Part shown: piece after piece, positions 1 to 64,000 of the stretch
Numbering within the stretch: position 1 is the first letter of the stretch
How the letters are laid out: every line of letters starts with the position of its first letter
DNA from: Ectocarpus siliculosus
Lineage: Eukaryota; Sar; Phaeophyceae; Ectocarpales; Ectocarpaceae
Reading direction: 5' to 3'
Length of the DNA: 64,000 nucleotides
Assembly: GCA_000310025.1 (NCBI GenBank)
Contig: FN648498.1
Span: 441,332-505,331 of the forward strand
The notes under the pieces: generated by a model
Told to the model about the DNA's origin: nothing
Seen by the model: only the letters and a program-made list of their open reading frames with translations
Database searches by the model: none
Position numbers and translations under genes: made by a program

Positions 1-1
1 G

Positions 2-535
2 TTCGGTCGTGACTTCAACCAACTAGTTGCCGCCGTTGTGTGGCCGGCGTCCCTGCAGCGGTTATCGTTCGGGTCATTTTTCAACCAGCCCATCGACCGA
101 GCCCTGTGGCCGCGTTCCCTGCAGCAACTGTCGTTCGGGTATTGGTTCAACCAACCGATTGCGGCCGTTGTTTGGCCGGCCACTCTGCAGCAGCTGGTGT
201 TTTGGTCAACTTTCAACCAACCTATCCACAGAGTCAAGTGGCCGGTCTCGTTGAAGGATCTAACGTTCGGTCGTGACTTCAACCAACCCATCACTGAAGT
301 CGTGTGGCCGGCCTCCTTGCAGCGGTTATCGTTCGGGTCAAGATTCAACCAGCCCATCGCCAGAGTCTCGTGGCCGTCCTCCCTGCAGCAGCTGTCGTTC
401 GCTTCTTGGTTCACCCAACCCATCGCCGCTATTGTGTGGCCGGCCTCCCTGCAGCATTTGTCGTTTGGGTCAACCTGTGCGACAAACCCATCGCTGGATG
501 CGTCGTCTTTGAACGAGGCGGAATTCGTGTTTTAG
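2..535 (+). CDS. FNIP-like repeat protein, 3' part (5' end outside window)
   Basis: The frame is open from base 2 and stops at 533-535, giving about 177 residues; no start is visible, so the gene begins to the left. It consists of seven tandem 23-residue (69-bp) repeats with consensus LQQLSFGxxFNQPIxxVVWP, followed by a short unrelated tail. The invariant FNQP, FG and WPxSLQ positions resemble FNIP / LRR-like repeats of amoebae and giant viruses, which form curved binding solenoids; the ligand is unknown. The nucleotide repeats are still similar to each other, which suggests recent expansion or ongoing conversion. A second, broken array of the same type lies on the other strand at 30.3-30.8 kb. 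The repeat class is clear; the function is not known. Confidence 0.7.
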   Translation, partial: FGRDFNQLVAAVVWPASLQRLSFGSFFNQPIDRALWPRSLQQLSFGYWFNQPIAAVVWPATLQQLVFWSTFNQPIHRVKWPVSLKDLTFGRDFNQPITEVVWPASLQRLSFGSRFNQPIARVSWPSSLQQLSFASWFTQPIAAIVWPASLQHLSFGSTCATNPSLDASSLNEAEFVF

Positions 536-2869
536 ATCAGGCCGGCTTTCGAAGTTTTGTGAACCTCATGGCACAGGTGGACCCATGCGGGAGTTTCTGT
601 AGATGAGATCATTTGTTTTTGTAGGGTGTCATCTACGTTCTAAAAGAAATATAAAGCGGAGGACCGATATTGAAAGAACTCAGCCAACGCCGTGTTAATG
701 TTGTCGACAGCTAAGCCTTTACCTTGCATACCAGGCGTTGAGAATTACATGTATCGTTTCCTGCGCAGTAAGTTCGTCAGTGCGGTTCTATGACCGCGAG
801 GAACGAATGAAGACGGGGGCATGCGGGGGAGGGGGAAGTTCGGGCAGGAGGATTTTGCTGGAAATTTTAAATTGTGGTTCAAACCACTCGCTCACATGTC
901 CTTTTTAGCACGAGAAAACATCGTCGTGGTGTGCGCGCCTCTCAGCAACATGCAGCATTGCCAGATGACAGATGTTTTGCACGGCGGACCCCCGTCGACA
1001 GGATTGAGACTTGACTGACTGACGACTGTTTTTGACTGAAGATAGTCTGCCCAGATGTACACATTGTGGGGTATTTCAGGAGAAATATGGAGGGAACGGA
1101 CTTCTTTTCGTTGTGCTGTGTTTGGGCCACGGATCATTAATATTTAGGTTAAACAGATGTTCGCATTTCGATTTTGAGGCACATAGAAATATTCACAAAA
1201 TCCTTGGAGCTGTAGTCCACAGGCCTATACGGAGCCAATAACAGGTCGGAGTAACGAGGATGACCAATGATTGGATTGTAGTAACGGTCGTTCTGCTTTG
1301 ATGCAGCGATGGATGGGATTGAGATCGTTCGCGTGCAGTGTAAAGGGTATGAGATATATTTTTATCCATCTACTGTAGCAAACTTGATTCCGAAGATCGC
1401 GATGCGGATACACAACGGTGTTTGCCCCTACTCTCTGTGCGAGAGGGTATTTAGTGTTTTCACGGCACTGCTTGCAAGTTCTCTTGATCGCCCTCCACCA
1501 TATGGTATCGAACCGACGTTTCGGCGAGGTTGTGGGAGTCAGGGTTAGGGGTACATTGGCGTGGATTCACACACGATCAATGGCCCTGGGTTGTCATGGC
1601 AAGGCGACAAAAGTAAACCCGAAAGCTGTATGAAGGTGCCATGAACGCCTTCGTCTCGTTTGGCAGGCAGATGGTCAGGAAACAAGCTTGTCGCGAGCCA
1701 ACGACGCCCCGAACGTATGAACGCCGCCACCGAAAGCGTCTGCCGCGAAGGGGTGTCAACGGGACAGAAGCTACATGCCATCTATCTTACCATGTGTTTG
1801 CTCTATCGATCAAAATTGGGCTGAGCTGGACGGGAAAGACCAGGTTAGACCCTCTCTGCGAGGCTTAACCCTGCACAATCCGGGATTTGCGGGAATGAGA
1901 AACGAATACATATATTAATGACGTTGAGTTTAAACGTCCTTACCTCCGGTTGGCCTTCACGGAGTTTTCTCAGCAACGCAGAAGATTGGCGTGATAACTG
2001 CGGTGGTTTCGTTTTTGTCGGACACATTGTACAGCGCTTCCCACGCATGCAACGTTCGGTTTAGGTACACCCTCCACCACCGTGTTTTGTATTGGTCTAC
2101 GCCAGCCGCAAGGCACCTACAATTGTAGACGAAACTTGCATTAACCAAGCCTCGGACGGCGGCGGGCTGAAAATATGCGACCTCGGTCCTTCCCTAGCAT
2201 CGGCTATTGAATAAATATTGAAGGTAAGCACACCCTCACAGTAGTTATCTACTACAGTATTCTATTTCGCGGAATAATCGTGAGCTCTCCAAATATTTAG
2301 TCCACGAACATGAAATGTGTGGCTGTTCTAAAACTCATCCTACATGTACGGTGCTTTTCGTGAATCGATTGATGTCCCTCGGCACCCGAGCGTGACGCAT
2401 GAGCATCTCTCAATCAAGCACTTTGCTCTACCAGTTCTCAAGCTGTGTGTCCAATACGCATCGCTGCCTGTACAACCCTCCTTTTCTGTCACTGTCTACA
2501 GGAGTAGTATTCGTACCCCCACGAAGATCCACAACCCGCGCAATCGGAACCCTTCATTTATTTGCGAGGCCCTCCCTTAAGGTTCCCGTCAAAAGTACGC
2601 TATAGACGGCAAAGGGATACACATCAACCGACACACACGGGGAGCAATCTAGCAATACGCGCGCCATGGCCCTAAAGCTTCTCAAGGTGATTCCCCTAAA
2701 TGATCCAAAAGAAAACACCCCTAGTTTTGTGCGACGTTCACCACTTGGCGAGTCCACACGCACACGTTATCTGGCGTCCGCGTGGTTGAAAACGGTTCGC
2801 GTCTGCTCCAGCCGCCGAACATTCGCACATCCCCGTCGACCACGGCGTGCGTATTCATCGCTCTCTTTT
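536..2869. other. Intergenic stretch, no supported gene
   Basis: Only short overlapping reading frames without recognisable domains occur here. It lies between the stop of the FNIP-like gene and the stop of the kinase gene (convergent ends), so it should hold the 3' UTRs of both. I see no repeat copy shared with the rest of the window. Confidence 0.5.
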
Positions 2870-5800
2870 TCACCAGTTGGCAAAGATAGAGTTGTCCCCC
2901 GTGAAGACGGGGACATCCTTGTGGTTTCCCTCGTCCACCGCAGGAGGGGCAAGACTGTGCGGAGGTTTCCATGGAGCCTGGTTGGTTGGAATACGTTCGA
3001 AGGGAGGTGGCAGCAACGTGTCTGCTGGTTGCATGCGCAAGGAACGACGCGGTGGCGCGAGCTCGAGGTCTGTGGACGATGCCTCAAGCGACCGATTGTC
3101 AACAATCCGCCTAAACAGAATCATCCACGAAACCACGCCACTCGCTTGTTCGTAGAAACTCCTCCACTTACCGGCATCCTCTTGTGCGCCAAAGCATTCC
3201 AGTCAATCTCGGCGAAGTAAGGGTGTTTTCTCGCCTCGTCTATCCCGCCGGCAAGGTTCCCTAGCCTCTGTGACGGATCTGCCTGGAGGAACCTCGAAAC
3301 TATGTCCCGAGAGTGTTCATTTCCGGCCTGCGGGATAGACGTGACATGCCGTAGGGAGGCAGCGAGAATTGTGCCTTTCTGTGAAACATATCGTTTGCAC
3401 AGACAGTTCTGGGGATGTACGCCCACAACGTGCCTTTCAAGTGTTGATTGATCAATACATACATGTGAATGGATAATTCCAGCGACTTGAATGATGTGGG
3501 CATTGTCTCATCGGAGCTCCTTCGAAAGATGCGGTTCCCGGGAGAGGGTGTTGATATTGCTTGTCGACGTGGCATCGATCATTGCCGCTTGCTGTTGTTA
3601 CACTTGGCATGAGAACTTTTACCGAAGATGTTCCACACTCGTCGTCAAGACTTTTGGCAGCAGTACTCGCGCACCAACCCATTCGGGAAAACGAAGAGGC
3701 AATTCTTACGGTAAATATCAGTACCACCACCGTCGTCGTATACAACTCTCACGTCGTGTATTTTTTTCGGAACTTGCTGCGTCCTACGAATTTAGAGCGA
3801 AACGCCTCCTGACCGAAAGAGCTAGTTTGCATCACATGGTTGGCGTGGTCAATGGACGTGCGTGTGGTCACTTGAGAGCCAACGGGACGCATCGCCCTGG
3901 ATGGGTTCCTTCAACCTAGGCACTAGACCTTTCCTCTAGGAAACAGATCCCCCTAGAAGGCATAACTCTCGTTCAACACCCGTGTCGGGTCTTGATAGAC
4001 AAACACTGACCTGAGATGAACATGCATTCGAGATCAACCCTTCCCTGAACGACGGGTCTGCACACTGTTCGATAGTTGGCCGTGGGTTCGTCGAAAGTGA
4101 CAAGTGTTTCGTGCTGAATGGTACCAGTTTCGCCGCACCTTTGTATCGTAGTTGGGGGGAAACACGCTTTTAGAGGTGGCCACTTTGGAACCGGCGATCC
4201 TTGTGAAGAGGGCCGTGATGTCCGTCGGCTCCCCAGGGGACTGAAAGGGGGTGTACCCTGCCGTGTACTCGAACGTCAACACACCCAGTGCCCAGCAATC
4301 CACCGACCTTTTTTTAGCGCACGGAGAGGGGAGGGGGTTGAGGGTTCAACAAGCTCAAGCTTGTTGTGTCATCGTTACACCCCATGGTTGCAAAGTCAGG
4401 GTCATGTTCTCCGATCTACCGGGTGCCCCAATAGTTCGATCGCACTCTCGCACGTTCTGATACTGATACGATTCTTCTGCGGCAACGCTTTGGAGACCAT
4501 AAGTTATGTTCCGATGTTCACGCCAGGTTCCCCGTCTGGCACCCGCTAGAGGTGCAAGTACCTCACAAAGCCTCGACATGCTGTCCAACCAAGACTATTG
4601 TCGTGTGTAATACAATCTATAATATGTAGCTTGTTTGAACCACGTCCAGGCGGGCGGAACAACGGGAACGAGCACGGGTCAGCTCGCATCGACAAACCTC
4701 GTAGGGGCGTTCTCGCGAGCGTGGGGATGAGAGGATGGCCGCTAGAGTGTTGTTAAATTTGACGGCGTTGGAGTAAGACCGCTCACGTGCAGAGATGGGT
4801 AGGACAAATGTTGCTGCATGACACGGTGGGAAGGAGCTCACGAGTGCCTTCGCGAGTACAACGGGATCAATGCAGCGCCGGAGATTCGTCGAAATCACGT
4901 ATACCGCCATGCACAACAACTTCGTCAGGACTACGTTGGTGCGCTAGCGGTCATTTTCTTGGTCTACAATGGGATGTTGAAAGCAAGATCTTCGGCAACA
5001 AAACAACAACGGAATCAAGGGACTAGGGACTTGCTCACTTGTCGTGTCCAGCGTTGAAGATAAACTCGGGCGCAAGGTATTCTGGGGTCCCGCACATGGT
5101 AAATGACTTCGGGTGCACCTCTGGCTTCCCGTCGACTATGATCGTGAAAGGGATCTTCTTGGCAAAGCCTAGGTCGATCAGCCGCGGATACCCCTGTCCG
5201 TCGACCATGATATTTTCCGGCTGATATTCAGGAACACACGTTGTATGAGAACAAGTCCCAGCAGGACAGAAAGAGAGATCGTTATGGTGCTTTGCGTGAA
5301 CGGGTATTGATCACCAAATTTGAAGGAGGGTCTGAATCCAACTCCACAGGAATTCGAATTGTCTGACGGCAACTTCTCCCACGTTGACGTCAGTACGAAC
5401 GGAGTACAGTTGTTCGCAAAAACATGTTGGTAGGAGGAAGTCACGTTCGCGGAGGCTCTTGGACACAACCCACAAGCATCGGGGTGGATTGTTACGGTAA
5501 AACATACACGTACGCCGATTCCAATAACACTGAAGTCGCAGTTCTGGATCACATTCCTCTGCCCTGCCCTTCCAACAAATCACCTTGAGATCCCTGTAGG
5601 CGACCCCCCTGGCGTGCATGTACGATAATGCCTCCAGAACGCACGCGGCGTAAAATCTGCGTTCCGTCCGGTGGCACGATCCCAAGGTTGCAATAGAATG
5701 AAGGTTACCACGACTTGAGCATCTGCTTGTTCGCGCTCTGATTTGATCGAGCGTTTGGAAATTGACTGCTGCGTTCGAAACACGGCATTATGGTAAAGAG

Positions 5801-8800
5801 TTTCAGGTGTTCTGCGTTTTCTGTAGCCTGCCTTGTCTCCGGAAAAAAAAAACAACGACTCGAAGAGCCGCATATGACCTCCCGCTCAACGTTGGGGTAC
5901 GTAAGGAATACCAGCAGGTCAGGTTTTTTGTGCGACATTACCTCACTTTGGTATCGCGGATCCGTTTCGCCCCCCGTCTTTCAAGAGCTTTAGGGGTGTC
6001 ATCGAAAACCCATAGCTTGGGCCTAACGCTCCTCTAGGAAAATGTTACCATGTTTTCCGCTGTTCCTCTGGAATCGAAATTTGGCACGTCTATAGTCGAT
6101 ACTTGCGTGCTCAATCCAAGCTAATCCGCCACTTCTGCCACGTCCAGCTACTGGGCACAATGTCTTCCGCAGAGCTAAGTTGACACGAACTACGCAGGGT
6201 GGCTGCGAGTGACGCACCTCATCTCGTTGTGCTTTGCTGTAAAAGAGAGTATGCAATTCATGGTCTGTGCAGGTGTTATCTTCTCATTCTTTTCGGCGTC
6301 TAGCCAAGAGTCTGCGAACGCGATACCATCCTCCCTTGTAGGTTTCGGTAAATTTTACCAGAAGGTTTACTTGCTACAACGCACCACAGCACCCAGCTGT
6401 TCCTGACGAGAGTGTTGTTGTTGTTTTTCTTCACATTAAACTCGTGTCAGTTGCTAATCCCAAAATCTAGCAAAGACTCGGCCCGTGGTCACAAAAATGC
6501 TAAATAAAGCCATCAGAAGATCTAAAGAGTGTGCACTCCAGTGAATAGCAAAGAGCTCGGCTAGCCTAGCACGCGACTTTCAATCACTTCTTACTGTACG
6601 AGGCGTCCGTTTAGGCACACACAGGCATACCTTCCGTGTTCGATCGGAAGGTCTCCCTCGGCGAAACCGCTGACCCCCTCGTAGATTATGGACCACATCT
6701 CCCCGGCCGTTACTGCCTCCATGAGGAAATAAATGCTGTTCGCGTCCTGTCAGGGTTGTGAGACACAAGGGCGAGAGCTGTTTTCTCTTTTTGCGAAGTC
6801 TCGTGTTGCAATCTTTGGCAATCTTCGACTCGTTCCTTATCTATGCGTTCCTGGTATCAACGTATTGAACAACCATTCACCCGGCGCTCATCGTTGGCTA
6901 GTGCATCAGGTCTCAGTCCAGTCCTTGGTCTTGCCGTTGTGTATTGACAACGTCGTCGCGAAGGGGAAGCAGGGGGATAAGAATCGAGAGAAATTATTTT
7001 GGTGTGGGTTCTCTGAGTCCTCGTGGCGTGAAGACTCGTTGAAACATGGCAAACCAACACCCGGCGCATGTACACCTGTGTATAATCTTGGTTTGCTAAA
7101 GACCTAGTCTACATACTCTCTGGAGAGAGTGGAATGTTCCGTTTTTCGGCGAGTTGAAGGGGGCTCGCGTCGCGAAGATACCCAACACTGCATATAGTCT
7201 AGACGGCGAGGGACGAATGATAATGATATCCACACAACAAGCAACACCGGGCAAACAACATTCAATGACTACAGTACCAGTCAGCGAATATAGTGTTTTG
7301 TCAGCACTGAAAGCCCACCTAATACGACAACAGCATCACTGCACGGATATGCAATATTGTACGTATACCACATGGAGACTACTTCATACATGAGTATCGA
7401 ATCAGTCATCAATATTGGTCACCTGGAAGGTGGAATAAAGCCCGAGGATCAGGGGGTGAGTCATATTCTGCAACAGCAGCTTCTCATCCTTCACGTGCGC
7501 CAGCTGGCCCCTATCCACGACGGCCTTCTTGGAGAGGGCCTTGAGGGCGAAGTGCTCGATTTCCCCGAGATCTGCTTCCTCCTGCTTTGCTCTGGCAAGG
7601 GGAGAAATCAAAGGCACATGGTGGACGGAGAATATGACTTCAGTTATCATTCGAGATTATGACCCCCTGTTCTGGGTCATCTTATGTCGACCGAAAATTG
7701 CCATGTTACCTTGAAGCGCAGGACGATGACGCATCGGATCGAGGTCAGAACTGTTCTTTATGTGCACCAGATAGAAACAGCAGCAACGACGACAGCAGCA
7801 CTAGTAACAGCTTGGACGGCGGAGCGGAGCTACAGTAGAACATAACATTGTCTGAGACTGTGAGGACGGAGGGCAGAACACGGCCAAAGTAGCGTACGGG
7901 AGGCAGGCCAGCAAACTCTCATCTTGAGCATGGATGGGCAAAAGGGTATTTTGTTTTACTGTTGTTCTTGACAAGGAGGAGAAGGTACGGCTAACGTGGT
8001 TATTGGTGGGGAAGAAATCGGAACAGCCTTGAACATTACGGTGCTGGCGGTGACGCAGAATATGTGGTAGGGGCGTATGAGGTGCGTTGATCGATCGATT
8101 TTACACACTTCACGATGCAGAGTGATTTCCTGGCCTCTTCGTGAAGTCTACATGGTTGATACCATGGCCCCAACAACCCTGTCCGCTTGCTACCGTAGTT
8201 TGCACGAGATGTCACACCCTCTGGACCAATTTTCAGAGTACTCGGCAGGAAAATCAGTGAGGGCACCGACCATAACGGGGTTGGAACAGTCTCGGCGACA
8301 CGTTTCCAAAACGCATCGTTTGATTTCGACACCCTTCGTCCTCGTGGAGTAATCGGGCTTTGACAATCGTTCCGGGGGTGTGGTATGTCGTGCAACCTAC
8401 GGTTCTCGACTCGCTAGACAGTCGACTATGTGCGTGGTGGCGGGGATTATGCTCATGTTGCCAATGTGCTGTCGTTGCCGTTGTTGTTGCTGCTGTTGCT
8501 CTTTGTCTCTATACGAAAGTGCTTGCCTGATCAACCTAACACTCCAAATCCCATCATATTTTAACCAGCGAGAGACGACCTCCTTGACATTAGGCTACCG
8601 ACTCGCAAGGCGTGAGTGACTCACTTGTCCTTGAAGGTGACAAGGGTTACCCGTCCGAAACTGCCGGTGCCTAGGAACACCTCCGTCTTGAAGTCTTCCG
8701 GAAGGAACCGGTCGTCCAAGGCCTTGCCGATGAACCTTCCGCCCGGCAAGCAAGCATTGACACGGGGATGGGAATCGGGAGGAGGTGCACATGCGGTGGG

Positions 8801-9111
8801 TGTCATAGCTTCAAAAAGACAATAGTTGGCGGGTTCGTGGGAAAACATTACTATTGAAAAGAAGGGAAGAGGTTGGCTTGACGTTACACAGAAACTACTA
8901 GTTCATGCACACACACGGGTTTCACGGAACAGGTACTGAAAAATCTTTTCTCGCACAACATTGATGAAATTTGCAGCATGTCGGTCAACGGTTGATGTAT
9001 CATGCACACTAACCCATCCTCACCTAAGCATGGTAACTCTTGCATGCACTAGAGTCGTTGCCCTACCTATTATTTGTTCTTGTAGATGAACGCGACTAGT
9101 GTGCCGCCTCA

Positions 9112-9153
<42 letters not shown>

Positions 9154-10336
9154 GTCGATCCCTCTCGCTGAACCGACCGATTTTTGTATCCACCCTTCTC
9201 TTTCCATCAGCCAATCTACCTCACCTTTGACTCTTGGCTTTCTTGAGGAGGCTGGGGCGGCCTCTCAACAGCTGGGAGAAGATCTCTCTGATGGGACCCA
9301 CGATCGTCTCGAATTGACTCGGCGTGAAATAACTCAAGCGTAAGTCCTGTCGGCGTGGTGATGGCGTTCGCGTATGTGTTGTGTGTTTTGAGAATCGTAA
9401 CGGCGGAGGTGTGCCGATGGTGCCAACAAGCTGTAATATGGTCGGTGGAGCTTGCTTCTATTGAAACAACCGGGAGGGGCGCCGTGTGTCGAGTGTGTAC
9501 TTCAGCGACACAGTCTGCTCCTCTTTCCGGTTTCAGTTACAGTCATGGGAGATGGCAATGACCAGCGATCTTAAACCATGGAGACACATAGGAAATATGC
9601 GCTCTGGAGTTCCATGCTGACTTCTTGCACACTTGTTTCCTCCGATGTGCCAACCAACAATCACTGCATTGTTGAAAGAGACATAATCAGTACGCCGGAT
9701 GCTCGGAAACACCACCCGCTAGATCGCACAGCACACGCCCCACCTCTTTCGCCGTGATCGACACGGGGCATATGGCACCCGCAAACTTGAGCCCTTGAGT
9801 CGATGCTGCATTTCCATCCCCAGCCCCTGCCCCGCCCTTTCCAAGATCGATAGTTTCGGGTACGGGCGCCCAGCAACCCCCTCTCTTCCCTTTTCCGGCG
9901 CAAAGCAGAACCGGCATTCCTAGGAACGTTCCAGGGCCTAGAACAAGGCTCCTGGGTCCGAACAGTATTCGAAGGTATCGGACGGAGGACGGTGGGTGCG
10001 GCGGTGGTTCACATTTCATATTTCTGAATCCCAGGATAGGTTAGTGATGCTGCCTCCATCATGTGGGGCGGCGAGATGATGAGCACATGAAATCCACAGC
10101 AGTGTAGGCATACGCGAGGGCCACGAGTGGTGCCGAAGCGCCATGTTGGGGGGGGAGGGGGTAGTGCACTCCAAAGGGCGGTTCAGATACGTTGTTGTAG
10201 GCCAGAACGTTGTGACCGACATCGCCGGGCATGACTTGATATTTTTTCAAGGGTGGGGTCGATCAACCCCTCGAACTGCGTACCTGAACTTATAGCCTTC
10301 CTCATCCCATCCAACCCCGCCCCACCTTACGGTGTC

Positions 10337-10389
<53 letters not shown>

Positions 10390-13300
10390 TCTGAGTTGTT
10401 CGTGCTCCTTCCCCAGCTCGGTCGCCGTCATCGCCGTCGTTGGCCTGTCCCTCGTACCGCCCACCTTCCTCGGCGCTCTTCTTCTCCTCACCACCGCTAG
10501 CCAGCACTGCCGCCGCCGCAGCGTTCGAAATGTCATCTCCCTCTGGCGGGGTCTCCTGGATCGACCCCGACGCGGCCGTGGAGCCCCCTCCCTTGGAACT
10601 GCTCCTTGGGGCCGGGCGTGGCGTGTCTGGCTTGGGAACCGCCGGGCGCAGTTGCTTGCGGATCAGCTCGGGCGAGTCCACCGTCGACGACTTGACCTGA
10701 TATGCACGGCCCACAGCATGTGTTTTAGACGGAAAGCGTTTCCAGTACATATTTTTCGTAATCGCGGGTTTGTTGGTGGGCGTTTGCGGGGCATCAAGGC
10801 CCAAGATTGACTCCATGGGTATTCGACAGTCCCATCGGAAGAAGGGGCGGAATCCAGTCCGGCTGGTACGGTCGGCGGTCCCGTGGGTTGGACAATCCGT
10901 ATCGGGTATCGACCGGGGTTTGCCGTGTTACCGTGTCTGGTTGCGCAGCCTAACGTAGGCCAATGCCACCGTCCGCCTGGATTTCCCTGCTCCCTGCTCC
11001 CCCCCGTAGACAGTTGCATGAGTGAAGCCACCGGCATCCACCGCGAGACACCTCTAATAAATCGTTTAATTGTGTACGGCACCATCCCTGCCGGCCACTG
11101 CTGCATGCTGGTTGTGCGACCGGGCCCAAGGGTAGCCGATCTCCCCGCGTGGTTCTTGAAGATACGCTTGGTCATTTCACATATAGAGCACTCCTTCCTG
11201 TAACACCAGATTGTGAGTGTACCGGTTCTGGATACAGCGAATCAGTACTGCTATCTCTACCCCCGCCCTACCTCAAACATTATCCTGTCCCTGGTGTGCA
11301 AACAACTCTGTTGCAACCACATGGCATGATCTGACCCTGCCGTACCTCGACAGAGCCGTACTCTATCAGATAGCACCGGTCCACAGTGCCTCCCTCCGTT
11401 GATACGGTTTCTCCCTCCCTAAGTTGTATCGTCGTGAACGCTCCAGCCAACCGAGATGCTGCCTGCTTGTCCAGGGGATCCTGTGGTCGTCCATCGATCA
11501 TGAGCAAGGATGAAGGAGGCGCTGTGAAGACAGCACCGTCAGCGCTTTTATTGTAAAAATCTATTCGCCGAAAACGATTGACCACCCGCCAAAAGGGGGG
11601 ATACCGTGTTCGTTACGCTCGTGCATCTTTCGTAACGATCATGCCAACTGAATGACCCCGCGAAGTTCAAACGTGCCATACCAACTCGGGGGTGGCCTGC
11701 ATCCACGCCACACGCTGAACGAGGGAGGCGCTGACAGATAACGCCAGCATCTCGCGAAACCTGCTCCTTTGAAGCGTGAACAACTCGCAATCCTCCACTG
11801 CCTGGAATGAACAAAGGGAAAGAAAGGGATGATCGAATTTGTGTCGGAAGGAGCAGCGAACGGGCAAGCCACTAAGAAACGCACAAACACGATCAACATC
11901 ATGATCGACAACACCAACAGCAACAACCTTGTCTATTCCTGGCGAAATGAAACAGGGCATAAACAGTACCCGTCTTTGCATATGGGCAGGCCGGTTAACT
12001 GGGGGTAGTCCCCATGAGAAGAAAGAGGCACGAGAATCTCAACGTAGATCACCAACCCGTCCGTAATGATCCAGAGAGAACGTTGTATGGTAAGTTATAC
12101 CGCCTTATCTGCGCCACATGTACACCGCCAGGATCACATTCCAAAGCGTCCCGTGAAAGCACTTCGTACATTTTGCTGGTCACAAGACCCCTGAACCGGG
12201 CCTAGAAAAATTTCCCACCTTCACGCTGGCGCTTCTTGGTGTGTGATACAACAGAGCCAGCTCGCCCACAGCGCAGCCCGGGCCCACATGTCGGGTCAGG
12301 GTGCCTCCCACGTAGACCTCTAGCTTTCCCGTCTTGATGACATACATGGCGTCGCCTGGTTCTCCCTCCTGCATGAGCCACTCTCCCGAGCGGCATGAGC
12401 TCTTCTCCATCGTGTCGATCAAGGAGTTCATCTGCGTGGATCAAGTGGACAAGCAAGAGAGAGAAAATCACGAAACTTCTGGCTCAACCAGAAACTTCCG
12501 ATACTGGCATTAACGTTTTTACCGCGGGAGAGGTACAATGGGGCGCCAAGCGGTCGCTTCGATGGAAACTTTGGCTGAGGAAGAGGTGGGGGACGATGGC
12601 CGGCTTCGAACGAGATTTCAAGATGAACCACCTACAGCCATCCGTACCACACTATCCCAGGTTGCTACGAGAAGCAGCACAAAAAACCACACGCCTTCAA
12701 AAACCAAGCAGCGTCGATTTGGCCTTGTTCCGCGTGCATATTCTAAACAACAGACGCGCAGGTTCTTGACCGCCATAATTTCTTAGCAGAGCTACACAAT
12801 AGCGGGGCTTGTTTTAAACAACGCGAACGTTTCAAAGTTTCCACAGCAACAACCACCGTAGGGTTGACTGGGAAAATATGTTGCCGCTACCCGTGCTTGA
12901 CGTTGCCTGTTACCTGGTTGGTGCTTTCCTCTCCAATGAAAAAGAAATTCACCAGTGCCTCCAGAATGAGCTTGTCGTTTCCGTCTTGGAACACTTCCTG
13001 TGCAATGCAACGTTGGTTCCAGCGAAAGACGAAAAGAACAACTCGATACCATCACCAAGAACAGAGAATGAGAAAAGGGCGGAGCCACGTCCCGACATTT
13101 CGGGGATGCGAAGCGAACGCTCTTCGTACGGCTGCGACATGCGGTTCCAAGAAAGTACTCCCACCTCGCCGTAACTCCAAGCGTTAGTTCCATGGCTCAA
13201 CAATGAAACTCTTGCGCTGGTGTCCCTTTCGGTGATGATAGTGCCCCGTGGATCCCGTCCCTTCCCTCTTCCTCCCTTCTCTTTGGTGCATCCTATATTT

Positions 13301-15826
13301 TCTTTCACAAACTCTTTACCTTGGTCTTGTCGAAACCCCCCTGCTGCTTGGCCATCTCCTTCCTGGTATCGGCCAAGGTGAAGTCGAAGCCGTCCTCGAA
13401 GATCTGATCCCTCCGGTGCTTCTTGTTGTCGTGCGACGTGATGCCGAGCACTGAGTTCCTTCGTGGGTTGTCGGGCACCAGCTTTGCGGACATGGAGCTC
13501 CCTACCGCACAGAGTTCGACATATGGTCGTACAGCAGCCGGTTGGCTTTAATACGATGTCCAGTTTGGTTGTAGCTTTTGTAGCAGTCTGCCTTCGCCGG
13601 GGATGTTTACGCTTCACTCCGTCATGACTGTAGTCAAACATACATACTTCCTCTGTATCATAAGTAGTCTGGCCCGTTAGGTTTATGCGCCCCCTTAACG
13701 GTGTCCGATCTGTTTTTCGTTTTTTTGTTGAATTCTCCGGCGTTTTTTTAGCAAGAAAAAGTTGTTTTTTTTAGAGCTGGTGCTTGAACCATGTAGCTGA
13801 ACGGCCGGAAAACATTGAGTCGGCCCAATAACGGCTATATTTTGCCCATTTCAGGGGGAAGGTGGGGCACTAGCTTAAACCCCCCCAAAAAACCCAAGAA
13901 TTATCTCCAACCCTAAAGCTAACCCCGCCTAGACTCAACCATCCATAACACGTCCCTCATACTAAAACAAAAATAAAAGTGACCCGCACACTAAATTCAA
14001 GACACTTTGGGGTCCCACACTAAAACCAAGACACTTGGGGATCCCACACTAAAACCGAGACATTGCAGGGTAAAAAACCAACAGAGTAGGGCCCGAACCC
14101 CCCCCCCCCCTTTACTCAACGATCTACGTCGCGTCCCCCTATGCTCAAACCAGTATAGTAGTGACCCCACACCAAAACTAAGACACTTGAGGTTCCACAT
14201 TAAAACCAAGACACTTGGGGAGCCCACACTATAGCCAAGACACTTGCGGGTAAAAAAAAAGTGTCTGTTGGTGTCCGGGGGGAAAATGTCGACTAGTCGT
14301 CCTCGCCGTCGCTGGGACTCGATGCCATCCAGGCGTGAGCCCTCTCGAAAGCCTCCTTGTCGAATAAGGGTTAGGGTTAGGGTTTTCCATCGTTTGCATA
14401 GTGTGTGTGGGGTGGTAATCACGACTTCTCTCAAGAATTCTCATAGAATTTTCAAAAAACATCTCAAAAACGTTCCCGTAAAAAATCTCAAAACGGGCCA
14501 AAATGGGCACATATTGACCTAATTTTAGTGCCTAACACGGTCTTCGATTCTTTTAGTTTTTTTTATTCAGCTTGGTATGTGCTTTGCCTTTCTAACGCAC
14601 CCGGCTAAAGGCTAAACGTCAACGTGTAAGTACCTTACGACTACGCGCACATAACAGACCAGACTTATGATACAGAGGAAGTATACAATTGTATAGCTTC
14701 AATGATTCTGTCTTGGGGAGACAAAGCTGGAGTTTCGGTCTGGTACTGCTGGCTTGTGTGTGTTCTAAGGCTTGCCACCATTCATCGTGCTGCAGCAATA
14801 CAAGTACCACGCAGAGGTGTTTGGCCAGGATGCCTGGGCTGTGTGACAAGAAACGTTACTGCTCGGATTCGGGTTGGCGTGCTGCGAAGCAGGCACGCTC
14901 CGGCAGAACAACTATGGTTACCTGCCAATCGTTGATTTGGTCGAAGCCTGCCGCACAGCGTAAACTATGGCAACGCACCTTGGTGTTGAATGTGCTGGTG
15001 ACTGCCTGCCCTAATCTGGCGGTTGGGCTCTTTCTTCGGCTGTCGTGCTTTGTCGTCGTCGCCGTCGTCGGGCAGAGCGACGCGGGCCCTCGACATCTTG
15101 TCGAAAATCTCACGATTGGTGACACCCGCGCCTTTGGCCTGCATTGGAGATATCATAAGTGCTTATTGGGCCTTACGTACGGAAAACAGCACTTGCAATG
15201 TTTTGGTTATCCGCAATTACCCGCACACAGGTTCACTCGTGTTGGCCGGACGGCCACGTGATGAACACGGGTCCTCACAGGGGGAGTGACGCTATGTATA
15301 TACACCTTCAATGAGGGATACAGTAGTCCTTGTACTGTAGAGCATCGCAGTGCAGATCATTGCAGACTATTGACAAGGAAACAGCTAGTCTACTGCACGA
15401 GAAGTCTGTAGTGCCGATCTTCATTGAGAGGCCAACTTTCGAGCCGTGCACGATGGCGGAGTGGCGGTAGCGTATGCTACGAGTGGTATAAGGACCGCTG
15501 TAACGTGCTTCGATACATCACCTACTGTAGTCTTCATACCATTTCACATCACCTGCCCGGATCGATTGAATTTTGAAGTTCAAGCAACACAATAGGTCTA
15601 CGTACTACATACGTCACGGTGAACCAAAGTATTTCCGACTTAAGTCGACTCCTCCTCCCTACACCCAACAGACGCGTGAAAATGGCCCTCATTGCGCGCT
15701 TGAATATGAACATGTTGCTTACGGCGACAATACTACTGACCGCACCTTGTGAAAATCATCGCGATAGCTGGCGAACTCCGATCTATCTGCGGTTCCGCTC
15801 TTTTGCACCGATGCTGCACCACCCAT
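2870..15826 (-). CDS. cGMP-dependent protein kinase (PKG), AGC family, 18 exons
   Basis: Serine/threonine kinase activated by cGMP. Exons: 15826-15746, 15138-14979, 13501-13320, 12997-12914, 12431-12219, 11801-11682, 11480-11346, 10696-10389, 9951-9744, 9346-9225, 8735-8625, 7591-7423, 6746-6631, 5656-5584, 5220-5039, 4307-4139, 3327-3172, 3082-2870; all phases agree, giving 933 aa. The start MGGAAS fits an N-myristoylation signal (Gly2, Ser6), so membrane attachment is likely. Domain order: CNB-A (about 155-275) with an intact phosphate-binding cassette, Glu226 and Arg235; CNB-B (281-520) interrupted by two low-complexity insertions and lacking the cassette Glu/Arg; kinase (550-840) with GTGSFGRV (560-567), Lys592, YRDLKPEN (Asp692), DLG (710-712) and CGTPEYLAPE with T-loop Thr735. 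An RRNS site lies near the N-terminus. The first two exons and the start of the last exon (3082 or 3061) are the least certain. Confidence 0.88.
8193..8402. mobile_element. MITE, copy 1 (older), in a PKG intron
   Basis: A 210-bp palindromic-ended element in the intron between the kinase exons at 7591 and 8625. Its ends are long imperfect inverted repeats: CCGTAGTTTGCACGAGATG at the left and the reverse of ..GTCGTGCAACCTACGG at the right. It aligns along its whole length with the better preserved copy at 35796-36012, for example around TCGTGGAGTAATCG. The TA flank is kept on the left only. It has no coding capacity, so it would have moved using another element's transposase. Confidence 0.75.
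9115..9150. repeat. (TC)18 microsatellite in a PKG intron
   Basis: A perfect TC dinucleotide run inside the intron between exons 8735-8625 and 9346-9225; on the gene strand it reads GA. Confidence 0.95.
10341..10386. repeat. (TC)23 microsatellite touching a splice donor
   Basis: A perfect TC run of about 46 bp. On the kinase strand the intron after exon 10696-10389 starts GTGAGAGAGA.., so the GA tract begins inside the 5' splice site itself. Confidence 0.95.
13980..14265. repeat. 29-bp tandem repeats in two blocks
   Basis: Two blocks of three units each (about 13988-14085 and 14167-14262) share the core CACACTAAAACCAAGACACT. Each block ends in a GGGTAAAAAA-type sequence, and a C-run lies between them. 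So a three-unit array was itself duplicated. It lies inside the second intron of the kinase gene as modelled, or upstream of the gene if the two 5' exons are rejected. Confidence 0.8.
14365..14386 (+). repeat. Short interstitial telomere-like repeat
   Basis: About three units of TTAGGG (TAAGGGTTAGGGTTAGGG), close to the 29-bp array. TTAGGG is the usual telomere unit of brown algae and many other eukaryotes. Three units may mark an old break repair or may be chance. Confidence 0.5.
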
Positions 15827-18016
15827 GCCGACACCTCCGAGCGTCGGCCCCTTCGAATGAACACCTTGACACACAGCCCGACCGCCGCTGGACTCTTCAA
15901 GCACCCCCTACGATGATGTCGGCGTGTTGCTCAATAGCGCCGCCGACAACGACCGTGGGTCGATCAAAGGCTTCAAGTGTCCGCACACCACAGTCGGAGT
16001 TACGGGAAGCTGTGCACATGAATGGGCTGTAGCTTCACCCTCTCACAACGTAAACACATGCACAACCTTCAGGGCCGCCGAGTGCAAGCTACGTCGATAA
16101 GACATGCGGCGGGTTTTCGCTGACGGCCCTGGGTCTTGTGCTGAATATTGCGGTGTCCTCAAATGACAGTTTCAAGTTTAGTCTATGCACATGTAATTTA
16201 GTCTAGATTTGTATGAGCCCGCTACATGGACGAAAAAAGGTACACAGTACAGCAGCAGTAGTGGCGGCATGGCGGCAAGTTCGTTTGCTGCACACCGGTT
16301 CTCCAGTGTGCTGGACCGCCGATAGAGTGGTGATTAAAACTAGAACACAGCCTTGCACGGCGGCGGCGAAGTAATATTGACTTCGGTTTTAAAGGATCAA
16401 ACAGATGACGAATGCCGCCCCTGGTCATGTGCATGTAAACTACTGTACGATGTCCATACAAAGCGGTGCTGTACAAAACAGAAGTATCAACGTTCCACGA
16501 AGTTGCTTCAGTGGGATGAGTACTTGTAGGAGTTAGTTCGACGTTGCTGCAGTATCTGCTGTGCGATACCTGCCTGTACACATTCGGAGCTTTCGATTCT
16601 CAGCGAGGTGCTGTGGATTCATAGTTCCACTACGCAGTGAACGCTTGTTTTTGCGCGTACTCCTCAGCTCCTCAGGACGGAGGACTTCCTTCCCACTTTG
16701 ACAAACCCTTCAAATCGACCCCGGATTTGAACTCTGGAGCTATTGCACATGAGGCAAGGCCGTAGCGTAGTGAGGAATTTGAGCGACTTTCAATACGAAC
16801 AACAGACAAATGGATGAACAACAAAATACTCAATCGAGTCGCCCTTCAACATCGGTCATCATTGTTCGTCGCCCTTTCCACAGAACCCGATTGATAGTGG
16901 GCCGCAGTAGAAAAGAGCGCCGCCACAAGAACAAACTTGAGTTTTTTCTTTTTCCGTCTTCCCTTCGAATCAGTGCTCACAGCATTTATTTGTGCCCTCT
17001 CCAACCCTCCTCTTGTTGCAATCCGCAATTCACATGCAGGAAATACTTGCAGGAATTTGGGCTCCATTCTAGTCTACACAAGAAACTTTGTATTTACTCT
17101 TGATTCCTAACAGAGGGAATAAGCCGCAAGGGTTGCCCAAAACAAAACGTTCATCTACGGCAAGTGATACCATGTTCTGTGGCAACCCCCACCCGGAGAA
17201 TCGCCCAAGCAACGCACAGCACCGATACACTGCCTAAAGCCTACATAACCGAGCGATGCCCTCGACATGAGCAATCTCGTGCATGATGTGCCGCTGGTCC
17301 TCCTATCCATACTCGCCAGCAACTTGACGATCCTTGTATTTCCCCCTCACCAAGTAAGTCCAAGGTAAGAGAAAAAGCCGATATGAAGCGGTCATATTTA
17401 GGTTACATGAATAACAACGGCCGGCACGGCAGAGTGTTCACGGGGATCGGCCAGCGCGGCCAGCGGGCAAAACAAGCTCTAGACTACGCTACACCTGGCC
17501 GCAAAATGTGCTTACAACACGCTCCGGTTGGGAACCATGGGGTGATGGCAGGAAGGCAAATCCCGATCAACAACAATTCGACCAAATAACGGCGGCTCGA
17601 TACCCGACAGGCAAACATGCGCCACCTTGGCGAAACATCCGACTGCCAAACCAAAAGTATAGTGGTGCAAACCCCGTCGCCACATGTGCCGCCCTCAAGA
17701 TCGAGCAACGTGCTGGACATACAAAAACACACCAGCCCCGCTCGCCAGCTTCTTTGTTTCCCGTCCAAGCCAAACGCCTGCCATTCGATCCTGCTCACAT
17801 ATCCAGGACACATGTATCATTCACATGGGTTTGGAAGCAAAACGCTAGCGCGGGGGGAGCCCCAATCCCCAAAACGAATGCACCCATCGATCATCCGTCT
17901 GAGTGCGTGTTCAAAACTGACGCTTCCCCGGCTGTTCGGCTCTATGGCTTAGGAGACACGGCCAATGCAGAGAAGAATAACAGCCGTCGACCCCGCTAAT
18001 TATTTCATGGCGAACG
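15827..18016. other. Intergenic region between PKG start and IST1 stop
   Basis: Both neighbouring genes are on the minus strand, so this holds the PKG promoter and 5' UTR and the IST1 3' UTR. Reading frames up to about 160 codons are present on both strands but none shows a domain, a splice-consistent extension or amino-acid bias that I could support. Confidence 0.45.
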
Positions 18017-21000
18017 TTACTTGCGGAGGTTCATGAACCTTGCCGCAAGGTCGTCAAGTTCACTGTCGCCGCCTCCGGAGGGTGCGGCGGGACCACTGCT
18101 GCTGTCGTCCCCCGCGTCGGGCTTCGTTGGCTTGTCTTCGTACCTAGGTTTTCGGGAGAGAATGTGTCGAAAAGGCGGCGTAGAGGCAGACCGCTCGGCC
18201 AGTAAGAAGAGACATTCCAAATATGAGTGGGACAGGAACCATCAGAAGGGTTCAAGTTGAGCGGCGCTCATCCAACAAACATAGGGACCGGCAGCAGACT
18301 TCGCTGTCTGCACATCCTGACGCCAAGGAAGAAAAATCGTCCTGGCGGTTGCACGCAATGCTGCCAAAAAAATTGAAAATATGTATGAATGTTGTTTTGT
18401 TTTCGTCCTATTTATTACGGTGACAGTCCCCCCATTTTTCGTGGTGAGACGTGTACTACAGTTTTCAGTGTATGTAGAGTACTACATTTGTTAGTGTAGT
18501 TTTTCATACAACTACAACCATCCAGGGTCACACAGGAAGGGGTGAACACCAGGGCTTTTTTCTTCCTTGTATATGTTTTCGTGCCCCACCTTCCTCCTGC
18601 GGTGCGTGCTGAATTATATTTTTATCGCGAGAAGGGTCCAGCCGTCCCTCTCCCTCGTCAACGGTGCTAACGTTCAACTTTCGAAAAGCTTTTCAGCTAC
18701 GTATATGTTTCGCTTTCACCCGCAAATTTTGTGAATTTTCACCCCATGGGGATTCGAACTCACGACCTTTGAGACCAGCGGGTTCCGAGGATACCACTAG
18801 ACCACCGGGGCGACCTCTCTGTTATGCTCCCTGCCCTATACACCGTCCTTACCCGGGTGCCGCAGGAATGTCGTAAGGCATGGGTCTCGCCTTCGGCGGC
18901 GAGGGGATGTCGTTGTGGTCGTAGGTGGCTTTTCGCGGAGGAGAGTACGGGGGCGGGGCGTCCTCCCCCTTCGCGCCGGCGCCTGCGTCGAGCCCTGCGT
19001 CCGAAGGCCCCCAACCGCTTGTCGCTTCCGCGAACCCCCCGCTGCCCCGTCGGTAGGGGTTGTTGCCGCCGCTCGTATCCCGGTAGTGTCCCTTCTCGTT
19101 CTCACCCGGCACATACCTGTCCGCCGGCGTTGCTGCTGCCGACGGGTCCCAACCCGCACTGCCGCCGCCGCCCGCCGCCGCCCCCCCGCCACCGAACGAG
19201 TTTTGCGGCGACAGCGTAGCCGTGGCGAGCGGAATCCCGTCCGAAGGCGGAAGCGCCCAGGCGGTTACTGGGGGAGGGGACGATATCCCGCCTCCGCCGG
19301 GAGGAACGGTGCTGCCGCCGCCGCCCCCGCCCCCGTCCCCGCCCCCAGAGCTTGGCCTTCGACTGCTTGGTACCTGGTACGCGGGCTGTGGGCCTGAGGC
19401 CGCCGCTGCAGCTGCGGCAGCTTCACGGTCGGTCGAGCTTTTCCGGCGGATCGGGGCAGCGGGGGTGTACTCTACGTCGTATTCCTCCGCAATTCCCAGG
19501 AGGTACTCCTGCCAAGCACACGTAGTATAGGATGTATGTAACGAACAAGTGGGAGTGGGCTAGGGACTGGAGCGGAGCAGCGCTAATATACAAACAGGTA
19601 AAGGACTGTGAAACGGGAGGTCTTTCGTATGGCAAAAAACAAACTAACATCGTGCCTCCCGAAACTACGGCAACAAAGTCGAAATTCGTGTTGGATATCG
19701 TATCGATTTTTTCGATATATCGTATCGATTTATCGTATCGATATCGGATATCGAAAACATTTGAACTTTTCGATATTTCGATATCGATACGATAAATCGA
19801 TAAATACTCCACGGAACCCCTGATGTTCCACACGGAACCCCCACAGCTGCACACCACACAGCACACAGCAGCCGCACTGTGTGCGCACGCAGTGAAATGC
19901 GCGCATTCAACGAAGTAGCTGCAGTTACTATCCATTTATATTATCTCTCATTATTGTGCCATTTATCTCTCATTGTTGTGAGAGCTTTGCATTTCTGCGA
20001 CAAGCAAGCTTGCTTTCTGTGTTGCGGCGTGCGATACCGCTGAGCTTTCTTGAGCAGCAGTGTAGAATAATCAACTGATAAATATGATTTTCATTTCTCG
20101 GTGTAGATGTAGATAGACTATTACCCACATAGTCTACACATTGTTTTTTCAAGCAGCTGGCTGTACACTGACGGCAGGTAGGTTTCGGAGGCCTATTTGC
20201 GGGTAATTTTGATAGGAAATGAAGCGAAATTGCTCCAATTTGTTTGCCTCCGGCGGCGCCTCCAGCGGGGCCCCCTCACCAGCCGGGGGGGGCCGCTTGG
20301 GCTCGCACAGCGAGCTTCCGCGCCTTCGCGCGTCAGCTCGCAGTGGTCGCCGGCTCGCTTCGCTCGCTATCAGCGGACACTTCACGCGCGATATCGTATC
20401 GAATCTATTATTGAATCGATATCCAACACTAAAAAGCACAGCAGTCAAACCAAGCTCCGAACGGCAACATAGAAAACAACACAATGGACACCCGAGTTGG
20501 CTCGCAAGCAAGCCGGGCCCTGGAGCGCCCGCCCCCGTCTACCTCAACCCCTTCTGGGTGACAGTTCTAAAATTCCAAACCCACAGTTAGGACGGTGCTC
20601 GACGGAGAACATCCCCGTCCACTTCGCCCTCTTCTGCGTGGTAGTGCAAGTCTCGCACTCACCGTGACGACGAAGCTCGAGGGAGGCTGGCAGTCGAGCT
20701 TCTCTACCACCTTCGGATTGACGCAGCCGCCCTCGTTCAGCTCAGCCAACCTCACGTACTCGCTGCCGTACTTCTTGACGAACTGAGACTTCACCGTCGA
20801 CAGCTCCGAAACCTGTGCGCCCACAACCCGTGCGAGGCAAACAGCAACACGAAGGGTGTACACACCGGGCTACCGTGTGGATATACTGCTGGTAACACAG
20901 AGAGGGGGGAATCCCAAGAGCCTGATCCATGATCTACATATTCATGACATGGGTGTTTGAAAATACGCGGCGCACGACATTTTAGGCACCAGAACGGCAA

Positions 21001-22483
21001 AGATTGTCGAGGCACAGGTCACTTTACGCTTGCAGGAAGACCTTGCAGTGACACACCGGTCCCCCCATGTGTTGCCGCGCGACGAGGTACACCAGGAGGG
21101 TTTTGAGAACATGCCTTCCCGTTCGTCAGGTCTTGCAAGGACGGCGAGAAGGAGCAAAAGCCTCCACACACGTCTCCACCCAAAGGCAGCGCTGCGTGCT
21201 TGCGGCAAACAATCAATGGCGACAATCTCATGCTGGCCAGCTTGCTTGCGAGGTAAGCGATGGTCGTCGTGCTCCAAGCCGGCAACACATAGAAAAAGTT
21301 GTCATGATAACGCGAACGACTGCTGTCAGCGGTTCGTTCCTTCTTACCTCTGCTCGGTCTGCCGCCCAGATTATGGTGCACACCGCCTGCTCCATGTCCG
21401 GGGGGACGTCTTTTTGAGACGCTACCAGACGCATGCGCTCCGCCACCAGCTCGCAATGCAGCTCCAAAACGTCGTATGCTTCTATCGTGAAATCCTCTCG
21501 AATGACCTTTTCGGATAGAACGAAAAAAATGGGAGAGCAAAAGGTAAAATCAATCGAAGTATTCCAAGTTTTGTCAAGGCTCTAATAGCATCAGAATTGG
21601 TGCCCACAAAAATAAAGCAGTAGTACCTGGTATTCGCGAACAGCGCACACAACAAGGCCACGGGTAGGCTCATGATGGGGCTGCGTAAGACTAGCTGAAC
21701 GGCGATGTGAGCAATACGCCCTGCCCCGAACAGGCACAACGACTAAGTTTGTTTTCATTTTTTCCCTCGCTTCAGCTACGGGCTGATGATTCGGCAATGC
21801 CGCGACGGGTCAGGTCCAAGACAAAAAAATCGATGGGCCGAACGTCGCACGACCCTTGTTGCAGCACCTCCACCACTCTTACACTTGCCAACGCCCGCCT
21901 TTGCAGGTTTGGTCGCCAGTCGGCACAGGAAGGACACACCTGTTCCACTTTGATGCGCGCCTTCTCCTCTTTTCCATCGGCGAGCAGCCTAGCGATCTCC
22001 TTCTTGCTGATCTTGACTGGAAAATCACCGCCAAGCAGAGGGGGCAATCGTATCGGGTGGGATGGATGATCGGGGGGGGAAACAAGCCATGCGAGCGCTC
22101 CCCTGAAACAGGATGACTCCGGTGTCAAGCGAAACCCTTGTTTTGCCGTACATTGCGCAGTTGGAACTGTTGCTGCTGCCTCCCACGCGTAGAATAAGCG
22201 AACCAGGCAGGAGACGCCGGTCTTCGCGCTTTGCACCTTCCATCGTGATTTGTTGTTCTACCCAAACCTTCTCAGCTCTGTCCTGTCATGACTACTGCTG
22301 CTGCTGTAGTTTTCTGCTGTAGAAGTGTGAGTTATATTGGCAAGCGCCAGTTGGAGCCCTGGGGTAATCTCCCGAGGCTGCGTCTTAGTACTCACTGTGG
22401 TTCGCCTTCTTGTTGACGAGTAGGTTCAGCCTTGTGATGCTCATCTTCAGGAACGGCTTCACCTGTCGTGTCGTCCCAAACAT
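18017..22483 (-). CDS. IST1-like ESCRT-III regulator, 6 exons
   Basis: Helical ESCRT-III-like protein that binds Vps4 and CHMP1 during membrane scission at endosomes and in cytokinesis (family knowledge). Exons: 22483-22396, 22016-21940, 21506-21348, 20812-20663, 19508-18853, 18143-18017; all phases agree, giving 418 aa. Start MFGTTRQVKPFLKMSITRLN. The IST1 domain (about 8-175) shows ARIKVEQ, LELHCELVAERM, KYGSEYV, VNPKVVEKL, PPSSFVV and EYLLGIAEEYDV in the expected order. Residues about 180-400 are a Gly/Pro/Ala-rich, probably disordered linker. The last 15 residues hold LDDLAARFMNLRK, which matches the MIM1 pattern (D/E)xxLxxRLxxL(K/R) that binds MIT domains such as that of Vps4. Introns hold a SINE (18.4-18.8 kb) and a long AT-rich hairpin (19.7-19.8 kb). 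Confidence 0.92.
18395..18815 (-). mobile_element. tRNA-derived SINE, copy 1, in IST1 intron 5
   Basis: Read on the minus strand, the element starts at about 18815 with a tRNA-like head that has an A box TGGTCTAGTGG and a B box GAGTTCGAATC about 40 bases apart. A non-tRNA body follows, down to about 18395. Head and body match a second copy at 58333-58810, for example CGTGCCCCACCTTCCTCCTG in both. The left limit is approximate. No true tRNA is claimed because the acceptor stem pairs poorly. Confidence 0.72.
19685..19800. repeat. AT-rich ATATCG palindrome cluster with long hairpin
   Basis: Arms 19726-19746 and 19779-19799 are perfect 21-bp inverted copies (CGATTTATCGTATCGATATC..). The loop continues with a further 10-bp stem, ATATCGAAAA / TTTTCGATAT. 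The flanking 40 bases are made of the same TATCGTATCGAT motif. It lies in IST1 intron 4, and a smaller patch of the motif is at 20388-20425 in the same intron. Confidence 0.85.
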
Positions 22484-23673
22484 GCGCAGCAGCACGGCGG
22501 TGCCCGGATGAAATACTTGTGTGCTGGCGTAGTAACATTGTCAAATCCATGTTACTATACTAAATACTAAATGTTTCAACACTGAGCTGTTAAGAGTGTG
22601 GACCGAGACGTTCAGCGTCATCACGAACAAGGCTTGAACTACATGGCGTCAGGCCAGGATTCGGTCCCCACAATTTTGATCGTCCGCAAGTGTTGAGGAC
22701 ACCTAAGCAATACTGGGGGGGTCATCCACAGATGCAGTTCAAATTTATCCGAAAGAAGCAGAAATAATTTGAATTCACAGACCGTTCCCGAAATTCCCAG
22801 GAAATTCCGCACCGTTGTTTGTTGCTTAAAAATACTTTTTTTGTTGATGGAAATCTCGGGTTGTCGGTGAATCATTGCATACACACGATACGATACAGAA
22901 TACAGAAGGAGTCAAACTTGATGTCGTACCACTGGTACCCCGCAAAAAAAACTGTGTTCTACCATGTGCTACTACTGCTGTAAGCCGAGCCCAGGGAAAC
23001 ATGCACTCCGTCACGAAAACGCGAAAACGAGGCCTGTTGATCAGATTTTGAGAATTTGTTACACCGGGTTTGATTGCATTGGACCGCCGCGCAAAATTGG
23101 ACTGATGATGAGATCAACAACGTCGAACAACGAAATGAAATGGTGAACTTTTGCAACATACACGTCAACCGCGTATACATCCTCAAGCGAAGTCGAGGGT
23201 TGATGCGAGATCCTGTCTACGGTACCTCACCTTGTTCTCGTCGAACACCAGGCCAGCTTTTTTCAATAGAGAAGTCATCGCTCTTGCTTCCGATTGCAAC
23301 AAGTGTACGCAGGGATGAAAAGGAGAGCCTCTATTTCGCCTAAGCACTTCCTTCCCCGGGGCACCGGCGCCAGCACAGGCCCTGTTTCCGCCCTCTGGAA
23401 CTTTTGGTGAGCCGACACAAGCTTCTCCTGCCTTGTTGTCGGTCTGCTGTGGCGATGAACACAGCAATGAACACCTGGTGCTGCTGTTGCATGACGGCGG
23501 CAAAAGGAACTCCGTGAAATGATGAAAGCAACACACACCCCGTACAAGTTGTAGAATGATGGGGCGGATCCCCTTGCCTTGCGGGCGGCGGGCGGGCCTG
23601 TGCTGGCCGGCTGCTTTGGTCAGTGCGCGTGTAAAACGTGCTACACACAGCCAAGCACACAAGCATAGCGAAG
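22484..23673. promoter_or_regulatory. Shared 5' region of divergent IST1 and chorismate synthase genes
   Basis: The two start codons (22483 on minus, 23674 on plus) point away from each other, leaving 1.19 kb for both promoters and 5' UTRs. I see no convincing TATA box or defined operator. Reading frames inside are short and unrecognised. Confidence 0.5.
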
Positions 23674-26600
23674 ATGTCACGGCGAGTTAATCCCAGCAAT
23701 GGCCTGGCATTGACATTGGTGGCGACGCTAGCGTTATGGAGTAGCGAGACCTATGCTTTCGGAGTGGGCATGGGCGCAAAAAGCACGACGACGACCATGG
23801 GCATGGGCAACAGCTTTGGGCGCCTGTTCCGCATCAGCACCTGGGGAGAAAGCCACGGGGGAGGGGTGGGAGTCAACCTAGACGGGTGCCCACCGAAGAT
23901 ACCGCTTACTGCGCAAGACATTCAAGTCGGTGCGTGTTCGACTGCTGTGCTCGTTGCGTCTGGGCTTCTCTTGGGGCGGCAGCTTTAGGCACGCCAAGCA
24001 TGTGGTTGCAGTTGCGTGCAAGGCGTTTGTCATGTGTTTGTCTACAGTAGTCTACACCTTTATCAGCTACTGGCAGGTGCGCTGCTGTTCTACAGGAACC
24101 ACGCAGCCGCTGTGCTGCTTTGTCTCTGGTGGGTAGGAGAAGATCTCTGTTATGTATGCCTGATGAGTACCGTTGCCAAACGCCCGATCATGCGCTACAT
24201 GCCCAACCTCGTGAACAAACCTCGAAGGGTTTCATGAACATGACTCTGTTGCTGGCGCTCGCTCCTCGCGTAGCTATTCGACACGTAGTACGCATGTGCG
24301 ATGCAAGTAGCGTCTTCTCGCCTTCTTTTGCTGGCTTTGGCAGGATCCGAGATGGATTGCCTATCGACTGCTGTTGAGCACGGTGGTAAAGCGACCGACC
24401 GCCGTGCAATTGATGGATATCGCAATGCGGCGCAATTAGCTAGACGACAGATGTGGGACGTACCGCGAGCACCTACAGCAGTAGCTTACATCGGGTGCCC
24501 CCAATACAGCCACGACATTCCAACGCATGTATGTAGCTCGTACCATGATTACCACCTACCGAAAAGGCAGCTCGTATTCGACCGTTCCCGAAAAACATGT
24601 TCCAGCAGGTCCCATCCAACGAGACGCGGCGTAAAGACGTTTGTTTCTTTGTTTCCGAGTAAGGCAAAAGCGTGCAGCAACAGCAGGCCATGCTTTAGTA
24701 GATACAATTGCGGCTTTTTTGGGACACGGGTGAGCCTTGCCGGTGTAGACCAGCTTGCATCAGAGGCACACTTAGCGCAGTGGGCAGACCCAGGTGCACG
24801 TATGCACGTGTCGTTTTGAACCCGTTGTAGCACGAGGGAAGACGCCACCATCGCTCACGTTGCAGTGACTGGCGTTGCTGCCACACGATGTATTTCTGCA
24901 TGCTGATGGCGTTGTTCCTGACTCTCGCAAACACGCTGTTGTTTCGTTCTGTTAGAACCATTCTTTGGCTCTCTTCTTCCGATGCGATATGCTGCCTCAC
25001 ATGGCTCACCCGCTGCTGCCTTTGCTTACCTTCAACTCGACCCTGTGCGCGTGCGTACTCTGTTCCTACAAGCTTTGTACTGTATTGACGAATGTCATTG
25101 CCGAACGTACCTCACCCCCTTGAATCCGCTCTCATCTTACGGTGTGCTTGTGCAGAGCTGGACCGACGGAAGCCGGGACAGTCGCGCATCACCACCCCAA
25201 GAAACGAGGACGACCAAGTGGAGATCCTCTCTGGCCTCTCTCCTGAAGGCTTGACCTTGGGGACGCCCATCGCGATGCTTGTTCGTAACAAGGTGCGATG
25301 TTCCAAAAGAACCGCCGCGATCGTCTTTTGGCAGCGACGTATTTGTGTTGTTCTCTTGCGGTATTGGGTGGGACTGCTGTAACAGACGTTGTGATATCGT
25401 AAGCTTGTCAAGGTATTTGTGCGGGATCTTGAAGTAGATGCCTAATACCACTGGGTCCACATGCCGAGTTTTTCTGTAGAAGCAACCCCGACGTTTGTTC
25501 GCCGTACCGCACCGACTCATAAAGGTGCCCTTTTTTGCAACTGTGCCTTTTGCTGTGTGTTTTTGCGCGCTCGACGTTCACTCCGAGCCAATCCATTCTT
25601 GTCCACACTTTGGACAAATGGGTTCCTGCCAGCTCATGCTCGCCATTTCGCGGCATCTCTTCTATGCGTTGTCCGATGAAGGTATCACCGTCTGGTTTTT
25701 ATCGCTTCGGCTCGCCCTCTCACCATGATTCCTTTTTTTCGGTTGTTGTTTTCGTTTCCTCCGCTTCTCCCGTGCTTTGGTTCACCGTGCCGTGAAACGC
25801 CTCCTCTACATAGGACCAGCGCAGCCAGGACTACGACACCATGTCGATGGCGTACCGCCCCTCTCACGCGGACGCAACGTACGACGCGAAGTACGGCATC
25901 AGGGCAGTGGCAGGGGGCGGCAGATCTTCCGCACGCGAGACCATCGGCAGGGTCGCGGCGGCGGCGGTGGCACGGAAGGTGCGAGCTGCGCTTCTTTGAC
26001 GGCCTCGTCATGTTCTTGTTCTCTGGCGTGTACCGTGGACTGCAAGCCGAAGCGGAGGAGACGTAGTTCCATGCATGCATGCTTTATTGTCCACTGTGCA
26101 GATAACTGCCGCAACCACCCATGCTCGTTTTTTGCTCTTGGAATGTTTGGCCTTTCGCCGGTGCTCGTTCGTAGTGTTGAGCTGCTGATTTTTTCTTTGT
26201 TGGCGCTGAAGCGCCTGCTTCTGTTGCTGCGTTGTCCATACTGCCGGGTACTACTAATACTTGGTTCGACCAATGCTTGTGAGTTGTCTGTCTGCACATA
26301 GATTCAAAGTGTGCGTTCCCCGCCTCGAACAACAGCCAACCCCCTCCCTGTCTTTCCGAGATTTGACACGAAAGGCGTAGCCTGCTCTGGTCCCAGGGAT
26401 ATCAGCTCAGCATGACGGCGTTGGCTGTGTTTGTTTTACTACGTGGGGCTCATGTTTTGGAAGCCTTTTCAAACTCTAAAGTGCGCTTGGCCGGTGGGAC
26501 GCGCCTCGTTTTTGATATCTCACAATCTTGCGGCACGCTCATGATTTTCAGTTGCTGAGCCTGTACTCCGGGTGCGAGGTGCTGGGTTACGTCAAGGCTG

Positions 26601-28804
26601 TGCAAGACGTGGGCACCGAAGATGTGGACTTGGAGACGTTCACGCGAGAGCAGGTCAGTGGTAAAATATGTTGCTGCTCGTCGGCACTGCAAACATGCTG
26701 CGGAGCCAAATGATCTGCGTTGTGCTTCAACTTGCATCGATGGTAGTTAGAGGATGAATGGTCACCGTTACAGCAACAGAATCTCATGTTGACCTTCGTA
26801 TTGCTGTCTACGACTCCACGAGAGCACGAAACTTCCTGCAACAGTACCCCTCGACAAACCCAACCCCGTCTGACACGAACAGGTGGAGGCGAACATCGTG
26901 CGTTGCCCTGACGAAGAAGCCGCTGAACGCATGATCGAACGCATCGACAAGATCAGAAGGACGGGAGACTCCATCGGGGGAGTCGTGGAGTGCGTGGCGA
27001 GAAATGTGCCCTCCGGCCTTGGGTCGCCAGTTTTCGATAAGCTTGAGGCGGAGTTGGCGAAGGCATGCATGTCACTCCCCGCCAGCAAAGGTTTCGAGGT
27101 GAGCGAGGCGTGGTTTTTTCCATGCGCTTGTTTTGGCACAGTGCGGAGGGGAGGTGGTAAAACGCTGGGGGGCAGGCCTTGTATCTCATATTGTCCATCC
27201 TGCGGTCGAGATGTCTCATCGACCAGGCAGGAATAGCTGTGTACCGCACGACTCCTAACGCACGCGTCTAAAATTTGAAGGGATCCATATAGCTCTGCAT
27301 GTTCCAAGGGGCGGGAATGGTGCCAACAGGTATGGCTGGCACCGCTTGGGTATATGTTGGAGGGACAGCACAAGAGCGGTTTTTGAGGGACGGGTACAGT
27401 AGAATGTTTCTTGGCACCAACATAGCTTCATGCACCGCGTCATTTGCTAGGTACCCCGTTCCCTCTTTTCGTTTCGTAACCTGGAGGGATGTGCATGATT
27501 TTGAGCGTCTGGCTGCGCCGTCTGCGCCGTCTGTTACACCCCGTTCGTGAGAAACGAACTCATTCACACGCATCGTCATGTGCCGTACGCTCGGTACAGG
27601 GTCCCCACGTGGGTGGGTTACTGTAGAGATGGGCTTCTCGGTATTCACCGGATATGTACGTCCTGCTCTAAGTCAAACCTATCCCTACACCTTGCTCGAA
27701 TGTCGGCGCACCGTATCGGTCAGATCGGATCGGGCTTCGCTGGCACCCTCCTGTCGGGGAAGACCCACAACGATGAGTTTTACGTGGACGAGGAAGGGCA
27801 AACGCGCACGCGCACAAACCGCAGCGGGGGAGTTCAGGGGGGCATCAGCAACGGGGAGACGATCGTGGTTAGAGTGGTGAGAGTCGAGTGGCAATGGCGT
27901 GGAGATGGCGATGGCATCTGTGTCGTTGTGACCCCCCTTAGCCCCCGTGTACGACAAAGACTTACTTACGAGTCTCGACCCGTCGTGCGTCGTGTTGCAG
28001 AACTGCGTGCTGCTTCCTTCTCGCCTGTAGCACACGCAACTGCATCGGTCTCTCCTTCCGTTCTGTCCACCCCACAAAATCGCTTGTCATCAGGCATTCA
28101 AGCCGACGTCCACCATCGGGCAGCTTCAAAATACGGTCACGAGGGGGGGAGAGGAGACGACCATGAGGGGTAAGGGTCGCCATGACCCCTGCGTTCTTCC
28201 TCGGGCAGCTCCCATGGTCGAGGTAAGTTCGGCGGTGTCGCGCTTCGAGTCGACGTGCACTGTTGAAACGAGTTAGTTTCGTGTCTCTACTCGGTTGACC
28301 TCCACCAGTCTCATCACCTCGGAGGAATTCCGACACGGTCTCGAGAACCCCACGGGTTTCAAGTGTCTCAGCTGTTGGCCGTCCTCAGTAAGTCGTGGAT
28401 TTCGCGGACTCGTGCTCCCTCCTACCCCCTACCCTTCTGTTCAAGGTGCCATCACGGTGACGCCGCGCAATGTACTTGCACCTTGCACTCTTGTACTTGC
28501 ACCTTGCTCACTTGTAGTTCTCATGGCGATCCACTGTCCGCACTCCCGAGTATTATGCCTTGCCCCGAAAGCCGCCAGCATGAAGATGTTTAAGTTTTCC
28601 CGTACCCTTTCCGTCCCCTTGTTGGTATGTCCTTGGTGTGGTTCACAGGCGATGGTTGCCTTAGTCCTCGCGGACGTCTTGATGCAGCAGAAGGCGCAGT
28701 GCGAGCTGTTCCCAGCTGACGCGTTGGAGACTCTGGAGACGAACCCCTTGGGGAAGAAATTGTCGGGGGCGGGGGTATCTGCTGCTTCGGTGAACACACC
28801 ATGA
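23674..28804 (+). CDS. aroC: Chorismate synthase, plastid-targeted, 8 exons
   Basis: Converts 5-enolpyruvylshikimate-3-phosphate to chorismate using reduced FMN, the last step of the shikimate pathway. Exons: 23674-23929, 25156-25292, 25814-25978, 26552-26653, 26883-27098, 27724-27876, 28094-28222, 28649-28804; all phases agree, giving 437 aa. The first 30 residues form a signal peptide ([12 protein letters not shown]) ending SSETYA-FG, the A/F cleavage motif of bipartite plastid targeting in secondary red algae; a Ser/Thr/Gly-rich transit region follows. Family motifs: GNSFGRLF and GESHGGGVG (signature 1), DLDRR-like [79 protein letters not shown], and a C-terminal [12 protein letters not shown] 36 bases upstream extends the frame but ATG at 23674 fits the signal peptide better. 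The gene appears whole. Confidence 0.95.
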
Positions 28805-30329
28805 GGCTGAAGGAGCGCGACGCTGTGCAGCGTGAAATTCGGGAGGTGTTGGGGTTGCGGCGGTTTGTCTGTGACTCGGCGACTGCTTGATTGTTGATGT
28901 GCCCCAGAGGAGGCAGCAGAAGAGATTAGAGCCACGTTGGTTTTGCCTTTTTGAGGGGAGAGGGCGAGATGGTGATGCGTAGCCTGCCAGGCAACAGGTG
29001 GTACACGTAGTGCAATAGAATGTTCCTCGGAAAAGCACCCCAATCACATGGCGTTGTTTGTTGCCTTCAGGTCCAGACGGCTGTGGTTTTGCTCAGAGCA
29101 ACGCACCGCATGGGAGCAGCTTGTTGAAACCGTGGGTCGATTCATCATGCCCTCTGTCTTGGTCCTCCCACTCCCCAGGCCTTCCTCTGCGATGCAAGTG
29201 TGTGGTGTTTTCTTTCGTAGGCGAAAAGAGAGATGACACTCCGGCAGCGGCACTGGACATGGCCAACTTTGTTTCTAAGGGACGAAAAGGACAAGGACTC
29301 ACTGGGCAGTACCAAAGCGTCCATTGCTTTTGACAGCAGGCTTAGGTTGGGGACAACGACACTTGCCGCATCACATGCGTGTTTTGGGGTATCAGCGTGT
29401 GTCTGTGATAGCTCTCCTAGGCTTCCAAGTTTTGCCAATCTTGAACGGAACATAAACATGAGATCCCACGACGTTCGTCGCAATAAATATTCAATGCAGG
29501 TGCATCGGGCACTGTCTCCAGAGGTCGCTCCTCGTAGGTACTTGTACGCCGTTCACGCTTGCGCGGCTGAGTAAAAGAAAACCCACGCACGTTGAAAACA
29601 TTATCGTCGACCAAGGTAGGAGATGCGACTATTTTACCCAGCATCGACACGAAGTCGGCTTGGCTGTGTAGGTGAGACAGACAACACGGCAGTTAGTTGT
29701 CCACACGACACGGCATAGACCCGAACACATGCATACAGTTTACAGTTACATAGCGGAGCCAGCTTTTGAGCTCGCTATCGAATCCTCCCCCCGACAAGCA
29801 TCTGCTACTACTTCCGCTGGCGGAGGAGGCCAGCCCCTACTACGTGTCAAGTCACGCATCTGATCGTTTCATTGACAACCTGGAGCGTCGACACATTATA
29901 CAAGCATGCTATGACGAGCCTGGTCAGTGTGAGAAAACTGCCCAGTGAGCGGTTACATTCGGGAGTGAAAGTGACCTGCGATACTCTCTGGCATGAAAAT
30001 ATCGCCTGCCGTACGCCCAAAGCTCCTGTCGTCCTCGGCTTCTTTCGTTCTTACACGTAAAAAAGGTCTTCTCAGCAAAAGGTGCTCCCCGTCCCCTGTT
30101 GCGGCACTGGTTTGACCCGTTTATCGAGACAACCGTTGGCCGACATGAAATCAACCCGATTCTTTGCGAATAGGGCTCATAAGAGAAAGGCCGTGTGCCT
30201 GAAGAGCGACTGTAGTGGATACGGGCGAGCCGCGGGAACACCGCAGACTGACGTTTCGCCATTTTGCTGTCATCGAGATAGTGGACCAAACAACGATACG
30301 GCATCCACGCGCAGTTTGCTCTCAACCCC
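28805..30329. other. Intergenic stretch, no supported gene
   Basis: This region follows the chorismate synthase stop. Overlapping reading frames of 60-200 codons occur on both strands around 28.4-29.6 kb, but they mirror each other and show no domain. No copy of the repeats found elsewhere in the window was seen. Confidence 0.4.
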
Positions 30330-30763
30330 TGTAATGCAGACGTGTGCCCGGATAGGTCAGCTGCGTCACACTTTGCAGGGAGACCGGCCACGCGAAATCA
30401 GCAACGGGTCTGTTAAAGTGGTATCCCGAACGATTGCTGTTCCACGGACGCCGGCCACACGACTCCGGCATTTGGTTGGTTGAATCTCGACCCGAACGAC
30501 AACTGTTGCAGGGACGCCGGCCACACGACTTCAGCAATCGGTTGGCTGAAACGATGCCCGAACGATAGCTTTTGCAGGAACACCGGCCACACGACTCCGG
30601 CAATGGGTTGGTTGAAGCAATACCCGAACAATAGCTGTTGCAGGGAGGCCGGCCATACGACTTCAGCAATGGGTTGGTTGAATTCTAGCGCGAACATTAG
30701 CTGTTGCAGGGATGCCGGCCACACGACTCCGGCAACCCGACTAAATACTTCAATGATTCAGGT
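30330..30763 (-). pseudogene. FNIP-like repeat array, degenerate
   Basis: Read on the minus strand there are about five and a half 23-residue repeats of the type VVWPASLQQLSFGxxFNQPI, the same as at 2-535. There is no ATG; an upstream in-frame stop lies near 30764. The frame is shifted within the last repeat: FNRPVADFAWP continues in another frame, after which the sequence loses similarity. This is either a broken gene copy or one exon of a damaged gene. It is a related locus in opposite orientation to the one at the left edge. Confidence 0.65.
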
Positions 30764-32280
30764 TTGAGGATCAGGTTGGAGTTTTGTCACCCACTCGACA
30801 ACATATTTATCTTTTGATAGTGGCCCTTGTTTAATTTGGAGCCTAGCTGTTGGCCATATGTAGCTGTTGTGGAGTGTACTGCATGGCAGGCCAAGCATCT
30901 TGGAAAACAAAGAACGACAAAGAATGGAGCGAGCCGCAAGCTACCACGTCCATAAGAGTCTACCATATACAGCATCACCAGCAGCTTGTGCACTCTGTTG
31001 TTGCGTGGGGATAAGGCAGCGTGTGTCTTGGCGCTGGCACGAACGATCCATTATATGCATACAATCCTGCATGTTCTAACCTGCGAGATAAAATTCAAAG
31101 CATATTATAGGGTATCCACATATGGATTGACGCGGAATTTTGACCTTTGAGGATTGACGCCAACATAAAGTGACGGTTGAGGGTTTTGACGGGAAAAATT
31201 CGCACCGCGTGTGCCCGTTGACACGTGAGAGGTGAAAAAAAAAAAATGGTGGAGGTAGAGTTCAAGGTTGGTTCGGGCTGCCACCCAGGGTCGACATTCC
31301 GAAGCGAAGACTCACACCCCCAGGCTCCCAGGAGACTAGGTGTACCCCTTCGCCTCATCCCGCCGACCTTCCCTCCTTTGCCGCGGCGACTTTTCCCAGG
31401 CGTCAAACTGCGACTTCCCAGGCGTCAAACTGCCGTTCGTTGCTGATGAGTAAGGCAGCTGCTCGCTGCACTGCTGTGTATATACCGATGTCACTGCGGC
31501 AGCAGAGCACCGAACCCCGTGAGGGGGCGGGCGAAATGCACCTACTGACTGGCAAAGTCCGTGTACCCTCCCTTACTCCTCTCCATGTGCTCCCTTCGAG
31601 GGCGAGACTCCCCCCATCACTCCCCTGCCTATGCCCCTTTTTGCTGCTGAAAGCCCGTGCGCAATCGCGACGGCGCATCTACCGAACGCGCGCGCCGAAC
31701 ACGCGCGTCTGGCCACTTGGCCGCCGTGAGAACTGCCGAGACGCGTGGGTGCAGGACCGCTAGGAGCAATCAGTATAGGCATGGCCAATGTGTTCGCTGC
31801 TGACCGCGCACAGCAGACCGCAGCAGAGCAAGCGTGTGTGAGCCACAGTCTGGCGATGTTTGAAGCGTCAATCTTTTCGCGTCGGTTTAATGGGTGAAAT
31901 TTAATTTTGACGCTTCCTCACAAAAATTTCGCCGTCAGAGTTTGCCCCCAAAAAAGCGGCGCAACCTCTTCACGTCAAAACTTCCTGAAATGTCAATCTT
32001 TCACGTCATTTCAACAACACGTGGATTCCCTCTATTGTTTTGATTCTTCGTGTTTTTCGTGGTGGAAATCCTGTTTGACTTTGTCAGCTTTTTTTCCGGT
32101 TCAAGATCCTTCTCTGTCTCCTATGACTCTTTGCTATCTGTTTTAAAGTACGGTTGAACTCGTCTGTAGTGCGACTCATGTTTTTGTCCTTGCGACCATC
32201 GGTATATTGCCGTGTTGTCGAATTTTATTGCTCTACTTCGGGTCTATTTTATGTTTGTATAAGGTTTTTTGGTAAATCGT
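30764..32280. other. Intergenic stretch with repeated TTGACG-type motifs
   Basis: No supported gene. At 31128-31195 TTGACG/TTTTGACG occurs several times (ATTGACGCGGAATTTTGACC), and the reverse motif recurs at 31865-32015 (GCGTCAATC, ACGTCAAAAC, ATGTCAATC, ACGTCA). This could be the degenerate ends of an inverted-repeat element of about 0.9 kb. An A11 run lies at about 31236. Confidence 0.35.
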
Positions 32281-32289
32281 TGACGATGG

Positions 32290-32640
32290 CTTCCATATGG
32301 AAGCGGGCATCTTCGTGAACGATGGCCATTGAAATTCTCGTGCAAGGTTCCATCAAAGTCCTTCGTGATGACTTCCATGGACGCTGGGCTCGGGTGATGC
32401 AATCCCACGATACATCTTCCATGGACGTCGCCGTGAGTATGACTTCCATGGACTTTGGCTTGCTTACATGGAGGTTATCTTGCACAGTCGACGAGCCCTC
32501 CCGTAGATCCTGCTTTCTTGAAAGTTGTCCTACCTCCATGGAATTTGCTGTGTTTCCATAGAAGCTGGCAGACATCATCGTCTAAGACTTCCATGGCTTG
32601 AAGGTCCTTTCATAGAATTATTCAAGCTTCCATGGAGGTC
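32290..32640. repeat. Cluster of TCCATGGA palindromes
   Basis: Five TCCATGGA octamers plus TCCATATGGA and TCCATGGC occur within 350 bp, mostly in the wider context CTTCCATGGA, at irregular spacings. A single 8-bp palindrome is expected about once per 65 kb, so this is a strong local excess. It lies just outside the left LTR at 32752. Confidence 0.75.
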
Positions 32641-32751
32641 GCCTGCCGGCCGTGACAAATGCCTCCGTGTAAATCGCCCTCTTATTTAGTGGCTGATTGT
32701 CACTGAATAACAACCTGGGTTGTTGGGACTCAAATCACCATCCCTGCAAAA

Positions 32752-33088
32752 TGTGGAGGTCAGGATATGAAGATTCAGGGAGCACAGATACACGTACATA
32801 AAGAGTAGGATCTGAGAGGATACGTGATAATAGATTACCGTTCTTCGAGGGTCTATGACTCTTACGATTCCCAACGGCTGCGAAGAGTTGATGAATATTT
32901 AGGAGAATGGGAAAAGGGTCCACGAAGGCTCGCCCACTCTCCTCGCCACCCTAGCTTGACTGAGTTCGCTCGGTCACGCTTGGCATTCCTCGCCATATTG
33001 CACCAAAGGAAATAGCCAACCTCCGGTGGCAGGACATAGCCACCACACTCCCGGACTCTCTACTCAGCCAGAGTAGAGGGCTTCCATA
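32752..33088 (+). repeat. Left LTR of the Ty3-type element
   Basis: 337 bp, starting TGTGGAGGTC and ending CTTCCATA. With a canonical TG..CA definition it would end two bases earlier. It matches 42071-42406 at about 98%. Confidence 0.92.
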
Positions 33089-33099
33089 TTGATTGGCGT

Positions 33100-35790
33100 T
33101 CGCCGAAGCGTTCTATCTTTACAACCCACGTGTGAAACATGGGCTCCAAAGGAGGAGGAAAGAAAAAGGTTTTCGAACTCGAGACACTTCCCCGTTACTT
33201 GCCGGAAGGCCATAGGTATGGTGCACTATTGCACTGGCGGCAGAGGGAGAATTCATGGATCGCATGCATGGACACTGTTAGAAATGGCTACAATACCAAG
33301 AGAGAGATTGCATGCCCCCCTAGTCCTGGTCTGCCTTCGCATGGTTTTGGTACGCGACCGATCAAACGGTCTAGACACGAAGCACGCAAGACTACATCGA
33401 ATGGGGATTGCCAGAAGAGGATGTTCCGGTCCCGTGATTGGAAACGACGAATACAGTACCTTGCTAAGCTGATTCAGTACAAGCCTTATAAAGTCGATGC
33501 CTATACATCAAAGCGCTAGCCCCTAAAAACATGCTGCGCATGATTAGGTATGTAGGGCAGGTGGGTATCACAGAGGATGTGCACTTAGCGTTCCAGACAC
33601 TACGCAATGCATACCTCGCGACTTTCCCCCCTCCTTTGGTCAAGCAACGTAAGGTACCTCAACTTGAAGTGATTAGTTTTACTAGTTCTGTTGCAGATTC
33701 CTTGGGACTCCGTGGGATGTTCATGCGTGCAAATATTCTAGCGTACATTCCCCCCCAACACCGTGCATTCCGTGACGCTGTACAACGTATTATCCCTTGT
33801 TTTAAGTATGGTGACACCTTAGATAGTATGATGTTCAATACCACTAACGTAGCAAGAGATGTAAATCATGGTAAATATAGATGTATTTGTAATGACCCCC
33901 AATGGAGTAAGTACACGGTTGTTGCGAAGGATGGTTCGAAATGTCTGATTACTACAGATACTGGATGTCTTAATGATGCCAACGCTGCAGCTGTGCTAAA
34001 CTTGCAGGCTGGTTCTAGAGCAGAATATGCTGAGGCCTTGAATGACCTGTCTTTCTTTGAATCGCTCGTAGAAGCCGTAGAATCGTACGTTGGCGACTTA
34101 TGCCATGAATTCAAAGTGCCACGTGATGACATTGAGGACTGGGAGGATGCTTTGTACGCCGCGATAGAACAAAAAGTTACTGACGCGGACAAGGGAGAAG
34201 TCCCTAAGCCTCTTACGAACCACATAGACTTTGCTGCAGCTAGAACATCTTTTCACCAATTGCACAAGAAGGTGGTGTTTACAAGAGTCGACAAAGCGGC
34301 CAACTGCATTTGTATCACATGTAAGGCGTGCTATATTAGGTTAGCCAAAGCAGAACTTGAAGGGCCGGGGTATAGGACAGTACACGGAGAGTTGGAGTTG
34401 GTGAAACAGACGACAATTGACCGACAACATAAGTTTTTGGTAGATGAAAAGCTACCCATCCCACAACGGCAGTACAAAGATGAGGACGGTGACACCCAGT
34501 ATGAAAACACTGAAAAGTTACCAACACGATACCTCACTGCTAAACTACATAAGCCGTTGGTAGCGACACGTGGAATTACAGCTTGTTGCGGTACGATAAC
34601 AGAAGGGGTGGCTAAGGTAGTTAATGCAGTTCTGGTTGGTATCCGGCCTTGTTTACATACGATCTGGCGTGAGGAATGCGCAAAAGTTGGTATTGCTGCC
34701 ACCGACTGTTGGATTACCTCTAGCGGGGAAAGTATCCTAGAGGTAGCACAGGATGTCGATATTCGAGCACAAATGGAGGGATGTACTGATGCGCATGTCT
34801 TCCAAACATTTGACTTCGTTGGTATGTGCCCTAACATCCCTGTAGTACCATTGAAGGCTTAATTGAGGGAAGCTTTAAAATTGTCATTTGAACACCAAAC
34901 TGAGAGACATGGGTTCAAATCTACGCAGTTGAGCAGTATAGCATTGGTACAAAACGGTATATAGATGACATTTTTACAGTGCGATATGGTAACCAGACTG
35001 GACCAACATTTGAAGATATTATATATAAGGAGGGTAATCAGTATGGTGGTATGTACCCTACGATGGTGCTAGATATGGATGGTGATGAGATAGAAAATCC
35101 TGTTCGCATTACACTAGAACAGTGTGGGGAATCAGCACACTTTCTGGATATGCAAATAGGGCAAGACATTCCTGGTAAGACTTGTATTGGTATGTATAAT
35201 AAGCGCCAACATATGGCTACGCTGAAGCAATATCGGGCATTTCCGCATTGGGAAACAGTGTTATCTACTAGGTGTAAAATGTCGACGTTACACCTGTCAA
35301 ATATGCCGATTTGCGATTATTAGATGTACTGATATTCGATTTTTTCAAGCAGCCACAGCCAGACTGATGGCTGATATGCTTGCACGTTACTACTCTAGTC
35401 GACTTGTACGTAATACTTTACACAATTTCATGTATACATTTTTTCGTACCTCGCCAGTGACCGCAAACATTGTGGGTATCAATGTACCTACGGTGCGGAA
35501 TTCATACTGGAAGAAAGTGGAACTGGGTATAGTATGTATTTGGAAGCGAATAGATACGAAGGACTTTTCTTGTTAGATTAGCTTGCGTGTTATCGCTTAA
35601 TGTGTTTGTTTTGATTACGTTTCGCTGTATTAGAAAGTGTTTCATTTTGTTGTTCAACAATTCCTGAAATGTTGTTACGTTGTGTTCGTACACCGTCATG
35701 TCTATATGATTAACAAAGACGCTGATATATATGTAATTAATGACGTAAAATTCCCGTTTAATTCGCTTTTTGTGCTAACAAACCTGCACA
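33100..35790 (+). mobile_element. Penelope-like reverse transcriptase region inside the LTR element
   Basis: A long reading frame region encodes a second reverse transcriptase that is not of Ty3 type. It shows a KLHKP motif, then a TFDF..PNIP motif comparable to the 'D..SLYTNIP' block of Penelope-like elements. Further on comes a YIDD catalytic box followed by FLDMQI and a Y-K-R block, which is the order expected for Penelope-like elements. No GIY-YIG endonuclease was recognised. The region is damaged and treated here as a fossil. Whether it is a separate insertion into the LTR element or a captured part is not settled; no clean insertion borders were found. Family placement is from motif order only. 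Confidence 0.6.
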
Positions 35791-35795
35791 CACTA

Positions 35796-36012
35796 CCGTA
35801 TATGACACAAGATAACACACCCCCTTGGCCGATTTTCAAAGCTCGATTTCTCAACAGCAGGAAGAGTCACAGCGCCGAAAACGGCGGCGTTGGAACCGTC
35901 TCGTCGAGAGCTGTTCGAAAACGTATTGTTTCATTTATGCATCCTCTTCGTCGTGGAGTAATCGAGCTTTGAAAATCGGTCCAGGGGGTGTGTTATCTTG
36001 TGTCATATACGG
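35796..36012. mobile_element. MITE, copy 2 (younger), inside the LTR element
   Basis: 217 bp with nearly perfect terminal inverted repeats of about 52 bp that start CCGTATATGACACAAGATAA, flanked by TA on both sides. TA duplication and end-to-end palindromy suggest a Tc1/mariner-type non-autonomous element. No transposase is encoded. It is related over its full length to the copy at 8193-8402. Confidence 0.88.
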
Positions 36013-36496
36013 TACTTTATTAGGAGCTTTATAGCTTATAGCGATGCGAAAATCTGTGGGCAACCGCATATTGGACCGTCGAAACCGCAAGGGGGAACAC
36101 TGAAAATGAAACGTGTCCCTTGCAATTAAGATAATCGATTTCTGCGCACATTTTATGTAAAACTCCCATACACCCAGGTGACAACGGAAAAATTGGGAAT
36201 TCCGACAAATTCCGCGGAACCAGAAATCTGCACTTCAAAGAGCCAGCCAGCCACATCTATGTGCTGAGAGGAGCACGCATGCAGTCATTCCGTTTTTAGC
36301 TCAGCTACCTACCTCTCTTGGATTGCGGAGCTAGCCGGCATTTCGGATCCAGCCGTTGTGCGATACTAATCATCTCCGATAGGACTTGAGGAGGACGGAC
36401 TGTAAAGCTGTAGTAGCATACTGCACTGCGTCTGCTCCTTGCTGCTGCTCTTGGCTGACCCAGGACTTCGAAAATCCCCACAGGTACGAACAAACT

Positions 36497-36560
36497 CCTT
36501 TATGTGTGGTCGAAGGATGGACTGCACTCCTTTGTGTGTGGTCGAAGGATGGACTACTGC
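36497..36560. repeat. 32-bp tandem duplication
   Basis: Two adjacent near-identical copies containing GTGTGGTCGAAGGATGGACT lie in the internal region of the LTR element between the MITE and pol. No function is inferred. Confidence 0.8.
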
Positions 36561-37199
36561 GGGCGAAAGCGAGAGTATCGTTTGCTGGGACTACCAAGTC
36601 CGACAACGACACTCGCAAAGAATTTGACTTTATTGGCTGTCGATTCAGTAACATTCGCTTCACGCACAACCGCGCGCCGACTGTAAGAACGAAGAAGCAG
36701 CAAAGAAAGAGGGGTACAAAGTTACCAAAGACTAGGGTCGCCCGAGTAGGCAGCGTCCTTCGGCCAACGTGGGACACCAATCATTTGGTTCTGTCAAACC
36801 AGTAGGTACAAACTGGGATAGACTGCAAAGTACGAGCAAGCAGAAGAGAGCCAAAGTAGATGAGAGGGATTCAAAACAATGTAAAAATGGTGTACGATCT
36901 CTGGTGGGAAAAAAGAAGAAAGCAGTCAGAGAGCAGCGCTGTAGCAAGACAGTTGAAGTACATGTACCACGAGAATATTCTCGCGAAGGTTGTAGCAACA
37001 AGCAGACGCGAGGGGTTCCGAAGTCGAGTACCAGCACAACTGATGCAGTAGCCTCTGTAGATCCAGCACTAAGGGATAGCACCCAAGTAGGGCAAGTAGC
37101 CGCCTGTCTAGCGCCGCAAGCCTTGCACGTAGCTACCGTAGCTGGGGGCTTCAGGTCGAAACATAGGTCCATCCTAATGAGAACTGACCGTAATGAAGA

Positions 37200-40100
37200 A
37201 TTTCAAGCTTTTTACATGTCTGCACTCGCTCGATACCCCGTGTGTCCATCGGTATTGCGATCGACATCCAAGCGAGTACGTGTACCCGCCAGAATAAATA
37301 ATGAATCGGTTGATGAAATAACAATCGACACGGCATGTGACATACCATGCATATCACGGAAGTTCATGAGAAGTCACAAAACGTTAAAAAATCTGCGAAG
37401 CGCTGATGGTTCGCCCCTAAAAATTGCAGGGTACACTCGATTTGAACTGACACTAGGCGAAATCACATTACCTGTTGAAGCTCTAGTGCTGCCGTCGTTG
37501 GGACCAGATAATATGCTACTCGACAATAGCATAATGGGCGCATTTGGTGGTGTTCTTGACTGGCAAGCGGAAGAACTGTCGTTTAAAACAGCAGCAACCA
37601 AAATTCCAGCCGTCCACCGCAAAAAGCGCTATCCCACGACTGATCAGGGAAACAGTTTGAACTGTTCTGTGGTAGCAGTAGAGAGGGACACGCCTGTGAT
37701 GCCTGTACAGTATACACTACAAGGAAATGCAGCATACCCGCACAACATGAGATAGCTGTTGAAATTCATTCGCTTGAGGCACCGGATGAAACCACGGCTG
37801 CCGTAGTTGAACCGCGCATCGTTACGTCCGATGACGTGGGCAAGCAGGATACACCAGATGCATTCCGCAGAGTGATAGTGGCACGCACGGTCTGTCACTG
37901 GTATAAGCACAACAAAAGTGCAATGGTCCAACTGGCCAACCCTTCTCACAGACCGGTATCTTTAAAGAGGAATACGCTCATCGGCTATATTTCTCCAGTG
38001 AAAACAGTACTGCCGCAAACAATGAGCAGCGTTCAATCGAGCCCTGCAGAAACGGAAAAAATTCGTGCAGATCTCACAAAAGCATTAGCCAAAGCTTTCC
38101 GAGATACAACTTTTTCGCCCGACCAGTGTGAAGAAATGCTTAAACTTTGTACCAAATACCGTTCAGTGTTCTCCCTGAGTCCTAAAGAACTGGGCAAATG
38201 TACTCTTACAGAGGCTGATTTTCCATTACAACCGGGGACAAAACCAGTCAACCGAGCTCCATATCGTGCTAATCCACGAATGCAAGAGGTCATTGACAAA
38301 TGTGTTGGTGAAATGGAAGAAGCCGGGATAATCGAACAAAGAGCGAGCCCATAGGGGTCAGCAGTAACGTTGGCAGCAAAAGCTGACGGCAGTCCCCGAT
38401 TCTGTGTAGACTACAGAGCGACGATCAACAAGAATTTAATTCGTAAATCGTGGCCAATGCCTGAAATGGCAAGTCATATTGACACCGTAGCAGGTGCTAA
38501 ATACATCACAGTCTGCGATGTACAAAGTGCATACCACCAAATACCAATTGCCGAAGCAGAACAAGAAAAGACTGCATTCGTTACTCGGGATGGAAAATGG
38601 GTTTTCAAACGACTCCCCTTTGGCATCGCCAATGCGCCTTTTCTGTTTCAACGTACGATGGCATTGACTTTCGCACATTTTGGTCCAAAGTCTGGTCTTC
38701 TTGTGTACATGGATGATCTTATTTGTTGTTCATCTACATGGGAGGGTCATATCTCTCTTTTGGAAAATACCTTTCAAGCGCTACAAGCCGCAGGTCTTAC
38801 ATTAAAACCATCAAAGGTACAATTTGGGCCAAAGGAAGTGAAGTATTTGGGGCATGTTCTTTCCGCAGATGGCATACGATTAGGTGACGATCGGATAAAA
38901 TCGATACTAGAGTTGCCAACGCCAACGAACATCAAAAGTTTGCGATCAGTCTTAGGAACGGTCAACTATGTCAGGAAATTCATCCCAGACTTAGCCGCCG
39001 TTACCGCACCAATGGTTGACCTTACGAAGAAAGACGCAGTGAAGTCGGTAGCGAAACGCTGGGGTTTGAAACATGATAAAGCATTTGCTGAAGTGAAACG
39101 TTTACTCACCAACGCTCCTGTTTTGCATTTTCCGGACTTTTCTAAGGAGTTTGTTATCCACGTCGACGCATCTGAAGTGGGAGCAGAAGCATTCCTGGCA
39201 CAACAGAATGGCGATGACGTCAATATCATAGCGTACTTTACCCAGCGATTCAACAAAAGCCAACAACACTACTCCGCCACCATGAAAGAATGCTACGCTG
39301 TTGTTCTAGCAATTCAACACTGGCGTCCTTATTTATGGGGTAGACATTTTACGTGCGTGACTGATCATGCGGCATTGCGATATCTTTACACGATGCAAGA
39401 CACGTCAAATATGCTCACCAGATGGGCAATAGCACTGCAATCCTTCGATTTCACGGTAAAACATAAACCGGGAAAGTTGCATGTAGTGCCGGATACGTTA
39501 TCGCGACTCTTCGTGTTTGAAAATGAACAAGAACGAACTGCGCCGAATCTTGCACCGATTTGCCGAAATGTACCGGACGACCCAAAGCTGCAACAACACA
39601 TGCCATACAGACCATACCAAGTCTCGATTGACAAATTGGATGATGTGCAACCAGTCCTTAGTGATAGGGAACTGTTCACAATCAAATCAAATTTCGTCAA
39701 CGCCATGAAGGTATTTGAATCTGTTGATCATGAGAAATTGCGCGAGAAACAAGCCGAAGAATACGGCGAATATGTCCAATACATTTTAGACGCCAAAGCA
39801 CGGCTACCGGACAACGAAACGGCAACATCAATGTCGTACTATTCCATACAAGACGGACTACTGTTTAAATCGTATCTGCCAGGACACCTACGAAAACGAA
39901 GCACTTTTAGTGATCAACTTGTAGTCCCACATGACCTCACAGGTTTAGTGATGCACGCATACCATGATCACGCTCTTTCGGGTGGACATCTCGCATTTCG
40001 TCCAACGTACGAAAAAATACGACAAAAATATTGGTGGCAGTGGATGAACCGTGACATACGGACATGGTGCCTAGAATGCCAGGCCTGTCAACGGAGAAAG

Positions 40101-41520
40101 ACACCCCACCGCCGTCCGAAACTGCCGACAGGTCATGTACCTGTACAGCGGCCATTTGAAAGAGTATCAGTCGACCTAGTCGAGTACAATCGCTCTCAAC
40201 ATCAGCAGTCGGAATGAGATGTAAATACGTGCTTTCCATGATGGATCACTTGACGCGTTATGCAATTCTCACACCAGTTCCGAACAAAACTGCTGAAACC
40301 GTAGCACGTGTAATCATTGATCGGATTATCAGTATCTTTGGCCCGCCAGAAATGCTACACTCTGATCAAGGCACTGAATTTGAAAACAAGATCATCTGTC
40401 AGTTGCAAACAATCTTGGGCTACAAGAAAACACGCACGACGCCGTATCGTCCGCAAGGTAATTCGGTCTCTGAGCGTGTGCATTCAACGATGCATTCCAT
40501 GCTCGCAATGCATAGTTCCATGGATCGTGACGACTGGGCGGAACTCCTGCCAATGGTTCAACTAGCGTATAATACGTCGTTTAATAAAACCATGCATGAG
40601 ACACCGTACTTCTTGATGTTTGGTCGCCAAGCACGGTTACCGGTAGATGTAATTCTCGGAATCCCACATGTAGGTTCAACTGGAGATACCGAGAGTTTTG
40701 CTCAAAACACACGAGAATATCTACAAATGGCTTTCGAACTAGCGCGAAGAAACCTAACGAAACGTGCAGAGAAGCAAGCTGCGAAAAACGAAAAGTTACC
40801 GCAGTACCCCGTCTTTAAACCTGGTCAACAAGTATACCGACCACACCAGGATTCAGATGGGCCAAATCCGAAGCTGTTCTTACCGTGGCGAGGACCGTAT
40901 GTCATCTGTTCACAACTGTCACCGGTTGTGTATAGGGTGCAGCGAGTAAATGAAACACGAGAAATATCCGTGCACCTTGCCCATCTAAAACAGTACCATT
41001 AAAAGGAAAAACCACCAGCACCACAGTATGGAAAACTGGCTGAATATTTCCTTGGGAAACAAATTCCCTTACCTGCCCTGACAGCAAACGACGAAAATCA
41101 ACCGAAAATTGAAAGATACGTCGTACTGAAAGTGGTAGGGCATCGAAGTGGTCAAGGCCGAAAAGGTCCGCACAACTATCGATATCGTCTAAGACTGAAA
41201 GGATACGGTCCTGAATCAGATCTGATGTATCGTGCCGACGAAGTGCCGCAATGCCACGAAACGATTTCCGCATACCGATCAAAACATGATCTGGACATCG
41301 CGCCCGCCAAGAAATCGTCTGAAGCGCCGCAGAAAAAAGCGAAGCGCAAACGTGACGAAGGTAGGGATCCGAGTACAAACAAACGCGCAAGGCACAAAGC
41401 AAAGCCAACCAAGGCAGGTACTAAGCCAACTAAATGCGTGAACAAGAAAAGTGCTCAGCGGAAAAGTAAACGAAGTCCGAAGGCAAACAAAAGATACATT
41501 TCCAAAGTGTCTAAACGGTG
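37200..41520 (+). mobile_element. pol region of the Ty3-type fossil
   Basis: Approximate parts: protease-like near 37.3-37.6 kb; reverse transcriptase 38.2-38.9 kb with the YMDD box; RNase H 39.1-39.5 kb; integrase 39.9-40.8 kb with an HHCC zinc head and a core with HSDQGTEFEN; then a Lys/Arg-rich tail up to 41.5 kb that begins with a chromodomain-like segment. It is not one continuous frame. The family assignment to Ty3/chromovirus is firm from RT and integrase. Confidence 0.88.
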
Positions 41521-42070
41521 AAAGGAATAGCATCCAAACAATAAGGTTGCTATCCAGCATTTGATTGGGTCAAATGCTGGCGAGGAAATGTCAAGTTAAC
41601 CGGTCTCTAGTGAAATTGAGGGTCGCAACTCGATGACACTACGTGAGTCACGGAAACAGTCTTTAGACTGTCGAACACCGTATGCCTGTTGTATCGTACT
41701 CAATAAGCAAAACGATTGCTTACACCCAGCGGTATGGTTACGCGAACCAGAACCCGCACAAAGTACAAATTCTTGATACTTAACAAGAATAAACTTTGAC
41801 ACATCATCATTGATTGACATCAATAACTGGTAGCTTGTACGAGCCTTGGAGAGATTAAATCCGTACGGTGTTGCTTTCAACACGTGTGTTTTCCACACGG
41901 CACTGTCAGCTGTCTTCGGATAGTGAGGGAGAGATTTAATTTTCGAAAAGCTGTATCTAGATCCAATGATACATCCATACCTGCTCCACTACAATTAACA
42001 TGCAAACATGCATGCGCGCCAAAACCCAACTTCAACAAGCTGAGCTTTCGGCGAAGAAAAAGGGGGGCTA

Positions 42071-42406
42071 TGTGGAGGTCAGGATATGGAGATTCAGGGA
42101 GTACAGATACACGTACATAAAGAGTAGGATCTGAGAGGATACGTGATAATAGATTACCGTTCTTCGAGGGTCTATGACTCTTACGATTCCCAACGGCTGC
42201 GAAGAGTTGATGAATTTTAGGAGAATGGGAAAAGGGTCCACGAAGGTTCGCCCACTCTCCTCGCCACCCTAGCTTGACTGAGTTCGCTCGGTCACGCTTG
42301 GTATTCCTCGCCATATTGCACCAAAGGAAATAGCCAACCTCCGGTGGCAGGACATAGCCACCACACTCCCGGACTCTCTGCTCAGCCAGAGTAGAGGTCT
42401 TCCATA
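42071..42406 (+). repeat. Right LTR of the Ty3-type element
   Basis: 336 bp, about 98% identical to 32752-33088, directly after a purine tract; AAAA follows it. Confidence 0.92.
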
Positions 42407-43260
42407 AAAATGCTTAAAAAAACTCATCATCTAATCCACCAGATGCTTGCCGGGTACTTTAAGTACCTTGACCCGGGGCGACACCAAAACCGAACTGATA
42501 TCCCTCACACACTCTGGTGTCATATCCTCGGGCAGTAACCTAAAACGCGTTGCCGAACATGCTTAGATGGGCGAAACAACTCACAAGATACTCTGAACTA
42601 CAAGAACATTGAGTAAACCCCCTTTCACCAAACAAGAAATTAACTTACTGTTTTCGATCACGTTAGCACAAACCACAGTAATCCTGCCCTAGATATACCT
42701 CCGGCCTTTTAGCCAGCAGCTCTCTCGGAGTCTACTCGCCGGCGTTCTTCTTACATTGACAAACTGGATTTCCAGTCTACCGCGAACAGCGAGCATTTGG
42801 GACAAGAGAACCGACGCACCGGTCTCGTGGTTGCGCCGTGACCCCAAATAGTCGCGAAGCGACGATGACGTCGTAGAGGATCACACCACGGAAGGCGACC
42901 ACTGCGGGTACTTGGAAAAAATTACCACAACAAAACTGTTGTTGCGTTGCCCCCATGTTGCGAGCTTGCGCTGGTACGCACATGCAAACCAGACCTCGTT
43001 GTCAACGAAGCTAATATGCCACAACAGATCGACGCCGATCCTGAAAAAGTCCCCCAAGTTGCGTGCACAAATGGGATTTATTTTTATGTCAGCTACGGGA
43101 AAGGGAAAAGGCTTCTCCAGTGGGTAGTTTCGGAATGGTGCATCGCAACCTCGGCATCACCGCACAAAACTGGTGCAAACACAGCAACGTCCGGAAACGC
43201 TAGAACGCAGCAGGCCAACCCAAGAAATATTATTCAAAAACCCAGCCCTTCCACCTACCT
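42407..43260. other. Spacer between LTR element and ankyrin gene, no gene seen
   Basis: Only short frames occur. A 15-bp palindrome GGTACTTTAAGTACC lies near 42456. It should contain the 3' UTR of the ankyrin gene. Confidence 0.4.
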
Positions 43261-44748
43261 TCACAGGAACCCCACAACCGTCCGGAAAACTGCGTCATCC
43301 AGCTCCACTACCCTGGCCAGCAAACCCCCTAACCCGCGCCTGCGGCTCACACTATCACCCCCACGCCCACCGCCGGCACGGGTCCGGGCTCTAGCCCTGC
43401 GGCCTCTCCCCCTCCGACTCGTGGTCGACACAATCCCGGGCAAAGCGCGGCACATGATCAGAGTGCCCCGGCGACGCCACGCCCTGTCTACCGGCGCCTT
43501 GTCTAACATGTGTCGCAGGGCTTGACTTCCGTTCGAGGAGCCCACAATCCGGGCTTTGGGAGTGTAGCCTTCGTTGTCGATGGCCGTTTCGTCCGCGCCC
43601 CATCTCAGTAGAAGGTCTGCTGTATCATCCGGGTTCAATCTGGGTTTCATACACAGCATGTGTAGTGGAGTCAAACCGTTATCAGATTCTGCGTTGACGT
43701 CGGCTCCCTTCCGTAGCAGTTCGGCCATACTGGCCTTTTGGTGATAGGCGGCAACGTGAAGAGGTGTCAGCCCCGTGAATCTGTGCGAATCTCGGAAAAC
43801 CTCCCCAGATCTCGCTTCCAGATCGGCCCCAGCCTCGAGGAGAGCACCGATCACCTTTGCGTTCGCCCAAGCGTACTTGACAAGAATCGGAGAGAAGTGC
43901 CAAAACACTTCCGTCGCAGCCGTGTGCAGTGCCGTGAAGCCGAGATGATTGAATGAGAGGACGTCCGCACCGTACTCAAGGAGGGTCCTCGTCATGGCCA
44001 CATTCTCGTGTGCAAAGAAAAGCGGTGAACGATCTCTGAGCCTACCGTACCGAGCGTTAGGGTCAGCACCCGCCTTCAAAAGAGCCTCTGCAACAGTGAC
44101 ACGTCTTTTCTTGGCAGCCACGTGGAGCGGACACTTTCCTTTGTTGTTCGCCGCGTTAACATGAGCCCCCCTGCGCAAAAGCGTGCCGACGAACTTATCG
44201 TCGTCATGAGCAGCAGCAAAGTGCAGGGGAGTGTTGCCGTCGGCGTCCATGGCTTTGGGGTCCGCCCCCCCAAGCAACGCATCTCCGGCGAGCTGCAGAT
44301 GCCTGCCTTCGATGGCGTAATGTAGGGCGCTGCGCCCCTTGACATCAAGCAAGCCCACGTCTGCGCCGGCGAGCATCAGTACACGCGCCGCTTCAGTGTG
44401 CCCACCAGCAAGCGCCCGGTGGAGTGCAGTCCTTTCGTTGTCACCAGAGACAACGTCCAACTCCTCCACGCCCCCGTTATCCAGTAAAGTCAACACCACC
44501 TCCTCGTTTCCTCCTTCGGCAGCCGCCTGCAGTAGAGTGCGGTCGCCACAACCCTCCCAGCCAGCACTCCCGTCAGCCCCGGCTTTCAGTAGGGCCAAGG
44601 CAAGATCATTGTCACCTTCGGCCACAGCGTGCTCCAGCGGGGCTCGAAGCCATTCCGACCATTGCGCCGATGCCGCTTTCTCCGATACCAGCTTGAACAA
44701 CATCTTCTCCAGACCGTTCAAGGCTGTGCGGTCCTCTTCGGCTGCCAT
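43261..44748 (-). CDS. Ankyrin-repeat protein, intronless, 495 aa
   Basis: A single open frame; ATG at 44748 (MAAEEDRTALNGLEKML) is preferred over an ATG 45 codons upstream because the upstream residues look like UTR. About ten ankyrin repeats cover residues 60-420, with typical TALHxA, TPLHxAA, LLxxGADxN and GADVNA motifs, for example GNTPLHFAAAHDDDKF. The C-terminal 70 residues are Arg/Gly-rich and end in ELDDAVFRTVVGFL, which looks like a conserved family tail. Ankyrin solenoids bind proteins; the partner is unknown. It has no intron although the other host genes here are split into 6-18 exons. That suits a rapidly duplicating family or a gene acquired by retroposition or from a virus; this is inference. 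Confidence 0.88.
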   Translation of the reverse strand: MAAEEDRTALNGLEKMLFKLVSEKAASAQWSEWLRAPLEHAVAEGDNDLALALLKAGADGSAGWEGCGDRTLLQAAAEGGNEEVVLTLLDNGGVEELDVVSGDNERTALHRALAGGHTEAARVLMLAGADVGLLDVKGRSALHYAIEGRHLQLAGDALLGGADPKAMDADGNTPLHFAAAHDDDKFVGTLLRRGAHVNAANNKGKCPLHVAAKKRRVTVAEALLKAGADPNARYGRLRDRSPLFFAHENVAMTRTLLEYGADVLSFNHLGFTALHTAATEVFWHFSPILVKYAWANAKVIGALLEAGADLEARSGEVFRDSHRFTGLTPLHVAAYHQKASMAELLRKGADVNAESDNGLTPLHMLCMKPRLNPDDTADLLLRWGADETAIDNEGYTPKARIVGSSNGSQALRHMLDKAPVDRAWRRRGTLIMCRALPGIVSTTSRRGRGRRARARTRAGGGRGGDSVSRRRGLGGLLARVVELDDAVFRTVVGFL

Positions 44749-45639
44749 GATCCAACGAAATATGTAGCTGTGTCTTCGTTCCACGGAAGCTGCGCAGTGA
44801 CTCACTAGTCGCGACTCGTGTCGTTGGTCGTTATTGCTGATCTCCTGCAAATGTGGAGCATGCAGCAGCACGGGCGAAGGCATACATTATATCTGCGCAA
44901 CCTGTTGAGGTCAGGCGCACGAAACGGCGAGGGAAGACAGGAAACGCGAAGAGGCGGACCGAGTGGCGCGAAATCCCGAGCCGGATTGAACCCCTTGCTT
45001 GATTTATCCCCCCCCCCCGGTACTGCACCCCCCCCCGGTGTTTGCCGTCGGGGTTTGGGTTTTCGTCGCTTGGCAACGACGTTGTAAAACAAGCCCCCCA
45101 CTCGGTGTTTGCCATCGGGATTGGGTTTTCGTCGCTTGGCAACGACGTTGTAAAACAAGCCAATTCACTTCGTGAACTCGGCAACCAGGTTACCGTTTTT
45201 TTTTTTTACCTCGGTTTTTTTTTTGGCGGTAACCACAATGGTGGTCGAGTAGATCATGTTGTGCGGGGTCGAGAAACCTCACTCCGCGCAACGGGGGATG
45301 ATCGCACCACGTTGTGTTAAAATGGTCAAGCTTCCTCGAGGCAGTTACACAGTGCTTACAACTGTCTCTGGAAGTGAAAGCACCAGAAAATAAATTAAGT
45401 CATACGTAGCTGTCATCCGTACGCAAGGAAGTAAGCACAAGATGCCGAACACCCTTAGCAGGATGCAGCTCACCCTTCATGCGACTCGCCAAATACCTCA
45501 CGGCGCTTCGCGCTTGGTGATGTGAGAGCCTGGTCCGGTGAGAACCCGGCGTGCTCCGTCGCGGCTTTGTAGGGATGCGAGGTCAATGGTCAAACGACTA
45601 CGGCATGCACGACTACGAGTACACCCCCCCCCCCCCCCC
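44749..45639. other. Region upstream of the ankyrin gene, C-runs and tandem repeat
   Basis: Contains the probable ankyrin promoter, C-runs at about 45009 and 45029, and the 60-bp tandem repeat listed separately. Short frames here are not supported as genes. Confidence 0.4.
45036..45163. repeat. Tandem duplication, unit about 60-65 bp
   Basis: Two adjacent copies start CGGTGTTTGCC and end GTTGTAAAACAAGCC. The inner GGGTTTTCGTCGCTTGGCAA is identical in both; CGTCG..CGACG can form a small hairpin. The copies differ at a few positions, so the duplication is not an assembly artefact of one read. Confidence 0.85.
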
Positions 45640-45739
45640 NNNNNNNNNNNNNNNNNNNNNNNNNNNNNNNNNNNNNNNNNNNNNNNNNNNNNNNNNNNNN
45701 NNNNNNNNNNNNNNNNNNNNNNNNNNNNNNNNNNNNNNN
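45640..45739. other. Assembly gap (100 N) between poly-C tracts
   Basis: Exactly 100 N, a conventional placeholder length. C-runs flank both sides, and CCCGGTACTGCACC occurs both just right of the gap and at about 45018. The true length is unknown and a repeat collapse is possible. Confidence 0.98.
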
Positions 45740-47870
45740 TTAAAAAAAAAACCCCCCCCCCCCCCCCCCCCCCGGTACTGCACCATTGCACCAACCCCCC
45801 GCGAACGATGACGTGCATGGGTGGCCCGCATTGTGTTGTGTTGTTTTGTGCTGTCTTGTTGTTCTGTTTGTTTGTTTGTTGGTTGGTTGTCGTTACGGCA
45901 TGTGTCTTTCTCTGTCTGTGTCTTTCTCCTTCTCTTTCCCTTCTCTCGATCTGCTCTCTTCTTTTTCTCTTTCTCTTTCTTTTACTTTTCTTTCTTTGTC
46001 CAGTCTAGCGTTACCCCGCATAGCGAGCGTGTAGAGACGAGCGGAATGGCCTAGACTATCTGTCGTTGACTTCTATTGGCTTGCGGACCCCTTCGGGTCC
46101 ATCTTATTTGCGTATACCTTTTCGGGGTAAATTGGCCTGTGACCACGGGAATCGACCCCGTCAAGTGTTAGACTAGTACGGACAGAAGAAGGAACTGGGC
46201 AGAGAAAACGGAACGGTTTTTAATGTGAAGACAACAACAGCACCAACAACAACAACAACAACCCCGCTTATTACCACTCTTCAAGCCGTTTGCTCATGAT
46301 ATACTGATTCAAGAGGGTGGAGTAACCTTTGAGCACTTTGTAACATCCATCATGTCTGCTTAACTCGCACGGTGCCCTTCGTCCTAGCTGAGTGAAATAA
46401 GTCAAACCGCAGGACCAGCGAAGCTCTAAAAAACACACGTGCCTCCAAGCACATTCAAGACAGCCATGTTGTCCCGTGTTCTGAGAGAAAATGGAGCGCA
46501 CCCCATGCGTCCACTCTCCTTGCTGGGGGCAGTGTAGAACACCAACTTACGTGCGAGTTATAACGTCTGACGTCTATTGCATTGCAGCTTTCCCTACTCT
46601 TGAGTGTTAATATTTCACCATGCAGCACGCAGCACCGAGACGCGCGCCCGGCGTTGCGGATGAGAACGGCGTAACTCCAGCATGTCTATACCGTTGTATA
46701 GCAGTCCGATGCAATGTCGGAATGTCGACCGGTTTGAACTGACGTACTTACTGTCAGTCGATTGTGCTGGGTCTAGAGCGTAGGTAGAACATATCGAATG
46801 CACAGAAAAACAACAACGACAACCAAACAGCGTACGGCGGGGAATCTGCAGAGACATCGTCGCATTTGGCAGTTAACCTGCCGTCGAGCAGGACACTTGT
46901 TCGATGCTACCAACTTAAAAGTAGGTAAGATACAAGCAACGGGGGTGCGACATCACCGGTACTTGTAATACCATTGGTCTTCTACGATAATCCATATAAA
47001 TCATTTCGACCCTGAACGTTTATTGCACGGGGGATGCGATAACCCTGATACGTGCCTTACTGAGTACGCAAGACCCTCCAGCAAGGACTGGGTGCCTTCG
47101 ACGCACACCCCCGTGCGAAAACTCCTATATGTGAGATTCCCAACATGTAACTGCCGTACCGCAGCACACATAGCGTTTCAAAATGTGGTATGCGATGCCG
47201 CCATACGTATCACGACACGTTTCAAGATGAAACCGCGAGATACCTCCGGAGCAGCGAATGTCCCAGAACCACTCGGGGCACTCGGTATATCGCACCCCCG
47301 TGAGTTATCCCGACCCGCGTGCAACAACGGAATTAAATCGTTTCGTTCTTAGTTCCCATCGCACTGGGGCGCGGTATCACCGAACCGTGCGTCTTCTCGC
47401 ATCCTGACGGGAAAGATGCCCTTTCACCCTCTGGCCTCCCTCGCTGAGGGTGGGCCTAGGCCCGCCAGCGGCGTTCGACCATGAACAGAACACCACGGAG
47501 AAAATAGCCAAGCCTCGTATGGTAGATAGGAGTTACGGCTGTTGCGAGATCGGGGTATCTCCCGTCGGACCGACTTGTGCAGCAGCATGGGGTTCAACCC
47601 TAATGTCTCCACTTCGACACCGGGGTTGAGCAGCAGCGGAGACCGCAGTTGGGGCTGCACAGAGTGAGTATGGATGGGAGAAGCAAGGAAGGATTGGGGT
47701 CGGGCAGAGCAGGAGGGTTGCACCTGCCTGCGAAAATATACACCTTTGCCAGACAACCCAAACGGAGATTTGGCGAAAAACAGAAGAAAAGGGTGTAGAG
47801 AAAGGAGGAGATGGGGCCGGGCTGAACCTAGGCTTGCCAGGAGAGCAGCGTATGAGGTACGGGTGAGACT
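45740..47870. other. Intergenic stretch, no supported gene
   Basis: CT-rich sequence (45.9-46.0 kb), a hairpin GGACCC-CTTC-GGGTCC near 46086, a CAA-rich tract near 46233-46260, and frames of about 100 codons without domains at 47.0-47.9 kb. The last part may be the 5' end of the LINE remnant that follows. Confidence 0.4.
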
Positions 47871-47879
47871 AAACTTGTA

Positions 47880-48230
47880 CGGACTCTGGCTGCAAAGGGA
47901 GTCAACGGGTACGGCCGAGACTCCGGAGGGTGCTGTACGAGGCGGTGCAACTCGGCATCGCTGAGGTGGGAATGCAGGAGACGGGAAGGGCTAGGCGAAC
48001 GGAGTTTGTTGCAGCAGGGTTCATGGTGTTCTGTCATGAGAGCGAGTCAAGTGGGACACATGGGGTGGGGTCAGCAGTGGAAGAGCGGATACGCTGCAAC
48101 TCCACTGACACTGTCGAGTACGGTACCAACGACGGCCCCATGGCCATGCGGTTTGAGAGACCGAGCGAAAAAGCGAAGCGGTGATGTTGTAACTACCTAC
48201 GCACTGACAGAGGTAAAAGTTCTGAGATGA
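47880..48230 (+). mobile_element. LINE fragment: AP-endonuclease domain
   Basis: The frame at about 47900-48183 reads LRRVLYEAVQLGIAEVGMQE.. then GFMVFCHESESSGTHGVGSA, matching the LQET and 'GVG..V' blocks of the APE endonuclease of non-LTR retrotransposons. The next block, VVTTYALTEVKV (compare YAPTE), lies in a different frame and ends at 48230, so there is at least one frameshift between them. No reverse transcriptase follows. This is a short, old, 5'-derived remnant, or the rest was deleted. Family level is not assignable. Confidence 0.65.
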
Positions 48231-49225
48231 GCTCGATAGCCTGTACTTGGGGAGGAGGCTTAAGGTATAGCTGTACCCGAACAATAGTCTTTACTAAGAC
48301 GATGTGTTTTGTGTACCAGTACCTCGTACATACGTGACGTATATACAGAAGGTACTGCTTGCAACTCCTACACATATTGTCGGAAGACCGGCGCTATTAC
48401 GAGCTTAGCGTCGGGGAATGTCCCGCAACGGCCTACACGCAGCAGCCAAGCTGCAACAACAGTGAGTCAGTTCATTTTTCCAATGTTTGCAATGTCTGCA
48501 ATTTGGCATGCGTTGAGTTGCTGTCTTCCACAATGACGAAACGAGTTCCCTCTTCATTCTTGGGAACTGGGCTTGCTTGTCCTAAACCCTGCTCCCGCGG
48601 AAATACTAGAGTGACTACCGACATCACATCCATGCGCCCGTATACAAAGTAGGAAAGTAAGAAAAATGTTCAAGACTGCTTCCTCGAACAGCCTTCAACA
48701 CATTATTGTGTGAAAGGTCCGACCAACTGTCCACGCCAACACTCCGGCGTCGAGTTCCGTCAGTCGATGGTGGGGGGGGGAGCACGTAGAGCCTCCTCTT
48801 TTCGTAGTCATGGCAAAACGATGCACTCATTGAGGGTATGCGTCACCCTATTCTTTCAACCTGATACGCAAAACAGATGTTTCCGGAGCCGAACGCACAG
48901 CTCGCTCCGAAAAATAGATAAAAAGCGAAACGCCGGCGTGATATTTGGTGCAATCATGCCCCACGCCGCAACAGGAAAAAAACTACAGTGATGAACCATC
49001 ACCCGCGACACGAGAAAAAAGGAAAGCCACAGCAACATGCCAGGCACACGGCAATCTTCCCTCTTTTTGTAGTCGCGGCAAAACGATGTACTCTCTGCGG
49101 GTTCTCATCACCCTGCATGGCGTATGGTTGCCCAACGCGGGTTTCTACTCGACGAAATAGCCCGGCCACTGCGCTTGAAAAAATAAACGGTGCAGTGAAG
49201 GTACAAATCAAAGGGCAGCGGGGGT
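48231..49225. other. Intergenic stretch with a diverged direct repeat
   Basis: No gene supported. Copies at about 48795-48850 and 49061-49115 share TAGTCxxGGCAAAACGATG and further sequence up to TCACCCT. They suggest an old short repeat or local duplication about 265 bp apart. Confidence 0.5.
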
Positions 49226-49955
49226 TTACTGGTCTTCCTCCATCGCCCGCTTGAGAGCCGCGATGCTCTGAATTAGGAATGCCTTCCTGATGGGGTGCTC
49301 CTCCTCCAACAGTTGTTTTTCGAAATTCTCGTGAGTCAGGGGGATATATCCCTTTTCAGGGTGATGGCAGCGGACTTGGCCTTGACTTCAGAGAACTTGA
49401 CCTCGGCTTCTTCGTTTTTCCGCAGCCATTCGTACCCCTTGTGCCCGGTATATGGTGCCTGGTGAAGTAGCGGTATGATCTCGAACAGGAGTGCTTGGAT
49501 GACTCCCTGCACACATTCCGCCACGTCTCGCGTCCGATCAGCTTCCTTCGTCTTCCTCTTCTTCGCTCGGTTCATCTTGTAGAGACTCTTGCCCTCGCGC
49601 TTGGCGGCTGCCCTGCGTTCAGCGCCGCCCGTGGCCCTATTGTTCGCTCCGGTCCCATCGTCCTTCCGCTGGACATCGTTAGGGCGGAGTGCGTTGCACA
49701 CCTGGTCTAGTTCGGGAGATTTCGCCACGGCTTCTCCATTGGTGTACGTGTCGGTATCCCCTGTTTTGGCGAACGGGGGAAGGGGGTTGAGCGGGGGAGA
49801 CGTTGTCGTGTTCGATTGTGTTCAACGTTAGTGCCGCATGTCCGCCACTGTAGTTGGCCAATGGCTCGGTTCAATTTACTGAACGTAAATCCAAACAGCT
49901 GGACTCGGTGCGCAGACCTCTTGGCTCCGCGGCCGCCGGCATTGTCCTTCACCAC
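49226..49955 (-). CDS. Hypothetical protein, spliced, 3' part
   Basis: Not recognised. Reading on the minus strand, a first part (about 49955-49835) gives VVKDNAGGRGAKRSAHRVQL and can splice at TTCA|GTAAAT to a main exon (about 49765-49390) that starts GDTDTYTNGEAVAKSPELDQ. The main exon has a Lys/Arg stretch KMNRAKKRKTKEADRTRD, a possible nuclear signal, and a helical segment VAECVQGVIQALLFEIIPLL. The C-terminus THENFEKQLLEEEHPIRKAF.. ending EEDQ and stop (49226) is in another frame. It can be joined by a 50-base GT-AG intron at about 49389-49340. Upstream, an acidic frame to about 50230 (NWSDDGNRDDDLDQDKENNT) may be an earlier exon. The coding look is good; the exon model is tentative. Confidence 0.5.
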
Positions 49956-52257
49956 GCCCTTGGGCGTCGTGCTCTCTATAGCCCAGAATTGTCGTTGTCG
50001 TCGGGATAACCGGACTTGGACACACTGCCCGACGAAGAGAGATCATCGGCTCCCGGCCCAACTGTCGAGCCGCTGCGTTGGTGTTGTTCTCCTTGTCCTG
50101 ATCAAGGTCATCGTCACGATTTCCGTCGTCGCTCCAGTTCTTTGCCACGTTTGGCCCACATTCATACAGCATGTCTTTCGGTACTGTTGCAACCGCACGC
50201 AGCTGAAACAACAGCAGCTTGACGAGTAGACGTGGCGAGTTCGTGGTGGGTGAATGTGTACATTGACGTTCCCCTCGACCGACCACCAACCTGCCGACAC
50301 CGACGGCGGGCGTTCAGCAACGCGATCCCCTATGGCTGACTGCCGCACGCAAAGCAGTGCGGACAAAGGCGCCCGCTGCGATCTGACCGGCGTCTGCCGC
50401 ATGACGCCCCCAGCGGCCGCGATCTGCGAGTGGCCATGGTTCCCAGCTGCACCACTCTCATCCACCCCCATCCTGCAGTCGACCAGGCACTATCTGTTGT
50501 GACCCTCGCAGGTCTCCGAGTAGCAGGCCTAGTGTTGCGTTCATGGTGTGGGTTTGGCACGGCTGCTTATTTGTGCTGGGGGTCAAGAGGCTGGTCGTGC
50601 TGGTGAGTGCCCGCGTCGGCTTCCAATTGTGTTTGCAAAAAACCAAGCGCCTTCACGATAAGAACAGCGGGGTTACCTTTTCCGTTTCGCTGGAGACAAC
50701 TTTTTTTCTTCTTAATATGGCACAACATATCCATCTCTATCCAGAGAAAAGAGTCTTAAAACAGGGAAGCAAAGAAATACTACTAGCTGTCGCTACAACG
50801 AGCGACAGCTGATAGATGTAACTGCCGTCAGACGTGTGCGTCCACGGGAGGAAGTGCGTGTGATTGCGAGGGGCACCGCAGGTGGAATGAAGCCTTTTCT
50901 TTCTTTTTTTTTGCAGTTGCCTTTTTCGTGCGTCAGTCTGCCGCCAGCTGCTGTGGTGTCTGCTGCTGGCGCCTCGTAGCGTTTCTCTCTCAGCTAGGCG
51001 CCCGCTGTTCTGGTGTCGGCGGCTGCCCTCGCTGTCGCCTAGCGGCGGCTCTCTGCCGGTCCGCTCGCAGCCTGTGTGTGAGAGAGAGTTGTTCCCCTGA
51101 AACATCAACCCCGTCCAGCCGAGATGTTTCATGAAGAAGTCAAACCGCATATGATTATGCATTCATTATTATCGCACATCTATCTCTGCCGCAGCGAAGT
51201 AGATACAGAGAAGTAAACTAAACTTCCGGTGCGCGCATCCAACACTGGTGGTAGCATGGCACACGTCACACACGATCACCTACCTCCACACACAACGCCG
51301 CCAGAGACAACGACTGGAGGCGTGGGCTACGCTATTCTCGGACACGGCGAGCGATTCTCCCTTTGACAAGTTGTGTGTGTCCTTTCAACATGGACGGGCG
51401 GCGGGTGAACTTTCATTGTCACGGTCTGAAAGGAGTTTGGTTACAGACGACCCCCGCGCCTTCAATTGCTCATCCATCTCTGCGCCTGTACGCCCAAGAC
51501 TCGGAACGCCCAAAGACATCCTTACCACGCCAGTGTTCTCATGAACTGAGATCAAACTGGTAAGCCGTTGTGCCATAGTGCCGTGGTCACAACCCCGTCG
51601 TCAGCCTGTCGATGTTGTTTTCTGGATTGTTGGATGCGGAGACCCGCGGGCCGGATGCATGCCGCGGTGATTGTGACTGATCACTTATCAACTACTGCGG
51701 TGTATGTCCCAAACCACCTCCACCGTCTGCACGGTCTCTGCTTTCCTCTGCAACTCTGCTGACACTGGCACGATACGGCTTGACTGCTAGAAACTTCATC
51801 TGGGGCAGCTGGTTCGCAGCAGTAGATGTAGAAAAGTACACGTCTCAAGAAATCGATTGCTTGATTTTTCTATTTGTTCACCATTAGCTCACAGCAGCTA
51901 CACCCTCTATTTCGCTGGCGGCTGTATGTTGTCGCTCGCTGTGCCCGCTGTGCCCGCTGTTCACGTGTCGCCGTGCCCGGTGAGCGTGTGTTGTCTGCTG
52001 TGCGTGTTCTGCAGCTGCAATAGCTTTAATCTGTGCTGTGTGGTCACGTGCGGGCTGTTGTGCGTTTCGGAACAAATGTGGCTGGAAGCAGCCTTCCATT
52101 TAGCTGTTGCGGCGTTGCGGAATCGCACTATTTCCGCCGCGAAATGGTAAATCCGCAGCACGGCACGGGGTCTCTGTTGCGGCTTCCCGCAACAAGAGAG
52201 TTAGAGAGCGCACATATTTTTGCCGTAGGTGAAAAAAAATGTGCGGCACTTTTGATG
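49956..52257. other. Region without a firm gene
   Basis: The left part may hold the 5' exon of the hypothetical gene. From 50.5 to 52.2 kb only short frames without domains occur on either strand, with many GTGTG/CTGTG-rich stretches. Confidence 0.35.
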
Positions 52258-52359
52258 TCTCGCCGTGAGGCGAGAAAAACAAGTTTGGGTCCTCTTTTCT
52301 CGCCGTGAGGCGAGAACAGAAAAAAAAATTGGTCCCTTTTTTCTCACCGTGAGGCGAGA
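52258..52359. repeat. Three small hairpins in tandem
   Basis: TCTCGCC-GTGA-GGCGAGA at 52258-52275 and 52298-52315, and TCTCACC-GTGA-GGCGAGA at 52342-52359. They are spaced 40 and 44 bases apart and each is followed by an A-rich run. Stem and loop are identical in the first two. The spacers also share GG(G)TCC(C)TTTT, so the unit is about 42 bp. Confidence 0.9.
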
Positions 52360-52660
52360 AAAATTGTTTGGACCCTTTTTGTTTATGGTACGAAGTAACG
52401 TTTAGAAGCGAGACGTTTTCAGAAATGGGTTCAAACACGGCAAAAATGTTGGCACGAGAGGAGACAAAAGAGCACAGAAAACAGGACACAAACAAAAAAA
52501 ACAGAAAATTCTCAAGGGGGAGTGTACTTGCCCATTTTACACCCACGGTGCCCCTTTTTGAATGGGCAATTGACTGCGGCTGTTGGGCACACAAGCCAGC
52601 TGCGGACGCAGCTAGCTACTACTACGCAGCAGACAGCGGTCCGCGCGGACACGCTACAGC

Positions 52661-52800
52661 ATGTCAACCTCTCAAGGAACAGAAGAGAGTCCTATCGCGT
52701 TAGAAGATGGTTACAGCCAGCGCAGACAATGTCTTGGATGTGACGCGCCAGATTGCAGCCCGTCTGTCGACGGCTTGTTCTACTGCGGTAAAAACGGCAA
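52661..52800 (+). CDS. Possible Cys-rich 5' exon, unrecognised
   Basis: ATG at 52661 opens MSTSQGTEESPIALEDGYSQ followed by RRQCLGCDAPDCSPSVDGLF-YC, a Cys-rich pattern. The open frame runs to 52873 but loses character after a possible donor GC|GTAAAAAC near 52790. It could be the first exon of a zinc-binding protein, perhaps of the same kind as the Cys-rich gene at 54-56 kb. No joined second exon could be shown. Confidence 0.25.
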
Positions 52801-53065
52801 TATTTTGTTATTGGTTGTTGGTGTGTCGCGTGTCCTCACGTGTAATTTTGTTGTTTGTGTTGTTGGTGTGTAAGGGTCTCTTGTCCTGCTCATGTCCCCA
52901 TGTCATTCCAAGTTTTTAAGTGCAAACAAACCAAGAACAAACAAAATAAAACATCCTCGTCCCTCGTCCCAACAATTAAAGCGTTGATTTTGAATGATTT
53001 TCTGCAACACTGCTTTGAATATCAATCAATCATTGTGATGTAAACACTCTCCCATATACTTCAAG

Positions 53066-53306
53066 TATGTACATATAAGATTTGGTCACTTTTCATGCCT
53101 CGGCACTTCTTTCTCTCGCCACAGCGAGTCTTTTCTCGCGGTTCCTTCTCAGGGGCACGCAGGAGGCCCGTCGGTACATTAACGCCCGTGTCCGGAGCTC
53201 GGCAGACCTCCGTGGCGCGTATAGTTAACCGTCAAAGTTGCGAAAATTGGCTCAAAACCCAGGGGACGCGTTCCGCGACGACAATGCCTCCCGAACCAAT
53301 TCCTTG
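53066..53306. repeat. Direct repeat, copy 1 (left of Cys-rich gene)
   Basis: About 240 bp, starting TATGTACATATAAGATTTGG. It matches 56222-56484 in the same orientation at roughly 85% identity. It contains CTCTCGCCACAGCGAG, a small hairpin. Confidence 0.85.
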
Positions 53307-53579
53307 AACTCCTCTGTTGCATACCAGGAGATGTTTCCCCCCGCAAGTTTCGAGAACACGGTCGCATAATTTTTGGAATCATTTCGACGGTTCCTAATCG
53401 GGGTAGCATCATAACATGTGTGCGCCCGTGTGTACGTTTCTATGCAGTATCGTGTTTCTTCACACACAGCTTCGGGGCCGCGACTCTGCTTGGAACTCTC
53501 ACCTCCGGTTTGCAAATGTATTGTGTGGAAGATACATGTTCACAGACCTACAGTAATTCATATTCCATGGTTGATTGGA

Positions 53580-54160
53580 ACACGTCATGCCAGTCACAGA
53601 ATTTTTCGAATATTTTCTTCATAGGTCAAACCTCCGATTTTCTCCGAATGGGTGCGGGCCATCACCACTGCACCAGGTGCACGTTCCCCAGAGATGGACA
53701 ACAGCAGTAACACATGTATTTCATTCACACATACTGTGCGGTGTATGCATCTGCATCAGCACTCCTTCTCGGGGCTGGTCATGTGTAGAACTATGTGTCT
53801 ATACATGTACAGGAAAAAATCCGATTCAACTCAAGCTCAAAACGAAAAACCTGACAGGTCGAAACGTGCCGATGACTGAATTTTTCGGATATTTTCTTCA
53901 TAGGTCAAATCTCCGATTTTCTCCTGAAGGGTGCGGGCCATCGCTGGCGGGCCATCACTGCACCAGCTGCACGCTCCCCGCACGGATGGATACGCCACAG
54001 CAACAACACTTATTCGTACATTACGGCGCGGTGTATGCATCTGCATCAGCACTCCTTCTCGGGCTGGTTACGTGCAGAACAATGTGTTGTCTAATGATGT
54101 ACAGGCGAAAGTCCGATTCGACACGAAAAAAGAAAAAATCAGTTCCAAAAGCAAAAATCT
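53580..54160. repeat. Tandem duplication, unit about 290 bp, upstream of Cys-rich gene
   Basis: Unit 1 is at about 53580-53866 and unit 2 at about 53867-54160. Both carry TTTTCTTCATAGGTCAAA near their start, GGTGTATGCATCTGCATCAG in the middle, and CCGATTC(A/G)AC at the end, at about 80% identity. One long frame runs through both units, but its translation has no recognised domain. Confidence 0.82.
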
Positions 54161-54321
54161 GCCGTGGCATGCAAATATTCGGCTGCCCGCACTCGCTCTC
54201 ACGATGGCCCTCCTCCCATCTACTCCTTCTACACCCCCCCTCTCATCACAAAGCACAGCTCACACCGCCAGAGCAGCTTCCACCCTCTTTCTCTCCCTCG
54301 GTCAAAAAACACCGTACATCC

Positions 54322-56150
54322 ATGCCTCGCCAAAGCCGCCAAGCCTCCAGCGCCGCTACCAACGCATCGTCCTCCACCGCCGGATCCTCTCCGCCGGCTG
54401 CTTCTCCGGCTGCTTCTACCCCGCCGCCCGCGAGCGGAGCCGGCTCATCTGCGAGTGCTGGCTCATCTGCTGCTGCCACCGCCGCCGCCGGCTCGCCCGA
54501 GCAAAGGCCGACCGCGAGCCGCAATACCTCTGCCCAGGCACCGGTTGCAACACCAACCTCCACAAAGACAGGGCCGACTACCCCGCCTGCAGGACCTTTA
54601 GCGTCGGCACCTGCGTGTGGACCGGCCTTTTGATCAAGTACCCCGGAAACGTCTGCTGGCTCTGCGCCTCCGAGTTCGAGGTCGGCGAAGTGGTATGGGC
54701 ATACACCATCCCAGGTGAGAGCTTTCGCATATCTACAGCAGTAGTACAATGAATGATCTTCCTTCACGGCTTGGAGTTCGCGCGTTGATGTACGTGATCA
54801 TTTGTATGAACGCGATTCATATTTTTGGCCGACGCTATCATGTACATACAAAGTTGTTTACACCACACAACATTCGGCGCTCTTCATCATATTTCGGCGC
54901 TCTTCGTGATGAGGTATGAATCATGCCCACGTTGTATGAACTAACACGATTCATTCCTGATTTCTGTCACAAGAAGATCACACAACAACCAAGCAACCTT
55001 GCAACATTTTTTGTGCTGTGTAAGGCTTTCGCGCCAACTTTGCCCCTCCCTGCGCTGTTGAATGACTCAGAAAATGAACAGATCTACTTCAACAAAACGC
55101 TGCTCTCCATGTATGTAAGTGTTCATCGCCTTCCCTTTTTGTGATCAAACAGACGTGGAACGCCCGGCGTGTTACATAACCTGGTGCCTCAACGGGGACG
55201 CCGGCATCATCCTCAAGGAGGAGGGCGTCCCGGTCAACGCTAGGCTTGCCGGCGAGGACGACGTGAGTCCTTTGTTTCTGTTTCGCAATCTATCTATCTA
55301 TTTAGATGTTTCCAGCCCCTACCCCCTTCTGTCTGCCTGACCAACACAACACAACACTAATCATTATTGATGTTCTTGCCCGTATGCGCACTGCCATGTT
55401 AGGCATGATGTGTTCCACTGTCCTTTCCTGCCCAACACAACACCAGATATCCTGCCCGAACATATCCGCACGCACATGCTCGGTACAAGGTGTGTTGCCG
55501 CAAGACAAAAAAAAATTCATCCCACATGTCCACACCTTATTTTTGGTGTTCGACACCATTATTTTCAGCGTGAATATGCGCACGTACGTGTTCGTTATGT
55601 ATGTATGTGTTCCTGTCATTCCTGCTGCGCAAACACTAAAGCTGACGCAGGACCCACTTCTTTTTACATTCGTAGGGTATGTGCACACTTTTGTTTTCGT
55701 GTTCCACGCCATTTTTTCAGTGTTCCTGCCCGTGAATGAATATGTACACGCACATGTCCTTCGGTATGGTTATTGATTTTTCTGCTGCCAACGCCATTAT
55801 GCTCACGCAGGACAGCTGTTTTTTCCACACCATAATTTGCAAGTTTCCTCTGTAGTCTATTCTTAACACTATATTTGCTGCACAACGACATAACGCTGAC
55901 GCAGGATGCATCTTTTTTCCCTTCCTCATTTTTATCGTGTAATTCCCACAGGTTCTCGTGCAATTCCTACAGGTTGCACTGCAGTGACTGCAAACGTGCC
56001 GACCCGACCATACTGGACACGGACCAGTTAATCGCCAAGTCCACCCAGTCCTTTCACGTCGGCCAACCCCTTCCACCTCCTCCGTCCCATGACACATGCG
56101 ATGTTTTGTACGGGGGCGAGCACTACCGAACTTTGAAATTTAATCCATGA
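54322..56150 (+). CDS. Cys-rich putative zinc-binding protein, unknown family
   Basis: Three exons are proposed: one ending at 54714 (donor G|GTGAGA), then 55153-55262 and 55905-56150, with agreeing phases. The first exon has CPGTGCNTNLHKDRADYPAC, then GTCVWTG and NVCWLCASEFEVGEVVW; the second PACYITWCLNGDAG; the third SCNSHRFSCNSYRLHCSDCK and YGGEHYRTLKFNP-stop. Pairs of C-x4-C, C-x2-C and C-x2-C suggest zinc binding. The 5' end is unclear: an Ala/Ser/Pro-rich frame from ATG 54322 (MPRQSRQASSAATNASSSTA) looks like a natural N-terminus but is in another frame from the Cys-rich part. Either a small intron, a frameshift or a start at 54205 must apply. The gene lies between two direct repeats. 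Confidence 0.5.
55370..55910. repeat. Tandem intron repeats carrying copies of the 3' splice site
   Basis: Within the last intron, segments of about 130-160 bp recur with the shared end GCT(G/C)ACGCAG|GA at about 55648, 55810 and 55904. The third is the acceptor used in the exon model. The earlier parts share CGTGTTC..CACCATT and GCGCACGT/GTACACGCACATGT motifs. Confidence 0.6.
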
Positions 56151-56221
56151 CTTCACTACTTCCTTTCCAACTTGCGTCACCCCCGGGGGGCCTGACACCA
56201 ACGTCCCGAAGGGGGACCTTG

Positions 56222-56484
56222 TATGTACATCTAAGATTTGGTCACTTTTCATCTGAGATTTGGTCACTTTTCATGCTTCGGCGTTTCTTTCTCTCGCGGC
56301 AGCGAGTCTTTTATCGCATTTCCTTCTCAGGGACACGCAGGAGGCTCGTCGGTACATTAACGCCCGTGCCCGGAGCTCGGTAGGCCTCCGTGGCGCGTGT
56401 GGTTGACGGCCAAAGTTGCGAAAACTGGTTCAAAACCCCGGGGACACGTTCCGCGCTGACAAAGCCTGGCGAACCAATTCTGAA
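56222..56484. repeat. Direct repeat, copy 2 (right of Cys-rich gene)
   Basis: About 260 bp, the same orientation as 53066-53306. It has an internal duplication of AGATTTGGTCACTTTTCAT. Just left of it, ACGTCCCGAAGGGGGACCTT recurs in diverged form at about 56931. Confidence 0.85.
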
Positions 56485-58332
56485 ACCCCATCAAATACGA
56501 CGGTTTGAAATATTTGCCTCTTGCTTCTCCACTTTCGTTTGTTCATTAATTCATTCGATGATTCATGGCTGTGACTCTTGGTGTCATCGTATTGTCCAAC
56601 AGCAGTGCCTACGTTTACTACACTTCGCAGCGGGCCAAATGCAGACAAGTCTGAGAGCATGCATCCAGCCGCAGTGTTGAGCATGTCCCATTTGTGGCGT
56701 TGTTTCGGCTTCAAATTCGGTTCTCATCGGAAATCTGCCATCATCAATCAAAGACATCATGGAAGTCTGAGGTTTTCGCTGCCAAAATTTCGTCCGCTGG
56801 AGCTGGCTCCAATGTAGAATAACAACGTGCGCGATGTTTTGTGCGGAAATACAAGCGTAGCGTTGTAAGACACACAGTCCCTCTTCGGGCAATACGCATG
56901 TGGTCTTGGTCACCTGAGGGAGGGTAGACACCCACGTCCCGAAGGGAGACCTTGCATATATAAACAATTTTGAGCTGTTTTTTAATAGTATTCTGCAAGT
57001 ACTACGTCGAATACCGCCAAAACAAATGCCTCCGGCGGGCCTCCGGGGGCCCTCCGGGAGCCCTACGCGGGGGGCGCCCTCCCGGGGGGGGCCTGCGGGG
57101 GGCTGGCTGCCGCAACACGCCTTCGTCATCTTGTTGCCCGGCAAACTGCGGCTGCCGCACTTCAGGCCTGCGCCCTAAATGGAACGCTGGCTGGAAGTAT
57201 GTTCGCGAAGAACCACCGTCTCAGAAACGGCCCGGAATTTTGAATTCTGAAAGTCACTATTTGTCAACATCTGACCACAGAGGCATGGAGTTGTCGCGTT
57301 TACTCGGGATGACGCAAACTGCAGGTGTGATATAGTGTGGTGGTGACAAGCTCCAGGCGTGAATCTGCGGATTGGGGGCATTCGAGACATGCACCAGCCA
57401 ACATCTCGCCCTTGGAAACGACAAAGAGGAGTGTTTTCCAACGGTCACATAGACACAGCGAAGGGGGCGCACATGTGCTGCCATATTGCTTTAGGCTATC
57501 TGCAGGGTTGTTCCGGTGTACTGCTGTTGCTATGTCGCTACGTTCCTATGTGTCTACGGTATGCATATGTGCCCTTCACTTTGCTCTGCGCTCTGATCTC
57601 TAATCTTCCAATACAGCAGCAGGTACCAGTTACCGCCCAACCCACCACAATCCGTCTCACGTCTCACCTTCACTTGGCATCAGTCAACCTGCACTGTAGG
57701 TGTACGAACTCCAGGTGAGCCGGACAAAGAAGTATGTGACGTGCGACGTGCGATGCTTCCCTACAAGCGTACGAAGGGTGCGATGGAGCAGGCCAGCAGC
57801 AGGCCCCAGGGTCCCATAAGGGCCCAAGGTCTAAGGCGAGATATTGTATGGAAGCGTTCGGGTTCAAAAACAAAGTGAACCTGGTTCGGAGTTCCCCCGC
57901 CGCCCGCCGAGCGCCGAGAACCGAGAGGACGCAAAATACGCGACGCTATGAATCCATTGCTAAGCTGTCTCAGACTCTTTTTCTATGATAGAGATGGTTT
58001 CGTTGTGTCATATTAAGAAAAAAAAAAAAAAAAAAAAGAGACAAATGGGGGACACCGGACACGAGACACGGGACACGAGACACGAGACTCGGACTCGAGA
58101 CTGCTAGTCTAGACTAAACACGCACTCACGTACATATTTGCAGCGAAAACAGTTTTTGCTAGGCAAGAAATGGGTGCCGTGTTTCTCTGTGCACACACGT
58201 TTCTTGCATTCTCCTGTATCAGCAAAATAAAAGTAAGTGTGGAAAAGGACGACCGCGAGGTGTATGCTACTGCTGTTGGATCACCGCTCTATTCATCTCC
58301 TCACCAAAAACACAAAAAAATGGTTGACAACT
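56485..58332. other. Intergenic stretch with GC-rich patch and simple repeats
   Basis: No gene supported. A GC-rich patch at 57020-57110 (CTCCGGCGGGCCTCCGGGGG) resembles one at 20245-20290. A poly-A run at 58018-58038 is followed by ACACGAG-type simple repeats up to about 58105. Confidence 0.4.
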
Positions 58333-58810
58333 GTATGTGTTTCGTGTATCCGTCCTATTTACTATGGTGGCAGTTCCCCCATTTGTCTACACTTATCAGT
58401 GTTTTTCGTACAACTCAACCATCCAGGCTCACACCCAGGGGTAAACACAGGGGGGGGGGTACCCTAGTCGGGCATGCCGTAGTCGGTATTTTAGACCATT
58501 CATTGACCTCGCATCCCTTCAAAGCCGGGGGGGGGTCTTTTCAATTTTAATTTTAATTTTCGTGCCCCACCTTCCTCCTGCGGTGCGTAAAGAATTTAGT
58601 TTTCTATCGCGAGAAGGGTCCAGCCGTTCCCTCGTCGACAGTGCTAATGTCGAAGTTTGGTACAACTCACGAGAGCTTTTCAGCTTTATTGTCGCTTTCA
58701 CCCGCAAAGATGTACATTTTTAACCCAACCCCATGGAGATTCGAACTCGCGATGTTGCCACTATAGCGGTTTCGAGGATACCACTAAATAGACCACCGGG
58801 CGGGGCGACC
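58333..58810 (-). mobile_element. tRNA-derived SINE, copy 2
   Basis: Read on the minus strand, it starts at 58810 with GGTCGCCCCG and the same tRNA-like head as copy 1: TAGTGGTATCCTCG, then the B box GAGTTCGAATC. The body matches copy 1, including the end sequence TCCGTCCTATTTA (58349). It has small insertions relative to copy 1 and an internal G-run near 58450. Confidence 0.72.
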
Positions 58811-59867
58811 GTTGGTGTTGTTTGTGTATGTAGGTGACCCAAGTGACCACCATTTTTGAAGAAAGAACGAACGAACCCGCAGTGTTCGACATTACTCAGC
58901 AAATTGAATCAGCTGTCAGGACTGCATCAAACCTTCGGCGTCCATGAACGGCTGTCGAGTCGCATTGACATGTGTGCACGAGGAGGAAGACAGAATGTGT
59001 AGCGAGGGAAGGTAGTTACGTACACAGGTTATTGTAGGTGTTTTAGGTGGAAATTCCTCAGAATGAACGTGCGGGCAGAGGAGAGACGCAGGCCGTTCGT
59101 GCCCTGGATTCGTACTTTGGATACCCCCGTAGGCGCATGTCAGATCTCATCATTCGTATAGAATGACAAGCAATTAGACCAACTGTTCCCTAGCGCTGCT
59201 CCTACGGTCTAGTCGCAGCAACGTCGCAAAGAAATCAAGAAAACAGCGAGCCACAATTGACGCTTGCTTGCAAAAACTTGTCTTCAACGTGGGCCACCGG
59301 CAAGAAGACGCCTTGCTGAAACCCCTAAGAGACATGCCCCTGCGCACGCTTCATAATACCGCCGAGTACTATCTTAGAACATCACATCAGTAGGGAAACT
59401 TCCTTCCAAAATCACTTCAGCTACAGGGCAAAAAACACCTCCTACTCTGTGTCTTCTCATTGAACTGAGAATCGCTATAGCATCGCGAAAGAATAGATCA
59501 TCGTTTTCGTTTAGATCCGCCGGAGTTCCACTCGCCCTGCGTTGTGAGTGAACAAGGGAAATACAAAAAAAAACAGGCGCCCGGAGGGGATGAAGGATTA
59601 GATAGCGAGACAAAGAGGATGAAGGGGAGAGACAGAAGGACGCCGACAACCAGAGAGAGGTTTGCAGCATCTAGGCATGATAGATTGGTAGGGCGGGTGG
59701 GAGGGAGATCACGGCTCGCTCAAGGCACATGCTCGGCTGAGCCGGTGCGAATCAGGGTGGGTGAGGATCATTAGAAGGCATGGTTCAATGGGCCAAGCAT
59801 CGATTTGAAGTGGCACAAGGTGAACGAGTTTGGAAGCAGAAAACACTATGCATAGGGCATTCAAACT
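58811..59867. other. Intergenic stretch, 3' flank of the WDR33-like gene
   Basis: Short frames only; nothing recognised. Confidence 0.4.
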
Positions 59868-62800
59868 TCAAACACCGGGCCGCAAAGTCAGACCGCACAC
59901 TGACGACATAGTCCTGTGCCAAACAAAAAACACCCATACTACAACTTCTCTTGAGAGACGAATGATAAATAAAAGGGTCAAGGTTTCTCGGTCGCCATGG
60001 GCACCGCTCTTCGTCTGCACCTGCCGCTTTCCGCCGCTCTTCCTTCCCCCCTTCCCGCCGCCCTTCCCACCACCCTTCCCGCCACCCTTGGCGCCTCCAG
60101 CCCCACCCCCCTTCACACCACCCCCTTTGCGGCCCCCGCCGCCGCCGCCCTTCGACCTCTTCCCCTGTTTCCGCGGCGCAAACTGCTGCTGCGGCGGCGG
60201 CACGGCCCCGCCGTCCGGCGGGAACGGTCCCGCCATGAACGGCGGCGGCTGCATCGGCGCCGGCGGCAGCACCTGCTGCAGCGGCATCGGTGGCGGAGGC
60301 GGGGCCATCATCCCGATGCCCTGCAAATCACCGGGGGGGGCACCGTATGGTAGGTCTGGCCGCGGAGGGGGGGGGGCACCGGCGGCGGGACCGTAGTGGC
60401 CGACACTGCCGCCCCCGGGGCCTGGCTGCTGGCCGCCCCCGCCCGGGGGAGCGTTGAGGCCTAGGAACGGGCAGTACTGGTGAAAGTGTCCGGGGTTGCC
60501 GCAGTTGTGGCAGACGTGGTTCTGCTTGGGGACGTTCTTGAGCGGGCAGTCGAGCCACCAGTGGTCCTGGCGCGTGTGTGTCGGTGGGTGCGACGAATGT
60601 TGTGCACGTTGGTTGCGGTGGTTGTGGCATGTGGTGGTATTCAATATTGTCGGCGGGAGGGTGATTGATTGGTAGCGTTGCTGCTGTCCGCCAGTGTAAC
60701 GCCAGAACAAAAGCGAGTGGTATCATATAACCCATCACAGGTCAAGGCCGTACGAAGAGAGACGTAGGACGGCGATCACGCGGACAACAGCACGAAACGT
60801 GCGCCTAACCAACATGTTGGGCAACGAAAACAGGCAGACAGAAACGAAATATATTCTTGATTCACAAAACGAATCAAGTCAGTTCCCGTCAGTGCTGCTC
60901 CCCTAGCAAGGAGTCGAAAACAAAAAATAGCTGGTGCCCAGCAGAATACGGGCTGCGACCAGTGAAAACAATGGCACAGTGGGAACCGGAAGGGCGGCAG
61001 CGGCAGAGGCAGAAGCAGTTCCAGCAAGGGAAAATATGTATGACAGGCTTTGCCACAAAATTTTAGTCACGGGACCAACAGGGAATCCAAACACGACAAA
61101 AAACAAAAGATGACAACTTACAGGCACCAAAACCTAGCTGCGCATCGCAACAACGACAAGACAGTCGGCCACGCGGACCTCCTACCCCTACCCACATTTC
61201 CGCCGCAGCGTTTGCAGACGTAGCTCTTGGCAGGTCGGCTGGTAGGGCGCCGCCCGGCCGAATCCCACGCCCCCCCCCTCCCCCCAGTTCGCCCCCCCCT
61301 CCCCCTCCCCCCGGACTCTCTTCCCGAGCCCCCCCAGCCCCCGTCGCGGCCGCCCTTTCCTCCTCCCCTCCCTTCCCCTCCCCTGCCGCCGCCGCGGCCT
61401 CTCCCATCCCCCCCAGTCCTGTCTGACCCTCTATCTCTCCCGCCGGCCCCGCCGCCCCGTTCTCCACGTCCTCGACCCCCCCTGTCTTTCCCCCGCCCTC
61501 CCTTGCCCCTGCTGCTGCTGTCTGGATCCCCGGCGCCTAGCTCCGGACCGCCAAGCCGCACGATCGTCTGCGCGAAGCGATTCCCGAGGGGAAGCTTGGA
61601 GAGTGGCACCGCCAAGGGTTTCCCCAACCCTGGAAGCTTCGTTGGGATTTCGGGGGCCGGGGCCGGGGTCTTGGCGGAGGCGGCGGCGGCCGCCGCCGCG
61701 TCGAGAGCGGCGAACGCTGCGGTGGCGGCGGGGCTCGGGGTGAACCCCTCCGGCCTGGTAGTGTCGTCCGGGTCGACCTCGGCAGCCGTTCCGTCCTCGT
61801 TGAGCTGATGGCGTAAGGTAGATGCCCGCAGAACAGCGCAAGCGTACACCGATGGCATCGACAAGGGGGAGAGGTAGATGTGAAATTGCGAACAACTCTC
61901 GGGTGTCCATATTTCCCTTTTCGAGAGCGACGGAATGAGGGGTGCTTGTACCCCTGGCTGGGTAAAAAGACACATCATCCAACCGCACCGTGGAGGCGTT
62001 GTACAGGTATCCATCCTCACACCAACACGCATTTGAGACACGAGGTGGTACTCCCTGCCCCAACGTGAGTGTATAACATCAACAAAGCAACTGTCAGCAA
62101 ACGCTGTGGCTGCCGTCCAACTGGTCAACGTGTAAGCCTCGTGACAGATAGGTCTCGAGTCCAAGTCCCAAGCGATAACGAGTCCGTACCTAAAAACTGC
62201 AGATAGGGCTTTGTGTAGTTTGTGTGTGCGCTTGAGGGATGGAACCGCTGCTGGAGCATCTTCGCCTTACAACTGGATGCATGCACCGCACGGGAACCCT
62301 CTGCTGTGTAGCCCCGGGTCCTCGGACCTCTTCAAAAGAGAAGGAAAAACCGATCGGTACGAACAACCGCAATCGGACCACGCGCCGGAAACACTTGTAA
62401 CCGGCGGATGCCAAAATGGCCATGCAACAAAACACACACTCATTCCCAAAAGCCTAGACTAGAGTAAAGAACACAAAAGAGCGCGTCTCTACCCGCCCAG
62501 CTCCCTAGGAAGCAGCAAGCTAGCAGGTACGGATGAGCAACCAGAAAACCGTCGCTTCCTCGCACCTCTGGCTTGCAACCCATCGTGTCTCCGACGCGGT
62601 TTCTGACCCAGAACTTGACGGTGTGGTCGTTGCTGCCAGACGCCAACACGTGCCCCACGGGATGCCACCCCAGATCCCAGACGGCGGTACCGTCGTGGGC
62701 GTACTCTATCTCGGCATGCGGTTTCTCCGATCTGTGGAAAAGTGTGCCGCGCGGCGACGGCGGCGGCGGCGGCAGCGGCGGAACCAAGTTGCCGACAAGG

Positions 62801-64000
62801 GGTATAGTTCCAATGCTGTAGCGGTCGACGTTACAAGTAGATGGGGAAATATCGATACCCGGGAAGTATGCATGTACTCAAGGCAACGGATTCTGTGTAT
62901 TGAGAAGAGAGCTGCGGCAGATTCAAAGGCCGGTCGCAAATGTAAAGTTCAGTGGAATTCGGGTGAGTGATGTGTACAAATCCTGTCATTGCGCCAGGCT
63001 TCTTTGTCTACACCAGCGACAAGGGCTAAGGAGCGGCGTTACAACGCAAAGGCACCACCACCTATACCAACCCGATGCTTTTCAAGAATCCGCAGCGCAT
63101 CGCTGCTCTCCATAACTACGACAAACACCGTACAAAATCGAGGACGTGTTAAAAAAAGGGCAAAAAAAGACATATTGCAGCATCGAGCACAGGTCAGATA
63201 AGAGCAGAAAGGATAAGGCAGAGCATCAAACGCGTGTCAGGAAAGATTAAGCCCTCGCTCACCCGACGACCCAGTACATCATCTTCCCGTCGTAGCCCCC
63301 GCTGGCTAGCAACCGCTCGTGCTGCGGGTGCCACGCCAACGCCGTCACGTCCTGCCCATGGCCCTGCAGTGGTGGGCATGGTCGTGGTCACGGTTGATTA
63401 TGGCAGGCAAACCGTGGTGATCACAGGTATACCAAAGGTCATACAAAAAGCACTGTTCTTTACCGTCGGTCCTACTGTAGGTATGCACACCTGCCGTGGT
63501 CGTGGGGTTGCGTTCTCTGGTGAGGACCTATTGGAATACAACGCGGGGTCCAAAAGGAAAATGTCTCCACGCTGCACGCATTCAGTGATATAACGAATAG
63601 GTCTCAACAATATTATTTCCGAGATTTTCTCGCGAACAAGCGCAACACTACGTCACGATGGGAATTGAACCCACGGATTTGGTTATCCACAAGCTTCCGA
63701 GCATGGCCATGTTTCGCTGTTTTTTGTAGTCGTCGGGCAACCACAGAAAGTACCCAACAGTCGTGTGGTGGTGATGAGAAAAAAGACGCTAACAGACGGT
63801 TGTCGTAGACAGCTTGAAAGTTCGGCGGTTCTGCCACACCGAACGAAGAGAATCGAGGCGACGCTAGGAAGTTTGGCAACCAGGCTGTCAGGGTAAAGAA
63901 CGGACATCGGAGACAGACTACCAAGGCAAATTCTCAAACCCAACCTCAAGCCAAATCAATATTGCTCAGATAGAACAGATTATGACCTACCTCACCTTTG
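59868..64000 (-). CDS. WDR33/FY/Pfs2-type polyadenylation factor, 3' part
   Basis: WD40 subunit of the cleavage and polyadenylation machinery, which helps recognise the poly(A) signal in the nucleus. Exons in the window: 64000-63996 (edge, donor at 63995), 63363-63263, 62731-62566, 61804-61196, 60566-59868; phases agree. The WD part reads [20 protein letters not shown], then [20 protein letters not shown] and [18 protein letters not shown], very close to the family hallmark SGSNDHT-KFW-RNRPGD. Next comes an Ala/Pro-rich part with [20 protein letters not shown], then a long Arg/Gly-rich stretch. Two CCHC knuckles follow: CKRCGGNDHWWLDC, formed across the splice, and [15 protein letters not shown] Gly/Pro tail ends it. 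The last 40 residues and the stop are uncertain because a donor-like CAG|GTGCAG lies before them. The 5' WD repeats lie beyond the window. Confidence 0.88.
63640..63710 (-). other. tRNA-like 3' half (B box) in a WDR33-like intron
   Basis: The minus strand has GTGGGTTCAATTCCCAT, a good T-arm with the B box, followed by CGTGACG. No matching 5' acceptor strand or D-arm was found. It is likely a degenerate tRNA or SINE head, not a working tRNA gene. Confidence 0.3.

Follow-up and report, generated by a model that had tools for sequence, protein, structure and literature searches.

How an LTR retrotransposon of Ectocarpus siliculosus came to hold two reverse transcriptases (RTs), one of them in the place of gag, is the question raised by positions 32752-42406 of a 64,000-nucleotide stretch of contig FN648498.1 (the window). 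The element proved to be a Ty3-type LTR retrotransposon, as it had been described, with near-identical LTRs and PBS- and PPT-like sites, in an earlier note on this DNA. Self-comparison of the window yielded a pair of LTRs 98% identical in two register blocks, and alignment of the 5′ LTR (32752-33088, +; 337 bp, TGTGGAGG...CCATA) with the 3′ LTR (42071-42406, +; 336 bp) produced 337 columns, with 6 substitutions and 1 gap among them. Paired and bounded by a short target-site duplication as in Ty3-type elements, the LTRs are flanked by the 4-bp sequence AAAA on the left (32748-32751) and right (42407-42410), neither copy having an assigned strand; 4-bp duplications were also present at four other copies of the LTR family. 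A PBS-like site (TTGGCG..., from 33093) and the leader occupy 33089-33138 (+), with four extra bases (TTGA) between the 5′ LTR and TTGGCG; a tRNA scan of the window found none, and the primer tRNA of the PBS-like site was not matched. The run directly before the 3′ LTR (GAAAAAGGGGGGCTA, 42054-42070, +) is purine-rich and PPT-like. Several broken frames make up the pol region (36736-41521, +), in which RT, RNase H, H2C2 and integrase core were recognized. The Pfam matches of this 3′ part (RVT_1, RT_RNaseH, Integrase_H2C2 and rve) stand in the order RT-RH-INT and thus identify it as Ty3-type; a chromodomain hint in pol was weak (E 0.031, under the cut-off). The LTRs, the PBS- and PPT-like sites and the RT-RNaseH-integrase order are those of Ty3/Gypsy elements (Metaviridae), as are the gag and pol frames of another family copy, L032. 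Unlike such elements, the window copy retains little of its gag and contains a foreign fragment.

What remains of gag is its ATG and first 10 codons (MGSKGGGKKK; 33139-33169, +), after which the frame is broken, and its last ~58 codons, with the frame disturbed (36558-36735, +). In all, 1,711 bp are missing, from codon 11 to near the gag end, and the lost bases were not found when sought across the 64-kb window. In their place lies a fragment from the interior of a Penelope-like element (PLE), in sense orientation (33168-36557, +). The arrangement of gag upstream of pol, lost from the window copy, is kept in L032 as a 639-aa frame (Retrotrans_gag E 0.01, under the cut-off).

The PLE fragment begins with the second half of a GIY-YIG endonuclease region (33168-33430, +), the half bearing the GIY and YIG motifs being absent, and continues into a broken RT region (33492-35323, +) with frames at 33492-34862 and 34904-35323, the second of which encodes RYIDDIF. 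At about 34932, a 339-bp deletion lies between TTGAG repeats, and it was not observed in other copies. The second RT is incomplete, as this deletion removes a stretch that, judging from L047, the C3 copy, we take to be motif B. Further downstream are a MITE-like inverted-repeat insert (35796-36012, no strand assigned), with TA on either side (35794-35795 and 36013-36014), and, from the 3′ untranslated region of the PLE, a tandem pair of 32-bp units (36494-36557, +) that ends at the right junction. Pfam did not recognize the PLE RT, and NCBIfam and PDB sequence searches were likewise without an RT match, the latter returning one or a few matches at E 0.1 or more that are not meaningful. Comparison by BLASTP of the second RT of an independent PLE copy with the Ty3 RT frame showed no similarity (best E 3.2). 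The second RT is probably Penelope-like, on the basis of our motif reading and of an N-terminal GIY-YIG in an open frame at another locus. The earlier description of two unrelated RTs, the second Penelope-like, with a YIDD box and in the place expected of gag, thus stands, and other copies do have gag there.

The PLE is present on its own at many loci of the assembly. Independent copies have in common at least about 631 bp before the window piece and about 914 bp after it, up to a poly(A)-like end, none of which is found here; the window piece stops 914 bp before that end as measured in C16, and the end itself is common to all four copies examined there (C14, C16, C26 and C6). Since other copies share sequence beyond both limits, the limits are those of the window piece rather than of the PLE itself. 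Two copies matching from 33167/33168 and several ending at 36557 had suggested the simple insertion of a full-length PLE, which was rejected on the same shared flanks. In the C9 copy L048, a GIY-YIG domain lies N-terminal to the RT within a single open frame of 616 aa extending into the RT (PF01541, residues 55-94, E 1.5e-4, 22.4 bits against a cut-off of 22.6); a group I intron endonuclease entry of NCBIfam also matched the PLE frame (E 0.047). This finding led us to abandon the idea of a family that lacks an endonuclease and inserts at breaks. Chlamys/Naiad Penelope-like elements, reportedly described by Craig et al. in 2021, carry such an N-terminal GIY-YIG. L048 has this permuted feature, of which the window copy keeps the second half only, and the likeness extends to a photosynthetic host, the placement being by domain order; the Chlamys group is reported to occur in Ectocarpus (PMC12477816). 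Unlike Chlamys/Naiad elements, no hammerhead ribozyme was matched in the parts scanned with Rfam (the element, L001, L036 and L047-L049; one match, E 0.41, far under the cut-off), and the window copy is without both ends. Searches for PLE relatives in viral contigs gave 11 and 86 pattern matches, none of which was confirmed.

Does the second RT belong to the LTR element as cargo? The earlier note had offered this as one of two readings and proposed to look in other family copies for the YIDD region at the same place. Those copies hold ordinary gag and no second RT, the very result that the note had named as its refutation, and ordinary gag directly follows the 5′ leader at 10 of the 10 other distinct fetched loci that keep the leader. 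The left junction was found at this locus only (15/15 candidates scored, and 13/13 in further scoring), as was the right junction (18/18 candidates scored); across the 189-Mb assembly, no other match spans either junction and no second copy of the chimera was found. A propagating composite whose second RT is functional would have in its favor only the co-location inside one LTR pair with one target duplication, and the 127 codons over which the gag ATG is in frame with the PLE endonuclease, an agreement that chance gives one time in three. Set against these locus counts, the 339-bp deletion, the broken frames and the half endonuclease, we give it almost no credence. The structure looks like a one-off accident rather than a new composite element. 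An assembly error, for which it may be said that both parts are repeats, would require two false joins within one element whose outer flanks and LTRs match, and the pol changes private to the window copy match its LTR divergence; we regard such an error as very improbable.

The junctions themselves share little. The two partners have GG in common on the left, the overlap being 2-3 nt there and 0-1 nt on the right, where the junction (36557/36558) is exact to 0-4 bases; no duplication was seen at the borders of the PLE piece. Private changes since integration number 7 in about 674 positions of the LTRs and 57 in 5,487 of pol, rates that agree, and are at least as many in most PLE subregions (35 of 1,754; 6 of 478), so that nothing requires the piece to postdate the integration. 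For the set 36016-36493, rows L052 and L053 fell below the coverage limit and were dropped. In one PLE set, 36215-36557, a single private change was counted in 341 positions where about 3.5 would be expected; the difference is not significant and may at most hint at a younger join. Dating by private substitutions fails to separate the candidate origins.

The other reading in the earlier note, that a Penelope-like element jumped into the LTR element, is incomplete as it stands. The piece does not reach the natural PLE 3′ end expected at a target-primed insertion, nor is the host sequence continuous across it apart from a short duplication. Both natural ends of the PLE are missing and 1.7 kb of gag has been lost, so that target-primed insertion in its simple form leaves the structure unexplained. 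Nested insertions are generally common, the PLE forms a mobile family of its own, and a PLE inserted into gag by the target-primed route could have been reduced by two later deletions that took both of its ends and 1.7 kb of gag. Secondary insertions of PLEs into other retroelements are reported (PMC3846280), including a nested PLE in a retroelement of Adineta vaga, which the window copy resembles in having a PLE within another retroelement and from which it differs in that both PLE ends and the matching host part are missing. Sizeable deletions are likewise known on both sides: internal deletions are frequent among PLE copies at other loci, and L034 shows that the LTR family, too, can lose a sizeable part of gag. 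Such a history calls for one insertion and two separate deletions, both of which must have one end in the PLE and the other in the LTR element, and the 5.5 kb of pol compared contain no private indel >36 bp in the window copy, indicating that large deletions are not the rule there. We consider it doubtful, if a serious contender. A double-strand break in gag that was patched from a PLE copy or cDNA, or at which PLE reverse transcription began internally, with loss of 1.7 kb of gag, would account for the internal fragment, the target loss and the short junction overlaps. Internal initiation by a PLE in vitro (PMC11167929) and the use of broken ends by endonuclease-deficient PLEs (PMC3846280) have been reported. 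The common poly(A)-like end of the 4/4 copies examined there, the endonuclease of the family and the required length of >3 kb speak against such a patch, which we hold to be unlikely.

The origin that we favor, with confidence about evenly divided between it and all else, is copy-choice between the RNAs of the LTR element and the PLE; we infer that reverse transcription was the step at which the two were joined. PLE RNA would have been present alongside LTR-element RNA in that process; the enzyme would have left gag RNA for the 3′ untranslated region of the PLE, copied on across the RT and into the endonuclease, of which it took half, and switched a second time to a point near the gag start. 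The chimeric cDNA would then have integrated normally, with its 4-bp duplication, and the MITE would have entered the integrated chimera later. Consistent with copy-choice, both joins lie within the expected transcripts of both elements, in the same sense and with a single 4-bp duplication outside, as in ordinary integration. Jump-like joins in two other family copies point the same way, namely that of L034, a deletion at CGTT, and that of L036, where an inverted gag piece is joined at CTTCCAT; DNA repair could also make such joins. On the other side, copy-choice is represented by a single copy, the little sequence shared at the joins is an amount that chance allows, sense orientation is expected by chance in one half of cases, and the L034 gag deletion and the internal PLE deletions help the account of a nested insertion trimmed by deletion.

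Template-switching complexes of cereal LTR retrotransposons (Angela; also VejuL and BARE2) have been explained by co-packaged RNAs (Sabot and Schulman 2007, PMC1950507). In the window copy, as in the Angela complexes, sequence from two elements is enclosed by near-identical outer LTRs and a single target duplication. The Angela complexes fuse LTR elements together, sharing an internal LTR (PMC1950507); unlike them, the window copy has a Penelope-like partner, no internal LTR, and joins internal to both elements. Among the titles and abstract openings of the open-licence literature searched, none described an LTR-Penelope chimera. The window copy is dead, most of its gag being lost, its second RT deleted by 339 bp, a MITE lying inside it and frame changes disrupting its pol. 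It is probably a cross-class chimera, seen once. That it is one defective Ty3-type copy, whose gag was replaced by an internal sense fragment of a permuted PLE via template switching in reverse transcription, is a proposal we would put at the balance point between belief and doubt. Its more specific form, a chimera of two retroelement classes formed when the RT of an LTR-element particle copied part of a Penelope RNA between two switches, is advanced tentatively, at somewhat short of that point.

Were template switching not the cause, the locus would be a trimmed nested insertion, and its lesson would be to check the natural ends of an inner element before calling a structure nested or composite. 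If template switching did occur, Penelope RNA can enter Ty3-type particles, and parts of it can be carried by their integrase. The locus would then be a natural record of Penelope RNA in an LTR-element particle, and of a route by which one class of retroelement may carry another.

As the earlier note had it, the element at 32752-42406 is of the Ty3 type with near-identical LTRs: these measure 337 and 336 bp and differ by six substitutions and one gap, AAAA flanks the element on both sides, sites resembling a primer-binding site and a polypurine tract are present, and pol is Ty3-type. The genome searched comprised 189 Mb in 492 contigs, in which chlorophyll a/b-binding protein genes gave 87 matches, many of them clustered and marking the host as a photosynthetic eukaryote, and the LTR gave at least 42 (40 of 116 first-look candidates scored). 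Complete copies included L031, L032 and L033, with 4-bp duplications and no substitution between LTRs, and L034, with a 4-bp duplication and five substitutions; stop-to-stop frames in L032 were 639 aa for gag and 1,607 aa for pol. Gag lay immediately 3' of the leader in all ten distinct fetched loci with a whole 5' leader (C16, C27, C2, C131, C26, C241, C8, C492, C17 and C20), a count outside which fall further leader matches at C2:3993581 and C15:4522738. Gag was also present in L034 (C458), from base 473 of the fetched piece onward, its leader being kept in part. L032 bases 661-2371 are absent from the window element and were found nowhere across the window's 64 kb.

In place of most of gag stands a fragment of a Penelope-like element (PLE), 33168-36557. 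At the left junction gag AAAAAGG joins PLE GGTTTTCG, with GG common to both (AGG with the PLE copy L049), and at the right junction PLE GGACTAC joins gag (T)GCGGGCG, with 0-1 nt in common; neither border of the piece showed a duplication. The window alone spanned the left junction in two genome searches (all candidates scored, 15 and 13) and the right junction in another (18 of 18; 40 of 66 were scored with an earlier, longer query). With the junctions found in the window only and gag directly after the leader in the fetched whole-leader loci, the proposal that a composite element carries the second reverse transcriptase as cargo was not borne out. Elsewhere in the LTR family, the starts of two LTRs lie 571 bp apart in L035 (C478, 4452-5359) and enclose the final 221 bp of the internal region; tandem or recombined elements probably left this remnant. 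A PLE 3'-region fragment at 8538-8684 of L041 (C3) lies ~3.4 kb past the 3' LTR of another family copy, close to that element but not within it.

A protein search for the retroelement family to which 33168-36557 belongs (43 of 43 candidates scored) placed it, apart from the window, at 17 close sites and four more diverged ones (C464, C116, C101 and C19). The C9 copy (L048) has an open frame of 616 aa, the N-terminal part of which matches GIY-YIG (Pfam E 1.5e-4; bit score 22.4, below the 22.6 cut-off); GIY-YIG before RT is the permuted order of Chlamys/Naiad PLEs. The window piece lacks the first half of this domain and 339 bp of RT which, as read from the spacing of matches, are retained at five other places (C3, C6, C9, C13 and C14). 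In Ectocarpus a Chlamys group is reported (PMC12477816), and with it the stramenopile supergroup's first PLEs. The match of the C3 copy (L047) to the window begins at 33428, upstream of which its sequence differs and may be another 5' variant or flank; the frame there stays open through to the RT part. Five copies, L057 (C17), L058 (C484), L059 (C12), L060 (C26) and L061 (C15), share one internal-deletion layout (the 5' part as in L048, followed by segments equivalent to window 33975-34455, 35548-35793 and 36013 onward) and are probably a non-autonomous derivative spread in trans.

The window piece is internal and without either natural end, because other PLE copies share sequence beyond both its limits. 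L048 and L049 are mutually alike upstream of 33168, the C9 and C26 copies having common sequence to ~631 bp upstream, perhaps further. Downstream of 36557, related sequence continues in seven of ten copies examined (C88, C4, C16, C24, C17, C484 and C26); in the other three no terminal unit was located by script. A poly(A)-like tract, beyond which flanks differ, ends the PLE in C14, C16, C26 and C6, lying 914 bp (C16) and 944 bp (C14) past the 36557-equivalent. Start points vary (36215 in C88, 36148 in C4, 36019 in C24, 35334 in C16 and 35304 in C112), as target-primed insertions show. The missing 3' part did not occur in window 32000-43200. A nested PLE insertion, later trimmed by two deletions, is a possible but rather doubtful source of such a piece. 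A single copy-choice event between two RNAs, of the LTR element and of the PLE, would account for the internal fragment, its sense orientation, the replaced gag, the duplication-free borders and normal integration, and we give this origin about an even chance. Template-switch complexes between LTR elements have been described (PMC1950507); searches of open-licence papers turned up no Penelope partner.

Two other family copies carry joins that are accidents of a similar sort, though DNA repair is also a possible maker of them: L034 has a leader-gag deletion at CGTT, and in L036 an inverted 68-bp gag piece is joined at CTTCCAT to the LTR-leader border. In L036 (C17, 5702-5922) the leader is duplicated, with the inverted piece between the two leaders. 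That the window fragment was a patch at a break appears improbable.

By comparison with five other LTRs, 3 substitutions are gains of the window's 5' LTR and 4 of its 3' LTR, 7 in ~674 sites or 1.04%, and private changes in pol likewise reach 1.04% (57/5,487). Private changes in the PLE piece, which are upper limits on the age of the join because change before it is included, number 6/260, 22/1,122 and 7/372 in the 5' part and 6/478 in a 3' set, none of them low; only 1/341, in an overlapping 3' set, is low. These counts fit arrival of the PLE piece later than integration or not, and show neither order.

Within the PLE part, at 35796-36012, lies a MITE-like element of 217 bp, its long inverted termini bounded by TA on each side and its site empty in three other PLE copies. 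Among the matches listed, ten copies of it occur elsewhere at 98-100%; one of the ten (C66) sits in a PLE copy other than the window's, at another position. Because most of gag is lost, pol carries private frame-changing indels and the PLE part holds this insertion, the window copy is a fossil rather than a working composite.
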